Below, piece by piece: positions 1 through 33,203 of a stretch of DNA of 33,203 nucleotides. The stretch is from the NCBI GenBank assembly GCA_014879535.1, contig JACSRX010000013.1, positions 1 to 33,203 of the forward strand. The letters run 5' to 3'. The notes below the pieces were generated by a model. That model ran no database searches. It had not been told where the DNA came from and saw nothing but the letters and a program-made list of their open reading frames with translations. This DNA comes from Chthoniobacterales bacterium (GTDB lineage Bacteria > Verrucomicrobiota > Verrucomicrobiia > Chthoniobacterales > JACTMZ01). How positions within the stretch are numbered: the first letter of the stretch is position 1; each line of letters starts with the position of its first letter. Both the position numbers and the translations under genes were made by a program.

Positions 1-1
1 A

Positions 2-2296
2 GGCATCGGGGGCGATGGTGGAAATTTCGGAGGCGGGGGGGGCAATCCCAGTCAGAATAATCTCTCGCGGGCCGGCAGCGGAGGATTCGGCGGTGGTGGC
101 GGCGGCAGTGGGGCCAATTCGGGGAACTCCGGGGCCGGAGGTTTTGGTGGTGGCGCCGGCGGCGCCAATAGAACGTCGAGAACGGGTGCCCCGGGCATTC
201 TTGGAGGGACAGGTGGAGCATCTGGTGCCCTCGTCGGTGGAGGTGGCGGCGGCGGCGCGGCAGGTGGCGCCATCTTCGTGCGGTCGGACAATGGCGCATC
301 CCTCACCCTTGTGGACGGCGGGATCAGCGGCGGCGGTGCGGTGGCCGGATTGGGCGGGGTCACGGCCTCAGGAGGAACCAACGTGCCAGCCGGGCCCGGC
401 TCGGCAGCGGGAAGCGCTCTCTTTCTCTACGGAGGGACGGCGGCCTTTCAAATCTCCGGCGGCACAAGCACGCTGATCAGCGACTCGATATCGGACCCAG
501 CTTCCTCCGGTGGCCCGGCGGGGGCGATCTCCAAGACAGGCAGCGGGACCTTGGTCTTGTCGGGAAGCAACAACCACGCAGGCGGGACGGCGATTAATGC
601 CGGCATTTTGCAGCTCGGTGCGGGTGGCTCGACGGGCTCGATCATTGGCGACGTTCTCAACAACGGCGGCCTGATCGTGAATCGCACCGGGGCGCTCGCC
701 CTCGGCGGCAGCATCACCGGCAGCGGGTCGGTGACCAAGCTCGGCACCGGAACCCTCACTCTGTCAGGCACGAGCAGCTTTGGCGGCTCCCTCTCGCCGA
801 ATGAAGGTGTGTTGAACATCACCGGACACCTCACGAACAACGCCACCAGCGGGATCGCCACGACCGGCTCGACGGCCACGGTCAACATCACCGGCACCAA
901 CGCCGGCTGGACATGCACTTCCGATACGCTCATCGGCCTCGGCGGCGGCACAGGCCACCTCAACATCAGCGGCGGAGCGACAGCGAGCGACATATTTTCC
1001 CTCGTCGGCCGGCTGGCTGGAAATACCGGCCACGTCACCGTCACCGGCGTGGGTTCTCAATGGAGCCACAGTGCCGGGCTGGTGATCGGCACGGGCGGCG
1101 CCGGCACGATGCTCGTGAGCCAAGGTGGCCAGGTTACGAATACGGATGGAACCATCGGCGGCGACGCCGGCTCCAGCGGCACCGTCACCGTCACCGGCCA
1201 AGACTCGCACTGGACCTCCAGTGCCTACCTCGTCGTCGGCGGCAATGGCACCGGCACCCTCAACGTGAGCGAAGAAGGCACGGTCAAGGTCGGCGCCACG
1301 GGAATGGGAACACTGACTCTGGGCAACTCGGGTTCCGGATCGGGCATCCTCAACCTCGGCGCTCCGGTCGGAGACACGGCCGTGGGCGCAGGCACCGTCC
1401 ATGCGGAAACAATCGCCGGAGGCTCCGGCAGCGGTGCAAAAACCGTCAACTTCAACCATACCAACACGTCCTACACCTTTGCCGCCAACCTCACCGGGAA
1501 CCTGAATGTCTTGCAGAACGCGGGCACCACAATCCTCACCGGCACGAACACCTCCACCGCGAACACCGTCATCTCGAACGGCACCCTCGCCATCGCCGAA
1601 GGCGGCGCGCTGACGTTCCACATCGGAGGCAACGGCACCAACAACGCCGTCACGGGCACCGGCTCGCTCCAGGCCTCCGGCTCGTTTCGATTCAACCTCT
1701 CCGCCGCCTCCACGAACATCGGAGATCAGTGGATCATCGTCGCCCCCGGCCTCGCCGCGAGCTACGGAACGAATTTCACCGCCGCAAGCTTCAACGGGGC
1801 CAATGGCAACTGGACGAACTCGACCAACGGCGTGCATTACGTTTTCCAGCAGTCCACCGGCGTGCTCACCGTCAGCTCTCCGCCAGCCACCAACAATTAC
1901 CAAGCCTGGACGGACTACTGGCAGAGCATCGAGCCGGGCTTCACCAACACGGCCAAGACCGCCGATCCCGACGGCGACAGCCTCCGCAACGACATGGAGT
2001 TCGCCCTCGACGGGAATCCGGCGGTGGGCTCCCCCGCCCTTCTGACCGCAGTCAAGGCGGGTGCCAACGCGATCTTCAACTACGCAGCGCGCAAAAATCC
2101 TCCCGGTGGCGTGACTTACCAAGTGAAGGCCGCCACCAACCTCGCAACCGGCCCGTGGACCAATTCCCCGGTCACTGTCTCGAACTCGGCCAACCAGTCC
2201 GGCCTGAACATCCCGGCGGACTACGAGCGGAAGGAGTTTGTCGTTCCGGCCACAGGCATCGACTTCTACCGCGTCGAAGCAATAATCGAGCCGTAG
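2..2296 (+). CDS. Large secreted/surface protein with autotransporter-associated beta-strand repeats (5' end outside window)
   Basis: The frame is open from the first bases, so the true start lies upstream; 764 residues are visible. Residues 1 to about 125 are extremely Gly/Ala/Asn rich. Two segments (about 175-210 and 244-275) match the autotransporter-associated beta-strand repeat pattern, for example GSGTLVLSGSNNHAGGT and LGTGTLTLSGTSSFGG. Three modules of about 50 residues follow (about 295-445), each running TVTVTG-x-S-x-W, LVVG, GTGTLNVS. This implies an extended parallel beta-helix. The last 130 residues form a separate domain with a calcium-site-like DPDGDSLRNDMEF at about 656-668 and the ending FYRVEA common on verrucomicrobial exported proteins. 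No beta-barrel translocator and no PEP-CTERM tail are present. An adhesin or cell-surface role is inferred; substrate unknown. The gene converges on the hydrolase gene on the other strand, 52 bases away. Confidence 0.85.
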   Translation, partial: GIGGDGGNFGGGGGNPSQNNLSRAGSGGFGGGGGGSGANSGNSGAGGFGGGAGGANRTSRTGAPGILGGTGGASGALVGGGGGGGAAGGAIFVRSDNGASLTLVDGGISGGGAVAGLGGVTASGGTNVPAGPGSAAGSALFLYGGTAAFQISGGTSTLISDSISDPASSGGPAGAISKTGSGTLVLSGSNNHAGGTAINAGILQLGAGGSTGSIIGDVLNNGGLIVNRTGALALGGSITGSGSVTKLGTGTLTLSGTSSFGGSLSPNEGVLNITGHLTNNATSGIATTGSTATVNITGTNAGWTCTSDTLIGLGGGTGHLNISGGATASDIFSLVGRLAGNTGHVTVTGVGSQWSHSAGLVIGTGGAGTMLVSQGGQVTNTDGTIGGDAGSSGTVTVTGQDSHWTSSAYLVVGGNGTGTLNVSEEGTVKVGATGMGTLTLGNSGSGSGILNLGAPVGDTAVGAGTVHAETIAGGSGSGAKTVNFNHTNTSYTFAANLTGNLNVLQNAGTTILTGTNTSTANTVISNGTLAIAEGGALTFHIGGNGTNNAVTGTGSLQASGSFRFNLSAASTNIGDQWIIVAPGLAASYGTNFTAASFNGANGNWTNSTNGVHYVFQQSTGVLTVSSPPATNNYQAWTDYWQSIEPGFTNTAKTADPDGDSLRNDMEFALDGNPAVGSPALLTAVKAGANAIFNYAARKNPPGGVTYQVKAATNLATGPWTNSPVTVSNSANQSGLNIPADYERKEFVVPATGIDFYRVEAIIEP
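883..1340 (+). repeat. Three tandem ~50-residue beta-strand modules in the surface protein
   Basis: Three consecutive modules share the order T-V-N/T-V/I-TG, then W about 7-9 residues later, then L-V/I-G, a GxGT/GTG turn, and L-N/V-x-S-x-G-G/E. The Trp residues lie in AGWTC, SQWSH and SHWTS. The DNA copies have diverged, so this is an old protein-level repeat rather than a recent duplication. Confidence 0.7.
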
Positions 2297-2348
2297 GCGT
2301 TGCCCGGGGAATGTTCCGAGGGCGCCCGGCCTGCGTTCTTCACACTTC

Positions 2349-3305
2349 TTAAAACACCCGCGGTTCACCCTCGCGCAGGAAGCATACCCGTTCGAGCAGG
2401 CCCTGCGCGCCAGCGCATTCGATCAGCCGGGACGGCGGTTCCCATGGCGGCTCGAAACTCAGCGGGAACGTCCCGTAATGCATCGGCACGAACGTGCTTC
2501 CTCCCAGTTCAATGAAAGCTCGCAGCGCCTCCTCCGGCGTCATGTGAACCTCGCGGCCGCTCGGCGGATCGTAGGCCCCGATCGGCAGCAGGGCGATTTC
2601 CACGGGCAGGCGCCGCCCGATTTCCGCGAACCCGGGGAAATAGGCGCTGTCGCCGCAATGGAAAATCGACCGGCCCTCCACCTCAATGAGAAAGCCGCCG
2701 AACCCGCGGTGCGAGTCGGCAAGCATTCTCGCCCCCCAATGATGGGCGGGTGTCATCGTCACCTTGATGGAACCGAGTTGCATGGATTCCCACAATCCCA
2801 GCTCATGCACCCGGTCGAACCCGAGTCCGTGGACCAATCCGCCCACGTTGCGCGGCACCACGATCGGTTGCTCCCTCGCCACTTTGCGCAAGGTGCGACG
2901 GTCGAGATGGTCGAAATGTGCGTGCGTGATCAGGACGGCATCGATGTCGGGCAGTGCGCGCAGTTCGATCCCCGGCTCCCGCAGCCGCTTGATCACCTTG
3001 AGCCAGCGGGCCCAGTTCGGATCGATGAGCACATTCATCCCCGGGGCTTGAAGCAGGAACGATGCATGGCCGATCCACGTCAGGCTCACCTGCCCGGCCT
3101 TCAGCACGGGAAAATCCGGTGCGAGCTGCTCGCCCTGCCGCGGCTGGAACAGGCTCGGCCAGACCACCTCGGCGAGGAAGTTCCTCTTGTGCCATCCATT
3201 GGCGGGCTTCAAGCCCACATGGTGATCCGGGGTCTTCCGGCGCAGGCGGGACAATATCCTCCGACGCTTCGGCTCGGGCTTGTCTGGGTTCTCAGGAACG
3301 CTCAC
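2349..3305 (-). CDS. Metallo-beta-lactamase-fold hydrolase (UlaG/NAPE-PLD-like)
   Basis: A 318-residue cytoplasmic protein without signal peptide. It carries the metal-binding signature THAHFDHLD, a downstream His in PAHHWG, the HCGDSAYF strand with the bridging Asp, and a late His in MHYGTF. These are the metal ligands of the metallo-beta-lactamase fold. The opening segment HHVGLKPANGW followed by SLTWIGHASFLLQ resembles the lipid-hydrolase/UlaG branch (NAPE-PLD-like) rather than true beta-lactamases. Substrate cannot be assigned. The GTG at 3305 is chosen because the domain begins soon after and a GAATTT box sits 7 nt upstream; no Shine-Dalgarno lies at a normal distance. The start is only 14 bases from the divergent cyclo-ligase start, so each promoter must lie inside the other gene. 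Confidence 0.85.
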   Translation of the reverse strand: MSVPENPDKPEPKRRRILSRLRRKTPDHHVGLKPANGWHKRNFLAEVVWPSLFQPRQGEQLAPDFPVLKAGQVSLTWIGHASFLLQAPGMNVLIDPNWARWLKVIKRLREPGIELRALPDIDAVLITHAHFDHLDRRTLRKVAREQPIVVPRNVGGLVHGLGFDRVHELGLWESMQLGSIKVTMTPAHHWGARMLADSHRGFGGFLIEVEGRSIFHCGDSAYFPGFAEIGRRLPVEIALLPIGAYDPPSGREVHMTPEEALRAFIELGGSTFVPMHYGTFPLSFEPPWEPPSRLIECAGAQGLLERVCFLREGEPRVF

Positions 3306-3319
3306 CGTGGGAAAATTCC

Positions 3320-3868
3320 ATGCCCTCCTCGGCCAAAACAGAACTCCGCCGCCGTCTGCGTGCGGAGCTTGCCCGGATGTCTCCCGCCGCATGCGCGACC
3401 GCCTCGGAAAGCATCCGCACGAGTATCCCAACCCTCCCGCGCTGGCAAGCGGTCCGCGTCGTCGCCGCCTACGCCGCCCTGCCGGACGAACCGGATTTGC
3501 AGCCCTTCGATTGGACCCCCGAACGAACCCTCATCCTCCCGCGCATGGATGGCGAAAACCTCGCCTTTCATGAAATCCGGAGCCCGGCGGACCTCGTCCC
3601 CGCCCGCTTCGGCGTGCTTGAGCCCGATCCGGACAAATGCCCTCCCGCGGACCCCGCTTGCGCCGGCGTGATTTTCGTTCCCGGCGCCGCCTTCACCGCC
3701 GATGGTGACCGCCTCGGACGCGGACGCGGCTACTACGACCGCCTGCTTGCCGCGCTGCCCTCTTCCGTCCTGCGCGTGGGCGTGTGCTTCCGCGGACAAC
3801 TTGTCGAAACCCTCCCGCTCGAAGCGCACGATCAAGGGGTGGACATCGTCCTTACTTCACCAGACTGA
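3320..3868 (+). CDS. 5-formyltetrahydrofolate cyclo-ligase
   Basis: A 182-residue protein of normal family length. It converts 5-formyl-THF plus ATP to 5,10-methenyl-THF, rescuing folate from the inert 5-formyl form. The diagnostic C-terminal block DGDRLGRGRGYYDR (substrate and nucleotide loop) is intact and preceded by IFVPGAAF. The N-terminus TELRRRLRAELARM is the usual basic helix that binds ATP phosphates. ATG 3320 is used because homologous sequence starts there; frame upstream is unrelated. The 3' end overlaps the convergent membrane-protein gene by 17 bases. The only promoter candidate seen is weak (TTGTCT at 3280 with CACCGT at 3303). Folate context is echoed by the folK start at the far end of the window. 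Confidence 0.9.
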   Translation: MPSSAKTELRRRLRAELARMSPAACATASESIRTSIPTLPRWQAVRVVAAYAALPDEPDLQPFDWTPERTLILPRMDGENLAFHEIRSPADLVPARFGVLEPDPDKCPPADPACAGVIFVPGAAFTADGDRLGRGRGYYDRLLAALPSSVLRVGVCFRGQLVETLPLEAHDQGVDIVLTSPD

Positions 3869-4280
3869 CACCGAGTGCGGCCAGCGCCGCGAAGGCCACG
3901 CACCAGGGAAGCACCCCGAGGGAAATCGCCGCGCCGATCCGCAGGGGCTTCTCCCCGGCGGCCAACCCCAGCACCGCGGTGGCCTGCGGTCCGATGGTCA
4001 CCGGTGCCAGCAATCCGAGCCCGGCCAAACCCCAGCGATCCCAGCACCGCCAGATGAATTTGGAGGGATCGTGCTCCACCGGAATGCGGAGCTTCCGCAC
4101 GAGCCAGTCCCGCAAGGGCGCACCCGCCAGCAGCACGACGCCACCTCCTGCCGTGTAGCCGAGCCATGCCGCCACCGCCGCCATCCACACGGGCGCCCCT
4201 GCCGCCATCCCTGCGGGAATCGCCGTGATGAAATACACGAACCCCAACCCGAACGAAGTGCTGACACCGGCCCAACTCAT
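3852..4280 (-). CDS. Small integral membrane protein, COG2426 / 'small multidrug export' type
   Basis: 142 residues with about four hydrophobic segments. The first is FVYFITAIPAGMAAG; then WMAAVAAWLGYTAGGGVVLL; a basic cytoplasmic stretch LRDWLVRKLRIP; then GLAGLGLLAPVTIGPQ and a hydrophobic C-terminal helix. The AIPAG and GLLAPVTIGxQ motifs match the COG2426 membrane family often labelled small multidrug export protein; transport function is not established. The start is uncertain: ATG 4280 gives a membrane segment near the N-terminus and has GGGAAA upstream, whereas ATG 4319 would add 13 residues. The stop overlaps the 5-formyl-THF cyclo-ligase 3' end (3852-3868), and the gene is divergent from the CCA transferase gene. 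Confidence 0.75.
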   Translation of the reverse strand: MSWAGVSTSFGLGFVYFITAIPAGMAAGAPVWMAAVAAWLGYTAGGGVVLLAGAPLRDWLVRKLRIPVEHDPSKFIWRCWDRWGLAGLGLLAPVTIGPQATAVLGLAAGEKPLRIGAAISLGVLPWCVAFAALAALGVSLVK

Positions 4281-4355
4281 GTTTCCCGGCACGATACCAG
4301 ATGTTACGGGCGTGCCCATCCTGCAGTCTTCGGGCGCGCTCCGGCAAAGGACGTT

Positions 4356-4391
4356 TTGCCGCGCGGCATCGCCGCACCTATGATGTGCGCC
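4356..4391 (+). promoter_or_regulatory. Promoter of cca, -10 adjacent to start codon
   Basis: TTGCCG (4356-4361), 17 nt, TATGAT (4379-4384), 7 nt, ATG 4392. The in-frame ATGs at 4380 and 4383 overlap or abut the -10, which argues for the ATG at 4392 as the true start and predicts a leaderless mRNA. Confidence 0.65.
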
Positions 4392-5714
4392 ATGGATCTC
4401 AAAGCCGCCGCGACTGACATCGCCCGCCGCCTGCAAACGGCCGGCCATGCGGCCTATTTCGCCGGCGGCTGCGTGCGCGACGAACTGCGCGGCCATCCTC
4501 CCGAGGACTATGACATCGCCACCTCGGCCAAACCTCCCGAGGTGCAGAAACTCTTCCCGCACACCCAGGCGGTCGGCGCACACTTCGGGGTCATCCTCGT
4601 CATGGAACACGGGCACGCCTTCGAAGTCGCCACGTTCCGATCGGACCATGAATACATCGACGGACGCCGTCCGGAAATGGTCACCTTCTCGACGCCCGAG
4701 GAGGATGCCGCGCGCCGCGATTTCACGATCAACGGCATGTTCCAGGACCCCGTGGCCGGGAGCATCATCGACTTCGTCGGCGGCCGGACCGATCTCGAAG
4801 CCCGAATTCTCCGCGCCATCGGCGATCCGGTCGCCCGCTTCCGCGAGGACAAACTCCGCCTCCTCCGTGCCGTCCGCTTCGCCGCTCGCTTCGGCTACGA
4901 AATCGAGGCCGCCACATGGGAGGCCCTGCAGGCGCACGCCGCCGACATCCATGCGGTCAGCGCCGAACGCATCCGGGAGGAGTTGGTGAAGATCCTCGCC
5001 CACGCGAACCGCCTCCGGGGTTTCGACCTCCTCGACCAAAGCGGACTCCTCCGCGAGATCCTTCCCGAGGTCGAGTCCCTCAAGGGCTGCGATCAACCCC
5101 CGCAATTCCATCCCGAGGGCGACGTCTTCGTGCACACGCGCGCCATGCTCGAACTCCTCCCGCCCGATGCCCCGGCCGCCGTGGCTCTCTCCGTGCTTTT
5201 CCACGACATCGGGAAGCCCCCGACCTTCCGCTACCACGCCGACGAAGACCGCATCCGCTTCAGCGGACACGACCGCGTCGGAGCGGAGATGACGGAAAAA
5301 CTCATGGAACGCCTGCGGTTCTCGCGCGCGGATACCGACCGCGTCGTCGAGGCCGTCCGCCAGCACATGGTCTTCAAGGATGTGCAGAACATGCGCACCG
5401 CGAAGCTGAAGCGCTTCATGGCGCGCGACGGGTTTCAGGACGAACTCGAACTTCATCGCGTCGATTGCCTGAGCAGCCACGGTGCGCTCGACAACTATGA
5501 CTTCCTGCAGACGAAGGCCGGCGAATTCGCCAGCGAACCCCTCATCCCACCGCCCCTCGTCACCGGACGCGACCTCATCGCCCTCGGATGGAAACCGGGT
5601 CCGCATTTCGGCCCGGTGCTGGAGGCGGTGCAGACCGCGCAACTCGAGGGCACCCTCACCACCCACGAGGAGGCCCTCGTGTGGGTGCGGGCGAATCACC
5701 CCGCACCGAGATGA
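4392..5714 (+). CDS. cca: CCA-adding / poly(A) polymerase-type tRNA nucleotidyltransferase with HD domain
   Basis: 440 residues. The class II nucleotidyltransferase head is complete: GGCVRD at 25-30, the metal-binding DYD at 39-41, and RRDFTING further on. The helical neck and body follow ([30 protein letters not shown]). An HD phosphohydrolase-like domain carries LFHDIGKP at about 269-276. Because tRNA-Lys in this window lacks an encoded CCA, a CCA-adding enzyme is required by this genome. Sequence alone cannot separate full CCA addition from A-adding enzyme or poly(A) polymerase. The start at 4392 is set by the promoter, whose -10 covers the alternative ATG at 4380. The gene stands alone at its 5' end and is followed by a separate promoter for the uracil-DNA glycosylase. 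Confidence 0.9.
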
Positions 5715-5741
5715 CGATTGCGGCTTGCGCAATTCCCAGAC

Positions 5742-5777
5742 TTGCCGTGCCAGCCTCCCCCGCGAATCATCCCCCGC
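5742..5777 (+). promoter_or_regulatory. Promoter of uracil-DNA glycosylase gene
   Basis: TTGCCG (5742-5747), 17 nt, AATCAT (5765-5770), 7 nt, GTG 5778. The -35 is identical to that of cca and the -10 hexamer is identical to those before 14659 and 33175. No Shine-Dalgarno precedes the GTG. Confidence 0.6.
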
Positions 5778-6563
5778 GTGAAATCCCTGCCTGACGCCGC
5801 CGCCCTGCTCGAGCAAACGCTGCTCGCACGCCGCGACCTGCTCGGCGACGTGCGCCCGAATGTCTCGCGCGAAGCCCTCCAGCGATTCACCTCCGTGCGC
5901 ACGGCTCCCCAGGCCGCAGCGCCGGCCACCGCACCCGGCAGGAATGCCGACACCCTCGCCGCCATCCAAGAGGAGGTGCGGACCTGCCGCCTGTGCGAGC
6001 ACCTTGCGGCCTCGCGCACCCAGACTGTTTTCGGCGTCGGCAATCCCCAGGCCGACCTCATGTTCGTCGGCGAAGCCCCCGGGGCCGATGAGGACCGCCT
6101 CGGGGAGCCGTTTGTCGGACGCGCCGGGGAACTCCTCACGAAAATCATCCAAGCCATGGGCCTCTCGCGGGACGATGTTTACATCGCCAATGTCCTCAAA
6201 TGCCGCCCCGACATGCCCAAGGGCGCGCCCGGCAACCGTCCGCCCACCCCGCAGGAAATGGAGCGCTGCCTGCCCTACCTTCGCCGCCAGATCGCCCTCA
6301 TCCGGCCCCGCGTGCTCGTCGCCCTCGGCAAAACCGCCATGGTCGGGCTCGTCGGAGCCGACGAGCCGATGGGCGCCATGCGCGGACGCTGGTTCTCATT
6401 CGAAGGGATCCCCCTGCTCCCAACCTATCACCCGTCGTATCTCCTCCGCAACGGGGCGCCCGCCGAAAAACGCAAGGTGTGGGAGGACATGTTGCTCGTG
6501 ATGGAAAAACTCGGCCTGACGATCTCGGAGAAGCAACGCGGGTTTTTCCGGTCTGCCGCCTGA
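5778..6563 (+). CDS. Family 4 (Fe-S) uracil-DNA glycosylase
   Basis: 261 residues. It removes uracil from DNA at the first step of base excision repair. Motif A is [17 protein letters not shown] and motif B is HPSYLLR. Four cluster ligand cysteines are in place: CRLC, KCRP and ERCLPYL, as in thermophile-type family 4 enzymes with a [4Fe-4S] cluster. An N-terminal extension of about 65 residues (Ala/Pro rich linker) precedes the catalytic domain, as in many mesophile homologues. GTG 5778 is chosen because a promoter -10 ends 7 nt before it; an alternative TTG at 5718 would lie upstream of that promoter. It is followed after 7 bases by plsC, so the two are probably co-transcribed. Confidence 0.88.
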
Positions 6564-6570
6564 CATTCGC

Positions 6571-7266
6571 ATGCTCTCGGATTTCGGTTACGGTCTGGGC
6601 GCGGGGTGTATCCGGATCGCGCTGTCCCCCTTCACGGGTTGCCGCATCCGCGGGGCCTCCCATGTTCCGCGCAAGGGCGCGTGCATCATCGCCCCGAACC
6701 ACATCAGCCACTTCGATCCGCCGTTCATCGGCATCAACGCTGGCCGCCCGGTCGATTGGATGGCGATGCAGGAACTGTTCACAAATCCTCTTCTCGGGGG
6801 CATCCTGCGCTGGATCGGCTCGTTTCCCGTCGGCCGCGGACGCATGGACCGCGCCGCATTGCGCACCGCGACGGAACGGCTCCGCCAGGGACGCATCGTC
6901 GGCATCTTCCCCGAGGGCGGGCTCCGCACCGGCCCTCAGTCCGTGCTTGAAGGTGCACCGATCAAACCCGGCGTCGCCCTCCTCGCCCAACTCACCCGCG
7001 CGCCCGTGCTGCCCTGCATGATCCTCGGAACCGACGCCCTCTACACACCCCGCAACTGGATCCCGCTGCGCCGCGGGGCGGTGTGGATCGTCTTCGGCCC
7101 CCCGCTCGACCCGCCGGATGAAAACGGCGACAAGGAGGCGCGCACTGAATTCGACAACCGCCTCGGTGCCGTGCTCCGCGAAATCTACGAACGCACCCTG
7201 CGCGAGGAGCACATCCCGACGGACCGCCTCCCCCGGTCCCCGCAGCGCCGGAAAGGCAGGGAATGA
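6571..7266 (+). CDS. plsC: 1-acylglycerol-3-phosphate acyltransferase (PlsC-like)
   Basis: 231 residues. It carries the acyltransferase motifs in order: NHISHFD (catalytic His and Asp), GSFPVGRGRMD, the substrate-binding FPEGGLR, and a later APVLPCMI strand. This family transfers acyl chains to lysophosphatidate at the inner membrane in phospholipid synthesis. The N-terminus is only mildly hydrophobic, suggesting peripheral or monotopic membrane binding. The gene begins 7 bases after the glycosylase stop and overlaps the next gene by 4 bases (ATGA), so this is a three-gene unit. Acceptor specificity (lysophosphatidate or another lysolipid) cannot be read from sequence. Confidence 0.85.
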   Translation: MLSDFGYGLGAGCIRIALSPFTGCRIRGASHVPRKGACIIAPNHISHFDPPFIGINAGRPVDWMAMQELFTNPLLGGILRWIGSFPVGRGRMDRAALRTATERLRQGRIVGIFPEGGLRTGPQSVLEGAPIKPGVALLAQLTRAPVLPCMILGTDALYTPRNWIPLRRGAVWIVFGPPLDPPDENGDKEARTEFDNRLGAVLREIYERTLREEHIPTDRLPRSPQRRKGRE

Positions 7267-8228
7267 CCATGGACATCCTCCGCCGCCCGTGGGCCCGCGT
7301 CACCGACACCACCACCTGCGCCCTGCTGAACCTCGCCCAATGGCGCCACCGGAGCCATGCGGCCACCCGGGAAAGACTCGAAGCCTACCTCGAGGTCTGC
7401 GAACCTCTGACCCGCGAGGAGTTCTACACCGCACCGGAATTGGTCCCGCTCGAGGAATCCCCGGGGCACCTCCGCTGGCCGAGCCCCCACCCGCTCGGCC
7501 TCCCGGCCAACGACCAGGCCTCCGCGCTTCTTTTCGAGGGGCCCCGCGGCTGGCGCGCGCCGACCGTCCTCATCCTCCACGCCCTCATGTCTGTGAATGA
7601 CATCGGCTACCGCCGACTCGCCCTCCGCTACAACGAACTCGGATGGAATGCCGCGCTGCTGCAGCTTCCATTCCACTACGCCCGCCGCCCCCCCGGTTAC
7701 CTCAACGGCGAGCTCGCCATCACCGCCGACCTCGTCCGCAACGGCGAGGGCATCCGCCAAGGCGTGAGCGAAACGCGCCAGCTCATGGCCTTCCTGCGCC
7801 GGCGCGGCTGCGGCGAATTCGGAATCCACGGCACCAGCTACGGGGCGTGGACCGGCGCCCTGCTCGCTTCGCTCGAGCAGGATGTCTCCTTCATCGCCCT
7901 GCTCCAACCCATCGCCGACATCGAGCACGCCATCTGGGGCAGCCCCGCAGGAGCCACCCTCCGCCGCCTCCTTCGACGCAACGGTATCGACAGCACGCTC
8001 ACCCGCCGCCACGCGCACCTCAGCTCGCCTTTGCACGGACGCCCCACCACGGACCCCAGCCGCATCATCCTCGCCATCGGCACCTACGACCGCATCGCGC
8101 CGCCGGACCGCGTGGAAGCCCTGGCCGCGACGTGGGACGGCGCGCGCGTCATCTCCAGCCCCCAGGGCCACTTCGGCTACGTCGCCGCGCGGGACATTTT
8201 TGCCGGCGTGCGGGAGATGATCGCGTGA
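7263..8228 (+). CDS. Alpha/beta hydrolase
   Basis: 321 residues. An alpha/beta-hydrolase core is visible: the strand APTVLILHALM, a nucleophile elbow GTSYG at about 195-199 (GxSxG), a candidate acid in IGTYDRIAP and a candidate catalytic His in SPQGHFGY. The first 100 residues form a family-specific cap or N-terminal region. Substrate is not recognisable; the coupling to plsC (4-base overlap) suggests lipid or acyl-ester metabolism, which is an inference. Start ATG 7263 is preceded by GGCAGGGA; ATG 7269 is also possible. It ends 42 bases before the CoaB-like gene, which has its own promoter. Confidence 0.8.
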   Translation: MTMDILRRPWARVTDTTTCALLNLAQWRHRSHAATRERLEAYLEVCEPLTREEFYTAPELVPLEESPGHLRWPSPHPLGLPANDQASALLFEGPRGWRAPTVLILHALMSVNDIGYRRLALRYNELGWNAALLQLPFHYARRPPGYLNGELAITADLVRNGEGIRQGVSETRQLMAFLRRRGCGEFGIHGTSYGAWTGALLASLEQDVSFIALLQPIADIEHAIWGSPAGATLRRLLRRNGIDSTLTRRHAHLSSPLHGRPTTDPSRIILAIGTYDRIAPPDRVEALAATWDGARVISSPQGHFGYVAARDIFAGVREMIA

Positions 8229-8233
8229 AGCTC

Positions 8234-8270
8234 TCGCCACCCCCTCCCCGCACATCGTAAAATCCGCACC
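8234..8270 (+). promoter_or_regulatory. Promoter of the CoaB-like gene
   Basis: TCGCCA (8234-8239), 18 nt, TAAAAT (8258-8263), 7 nt, GTG 8271. The -10 is strong, the -35 weaker. No Shine-Dalgarno lies before the GTG. Confidence 0.55.
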
Positions 8271-8975
8271 GTGCAGAAACCCCTTGCCGTTGTCACCACC
8301 GGTCCCGCCTCGGCGCCGATCGACGACGTGAGGCGCATCACCAATTCCGCCAGCGGCGAAATCGGCGCCCTCTTGGCCGGGGCCCTCACCGCCCGCAGCT
8401 TCGAAGTCTTCCTCTTCCGCGGGGAAGGCGCCACCCACACAAACGTTCCGCCGGGCGCCTTCGTGCAGGAATTCACCACCAACCACGACCTCGTCCGCCA
8501 ACTCGAGGAACTCTCCGAGACCCGCGGACGCGAAATCCGCGCTGTTTTCCACGCCGCCGCACTCTCCGACTACGTCGTCACCTCCCTGCGCGCCGCCGAC
8601 CAGCCGCTGGCCCGCAGTGCGAAAATTCCCGGAGATCTTCCGGAACTCCACCTTGTCCTCGAACCCGCCGCCAAGCTGCTTCCACGCCTCCGCGGATGGT
8701 TCCCCCGTGCATGGATCGTCGGATGGAAATACGAGATGGAGGGCACCCTCGAATCCGCCGTCGAGGCAGCCCGGGCCCAACTGGCCCAGCGCCGGACCGA
8801 TGCAACCATCCTCAACGGCCACGCTTACGGCCCGGGTTTCGGGGTGCTGGAGGCCGAAAAATCCCCCCTGCATTTCGCCACCAAGCGCGAAACATCTGAT
8901 TTTCTTGCCTCACGGGCCACCGAGTCCGCCAAGGCCCTTGATTGCAGCCTCCACGCCGATCGCCATTGTGAATAA
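8271..8975 (+). CDS. Phosphopantothenate-cysteine ligase (CoaB)-like protein, stand-alone
   Basis: 234 residues, about the size of the CoaB half of bacterial Dfp/CoaBC. The N-terminal pattern VVTTGPASAPIDDVRRITN and SASGEIG resembles the CoaB nucleotide-binding region, normally TAGGTREPIDxVR followed by NxSSGKMG. HAAALSDY corresponds to the AAAVADY block and VGWKYE to VGFAAE. The normal GG-T of the first loop and the SSGK segment are altered here, so the CTP/phosphopantothenate chemistry may differ. In most bacteria CoaB is fused behind the flavoprotein CoaC; no CoaC is near. It could be a diverged paralogue or a eukaryote-like free ligase. GTG 8271 is supported by the promoter spacing. Confidence 0.65.
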   Translation: MQKPLAVVTTGPASAPIDDVRRITNSASGEIGALLAGALTARSFEVFLFRGEGATHTNVPPGAFVQEFTTNHDLVRQLEELSETRGREIRAVFHAAALSDYVVTSLRAADQPLARSAKIPGDLPELHLVLEPAAKLLPRLRGWFPRAWIVGWKYEMEGTLESAVEAARAQLAQRRTDATILNGHAYGPGFGVLEAEKSPLHFATKRETSDFLASRATESAKALDCSLHADRHCE

Positions 8976-9200
8976 CTGCCCCAAGGGCAATATTTACTCC
9001 AATGGTCGTTTAAATATAAGACCTTGGTAAAAGGCGGGTTGCGACTTTCGCAAATTGTTGCAAAAATAATCTTCCCCGACCACTGCCCATTGTGGTTTTG
9101 TCGGAAAGCTTGTCCACATGTTGTGGTGGGCAAGTCAGGCTCAAAGTTTTTCCCCGGGGCCGAATACCGCCGGCGCCACCACCCAACCATCCGACCGTCC
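8976..9200 (+). promoter_or_regulatory. AT-rich leader/promoter region of the ribonucleotide reductase gene
   Basis: 225 bases with no gene. The first part (about 8985-9072) is strikingly AT-rich for this genome. Promoter candidates are TTTACT (8993) with TATAAG (9015), 16 nt apart, and TTGCGA (9039) with AAAAAT (9062), 17 nt apart; TAATCT at 9067 is another -10. Either would give a 5' leader of over 100 nt, unlike the near-leaderless genes around it. The leader contains the hairpin at 9109-9134. No convincing cobalamin riboswitch or paired NrdR boxes were found by eye. Confidence 0.4.
9109..9134 (+). promoter_or_regulatory. Hairpin / inverted repeat with DnaA-box-like sequence upstream of nrdJ
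   Basis: CTTGTCCAC (9109-9117) pairs with GTGGGCAAG (9126-9134), nine pairs with one G-U and an 8-nt loop. An overlapping DNA palindrome CCACA-TGT-TGTGG lies at 9114-9126. TTGTCCACA (9110-9118) equals the DnaA box used by actinobacteria and differs from the E. coli-type TTATCCACA at one base. TGTGG recurs at 9091 and 9122. Confidence 0.45.
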
Positions 9201-12347
<3,147 letters not shown>

Positions 12348-12367
12348 CCAATTCGCGCAACCAAACC

Positions 12368-12403
12368 AAGGCCCGGCGGAACCCGTTTCGCCGGGCCTTT
12401 TTT
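12368..12403 (+). terminator. Intrinsic terminator of nrdJ
   Basis: An 11-bp perfect stem, AAGGCCCGGCG (12368-12378) with CGCCGGGCCTT, closes a 10-nt loop and runs into six T (12398-12403), 21 bases after the nrdJ stop. Confidence 0.93.
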
Positions 12404-12437
12404 GCACCACCTTTCGTATGATCCGCGGCAACCGGAA

Positions 12438-12474
12438 TTCCTTGTTTCCGAGGTTTTCGGTATAGGTGGACTCC
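12438..12474 (+). promoter_or_regulatory. Promoter candidate before the TIM-barrel gene
   Basis: TTCCTT (12438-12443), 17 nt, TATAGG (12461-12466), 8 nt, ATG 12475. The -35 is poor. AGGTGGA (12465-12471) could instead act as a Shine-Dalgarno, with transcription from a TATGAT at 12417; the two readings cannot be separated by eye. Confidence 0.35.
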
Positions 12475-13233
12475 ATGCGTGTTTCCACTGGACACAGGGC
12501 CGTCATCGGCCTGCAGGCCTGGACCTTCAAGCATCTGGGGCTCGTGGAGGTGATGGCGAAGGCCGGAAAACTCGGCATCACGAAAGTCCAAGCCTTTCCC
12601 GGCCAGGAACTCGGGGGTGGGCTCAAAGGCAAATTCGAGCCGGCGATGGTTGAGGAATCGAACCGGGGAAAGCTCCGGGATCTGCTCCGCACAAATGGCT
12701 CGGAGCTTGTGAGCCTCGGTGTCGTGAATGCGGAAGACGAGCCCGGATGGCGCGAGCTTTTTGCGTTTGCCAAGGCTTTCGACGTCCCGGATCTCACCGT
12801 CGAGCCGCCGGCCGGGGACGTTCCGCTGTTGGACAAACTTTCACGGGAATACGGCACTCCCGTTTCGATCCACAATCACGGCGGCAACCTCGAGGAACGT
12901 CTCGACCAATTGAAAGCCTTCGGACCCCACATGGGACTGTGCATTGACACCGGCCACTGGGTGCGACACGGACGCGAACCGGTCCCGAGCCTGAGGTTGG
13001 CGCAGGGACGATTGCATTCGGTCCATCTCAAAGACATGAGCGCGTTCGCGCAGGACGCCCACACCGTGCCCTTTGGTGAAGGCGTTTCCGATCTCCGCGG
13101 CCAGCTCGCCGAGCTCGATCGCCAAGGATTCAACGGGATCGTTTTCATCGAGCACGAACACCACACGCCACATCTCGAGGCCGACGTGGAAAAATGCATC
13201 GAGGTTCTTCGCCGGGCGGGATTGACGCGTTAG
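12475..13233 (+). CDS. Sugar phosphate isomerase/epimerase-like TIM-barrel protein
   Basis: 252 residues of the xylose-isomerase-like TIM-barrel (AP endonuclease 2) superfamily. Metal-site and strand motifs appear in order: GLQAWTF near the N-terminus, VSIHNHGG, CIDTGHWVRHG, HSVHLKDM, and GIVFIEHEHH close to the C-terminus. This matches the inositol/sugar epimerase-isomerase family that acts on keto-sugars with a divalent metal. There is no signal peptide and the substrate is not identifiable. ATG 12475 is preferred to GTG 12466 because AGGTGGA lies 3 nt before it and a -10-like TATAGG 8 nt before it. It is followed 70 bases later by the deaminase gene. Confidence 0.78.
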   Translation: MRVSTGHRAVIGLQAWTFKHLGLVEVMAKAGKLGITKVQAFPGQELGGGLKGKFEPAMVEESNRGKLRDLLRTNGSELVSLGVVNAEDEPGWRELFAFAKAFDVPDLTVEPPAGDVPLLDKLSREYGTPVSIHNHGGNLEERLDQLKAFGPHMGLCIDTGHWVRHGREPVPSLRLAQGRLHSVHLKDMSAFAQDAHTVPFGEGVSDLRGQLAELDRQGFNGIVFIEHEHHTPHLEADVEKCIEVLRRAGLTR

Positions 13234-13303
13234 ATCACCCGACACGGCTTGCAAACGGAAAGCGAATCAGACATCACGAACACCGACAACAGACCCCGGA
13301 ACC

Positions 13304-13897
13304 ATGAGCACACCCGACATCGACAGCCTCGAATACAAAAAGCAGTTCATCCACGAAGCGACGCGTCTTGCCGTCGAATCCGTCGAGAAGGGCTGGGGCG
13401 GCCCGTTCGGGGCCGTCATCGTGAAGGACGGGAAGATCATCGGACGCGGACAGAACCGCGTTCTCCTCACGGGCATCCCCGTTTACCACGCGGAAGTCAC
13501 GGCGATCATCGACGCCTGCAGCAAGATCAACTCGAAGGCGCTCCTCGGCTCCGGATGTCAGGAAGGGAATCTGAAACTCATCCCGCGCCCGGAAGGCTCC
13601 TTGGACCCCTCACCCGAGCGCTCGCAGATGCTCAAGGGATGCGAAATCTTCGTCAGCGGCGCCCCGTGCCCGATGTGCATGAGCGCCATCTACTGGGCCC
13701 GCATCGACCGCGTGTATTTCGGAACCACCCTCGCGGACGCCAGCAACATCGGATTCGACGACGAGTTCCAATACATCGACTTCAATCTCCCGTATGAAGA
13801 GCGCAAGGCCATCCAGGTCTTTCCGGGATTCGAGCGCGAGCACGCCCTCAAGGCCTGCGAAGCGTGGATGAACAAGACCGACAGGCACCCCTACTGA
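13304..13897 (+). CDS. Nucleoside/guanine deaminase of the cytidine-deaminase fold
   Basis: 197 residues. The zinc signature is complete: HAEVTAI (His ligand and catalytic Glu) and PCPMCMSAIYWA (two Cys ligands). The C-terminal block IGFDDEFQYIDF resembles Bacillus GuaD guanine deaminase, whose swapped C-terminus completes the active site. Guanine to xanthine deamination is the best guess; tRNA adenosine deaminase (TadA) is less likely given the longer C-terminus and the FDDEFQY block. Between the two zinc motifs is a longer insertion (about residues 80-105) than GuaD needs. Start ATG 13304 has no clear Shine-Dalgarno. TTGCAA at 13249 may be a -35, but no good -10 follows; it may be transcribed with the preceding gene. 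Confidence 0.82.
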   Translation: MSTPDIDSLEYKKQFIHEATRLAVESVEKGWGGPFGAVIVKDGKIIGRGQNRVLLTGIPVYHAEVTAIIDACSKINSKALLGSGCQEGNLKLIPRPEGSLDPSPERSQMLKGCEIFVSGAPCPMCMSAIYWARIDRVYFGTTLADASNIGFDDEFQYIDFNLPYEERKAIQVFPGFEREHALKACEAWMNKTDRHPY

Positions 13898-13941
13898 CTG
13901 CGACATCCCCCACCAAAGGTGGCGCGCGGAAAATGCGAAAG

Positions 13942-14013
13942 TGGGTCGGGTGGGACTCGAACCCACAACCAACGCCTTAAAAGGGCGCTGCTCTACCATT
14001 GAGCTACCAACCC
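13942..14013 (-). tRNA. trnK: tRNA-Lys (anticodon UUU)
   Basis: A 72-nt cloverleaf on the minus strand. The acceptor arms GGGTTGG and CCGACCC pair with one G-U; the D arm is GCTC/GAGC; the anticodon arm GCGCC-CTTTTAA-GGCGT places TTT at positions 34-36; the T arm is GTGGG-TTCGAGT-CCCAC. The discriminator is A and the next bases are CTT, so CCA is not encoded. It lies 41 bases downstream of the peroxiredoxin gene on the same strand and may be read through from it. Confidence 0.95.
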
Positions 14014-14054
14014 GTTCGCGGAACCACCGATTTTTGCGGGCGAGCCCCCGCCGC

Positions 14055-14579
14055 TCAAGACTTTTTCGGCAAGCGCAGCGCCTCGATAGCCGCCTTCACC
14101 TCGGCGGCATGTTCGCCGGTCTTTGCACCCTCCACTTTCCACACGATCTTCCCCCCGTTGATAAGGAACGATTGGCGCTTGGCGATACCCAACAGGGTCG
14201 GAACCCCGAAAGCCCGCGCCACCACGGAATCCGGGTCCGCCAGCAGGGTGAAAGGCAGCTGGTGCTTTTCGGCGAACGCCTTCTGCCCCTCGACTGAATC
14301 GCCGCTCACTCCGACAATCTCCACCCCCTGACCGGTGAAATCCGGAAAGGCATCGCGCAACGAGCAGGCCTGCGCCGTGCAGCCGGACGTGTCGGCCTTC
14401 GGATAAAAATACACCAAGGTCGGACCCTTGGCGTAAATGTCGGCCAGATTGACCTCTGCCCCGTCCTGATTGCGCGCCGTGACCACAGGGGCATCATCAC
14501 CGACGGCCAATGCGCCGGCGGGGGCGCGAAGCCCGAAAAATGAAAGCAGCGAGATCACAGCAATGGTCCGGAGGTTCAT
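14055..14579 (-). CDS. bcp: Exported thioredoxin-dependent peroxiredoxin, Bcp/PrxQ type
   Basis: 174 residues with a signal peptide at 1 to about 25 (hydrophobic AVISLLSFFGL, then ALA before the mature VGDDAPVV). The AhpC/TSA domain follows. The active site TSGCTAQACSLRD holds the peroxidatic Cys and a resolving Cys five residues later, the PrxQ arrangement that forms an intramolecular disulfide. It should reduce peroxides in the periplasm and then need an exported thiol reductant. Most Bcp proteins are cytosolic, so the leader is notable. Promoter TTGCAC, 17 nt, TAATTC ends 6 nt before the ATG. The gene is divergent from the membrane/TPR gene and upstream of tRNA-Lys. Confidence 0.9.
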   Translation of the reverse strand: MNLRTIAVISLLSFFGLRAPAGALAVGDDAPVVTARNQDGAEVNLADIYAKGPTLVYFYPKADTSGCTAQACSLRDAFPDFTGQGVEIVGVSGDSVEGQKAFAEKHQLPFTLLADPDSVVARAFGVPTLLGIAKRQSFLINGGKIVWKVEGAKTGEHAAEVKAAIEALRLPKKS

Positions 14580-14614
14580 GCTCCAGAATTACGCCCCATC
14601 GGAATGCCGTGCAA
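14580..14614 (-). promoter_or_regulatory. Promoter of the peroxiredoxin gene
   Basis: On the minus strand: TTGCAC (14614-14609), 17 nt, TAATTC (14591-14586), 6 nt, ATG 14579. TGGAG lies almost against the ATG, too near to be a normal Shine-Dalgarno. Confidence 0.6.
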
Positions 14615-14621
14615 GCGACAC

Positions 14622-14658
14622 TTGCCTTCCGGGAAACGGACCCGAATCATTCGGGCTC
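14622..14658 (+). promoter_or_regulatory. Promoter of the membrane/TPR gene, -10 inside a palindrome
   Basis: TTGCCT (14622-14627), 17 nt, AATCAT (14645-14650), 8 nt, ATG 14659. The -10 lies in the inverted repeat CCCGAA-TCA-TTCGGG (14641-14655), a possible operator. Its -35 is 7 bases from the divergent peroxiredoxin -35, so the two polymerases would compete. Confidence 0.6.
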
Positions 14659-16614
14659 ATGACAAAGGAACCGAAGACACCCGGACAATGGAGGCGCGTG
14701 ACTGCACTCTGCATCGCGTCTCTGCTGGCCTTGGCGGCACTTGTCGGAATGCGGGGACCGGACAACCTCGGCACCGACGCCGTCCAGACAACCGGAGCAT
14801 GGCTCCTTTCCGGCCCCTCCCTCTGGCATCCGCTGGCTCCCGAGGGCGCGACAAGCCGTCTGCTGTTCATGCTTGCAGGACCGCGCGGATGGCAGAACGC
14901 GCACGTTGTCATAGCGTGGCTGTCTCTCGTGTGCTGGCTTATCGCCCTCCCCCCCAAAAGCTGGCGCGGTCTGCTTCCTGTCATACCCGCGCTTTTGGCG
15001 GCCGTTCTTTCGACTCCTGCGAGCGGGCTGTCGGGCTTCGGCCTCGCGATCCTGATCCTTTCGGCCTGCAGGGCCTTCTCGCTCGACCGCGCCCCCCTCG
15101 CCGTGGCCGCGGCACTGCCTCCGGCGGCTTGGGTGGCCGTCTGGCTGTCACCCGGCGCAGTTTTCCTCGTGGTCGCCTCGTTCCTCGAAGCATCCACCCG
15201 GGTTCCGCGCAGGCATCTCGCGGCAGCGGCGGTGCTCTGCCTCGCAGCCGTCAATCTCACCCCGCGGGGCACCTCGGTCTGGCTGGATGGCTGGATTTAT
15301 CTCCTGTGGTCGCCACAGCCTGTCCTCGGCGGCGCCGGCGCGATTGCCCTCCTCGCAAGCTTCGCGATGCTGGCCTTGGCGGCACGTGCTTCGTGGCATG
15401 CTTCCACGACCGGCCGCATCCTCGCCCCGGCGTTTCTGCTCCTTTGTGCAACGCAGGGACAAACTTCATTTCTCTGGGGCGCCGCGCTGATGATGATCCC
15501 CTGCTGGCCGGCGGCGAAGGAACAACTCGGCCGCTTGGGCTTCAAAGTCCGCTGGTGGATGCAGGCCTCCATGGTTGCAGGCAGCATCGCCCTGACCGTC
15601 TGGCAGGTGATCGCCACGGTGCCGCGTTGGTATGAACTGGCCATGAACGGCGGCGTGGTGCAGCCGACGCTGACACGGCTCGCCCTGCCGACGGACGGCG
15701 GAATTTACATCAACCCCGGGGGCCTTCCTGTTGCACGATTCAGCGGGCCTGTGCCTGCCGGTGACAGCAACGATCGGAGTCTTGTGCTGGGACGGGAACC
15801 TGCACTGTGGCGAATGGAAGACCGTCGCATGCGTTACCGCGCCGTGTGGCTGCTGGGCGACAAATCCGACTATGCCCCCCTCGCCCGGCACCTCGGAGAT
15901 TCGGTCGATTGGCAACTCAGCGCAGTCGACGCGACCGGGCTCCTTTTCGAACGACGGTCAAGAACCGGGGAATTCGCCACCGAACCGGCACAACAGTTCG
16001 CCCGCACCATGACCGGGGGCGCCAACCGCTCGGGATTCCTCTCGGGATCAGCACTCGCCTGCCTTGCCGCCGGGGCAATCACGGAGGCCGGGGAACTGTC
16101 GGCCACCGCCGTGAAGCGCTCCGACCAGTCCTCGGCTGCCGCCGCTGCCCGCACACTCGTTCTGATTTCGCTGGGTCAAGTCCGCGACGCTCTTGATGAA
16201 AGTCTGCGCGCCGTGCGACTCGATCCCTCCTCCGCCGCGGCTTGGCGCGTGCGAACGGAATCCCTGCTTCATGCCGGCCTGATGGACGATGCCTACGCTG
16301 CGGGTCGGCAGGCCGTCCGGTTCGCCCCCGGAGACGCCGGCACGCTCTGGCTTGCAGCGCGCGCTGCCAATGCCGCCCGCGCCTTCCAAAGCGAGTCTGA
16401 AATCCTTGAACGGTTGATCTCTCTCACCGAGGGGCGACGTGGCGACGCGGGGTTTTACCATTTCTATCTCGGCCAATCCTACGCCAAGCAGGGGTTGCTG
16501 CGCCCTGCCCTGCGGGCGTTTGAGAATGCAGCCAAGGCACCGGGATTGACCGACGACCAGCGGAAGCAGATCCGCGAGGAAATCGAGACGATCAATCCCC
16601 CTGCCGTGCGTTGA
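14659..16614 (+). CDS. Polytopic membrane protein with C-terminal TPR domain, function unknown
   Basis: 651 residues. Residues about 12-375 hold roughly nine to ten hydrophobic segments (e.g. [40 protein letters not shown]), a layout like GT-C glycosyltransferases, but no acidic catalytic loop motif is recognised. A soluble region (about 380-480) follows. The final 170 residues are TPR-like: [60 protein letters not shown]. Membrane anchor plus TPR suggests a scaffold or glycan-related role; this is inference. ATG 14659 is supported by the promoter 8 nt upstream and the hydrophobic segment right after a short basic N-terminus. It is followed after 49 bases by ilvD, which has its own promoter. 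Confidence 0.8.
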
Positions 16615-16627
16615 CCCCGCTTTCTGC

Positions 16628-16663
16628 TTAACCCCGGCCCCTGGCGCCGTTAATCTCCGCCGT
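16628..16663 (+). promoter_or_regulatory. Promoter of ilvD
   Basis: TTAACC (16628-16633), 17 nt, TAATCT (16651-16656), 7 nt, GTG 16664. No Shine-Dalgarno is present and there is no room for a leader-peptide attenuator. Confidence 0.55.
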
Positions 16664-18373
16664 GTGAGAAAGAAATCCTCCAACGTCCGCAAGGCGGATC
16701 TCCGCCGCTACTCCTCGCCGGTCCTTGACGGACCGGAACGCGCCCCGAGCCGCGCCATGCTCTACGCCGTCGGCTACAGCGAGAAGGACTTCGGCAAACC
16801 CCAGATCGGCATCGCCTCGACTTGGAGCATGGTGACGCCGTGCAACATGCACATCGACGAGTTGGCCCGCGAGGCTGCAGGGGGCGCCAACCGCGCCGGG
16901 GGGAAAGCGGTCATTTTCAACACCATCACCATCTCGGACGGCATCTCCATGGGCACCGAGGGCATGAAATACTCCCTCGTCTCGCGCGAGGTCATCGCCG
17001 ACTCGATCGAGACCGTCGTCGGGTGCGAGGGATTCGACGGGTTTGTCGCCATCGGCGGATGCGACAAGAACATGCCGGGCTGCATGATTGCCATCGCCCG
17101 CCTCAACCGTCCCGCCGTCTTTGTTTACGGCGGCACCATCCTGCCCGGCTGCCTCAACGGCCGGAACCTCGATGTCGTCTCGGTCTTCGAAGCGGTGGGC
17201 AAGCGGGCGGCCAATGCCATCGACGACCGGGAACTGCAGAAAATCGAATCTTGTGCCATCCCCGGCGCGGGTTCCTGTGGCGGTATGTATACGGCCAACA
17301 CCATGGCCTCCGCCATCGAGGCCATGGGAATGAGCCTGCCGAACAGTTCCGCCCAAGCCGCCATCTCGGCGCACAAAAAGGAGGATGCCCGGGCGGCAGG
17401 CGCCGCCGTGCTCGGCATGCTCAAGCGCGGCATCCGCCCGTCCGACATCATCACGCGGGAAGCCTTCGAAAACGCCGTCACCGTAGTCATCGCCCTCGGG
17501 GGCTCCACCAATGCGGTCCTGCATCTTCTGGCCATGGCCCATGCGGCCGGCGTGAAGCTGACCATCGACGACTTCACCAAGATCGGACGGCGCGTGCCGG
17601 TCTTGGCGGACCTGAAGCCCAGCGGGAAATACCTGATGTCCGAACTCGTTTCCATCGGCGGCATCGTGCCCCTGATGAAGGAACTGCTCAGCGCGAAGCT
17701 GTTGCATGGCGACTGCCTCACGGTCACCGGCAAGACATTGAAGCAGAACCTCGCGCCGTTTTCCCGTTACCCCAAGGGGCAGGAAATCGTCCGGCCTGTC
17801 GAAAATCCGCTGAAGAAGAGCAGCCACTTGGTCATCCTCTACGGCAACCTCGCGCCCGGCGGGGCCGTCGCGAAGATTTCCGGCAAGGAGGGCGAAAAGT
17901 TCCGCGGCACAGCCCGCGTCTTCGACTCCGAGGAACAAGCCATGCACGCGATCCTCGGCGGACGCATCAGGAAAGGCCATGTCGTCGTCATCCGCTACGA
18001 GGGACCCAAGGGCGGCCCCGGCATGCGCGAGATGCTCGGACCCACCTCCGCGGTGATGGGACGCGGCCTCGGCAAGGATGTCGCCCTCATCACCGACGGA
18101 CGTTTCTCCGGCGGCACGCACGGATTCGTCGTCGGGCACATTACACCCGAAGCCTTCGACGGCGGCCCCCTCGCCCTTGTGAAAAACGGCGACCCGATAG
18201 AAATCGATGCCGCCAATCACACACTCTCTCTGGTCATCTCCGCGGCAGAGCTGAAAAAGCGCCGCACGGCCTGGAAAAAGCCCGCGCCACGCTACCACCG
18301 CGGCGTGCTTGCCAAATATGCCTCCAGCGTGACCAGTGCCTCCCTCGGAGCCGTGACCGACGCCAGCCTCTGA
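16664..18373 (+). CDS. ilvD: Dihydroxy-acid dehydratase
   Basis: 569 residues. It dehydrates 2,3-dihydroxy-isovalerate and -methylvalerate to the 2-keto acids of valine, leucine and isoleucine synthesis. The cluster cysteines are C60 (TPCNMH), C133 ([10 protein letters not shown]) and C205 ([12 protein letters not shown]). The C-terminal [19 protein letters not shown] loop is intact. The length fits the shorter class of dehydratases (about 560 aa), several of which carry an oxygen-resistant [2Fe-2S] cluster, but cluster type cannot be read directly. Start GTG 16664 follows a -10 by 7 nt. The stop overlaps the ATG of the HAD gene by one base (TGATG), so those two are translationally coupled. 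No other ilv genes are nearby. Confidence 0.95.
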
Positions 18374-19035
18374 TGTTCGCCGCGGTCATTTTCGACTGGG
18401 ACGGCATCGTCGTCGATTCCTCCGCACACCACGAACGGAGCTGGGAGGTTCTTGCCGCCCGGCGAGGACTTCCCCTGCCGGCCGACCATTTCAAACGCGG
18501 TTTCGGCAAGAAGAACAATGTCATCATCCCCGGACTCGGCTGGGCCACGGAGGACTCCGCTGTGGGCGAACTCGCCCGCGAGAAGGAGGAGATCTATCGC
18601 GCCCTTGTCCGCGAGCATGGCATCGAGCCTCTCCCCGGCGTGCGCGAATTGCTTGTTGCCCTGGATGCCGGACAAATCCCCGCAGCCATCGGGTCGTCCA
18701 CCGAACGCGCCAACCTCGACCTGCTTCTCGACCTCATGGACCTGCGCCGTTTCTTCACGGTCATCGTGTCCGGCGAGGAGGTGGAACACGGCAAACCAGA
18801 TCCGTCCATTTTCCTTCTCGCCGCCCGCCGGCTCGGGATCGCGCCACGAGACTGCCTTGTGCTCGAGGATGCACTCGTCGGCATCGAGGCGGCCAAGCGC
18901 GCGGGGATGCCGGTGCTTGCCGTCGCCACAACCCATCCGGTGTCGGAACTCGGCTCCGCGGATGCCGCGGTGGAAAGTCTTCTTGGCACCACACCCGGGC
19001 ACCTGCAGGCGCTCGTTCCCGGAAACAATTCTTGA
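18373..19035 (+). CDS. HAD-superfamily hydrolase, beta-phosphoglucomutase-like
   Basis: 220 residues of HAD subfamily IA. Motif I is FDWDGIVVDS (nucleophile Asp and the DxD acid; Trp replaces the commoner Met/Leu between them). Motif II is AIGSSTERANL, motif III GKPDPSIFLLAA with the Lys, motif IV VLEDALVGIEAAKRAGM. The helical cap lies between motifs I and II. This subfamily includes beta-phosphoglucomutases, sugar phosphatases and phosphoglycolate phosphatases; the substrate is not determined. It starts on the last base of the ilvD stop codon, so it is co-translated with it; a house-cleaning role toward a pathway by-product is possible but speculative. Confidence 0.88.
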   Translation: MFAAVIFDWDGIVVDSSAHHERSWEVLAARRGLPLPADHFKRGFGKKNNVIIPGLGWATEDSAVGELAREKEEIYRALVREHGIEPLPGVRELLVALDAGQIPAAIGSSTERANLDLLLDLMDLRRFFTVIVSGEEVEHGKPDPSIFLLAARRLGIAPRDCLVLEDALVGIEAAKRAGMPVLAVATTHPVSELGSADAAVESLLGTTPGHLQALVPGNNS

Positions 19036-19062
19036 TTCGTCCGCTTGCACCGGACGGGAATC
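19034..19062 (+). other. Inverted repeat after the HAD gene
   Basis: GATTC-GTCCG (19034-19043) pairs with CGGAC-GG-GAATC ending at 19062, ten pairs with a 2-nt bulge and a 7-nt loop. There is no T tract. It overlaps the HAD stop codon and the -35 proposed for the next ORF. Confidence 0.4.
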
Positions 19063-19079
19063 GGTGAAAGCTTGTCGCC
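19045..19079 (+). promoter_or_regulatory. Promoter candidate of the 84-aa ORF
   Basis: TTGCAC (19045-19050), 17 nt, AAGCTT (19068-19073), 6 nt, ATG 19080. The -10 keeps only the second A and last T of the consensus, but the geometry equals that of the other promoters. Confidence 0.35.
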
Positions 19080-19334
19080 ATGGCACATCCCACCGAAGTT
19101 TTGCATCCTCTCAAGCTGAACCTGCCCTACCACGGGCCCGCTCTCCGCACGATCGTTTCCCTCATCGAGGAAAACCTTGCATGCCACCCGTCGCCGAACG
19201 CGAAACTGGAAGGACTTGAAGGCGAGTGGGGAGCAGACATCGCGGATTCCTGGTCCGCCTTGCACAACATCATGACCCAACTCAGCGCCGCCGCCGACCG
19301 GGTGGATGCAGCTTGCGAGAGCGCCGATTGCTGA
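19080..19334 (+). CDS. Hypothetical 84-residue protein
   Basis: No family recognised. The protein is soluble and mildly acidic, with no signal peptide or membrane segment. Residues 18-35 (YHGPALRTIVSLIEENLA) and 53-76 (ADIADSWSALHNIMTQLSAAADRV) look like amphipathic helices, with a Trp in each half of the central region (GEWGAD, SWSAL). It ends ESADC. The gene lies 44 bases after the HAD gene on the same strand, has a promoter-like element with the spacing seen before other genes here, and has no better competing frame. Codon use resembles its neighbours. Confidence 0.55.
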   Translation: MAHPTEVLHPLKLNLPYHGPALRTIVSLIEENLACHPSPNAKLEGLEGEWGADIADSWSALHNIMTQLSAAADRVDAACESADC

Positions 19335-19383
19335 CAGCCTTCAGCGGAAACCTCCACCGTTTCCCGATCATGGGCCGTGTCGC

Positions 19384-19402
19384 GTGGCGGTGCTTTCGCC
19401 AC
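19384..19402 (-). terminator. Hairpin downstream of the coiled-coil/TPR gene (weak terminator candidate)
   Basis: GTGGCG and CGCCAC arms (6 bp) enclose 7 nt in the 137-base convergent gap between the 84-aa ORF and the coiled-coil gene. There is no T tract on either strand, so factor-independent termination is doubtful. Nothing else is seen in this gap. Confidence 0.25.
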
Positions 19403-19471
19403 CGGCCCCGGAAATCCCAGCACCACTTATCGGGACGAGGGCATTGAGCCCCCAACAATCCCCGGCGCCGC

Positions 19472-22400
19472 TCAACGCTCGGCTTTCGTCTGCTGCTGCC
19501 AGTCGGGATTTTGTTGCTCCTGTTCCGTCATCACCTTGGAGTCATCCTGCAGCATGGCTGCCAGGCGCGCATCGGGAGCAGCACCAAGTTCCAACGCTTT
19601 CTCGTAGTGGCGTTTTGCAAGGGCGATGGATGGGGGCTTGGCCGTGGCATAAATGACTGCCAGATTGAATTGTGCCTCGGCATAGTCCGGCTTGACCGTG
19701 ATCGCCCGCCGCAACGATTGCTCGGCTTTGCCGAATTGCCCCATCTGGCTTGAGGCGACCCCGAGGTAGTTGAGCGTGATCGCATCGTCGGGCACAGCCG
19801 CATCGGATCGCTCCAGATATTGAACGGCATCCTCGATCCGCCCCTGCTCGATCATGACCGCTCCCAGCGTTGTAAGACTGAAGGCGTCCTTGGGATCGGC
19901 CTTGACCGCCCTTTCCAAGGCCAGCTGGGCAGCCGTCAGCTTGCCTTGGCGGAATTGGGCCACGCCGAGATTGGCCAAGGCCACAACATTGTCCGGATTC
20001 TCTTCGACGAATTTCAGGTAAAGCTCCTCCGCGCGCGAGAAGTTTCCACGGACGAACTCGTCACGGGCCTCGGCAATCAATGCCTGCATTTCCTGGGAAA
20101 GTTCCGTGCTGAGGGACGCGGCGGCCGCGGCAGCTTCCGATGGAGGCTGCTCATCCGGCGAAGCGGGAGCTTGGGCGGTTTCCCCGGCGGGCTGCTCCCC
20201 TGCTTGGGAGGCTTGGGCTTGTTCCCCGCCGTCGGCCGAATCCACCTGCGGCTTGAGCACTTCGATCTGCGCGGTCATCTTGGCGGCATCGGCATCGAGC
20301 AGGGTGACAACCGGGCGCTTGAGCATCTCCTGCTCGGCCGCCGTCAACTCGAGCGTGGGCTGGGCGAGTTCGCTGATTTTTTCACTGAGGGTGTCGGAGC
20401 GGATTTCCAAGCGCTCCAATTCTTCCTGGGCGAGACGGTAAACCTGCTCCCGGCGGGCCTGCTCCTTGATCTGCCGCATGATGATGCCTCGCAGCACTTC
20501 GTTCTCCTGCTGGAGTAGCTGCGCCTCGGCCGCCGTGACATCCCCGAGTTGCACGGCGGCAAGGGCTCCGGTGACCCGGTCATACTCTTTCAACAGCTGG
20601 TCGTTGATGGCCTGCAGTTTGTCGAATCGCAGCTTGTCATCCTTCAACTTCGTTTGGGCATCGGCCAACTCGATCTTCATGCCATCCAAATCCTTCTGAA
20701 GCCCGGCCACCACCTCCGCCTTGGCGGCGGCGTCGCCCTCCAAGCCTGCAATCCGCTCGCTTGCGGCAGCCAGTTTCTCCTCCAATTGGCGGTTGGCCTC
20801 GATCAGCTCGGCATTTTTGTCCAAGGCGGATCTCGCCTCGGAAAGCTCCTGCTGGACAGATTCTCGTGAGGCGATGAGCTCGTCGCGCTCCTTCTCGAGC
20901 CCGGCCACCCTGTCGGTGAGTTCCTGGATCTTCCCGCTGTTGTCCGCAGCCGCGGCCTGCGCAGTCGCCGCGGCCAATTTGTCCTCCAGTTCGCGGTTGG
21001 CCTCCTGGTTCCTTTCGACGGTGGATTTCGCTTCGGCAAGCTCCTGCTGCGCCGCATCGCGCGACGCCAGCAACTCGTCGCGTTCCTTCTCAAGCCCGGC
21101 CACACGGTCGGTGAGTTCCTGAATCTTCCCGCTGTTGTCCGCAGCCGCGGCCTGCGCGGTCGCCGCGGCCAATTTGTCCCCCAGTTCGCGGTTGGCCTCC
21201 TGGTTCTTTTCGACGGTGGATTTGGCCTCGGCAAGCTCCTGCTGAGCAACCTCGCGCGAAGCCAGCAGCTCCGCGCGCTCCTTCTCAAGTTCTGCCACTC
21301 GTTGGGTGAGCTCCTTGGCCGTCTCGGCGTTCTCCTCGCCGGTTTTCTGCTCGTCCACTGCGGCGGAAAGCTTGGCCTCAAGCTGCCGGTTGGCCTCGAT
21401 CAGTTCGGCGTTTTTTTCGACGGCGGCTTTCGCCCCCGCATATTGCTGCTCCGCCGCCTCGCGCGAGGCGAGCAACTCCGCGCGCTCCTTCTCGAGCTCG
21501 GCCACCCGCTGCGTGAGGTCCTTGACGGTGGTGTCCCGCTCCAAGGCTGCCAGCTCTTTGGCCGCGGCGGAAAGCTTGGCCTCAAGCTGCCGGTTGGCCT
21601 CGATCAATTCGGCACTCTTGTCACCGGCACTCCCGGATTCGACAAATCTGCGCTGGGCGACATCCCGGGAGGCAATCAGCTCCGCGCGTTCCCGCTCGAG
21701 CTCGGCCAGACTCTGCGTGAGGTTCTTGATATCCGCACGGGCAGCCTGGACCTCCTTCTGGGACGACTCGCGCTCCGCCTTGACCATGGCTGGTTTCAGT
21801 TTCTCCGTTTCCGCCTTGGCCGATTCCAGCGCAGCCTTGACCTCCGCCATCTGGCTCTCGGATGCCTTCACCCCGGCCTTGGCGGCTTCCGCCTCGGCTT
21901 TGGCCGCCGCCGCCTCGGCCTTGGCGCTTTCCGCTTCAGCCTTTGCCGCCTCCACTTCTGTCTTCGCATCCGTCTCCGCCTTCGCAGCAGTCTCTTTCGC
22001 AGCCTCTTCCGCGGCGGCAAGCTTTGCCGTCAGATCCTCGATTTGCTTGGCGCCTTCCTGTGCCCTGGCCTCGAGCTGCTCCTTGTCGGCGGTCACGGCC
22101 GAGAGCGATTCCTGCAACTCGTCGGCGGCTGCCGTCAAACGTGCGATTTCATCCGAGGAAACAGGGGGCGGTGCGCCGCCCTCCTTGAACTGGCGCAACT
22201 GCGTGGTCAGGTCCACGACGGCGACCTTTGTCTTTTCCAACTCCATGCTCACGCTGAGCAACTCGGCCTCGCCACGCTGGATCTCCCTTTCCAAATCCGC
22301 GGCACGCTGCTTCTCCGCGGACAACTGGCGCCGCAAGATCTCCGTCTGCTGCGACTCCGCGACAGGAGCAGCCACGGCCGGCCATCCGGGAGACACGGGG

Positions 22401-22834
22401 GGGACCGACTCCTGCTGTCCCGGCGAAATGGAAATGGTCGGTCCGGCATGGCCGTTGTCGCGCCGGGGAGGCCGCACCGGGGGCAGAACATCCTCGTCCT
22501 GCACAACGGCAAGATCCGGAGGCGGCCCCAACGTCGGGGAGTCCAAGGCCCCCTCCAGACGAACAATGGCCTCCTGCGTCTTGCGCAGCCGGAAATCCAC
22601 GACCAGCGGCTGCCAATCGGGGTTCTTGGACTTGATCTGGCCGAGTTGGGCCGCCACATAGCGGAACTTGGCGATCGCATCCTGATTCCTGCCCTCCCGT
22701 TCCAGGCGTTCGGCGCGCTGATATTCTTGATAGGCGGAGAAAAATGCGGACGAAACGTCTTCCTGAGCCAATGCGGATCGTGCCGATAATGACACGAACA
22801 GACCAGCCAACAACAGCAACCGCAGCAAATTCAT
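19472..22834 (-). CDS. Secreted long coiled-coil protein with C-terminal TPR repeats
   Basis: 1120 residues. A signal peptide is evident (MNLLRLLLLAGLFVSLSARS, then ALAQ). Residues about 25-100 hold one TPR-like helical pair (YQEYQRAERLEREGRNQDA), then a Pro-rich linker. From about 165 to 800 the protein is almost pure coiled coil, with an Ala/Lys/Glu stretch (AKAEAESAKAEAAAAKAEAE) and about five tandem copies of a 65-69-residue unit (LTxRVAxLEKERxELxASR). An acidic Ala/Gln/Pro linker leads to about four TPRs (GNFSRAEELYLKF, GKLTAAQLALERA, GRIEDAVQYLERS, GQFGKAEQSLRRA). No membrane anchor after the signal peptide. A periplasmic scaffold or spacer is inferred. Start ATG 22834 follows from the signal peptide and promoter. 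It is divergent from the HNH gene. Confidence 0.85.
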   Translation of the reverse strand: MNLLRLLLLAGLFVSLSARSALAQEDVSSAFFSAYQEYQRAERLEREGRNQDAIAKFRYVAAQLGQIKSKNPDWQPLVVDFRLRKTQEAIVRLEGALDSPTLGPPPDLAVVQDEDVLPPVRPPRRDNGHAGPTISISPGQQESVPPVSPGWPAVAAPVAESQQTEILRRQLSAEKQRAADLEREIQRGEAELLSVSMELEKTKVAVVDLTTQLRQFKEGGAPPPVSSDEIARLTAAADELQESLSAVTADKEQLEARAQEGAKQIEDLTAKLAAAEEAAKETAAKAETDAKTEVEAAKAEAESAKAEAAAAKAEAEAAKAGVKASESQMAEVKAALESAKAETEKLKPAMVKAERESSQKEVQAARADIKNLTQSLAELERERAELIASRDVAQRRFVESGSAGDKSAELIEANRQLEAKLSAAAKELAALERDTTVKDLTQRVAELEKERAELLASREAAEQQYAGAKAAVEKNAELIEANRQLEAKLSAAVDEQKTGEENAETAKELTQRVAELEKERAELLASREVAQQELAEAKSTVEKNQEANRELGDKLAAATAQAAAADNSGKIQELTDRVAGLEKERDELLASRDAAQQELAEAKSTVERNQEANRELEDKLAAATAQAAAADNSGKIQELTDRVAGLEKERDELIASRESVQQELSEARSALDKNAELIEANRQLEEKLAAASERIAGLEGDAAAKAEVVAGLQKDLDGMKIELADAQTKLKDDKLRFDKLQAINDQLLKEYDRVTGALAAVQLGDVTAAEAQLLQQENEVLRGIIMRQIKEQARREQVYRLAQEELERLEIRSDTLSEKISELAQPTLELTAAEQEMLKRPVVTLLDADAAKMTAQIEVLKPQVDSADGGEQAQASQAGEQPAGETAQAPASPDEQPPSEAAAAAASLSTELSQEMQALIAEARDEFVRGNFSRAEELYLKFVEENPDNVVALANLGVAQFRQGKLTAAQLALERAVKADPKDAFSLTTLGAVMIEQGRIEDAVQYLERSDAAVPDDAITLNYLGVASSQMGQFGKAEQSLRRAITVKPDYAEAQFNLAVIYATAKPPSIALAKRHYEKALELGAAPDARLAAMLQDDSKVMTEQEQQNPDWQQQTKAER
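20879..21750 (-). repeat. Tandem repeats in the coiled-coil gene, including two near-identical 195-bp copies
   Basis: Measured by the recurring site coding ELxASR (20879, 21074, 21269, 21476, 21680), unit lengths are 195, 195, 207 and 204 bp. The 20879-21073 and 21074-21268 copies are nearly identical at DNA level, including the stretch coding for AAATAQAAAADNSGKIQELT, so this duplication is recent; the other units have diverged. All periods are multiples of three. Confidence 0.88.
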
Positions 22835-22873
22835 CCGAACGTTGAGAATATGGTCCCCGCCGGGAAATTGCAA
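22835..22873 (-). promoter_or_regulatory. Promoter of the coiled-coil/TPR gene
   Basis: On the minus strand: TTGCAA (22873-22868), 17 nt, TATTCT (22850-22845), 10 nt, ATG 22834. At most a few leader bases are predicted. Confidence 0.6.
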
Positions 22874-22904
22874 TCGCCCCATGATGACCGGATACGGACC
22901 CTGT

Positions 22905-22933
22905 TTGACACGAAAAGGGCCCGCGGCTAATTT
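22905..22933 (+). promoter_or_regulatory. Near-consensus promoter of the HNH nuclease gene
   Basis: TTGACA (22905-22910), exactly 17 nt, TAATTT (22928-22933). It is the best -35 in the window. Transcription from about 22940 would give a leader near 47 nt, unlike the short-leader genes. The two divergent -35 boxes are about 31 bases apart. Confidence 0.7.
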
Positions 22934-22986
22934 GCACGGCATCCCGCCGCATCCCGCCTCAATGGCCCGTCGGCCGGAAACCTTGT

Positions 22987-23598
22987 ATGGAATCCCTGCT
23001 CGACAGGCACGTGCTGGTTCTCAATCGGCTGTGGCAGGCGGTCAATGTCTGCAGTGCACGGCGCGCCTTCACCCTGCTCTACCAAGGCCACGCCCAAGTG
23101 GTCTGGAGGGATCCCGAAAACAACTACCTCACCCACGACTTCCAGAGTTGGCATGATTTTTCGCAGGCCGAGCCCGTCACAGACGTCGTCCACTCGGTGA
23201 AATTCAACATCCGCGTGCCCACGGTGATCGTCCTGCTCCTCTTCGACCGCCTGCCCAGCAAGGAAGTCAAATTCACCCGCCAGAACATCTACGAACGCGA
23301 CAACCACACCTGCCAATACTGCGCCAGGAAACTCGACCGACAAGAACTCAACCTCGACCATGTGCTCCCTCGGCAACGCGGCGGTCCGACCACTTGGGAA
23401 AACGTCGTCTGCTCCTGCATCCCCTGCAACACACGCAAGGGAAATCGCCTTCCCCACGAGGCCAATATGGTCCTCCTCAAGGAACCCAGAAAGCCCCGCT
23501 GGCGCCCGTTCATCCACCTCACCTACTCCTCATCCGTCCACGACACATGGCGACATTTCGTCGATGTCGGATGCTGGAGCGTCGAACTGGGGGATTGA
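22987..23598 (+). CDS. HNH endonuclease-family protein
   Basis: 203 residues. The C-terminal half holds an HNH/zinc-ribbon nuclease fold: CQYCARKL (first Cys pair), LNLDHVLPRQRGG (the catalytic His), TWENVV (the Asn), and CSCIPCNTRKGNR (second Cys pair and last motif). The N-terminal 90 residues (LDRHVLVLNRLWQAVNVCSARRAF and LYQGHAQVV) form the conserved domain typical of the widespread stand-alone chromosomal HNH proteins in Bacteroidetes, cyanobacteria and Verrucomicrobia. Those are not restriction or phage enzymes as a rule, and their role is unknown; repair is possible. Start ATG 22987 has only weak GGAAA upstream. A near-consensus promoter precedes it. Confidence 0.87.
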   Translation: MESLLDRHVLVLNRLWQAVNVCSARRAFTLLYQGHAQVVWRDPENNYLTHDFQSWHDFSQAEPVTDVVHSVKFNIRVPTVIVLLLFDRLPSKEVKFTRQNIYERDNHTCQYCARKLDRQELNLDHVLPRQRGGPTTWENVVCSCIPCNTRKGNRLPHEANMVLLKEPRKPRWRPFIHLTYSSSVHDTWRHFVDVGCWSVELGD

Positions 23599-23616
23599 TC
23601 CGCACAACCAAGGGGC

Positions 23617-23654
23617 TTGCCAAGGCCCTCCCGCTGCTGATATCACATCTTCCA
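23617..23654 (+). promoter_or_regulatory. Promoter of the TIGR04073-like gene
   Basis: TTGCCA (23617-23622), 18 nt, TATCAC (23641-23646), 8 nt, ATG 23655. It lies in the 56-base gap after the HNH gene. Confidence 0.5.
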
Positions 23655-24071
23655 ATGAAGACCCTCCTGACCATCACAGCTCTTCTCGCGGCTGCTTCGC
23701 TCGCTTCCGCCGACATCCAGCAACCACCGTCTTCCGACATGGGACCGACCCGCAAACTGGGCCGCGGCATCGGCAATATCTGCTTCGGAATCACAGAAAT
23801 CCCCACTTCCATGGCTTCGGTGAACTACTTCGAGGGCAATTCCGCTGCCTTCAGTTACGGGATAGTCCGTGGCGTCGGCCGCACTTTGGCCCGCTTGGGC
23901 TACGGCCTCTACGACACATTCCTTTTCCCCTTCCCGACCGTCAAGGGAACCTACGCCCCTCCCTATCGCAGCAACGTCCAGTGGATCCATCGCGGCTACT
24001 CCGAGTTCCCTCCCGAACTCGGCTTCGAGTCACGCTATCCCTACGTCCGCAACGACCAGCGCGATCCCTGA
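23655..24071 (+). CDS. Small exported protein, exosortase system-associated TIGR04073-like
   Basis: 138 residues with a clear signal peptide (MKTLLTITALLAAASLASA, cleaved before DIQQ). The mature part begins with RKLGRGIGNICFGITEIP, close to the KLGRGxxNxxxGxxEIP pattern I associate with the TIGR04073 family, named for co-occurrence with exosortase/PEP-CTERM genomes. A Gly-rich middle (YGIVRGVGRTLARLGYGLYDT) and an aromatic tail with FPFPTVKGTY and FESRYPYVR follow. Biochemical role unknown; the family label comes from recall, not a search. It converges on tgt with 9 bases between stops. Confidence 0.72.
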   Translation: MKTLLTITALLAAASLASADIQQPPSSDMGPTRKLGRGIGNICFGITEIPTSMASVNYFEGNSAAFSYGIVRGVGRTLARLGYGLYDTFLFPFPTVKGTYAPPYRSNVQWIHRGYSEFPPELGFESRYPYVRNDQRDP

Positions 24072-24080
24072 TCCGGCCGG

Positions 24081-25214
24081 TCAGATGTTGTGCGGGCGGT
24101 ATCCGCCGACAAACTCCCGCCTGAACTCTGCAAAAGCCCCCTCCTCGAGGGCTCTGCGCACGGAGCCCATCAAGCCGAGGTAGAAATGCAGGTTGTGCAG
24201 CGTGATCAGGCGCAGGCCAAGAATTTCCTCCGCCTTGACCAGGTGCCGCAGATAGGCGCGTGCGAAATTCGCACAGGCATAACAGGTGCACCCCACCTCG
24301 ATCGGCCCTTCATCAAACTTGAAGCAGGCATTCTTCAGGTTGAGCGTCCCGGAAGCCGTGAACGCCGTGCCGTTCCTCGCCACCCGCGTCGGCAGCACAC
24401 AGTCGAACATGTCGATCCCCCGCGCCACCATCTCCACCATCTGAGGCGGGGTGCCCAGCCCCATGGCATAACGGGGACTGCTGGATGGGAGGTGCGGCAC
24501 GGCAAATTCAACCGCGCGCATCATTTCATCCTCCGGTTCCCCCACACTCACGCCGCCTACCGCATAGCCGTCCCATCCCATCGCGACCAGCTCACGGGCC
24601 GATTTCTCACGAAGATCCGCGTAGCCCGAGCCCTGCACGATCCCGAAAAGCAGCGGCTTCTCTGCCGACTCGTTCCGCGCCGCCCACCACTCGATGCAGC
24701 GGCGCTCCCACCCCAACGTCAACCCCAGACTCTTCCCCGCCTGCTCGTGGGAACACGGATGCGGCGGACATTCGTCGAATGCCATCACGATGTCCGAACC
24801 CAGCGTGTGCTGGATCTCCATCGATGTCTCCGGACCGATGAAACACGGTGCCCCGTCGAGATGGTTCTGGAAATGGACACCCTCCCCCGTGATGCGGCGC
24901 AGCTTGGCCAGGGAGAACACTTGGAATCCCCCGCTGTCGGTCAGGATCGGTCCGTTCCACCCCATGAAGCGATGCAGTCCTCCGAGCTTGCGGATCACTT
25001 CAAGCCCTGGACGCACGAAAAGATGGTAGGTGTTGCCGAGGATGATCTGCGCCTCGAGTTCCACGAGTTCGCGCGGACTCACGGCCTTCACCGTCCCCTG
25101 CGTTCCCACCGGCATGAAGATCGGCGTCTCGATCACGCCGCGGCGTGTCTTCAGCCGTCCGCGACGCGCCGAGGAAGACGGGTCCGTGTGCAGAACCTCG
25201 AAACAACCGCTCAC
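24081..25214 (-). CDS. tgt: Queuine/preQ1 tRNA-guanine transglycosylase
   Basis: 377 residues, usual bacterial length. It swaps guanine-34 of GUN-anticodon tRNAs for preQ1 in queuosine synthesis. The opening TRRGVIETPIFMPVGTQGTVK, the catalytic-site DSGGFQVFSL, the nucleophile Asp in FDCVLPTRVARNG and the zinc site CTCYACANF with the later His in LHNLHFYL are all present. GTG 25214 is chosen because GGGAGG lies 7 nt before it and because it forms a GTGA overlap with the pyrC stop. It is the last gene of the minus-strand array; no other queuosine genes are in the window. Confidence 0.95.
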   Translation of the reverse strand: MSGCFEVLHTDPSSSARRGRLKTRRGVIETPIFMPVGTQGTVKAVSPRELVELEAQIILGNTYHLFVRPGLEVIRKLGGLHRFMGWNGPILTDSGGFQVFSLAKLRRITGEGVHFQNHLDGAPCFIGPETSMEIQHTLGSDIVMAFDECPPHPCSHEQAGKSLGLTLGWERRCIEWWAARNESAEKPLLFGIVQGSGYADLREKSARELVAMGWDGYAVGGVSVGEPEDEMMRAVEFAVPHLPSSSPRYAMGLGTPPQMVEMVARGIDMFDCVLPTRVARNGTAFTASGTLNLKNACFKFDEGPIEVGCTCYACANFARAYLRHLVKAEEILGLRLITLHNLHFYLGLMGSVRRALEEGAFAEFRREFVGGYRPHNI

Positions 25215-26491
25215 ACCCCGACCTCCCATGCGGTGCGACCGCCCACCACCGTCCGGACCGCCCGCCCCTTCAACTCCCATCCGTGGAACGGCGTGTTGCG
25301 CGCCTTCGAGGCAAACGTCGACCTGTCCACCGTCCACTCCCGATCCGGATCCAGCAAAGTCACATCACCGGGAGCACCGATGGACAGCGTGCCCCGATCA
25401 AGACCGACCAAACGGGCGGGGTTTGCCGTCAACATGGCGATGAGTTCGGGAAGGGCCAGCACGCCCTTCTGATGCAGCAGGATGCTGCAGAACAACCCCA
25501 CCGCCGTCTCCAGCCCGACAATGCCGAAAGGCGCCGCGGCAAACTCCACCTCCTTTTCGTAAATCGCATGCGGCGCGTGGTCGGTCGCAAGCACCTCGAT
25601 GGTGCCGTCGGCGATTCCCTCCAGCAGGGCATCAATATCCGCCTGCTCGCGCAGCGGCGGATTCATTTTGAAGTCGGTGTCGTAGTCCCGCACCGATTCG
25701 TCGGTCAGCGCGATGTGATGGGGACAAACCTCGCCACTCAACGGAACGCCCCGCAGCCGCGCCTCGCGCAGCAGCCGCACGCTGCCACCGGACGAGAGGT
25801 GCTGGCAATGAATCCGCGTCCCAGTCGCCTCGGCCAGCATGGCATCACGCGCCACGATGATCTCCTCCGCCATCCTCGGCCAGCCGGGCAGCCCGAGCAT
25901 CGTGCTCCAATACCCCTCGTGCATCATCGCCTCCGGCCCTGCAAGCGAGGCATCCTGGCAGTGATCGAACATCGGCAGGCCGAACATGCCGCAATATTCC
26001 GCCGCACGGCGCATGACCTCGTGGTTCTGCACACACCGGCCGTCATCGGTCACCGCCACGATCCCCGCCGCGGCCATCGCCCCGATGGGCGCAAGCTGCT
26101 CACCCTGCGCCCCGACGGTGATCGCCCCGGTCGGGAAGACATTGACCACGCCGACTTCCGCCGCACGTTCAAGCATCCATGCAATGATGCCGGGATGGTC
26201 CGCAACGGGGTGCGTGTTGGGCATGGCCACCACACTCGTGAACCCTCCGGCCGCAGCCGCACGGGTTCCTGTTTCAATGGTCTCCTTGGCCCCGTGCCCC
26301 GGTTCCCTCAGATGCACATGGATGTCGATGAACCCCGGGCAAACGACCAGCCCGCGCGCATCGACCTCGACGCCACCCTCGGCGGGCTCCGCGCAGATTT
26401 TCCCGCCCGCAATGAACACGTCACCCGCTGCGTCCCGCCCCGCGGATGGATCAATCACCCGCCCTCCCCGTATGTTCATCGAGTTGCTCAT
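25211..26491 (-). CDS. pyrC: Dihydroorotase (class I)
   Basis: 426 residues. It cyclises carbamoyl-aspartate to dihydroorotate, the third step of pyrimidine synthesis. The amidohydrolase metal site DIHVHLREPG (HxH) is followed by GFTSVVAMPNT, the later His residues in DHCQD and CQHLSSGGSV, and the Asp of ATDHAPHA, so it looks catalytically competent and not one of the inactive PyrC-like ATCase partners. ATG 26491 has a textbook GGAGGGGG just upstream and overlaps the pyrB stop as ATGA. In some bacteria class I dihydroorotase and PyrB form a complex; the tight coupling permits that here. Confidence 0.95.
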   Translation of the reverse strand: MSNSMNIRGGRVIDPSAGRDAAGDVFIAGGKICAEPAEGGVEVDARGLVVCPGFIDIHVHLREPGHGAKETIETGTRAAAAGGFTSVVAMPNTHPVADHPGIIAWMLERAAEVGVVNVFPTGAITVGAQGEQLAPIGAMAAAGIVAVTDDGRCVQNHEVMRRAAEYCGMFGLPMFDHCQDASLAGPEAMMHEGYWSTMLGLPGWPRMAEEIIVARDAMLAEATGTRIHCQHLSSGGSVRLLREARLRGVPLSGEVCPHHIALTDESVRDYDTDFKMNPPLREQADIDALLEGIADGTIEVLATDHAPHAIYEKEVEFAAAPFGIVGLETAVGLFCSILLHQKGVLALPELIAMLTANPARLVGLDRGTLSIGAPGDVTLLDPDREWTVDRSTFASKARNTPFHGWELKGRAVRTVVGGRTAWEVGV

Positions 26492-27423
26492 TCCCCCTCC
26501 TTCGGCGGGACCGATCCACACAGGTAAAGGACAGCCATCCGCACCGCCAGCCCGTTGGTCACCTGATCGAGAATCACGCTGTGCGGACCATCCGCGACGG
26601 AACCGTCCAACTCGATCCCGCGATGGATCGGCCCCGGATGCATCACCAGCGCGCCCTGCTTGAGCCGCGCCGCCCGCGATGCGTTGAGTCCGAAGAGCGA
26701 CGCATACTCCCCCGTCCCGGGAAAATGCCCCGCCTTCTGCCGCTCATGCTGGATGCGCAGGAGATTGACCACGTCGAGCTCCCCCAGCACATCGTCAAAC
26801 CTGTCGGTCAAACGCACCCCCAATCGTCCGAATTCCCGGGGAACGAGCGTCGGCGGACCGATCAGCGTGACCTCCGCACCAAGCTTGGTCAGGGCCTGGA
26901 TATCCGAGCGTGCCACTCGGCTGAAACGGATGTCCCCGACGATGCCTACCTTGACCCCCTCGATGCGGCCCAAACGTTCGCGGATTGTGAACACATCAAG
27001 CAGCCCTTGGGTGGGATGCTCGTGGGATCCGTCGCCGGCATTGATCACCCCGGCACCAAGCCGTGCGGCAAGAAACCGCGAAGCCCCGGCGGCAGAGTGC
27101 CGCAGGACGATCAGGTCGGCCGCCAGCGCCTCGAGGTTTTTTGCCGTGTCTTTCAAACTCTCGCCCTTGGAAAGACTGGAACCACCTGCGGTGATGTTGA
27201 CGACATCCGCGCTCAGCCGCACGGCGGCAAGCTCGAAGGAAGTCCGCGTGCGCGTGCTCGCCTCGACAAAGAGATTCACCAGGGTCTTGCCGCGGAGGCT
27301 CGGCACTTTCTTCAGCCGCCTCCGCCCCACGTCCTTGAACTCCGCCGCCGTGTCCAGGACGAAGATGATCTCTTCCGCGCTCATCTCGGAGAGCGCCAAC
27401 AGGTCTTTGCGCGTCCACTTCAT
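26488..27423 (-). CDS. pyrB: Aspartate carbamoyltransferase catalytic chain
   Basis: 311 residues. It joins carbamoyl phosphate and aspartate in pyrimidine synthesis. Carbamoyl-phosphate motif VEASTRTRTSFE is present but has Ala where nearly all homologues have Pro (EPSTRT). The other sites are normal: GSSLSKGESLKDT with the active-site Ser and Lys, HEHPTQGLLD, MHPGPIHRG (usually PINRG) and the C-terminal QVTNGLAVRMA. No regulatory chain PyrI is nearby, consistent with control by PyrR. Coupled by ATGA overlaps both to pyrR upstream and pyrC downstream. Confidence 0.95.
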   Translation of the reverse strand: MKWTRKDLLALSEMSAEEIIFVLDTAAEFKDVGRRRLKKVPSLRGKTLVNLFVEASTRTRTSFELAAVRLSADVVNITAGGSSLSKGESLKDTAKNLEALAADLIVLRHSAAGASRFLAARLGAGVINAGDGSHEHPTQGLLDVFTIRERLGRIEGVKVGIVGDIRFSRVARSDIQALTKLGAEVTLIGPPTLVPREFGRLGVRLTDRFDDVLGELDVVNLLRIQHERQKAGHFPGTGEYASLFGLNASRAARLKQGALVMHPGPIHRGIELDGSVADGPHSVILDQVTNGLAVRMAVLYLCGSVPPKEGE

Positions 27424-27956
27424 GACGCGAAGATCCCCTCATCCCCGTCGACTTCCGTCAACCGCACGCGCACACGCGCATGGTCCTCAACTTTCAGCAC
27501 GGTGCCCGTCGCGTCCGGACACAACGGAAGCTCTCGGCCGCCACGGTCCGCCAGCACACCATACAGAATCCGGCGCGGACGCCCGAAGGCCAGGACGGCC
27601 TCGATCGCCGCACGCGCCGTGCGCCCGGTGTGCTGGACATCGTCAATCAGGACCACCGTCCACCGCTCCAGATCCAGCGGCAGTTCCGTGCCGCGCAATG
27701 CCGACACCCCCTCTCTCAACCCCAAATCGTCGCGATGCATGGAGATATCAACGGTCCCGAGACCGCTGTCGATCCCGCGTTCCCTCAACGCACGCGCCAC
27801 CCGGGCGGCCAGAGCCACCCCGCGCGTGGGTATCCCCGCGAGAAAAATCCGCTCCTCCCGGTTGATCTTCCCCACAATCCCCCCGACCAGACGCATCTCG
27901 GCCGAAGCCACACCGCCGGCATCCATCAGTCGGCGTCCGGCGTGCTCATCGGTCAT
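27420..27956 (-). CDS. pyrR: PyrR: pyrimidine operon regulator / uracil phosphoribosyltransferase
   Basis: 178 residues. A type I phosphoribosyltransferase fold with the PRPP loop VVLIDDVQHTGRTARAA, FLAGIPTRGVALA, and the PyrR-specific DISMHRDD and GRPRRILYGVLADRGGRELP segments. In Gram-positives PyrR binds pyr mRNA with UMP/UTP and promotes attenuation, and has a minor UPRTase activity. I found no terminator/antiterminator with a PyrR binding loop in the 46 bases upstream, so the target and even the regulatory role are uncertain. ATG 27956 is used; GTG 27974 would add six residues. The stop overlaps pyrB as ATGA. Confidence 0.88.
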   Translation of the reverse strand: MTDEHAGRRLMDAGGVASAEMRLVGGIVGKINREERIFLAGIPTRGVALAARVARALRERGIDSGLGTVDISMHRDDLGLREGVSALRGTELPLDLERWTVVLIDDVQHTGRTARAAIEAVLAFGRPRRILYGVLADRGGRELPLCPDATGTVLKVEDHARVRVRLTEVDGDEGIFAS

Positions 27957-28002
27957 GGGCGACAAGTCTGCCACAGACGCCGGGGCGGCGTCATCCCTGC
28001 AG

Positions 28003-28227
28003 TCAGTTTGCGGCGACCGGGCGCGTGTGGCGCCCGCGGCTTTCCCTCCACCCGCCGCGATGTCTCATCACCCAGTCTAAAAGCGCCCGCTCGAAGCCGA
28101 TGTCATGCCCGGCCTTTTCGCTCTCGATCCATTTGTGACGGAGAATTTCCTCCCGCTCGGCGAGAAACTCACGGTAAAGCATGGAGTTGCGGACGAGGCT
28201 GCCGCCCTCGTCGTGGGGGTTTTCCAT
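28003..28227 (-). CDS. Small conserved-looking protein of unknown function
   Basis: 74 residues, not recognised. It is charged and helical: SMLYREFLAEREEILRHKW, then ESEKAGHDIGFERALLDW and VMRHRGGWRESR. The spacing of Trp residues with GHDIGFExALLDW looks like a conserved family motif, not random sequence. There is no signal peptide or zinc site. ATG 28227 is preferred over GTG 28245 because a promoter (TTGACC, 17 nt, CATATG, 8 nt) leads into it. It sits between mrp and pyrR on the same strand, so it may mark the start of a pyr sub-operon. Confidence 0.7.
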   Translation of the reverse strand: MENPHDEGGSLVRNSMLYREFLAEREEILRHKWIESEKAGHDIGFERALLDWVMRHRGGWRESRGRHTRPVAAN

Positions 28228-28264
28228 AACGGGGACATATGCCACACGAGGAGCCTCAGGTCAA
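28228..28264 (-). promoter_or_regulatory. Internal promoter before the 74-aa gene and the pyr genes
   Basis: On the minus strand: TTGACC (28264-28259), 17 nt, CATATG (28241-28236), 8 nt, ATG 28227; shifting one base gives ATATGT with N18/N7. It would let the 74-aa gene, pyrRBC and tgt be transcribed apart from mrp. Confidence 0.5.
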
Positions 28265-28282
28265 GGAAGGGGGTATAATCCG

Positions 28283-29329
28283 TCAAGCGCCCTCCGGCGC
28301 CTCCAAGACTGCCCTCAGCGAACGGGCGATCTTCATGAACTCGCGCCCCACGGCGCTGTCCTGCGAACGGCCGACAATCGGCATCCCCGTATCTCCCGCC
28401 TCGCGCGTGGGGATATCGATGGGCACCTCGCCCAGGAGCGGCACCCCGAGACGATCCGCCTCCCTCTGGCCGCCCCCGCGGCCGAAAATGTCATAGCGCA
28501 CCCCGTCGCCGGGACACATGAAGTGGCTCATGTTCTCGACGATCCCGAGCACGGGAACGTTTGTCTTGTGGAACATTGCCACCGCCTTGCGGGCGTCGAT
28601 CAGCGCCACCTCCTGCGGCGTGGTCACCACCACCGCCCCGGCGAGGGCCACCGTCTGCACCACGGTCAATTGGATGTCGCCCGTTCCCGGCGGGAGATCA
28701 AGAACCAGATAATCCAGAGCGCCCCAGTCCACCTGACGCAGAAACTGCTGCGTGTAGCGGGTCACCATCGGACCGCGAAGCACCGCCGGGGTGTCCGCAT
28801 CAGTCAGGAACCCCATGGACATCAGCTTCAATCCGTAGCGCTCGATCGGGACGATGCGGTTGTCCTCGGTCGCGCAGGGTTGCTCGGTGGTGCCGAACAT
28901 CAGCGCGACACTCGGACCGTAAAGATCGCAATCACACAAGCCGGTCCGCGCTCCGCCCAAGCTGAGGGCCTGCGCAAGATTCGACGCCACAGTGCTCTTG
29001 CCAACCCCCCCTTTGCCACTGGCAACCGCAATGACATTCCCCACTCCCTCGATGCGTGTCGCACCGGGTGAAGAGGCAACCGGAGGCTTCTTCAAGTCAA
29101 TGATCACGTGCGGCGCGCGCACTCCGGGTATCCCCGCCAGGGCTTCCATGCTGCTGCGGTGGATTTGCTGGGCGATTTTCGGGTCCTGGACGGCAAGCCC
29201 CAGTCTCACCACAACCTCGTTGCCGCGCACTTCGGCGCTCTCGATCAGGCCGAACGACACGATGTCGCGGCTGAACCCGGGATATTTCACCGCCCTCAGC
29301 GCCTCACGCACGATTTCTTCAGTCACCAT
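28283..29329 (-). CDS. mrp: Mrp/ApbC-family iron-sulfur cluster carrier ATPase
   Basis: 348 residues. The N-terminal MIP18/DUF59 domain (about 1-85, VTEEIVREALRAVKYPGFSR) is followed by a ParA/MinD-like ATPase with deviant Walker A GKGGVGKSTVASNLA, the LPPGTGDIQLT switch and the family signature NMSHFM. The family carries Fe-S clusters to apo-proteins as a dimer. The usual CxxC of this family, which bridges the cluster, is reduced here to MCPGDG: one Cys, with Asp at the second position. Some lineages (cyanobacteria) lack both. ATG 29329 begins the DUF59 domain; upstream frame is unrelated. It lies 40 bases after rpoN. Confidence 0.92.
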   Translation of the reverse strand: MVTEEIVREALRAVKYPGFSRDIVSFGLIESAEVRGNEVVVRLGLAVQDPKIAQQIHRSSMEALAGIPGVRAPHVIIDLKKPPVASSPGATRIEGVGNVIAVASGKGGVGKSTVASNLAQALSLGGARTGLCDCDLYGPSVALMFGTTEQPCATEDNRIVPIERYGLKLMSMGFLTDADTPAVLRGPMVTRYTQQFLRQVDWGALDYLVLDLPPGTGDIQLTVVQTVALAGAVVVTTPQEVALIDARKAVAMFHKTNVPVLGIVENMSHFMCPGDGVRYDIFGRGGGQREADRLGVPLLGEVPIDIPTREAGDTGMPIVGRSQDSAVGREFMKIARSLRAVLEAPEGA

Positions 29330-29369
29330 GGGATTGCAAAGCGCCCATCCTCGCCGGTCGGGCGGTGCG

Positions 29370-30752
29370 TCAAAAGGATTTTCGCAGGTGGCTGGGCAGA
29401 ATCCCCAGCGCCTCGCGGTATTTGGCCACAGTGCGGCGCGCGACAGGCACTCCGTCTTCCCGAAGCACTGCAACGATTTGCTGGTCGCTCAGCGGACGCG
29501 CCGGATCCTCCCCGCGGATGACCGAGGCGATCACATCCTTCACGCTCGCACTGCTCACCGTGGCACCATCGGCCGCGCGGTATCCCGTGGTGAAAAAATA
29601 CTTCATCTCGAAGACACCCTGCGGAGTCGCCACTGTCTTGCCGGCAATCGCCCGGCTCACGGTCGTTTCATGCACCCCCACCGCGTCGGCCACCTGTGCC
29701 ATGGTCATCGGGGCGAGGGCCGAAACACCCTCCTCAAGGAATGACCGCTGGCGCAAGGCGATCTCCCGCGCGATGGCCAGGATGGTCTGCTGGCGCTGCT
29801 GGATGCTCTTGATCAGGAATTTTCCACCCCGGATCTTGTCGCGCAGGTAGGTGCGCACCTCGGGGGCGCCGACCGCCTCGCCAAGCAGGTCGCGGTAGGT
29901 CCTGCTGATCCGCAATCGCGGCACGCCGTCCCGGACCAGCGAGACGACGAACTCGTCGCCCACTTTCTCAATGACGACATCCGGCGCCAGCACATGGGCC
30001 GCCTGACCCGCGAAGACGCGCCCCGGCTTCGGATTCAGCTGCGCGATGAGGGCTCCCGCCGCGCGCACCTCATCCTGCGACACTCCGAGGGCGGAGGCCA
30101 TTTCGGTGAAATTCTTGCGTCCCAACAAATCCAGTTGCCCCTCCACGATCCGGGCAGCCGTGCCGTGCGACTGCCCGCGACGGGCCAGTTGCAATTTCAG
30201 GCACTCGGCAAGATCCCGCGCCCCGACACCCGGCGGGTCGAGGGTCTGCAGCAGATGGAGCATCTCCACCACCTCCGCTGTTTCCGCCCCCGCTTCGTCG
30301 GCAACCTCCTCGGGTGACGCGGCAAGATAACCATCCTCATTGAGGTTGCCGACCAGCAGGGTGGCAATCCGCCGCTGCACCGGATCGAGCGACAAGCGCC
30401 CGATCTGCTGCTCCAGATGCTGCGCGAGGGTCTCCGGGGGAGCGACCCCCTCGAGAAAATGCCTCCTCCGTGCTTCGGCCTCCGCATCCACCCCTTGGGC
30501 GCCATCCGCCGAAAAAGTGCGCCAGTCCTCCTCCAGATTCCTCAACTCCTCGAATTCATCGTCCTCCGACTCCTCCTCCTCCTTGGCCTCCTCGGGAACC
30601 TCCTCCTCGAGAACCGGGTTGGATTCCAGTTCCTGCCGCACCATCTGCTGCAACTCCAGCGCCGTCGCCTGGAGGATTTCCAGACTCTGCCGCATCTGCG
30701 GCGAAAGAACCTGCTGCTGCCCGAGTTGGGCTGTCTGCTGCATGCCGGACAT
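29370..30752 (-). CDS. rpoN: RNA polymerase sigma-54 factor
   Basis: 460 residues. Region I is Gln/Leu rich (QQVLSPQMRQSLEILQATAL), region II is strongly acidic (EEAKEEEESEDDEFEEL), and region III has the core-binding and helix-turn-helix parts (MAQVADAVGVHETTVSRAI). The RpoN box ARRTVAKYR lies near the C-terminus. It recognises -24/-12 promoters and needs AAA+ activators; none of those is in the window. Start ATG 30752 or 30743 (MQQTAQLGQQ) are both possible and no good Shine-Dalgarno is seen. The gene follows tsaD by 54 bases. Confidence 0.95.
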   Translation of the reverse strand: MSGMQQTAQLGQQQVLSPQMRQSLEILQATALELQQMVRQELESNPVLEEEVPEEAKEEEESEDDEFEELRNLEEDWRTFSADGAQGVDAEAEARRRHFLEGVAPPETLAQHLEQQIGRLSLDPVQRRIATLLVGNLNEDGYLAASPEEVADEAGAETAEVVEMLHLLQTLDPPGVGARDLAECLKLQLARRGQSHGTAARIVEGQLDLLGRKNFTEMASALGVSQDEVRAAGALIAQLNPKPGRVFAGQAAHVLAPDVVIEKVGDEFVVSLVRDGVPRLRISRTYRDLLGEAVGAPEVRTYLRDKIRGGKFLIKSIQQRQQTILAIAREIALRQRSFLEEGVSALAPMTMAQVADAVGVHETTVSRAIAGKTVATPQGVFEMKYFFTTGYRAADGATVSSASVKDVIASVIRGEDPARPLSDQQIVAVLREDGVPVARRTVAKYREALGILPSHLRKSF

Positions 30753-30806
30753 GACAACTACAAGGCCCGCACCCGAGCCTGACTGCAAGCATTTTTCGAG
30801 CCAACT

Positions 30807-31820
30807 TTAGCAATTTTTGAACAATTCCGTCCCTAAAGAGGGGCAAATGTCCATCCCGAGCAGGGAAACCTCCCCCCTGCGCCACCGCTGCGCCGCGGCA
30901 TAGGCAATCATCGCCGCATTGTCCGTGCAAAGCTCCCGGTCGGCAAAGACCACGTCCATGCCAGCCTTCCCCGCCTCCACCACCAGTTCATCACGGAGCC
31001 GCCCATTGAGCCCCACCCCTCCGCTCACTGCGATCAAACGCCTGCGGTTGGCAACCGCCGCCTGCACGGTCTTGTGCACCAACACATCCACCACCGCCTC
31101 TTGGAATCCCGCACAAAGGTCCGCCAGATCCGCCGCAGACATCCCCGGCAGCAGATACCGCACCGCGGTTTTCAGTCCGCTGAAGCTGAAATTGAAATCA
31201 CCCGAATGTTTCATGCCTCGGGGCAGGTCGAAACGCGCCGTGTTCCCGGACCGGGCCTGCGCCTCCACTTCGGGTCCCCCCGGATACCCGAGACCCAGCA
31301 ATTTGGCCACTTTGTCGAATGCCTCCCCCGCGGCATCGTCGAGCGTGCGCCCAAGCAGCCGGTAACTTGCCGCCCCCTCGATATCAACAAGCAGGGTGTG
31401 CCCCCCGCTCACCACCAGCCCGATGGCCTCCGGAACTTCGGGCCGCCCGAAAAACGGTGACAGCAAATGACCCTCGATATGGTTGACGCCCAGGAACGGC
31501 TTTCCCGACGCCAACGCGAACCCCTTGGCAGCCGACGCGCCGACAAGCAACGCACTTGCCAACCCCGGACCGATCGTGGCGGCAAACACATCGACATCCG
31601 CCAAATCGGCGCCCGAATACGACAGCACCTCCTCGACCACGCCGCGCACATTTGCCAGATGGTTCCTCGACGCAACCTCGGGCACCACGCCTCCATACTC
31701 CGCATGGATCCCGGCTTGCGAATGCACCACGCTGCCGCGCAGATCGCCCGTTCCCTCCAGCACTGCCGCCGCCGTTTCGTCGCAGGACGTCTCGAGGGCG
31801 AGCACAAGTTTCCCGCTCAC
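30807..31820 (-). CDS. tsaD: tRNA N6-adenosine threonylcarbamoyltransferase
   Basis: 337 residues, the same length as the E. coli enzyme. It transfers threonylcarbamoyl to A37 of ANN-decoding tRNAs, which include tRNA-Lys(UUU) in this window. The N-terminal LVLALETSCDETAAAVL, the metal-binding His pair in NHIEGHLLSPF, VVSGGHTLL, and the ASNH-type nucleotide site near GGVGLNGRLRDEL are visible. GTG 31820 gives the normal length and a GTGA overlap with the protease stop; AAGGGAGG lies directly before it. A second GTG 15 bases further in (31805, VLALETS) is an alternative. No tsaB, tsaC or tsaE nearby. Confidence 0.95.
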   Translation of the reverse strand: MSGKLVLALETSCDETAAAVLEGTGDLRGSVVHSQAGIHAEYGGVVPEVASRNHLANVRGVVEEVLSYSGADLADVDVFAATIGPGLASALLVGASAAKGFALASGKPFLGVNHIEGHLLSPFFGRPEVPEAIGLVVSGGHTLLVDIEGAASYRLLGRTLDDAAGEAFDKVAKLLGLGYPGGPEVEAQARSGNTARFDLPRGMKHSGDFNFSFSGLKTAVRYLLPGMSAADLADLCAGFQEAVVDVLVHKTVQAAVANRRRLIAVSGGVGLNGRLRDELVVEAGKAGMDVVFADRELCTDNAAMIAYAAAQRWRRGEVSLLGMDICPSLGTELFKNC

Positions 31821-33088
31821 CCTCCCTTGGACGCCTCCGGCGCCCCCTCCCGTGCATGCAGGATCACCCCGCGAAGGGCGTCCACCGCGCGCCGAAGCGG
31901 TGTATCCTCCACCGGTTTGAGGTCCCGGCGCTCGCTTCCGGGCGGCAAATCCTCCTGCCTGCGCCATCCGAGCAGTCGAGCTTCGCCGTCCATCGACATC
32001 GCCGCCACGACATGCGGCGCCACCCCGTGGCCGTGGATCATCTTCTTCCCGGGCGTGAAGTATTTCGCCGTGGTCAGGCGCACCGCGGCGCCATCCGGAA
32101 GCGATACCACGCTCTGCACCGATCCCTTGCCGAATGTCGTCTCGCCGACCAGCAACGCCCGCCCGGAATCCTTGAGTGCCCCGGCCACGATCTCCGCGCC
32201 GCTCGCACTTGATCCGTTGACCAGCACCGCCACCGGGTAAGCCCGCGGCTTGCGCCCTTTGGACGGCACGGTGTAGCGCCGCTCCGCCGTGGGGGAGCGA
32301 CCCTCGGTGTAAACTACCAGCGCCCCGGCGGGCAGGAATTCGCCCGCCACATCCACCGCGCTCCCGAGCAGCCCCCCCGGATTGAAACGCAAATCCAGCA
32401 CCAAGGCCTCCATTCCCCGCTTCTCCAGATCGTCCAGCGTCCGCGCAAACTCGCGGCCCGTCGGCTCGCTGAATTGCGTCACCCGCACATAACCGATCTT
32501 CGGCCGCTTTCCATCATCGATGATGGTGGCTCCACGCACGCTCGGCACCTTGATCACCTCGCGCTCCATCTCGAACTTGAGGGGCTTCGTCTCCCCCTCC
32601 CGCCCGACGGTTATGGTGACGGTTGTTCCCGGCACACCGCGCAACTTGTCCACGGCATCGCGCAGAAGCATCTTCTCCGCGCTCTGCCCGTCGATTTCCA
32701 GCAGGACATCGCCCGGAAGCAGGCCGGCCCGGAACCCCGGCGTTCCCTCCATCGGGGCCACCACCGTGAGGCGGTCGTCCTTCATCCCCACCACCACCCC
32801 GAGTCCGCCGAACTCGCTCTTCGTGTCCTCCTGCATCCCCTCGAAATCCTCCGGATCCATGAAATCGCTGTGCGGATCAAGGTCGGAAAGCATCCCACGC
32901 AGCGCGCTGTAAACCAGCGCCTGGTATTCCGTCTTGTCCTCGTCCACGTAATCCTGGCGCACCAACTCCACCACCCGCGCCAGCGTCTTCATCTCGCGGT
33001 AGGGCGACACGTCCTCTTCATCATCCTGCCCGGAAAGGGTCGGCAACACCGCCAGCGAAACGGCCACTGCTATGGGAAACACGCGCAC
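31817..33088 (-). CDS. ctpA: C-terminal processing protease, S41 family with PDZ domain
   Basis: 423 residues. Signal peptide about 1-20 (FPIAVAVSLAVLPTLSGQ). Helical N-terminus, then a PDZ domain (about 85-165, GLGVVVGMKDDRLTVVAPM and GLLPGDVLLEIDGQS) that gates the substrate tail. The catalytic dyad is S296 in NGSSASGAEI and K321 in TFGKGSVQ; their 25-residue separation equals that of E. coli Prc. It should degrade or trim periplasmic proteins from the C-terminus. GTG 33088 is chosen over ATG 33172 because the signal peptide starts there and AGGGAGGGG lies just upstream; TTGCGG, 17 nt, TAGGGA, 7 nt is also present. First gene of the minus-strand array, overlapping tsaD by GTGA. Confidence 0.93.
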   Translation of the reverse strand: MRVFPIAVAVSLAVLPTLSGQDDEEDVSPYREMKTLARVVELVRQDYVDEDKTEYQALVYSALRGMLSDLDPHSDFMDPEDFEGMQEDTKSEFGGLGVVVGMKDDRLTVVAPMEGTPGFRAGLLPGDVLLEIDGQSAEKMLLRDAVDKLRGVPGTTVTITVGREGETKPLKFEMEREVIKVPSVRGATIIDDGKRPKIGYVRVTQFSEPTGREFARTLDDLEKRGMEALVLDLRFNPGGLLGSAVDVAGEFLPAGALVVYTEGRSPTAERRYTVPSKGRKPRAYPVAVLVNGSSASGAEIVAGALKDSGRALLVGETTFGKGSVQSVVSLPDGAAVRLTTAKYFTPGKKMIHGHGVAPHVVAAMSMDGEARLLGWRRQEDLPPGSERRDLKPVEDTPLRRAVDALRGVILHAREGAPEASKGG

Positions 33089-33139
33089 AGTCCCCTCCCT
33101 ACCATGTGCCACCGCCTCCCGCAAACACGCCGATGACGC

Positions 33140-33174
33140 TTGGATGGCGCGGACCACGGTGGAATCATCCACCC
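33140..33174 (+). promoter_or_regulatory. Promoter of folK, -10 inside a palindrome
   Basis: TTGGAT (33140-33145), 17 nt, AATCAT (33163-33168), 6 nt, ATG 33175. The -10 lies inside GGTGGA-ATCA-TCCACC (33159-33174), whose last base abuts the ATG. Confidence 0.55.
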
Positions 33175-33203
33175 ATGCGTGTCGGCATCGCCCTCGGCTC
33201 GAA
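33175..33203 (+). CDS. folK: Start of probable HPPK (6-hydroxymethyl-7,8-dihydropterin pyrophosphokinase), truncated by window end
   Basis: Only nine full codons are visible, MRVGIALGS. This is the opening strand of FolK proteins, which normally read on as IALGSNLGD; the next two bases AA allow the Asn. The call rests on that short motif, the start codon position and the promoter in front. It is divergent from ctpA with 86 bases between start codons. Confidence 0.55.

Follow-up and report, generated by a model that had tools for sequence, protein, structure and literature searches.

The 1120-residue exported protein encoded on this Chthoniobacterales contig carries an array of five in-frame tandem units in its coiled-coil region, where nine species of the same genus each carry a single full unit. 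These data suggest that the coil was probably lengthened from one unit to five in the lineage of this species, within an exported scaffold of coiled coil and TPRs that places only loose demands on length. The window analysed here is the whole 33,203-base contig, from a genome of 3.17 Mb in 97 contigs; a query with the conserved protein recovered eight named records, all of them metagenome-assembled genomes under the names Chthoniobacterales, Chthoniobacter flavus or Verrucomicrobia.

The coil gene occupies 19472..22834 on the minus strand. Its longest open reading frame runs from 22942 to 19472, and the start most likely lies at 22834 (M37 of that frame), since this methionine is invariant across the eight aligned congeners and a signal peptide follows directly. 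Residue numbers given below are those of the long frame, from which 36 is subtracted for the 1120-residue protein; a preliminary description had called the protein giant, and it is long but no giant. The signal peptide (22766..22834, minus strand) was recognised from sequence, composition and hydropathy, comprises 23 residues with a cleavage site set by eye, and has no lipobox. The composition of the protein includes zero cysteines, and hydropathy indicates no strongly hydrophobic segment besides the signal peptide. The signal peptide fits a predicted periplasmic or extracellular location; the earlier placement in the periplasm is compatible with the sequence, though the periplasm alone is not singled out.

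Downstream of the signal peptide, the AlphaFold model predicts an N-terminal three-helix domain of 78 residues (22532..22765, minus strand; pLDDT 91.9), for which no Pfam family was recovered at E values up to 0.1. Foldseek returned MIT- and TPR-like bundles for this domain, with a best E value of 0.017 and none at 0.001 or less; as three-helix bundles match widely, no conclusion is drawn from the likeness to MIT bundles. The domain is present in 28 orthologs; for the 19 of these that lie beyond the genus, identity is 36–50%. It is followed by a Pro-rich linker, modelled at low confidence, and then by long heptad-patterned helices. Within the coil, a 21-bp (one-heptad) tandem repeat of 3.3 copies, rich in Ala, Glu and Lys, was identified by TRF at 21874..21943 (minus strand); in the alignment it sits where congeners are shorter or without sequence.

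Between the array and the TPRs lies a helical module (residues 770–880; 20303..20635, minus strand) that is 82–88% identical in nine congeners and ranks with the best-conserved regions of the protein within the genus. No Pfam family reached its cut-off there in a scan of the whole protein, and residues 807–916 queried alone returned none at E values up to 0.1. A Pro/Ala linker separates this module from the C-terminal TPR superhelix (19553..20110, minus strand), which is assigned from Pfam TPR families and from sequence and fold matches in the PDB: TPR_17, TPR_1, TPR_2, TPR_8, TPR_16, TPR_19, TPR_11 and TPR_14 all score above their Pfam cut-offs, and TPR folds are matched in the PDB. A fold search with the whole model returned mostly TPR and designed proteins among the best 50 of 349 matches at an E value of 0.001. 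One Pfam match inside the array, to MS_N (malate synthase N-terminal; 26.5 bits against a cut-off of 23.5, with a best stretch of 21 residues), was rejected as a chance match to repeated coil, and the NCBIfam matches (MamA, PilW, SMC and others) all fall far under their cut-offs.

Two adjoining in-frame copies of 195 bp, at 20879–21073 and 21074–21268 on the minus strand, are identical at 179 of 195 positions (91.8%). The preliminary description had reported this pair as a nearly identical tandem duplication. The pair is real, but 8% of positions differ, and the two copies do not stand by themselves: they correspond to units 3 and 4 of the five-unit array. The best block at a lag of 195 bp is 216 bp long with 197 identical positions (21289–21074 against 21094–20879, a whole span of 20879..21289, minus strand), and identity at this lag drops sharply at either end of the block. 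The best 195-bp self-match at lags of 150–259 bp scores 179. When the codons of the gene were shuffled 300 times, the best score reached 91 at most (mean 85), and a chance origin of the match is excluded.

The array extends from 21721 to about 20726 on the minus strand, with units starting at residues 408, 476, 545, 610 and 675. Unit 1 (68 residues) occupies 21518..21721 and unit 2 (69 residues) 21311..21517; units 3 and 4 (65 residues each) occupy 21116..21310 and 20921..21115 and contain most of the first and second 195-bp copies, respectively, in the reading direction of the gene. Unit 5 (20726..20920), the end limit of which is set at 65 residues by convention, is the counterpart of the single full unit in an alignment with nine congeners. 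Relative to the reference copy, the other copies are 61% identical over the whole 195 bp and 74–81% identical over a 78-bp core. The neighbouring spacings of 204 and 207 bp described earlier are confirmed, and a 204-bp period was also detected; however, divergence among these neighbours is uneven, as units 1 and 2 have in common a 50-bp patch (21564..21613 and 21360..21409, minus strand) identical at 49 of 50 positions. This patch is closer than the unit 3–unit 4 pair, contains the longest exact repeat in the array (43 nt), and looks like the product of a later exchange or gene conversion. The units also form a mosaic: the start of unit 3 resembles unit 2 (LTQRVAELEKERAEL), the start of unit 4 resembles unit 5 (LTDRVAGLEKERDEL), and the second halves of units 3 and 4, with a shortened NQEANREL, are common to both.

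Divergence between units was estimated by Nei–Gojobori counts, using code written for this analysis. Depending on the limits taken, units 3 and 4 differ by a dS of 0.21–0.38 and a dN of 0.02–0.08, the unit dS values reflecting few counts (7 to 12.5 synonymous differences) in short units. The remaining unit pairs have dS values of 0.81–1.82, and the conserved parts of the gene, compared with nine congeners, give 1.3–1.8 in eight cases and saturation in one. Simple division yields a dN/dS of about 0.11–0.20 for units 3 and 4, as expected if they evolve under purifying selection. A dS of 0.2 is seldom reached between strains of one species. Units 3 and 4 thus appear to be the youngest whole-unit duplication, yet a fairly old one: the earlier term "recent" holds relative to the other unit pairs only, and at this dS the pair is unlikely to stem from slippage now under way among strains. 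Two copies that seem new at a glance can prove old once synonymous changes are counted, and gene conversion could make old copies appear younger.

Comparison with relatives, sampled as one genome per species, included 11 genomes of the genus (the present one among them), all 11 of which match the C-terminal part of the protein. Nine of the ten congeners span the place of the array, and each contains a single full unit that corresponds to unit 5, as against five units here; the tenth (G009) is truncated and begins after the array place, while G002, cut by its contig at the C-terminal end, does span it. In the unit tree, a branch with ultrafast bootstrap values of 98 (DNA) and 96 (protein) divides the window's five units from those of the nine congeners. 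Among the window's units, only units 3 and 4 are firmly joined (97 and 95), with values of 52–81 on the other inner branches. The single unit in congeners, together with this separation in the tree, suggests growth of the coil by repeated duplication in this lineage. The genus tree places the species with weak support (48/36), and the sole ground for assigning the expansion to the branch of this species is its absence from the others.

A self-repeat scan of the 29 other orthologs scoring above 200 bits (10 congeners, one of them truncated, and 19 from other families of the order) identified no comparable long-unit tandem repeat; the best self-match of the present gene in the same comparison was 57 of 60 residues at a lag of 65. 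In eight of the ten congeners, the best self-match (16–28 of 60 residues) falls at a lag of 35, the shortest lag that the scan included. This weak 35-residue (five-heptad) self-similarity, observed at loci L033, L034, L035–L038, L040 and L042, possibly reflects an older half-unit duplication, and part of the array may have descended from a half-unit-like stretch upstream of the congeners' unit. Querying 213 genomes of the order with units 1–3 returned matches at 1e-8 in nine, all in this genus and including the present genome; congeners G008 and G009 gave no match at this threshold. Some match to the protein was identified in 54 of 57 relatives, many to the TPRs only, and the loci retrieved from these were analysed further, excluding L014, L027, L029 and L032 as duplicates of L043, L045, L046 and L044, respectively. 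At eight of the ten congener loci, TGT is followed by a small gene, the divergent HNH gene and the coil gene; the remaining two loci are short stretches. The HNH endonuclease gene (22987–23598), divergent from the coil gene, is 84–91% identical and adjoins the coil gene at eight of ten congener loci.

The distance between the N-terminal domain and the TPRs is 804 residues here, 473–519 in nine congeners and 351–767 over the 28 orthologs in which both end domains were found; the family keeps its end domains but not the length between them. Four orthologs of one other family of the order (f13; L043, L044, L045 and L046) have linkers of 576–767 residues with no long-unit repeats detected, which suggests either more than one origin of long coils or their retention. 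The 65-residue unit equals nine heptads plus two residues. Register was modelled with a home-made hydrophobicity score and a Viterbi path rather than a published predictor; the model resets at residues 436, 473, 536, 604, 669 and 717, and the resets at 604 and 669 fall inside AADNSGK, one per 65-residue unit. The register z-score of 10.9 against residue shuffles indicates heptad-like patterning only, and a Fourier peak of the array at 3.43 residues, which partly reflects the repeats themselves, was left unused. The AlphaFold model, a monomer of low overall confidence (mean pLDDT 67.3, pTM 0.27) that is silent on oligomers, breaks the helix within the array at 437–439, 534–538 and 666–670, corresponding to three of the six resets, and places no break at the unit 3–4 junction, where pLDDT is 51–61. 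The preliminary description had held that a broken heptad register at the junctions would count against it; such breaks appear in prediction and in part, the register model resetting at AADNSGK and the AlphaFold helix continuing through the unit 3–4 junction. These models point to a jointed rod, the length of which would be tolerated rather than measured.

With a rise of 0.1485 nm per residue, 65 residues of unbroken helix span 9.65 nm, so that the earlier estimate of about 10 nm per unit stands only as an upper bound. By the same reckoning, about 660 coil residues would measure roughly 98 nm if straight, exceeding usual periplasm widths. This length weighs against a periplasmic ruler or spacer with a defined length, a role that would suit a protein with a signal peptide and long predicted helices linking two folded ends, and that had been proposed for it earlier. 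The interruptions of register and helix that the models place within the array argue in the same direction. A ruler would be expected to keep its length, and the distance between the end domains, which ranges across the family from 351 to 804 residues, does not support a precise ruler. According to a review, spacer coiled coils preserve their length while their sequence diverges (PMC5082667); here the linker varies from 351 to 767 residues in 28 orthologs, against 804 in the window. We consider a ruler very unlikely, and this variation among orthologs removes it as the leading reading.

The tandem units could instead vary in number between strains by recombination, changing how far the protein extends at one end. 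A rod-like exported protein that carries tandem units would lend itself to such variation, and the closer 50-bp patch in units 1 and 2 suggests that exchange went on after units 3 and 4 arose; Periscope Proteins do differ in repeat number between strains (PMC9704523). However, the repeats of those proteins are highly identical in the same account (PMC9704523), whereas the best pair here is 92% identical with a dS of 0.21–0.38, and a longest exact repeat of 43 nt is a poor substrate for frequent recombination. Moreover, the Pfam scan and hydropathy revealed no adhesin domain and no lipid or membrane anchor. Variation of this kind at the population level therefore appears unlikely. A more specific form, in which unit number is strain-dependent and a jointed helical stalk of about 65 residues per unit would determine how far TPR docking sites extend within the envelope, is a slim prospect, kept in view because the 98% identical patch suggests exchange after the duplication of units 3 and 4. 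The units could also be mis-assembled, or their number wrong. The longest exact repeat of 43 nt is below usual read lengths, every unit differs from the others, and the frame is open across all five. An artefact thus seems highly improbable, even for a draft genome of 97 contigs in which identical extra copies could have been collapsed even though repeats are, as also reported, poorly resolved by short reads (PMC9704523).

Serial duplication remains the explanation that we favour. A coil segment of one unit would have been amplified to five in the lineage of this species, likely through a series of tandem duplications that arose when imperfect copies underwent unequal exchange, as the mosaic of the unit 3/2 and 4/5 starts and the common second half of units 3 and 4 suggest. 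The unit 3–unit 4 pair would represent one of the later duplication steps, and the patch common to units 1 and 2 would reflect exchange or conversion after that. The protein itself may form a jointed helical rod or linker bearing TPR docking sites, in the periplasm or extracellularly. Nine species with a single full unit, set beside a tenth that has five, offer a clean before-and-after case of how a bacterial coiled coil would lengthen by serial duplication in an uncultured group.

The nearest known kind of system is intragenic tandem-repeat expansion in rod-like proteins. Streptococcal M protein is a coiled coil, and its intragenic repeats reportedly recombine with one another; to judge by the title of that study, it resembles the present protein as a rod whose in-frame tandem units would stem from recombination among repeats within the gene. 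In the present case, unlike M protein, variation is observed between species only, in an uncultured environmental lineage, with copies 92% alike at best and no surface anchor found. CpoB (YbgF) of the Tol-Pal system resides in the periplasm and has TPRs after a coiled coil, an architecture similar to that described here, although the coil here is far longer. Membership in that group was rejected: no CpoB or TolA-binding family appears in the Pfam and NCBIfam lists up to an E value of 1, and the scanned neighbours include recognisable genes for HNH, TGT, amidohydrolase and IlvD, but no tol-pal genes. A literature search identified no paper on this coil protein.

Omp-alpha of Thermotoga maritima, described as an outer membrane protein forming a 50-nm rod across the periplasm, is likewise an exported long coil (PMC5082667). 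Unlike Omp-alpha, the present protein has no outer-membrane domain that could be found, its ends being a helical bundle and TPRs. Periscope Proteins offer a further parallel, in that a stalk of tandem units is expected to follow unit number in its length. These surface proteins are described as monomers whose repeat domains are highly identical and fold individually, and the class leaves out multimeric coiled-coil stalks, for example trimeric autotransporters (PMC9704523). The highly identical tandem repeats of that class are absent here, the best adjacent pair having 91.8% DNA identity, and the prediction, in a low-confidence monomer model, that the units form long helices with a heptad-like pattern argues against individually folding domains. 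If unit number did prove to be strain-dependent, the protein would be a coiled-coil counterpart of the Periscope Proteins. Under serial duplication, the gain of coil represents an ordinary route of lengthening for proteins of this sort, and no new kind of system.
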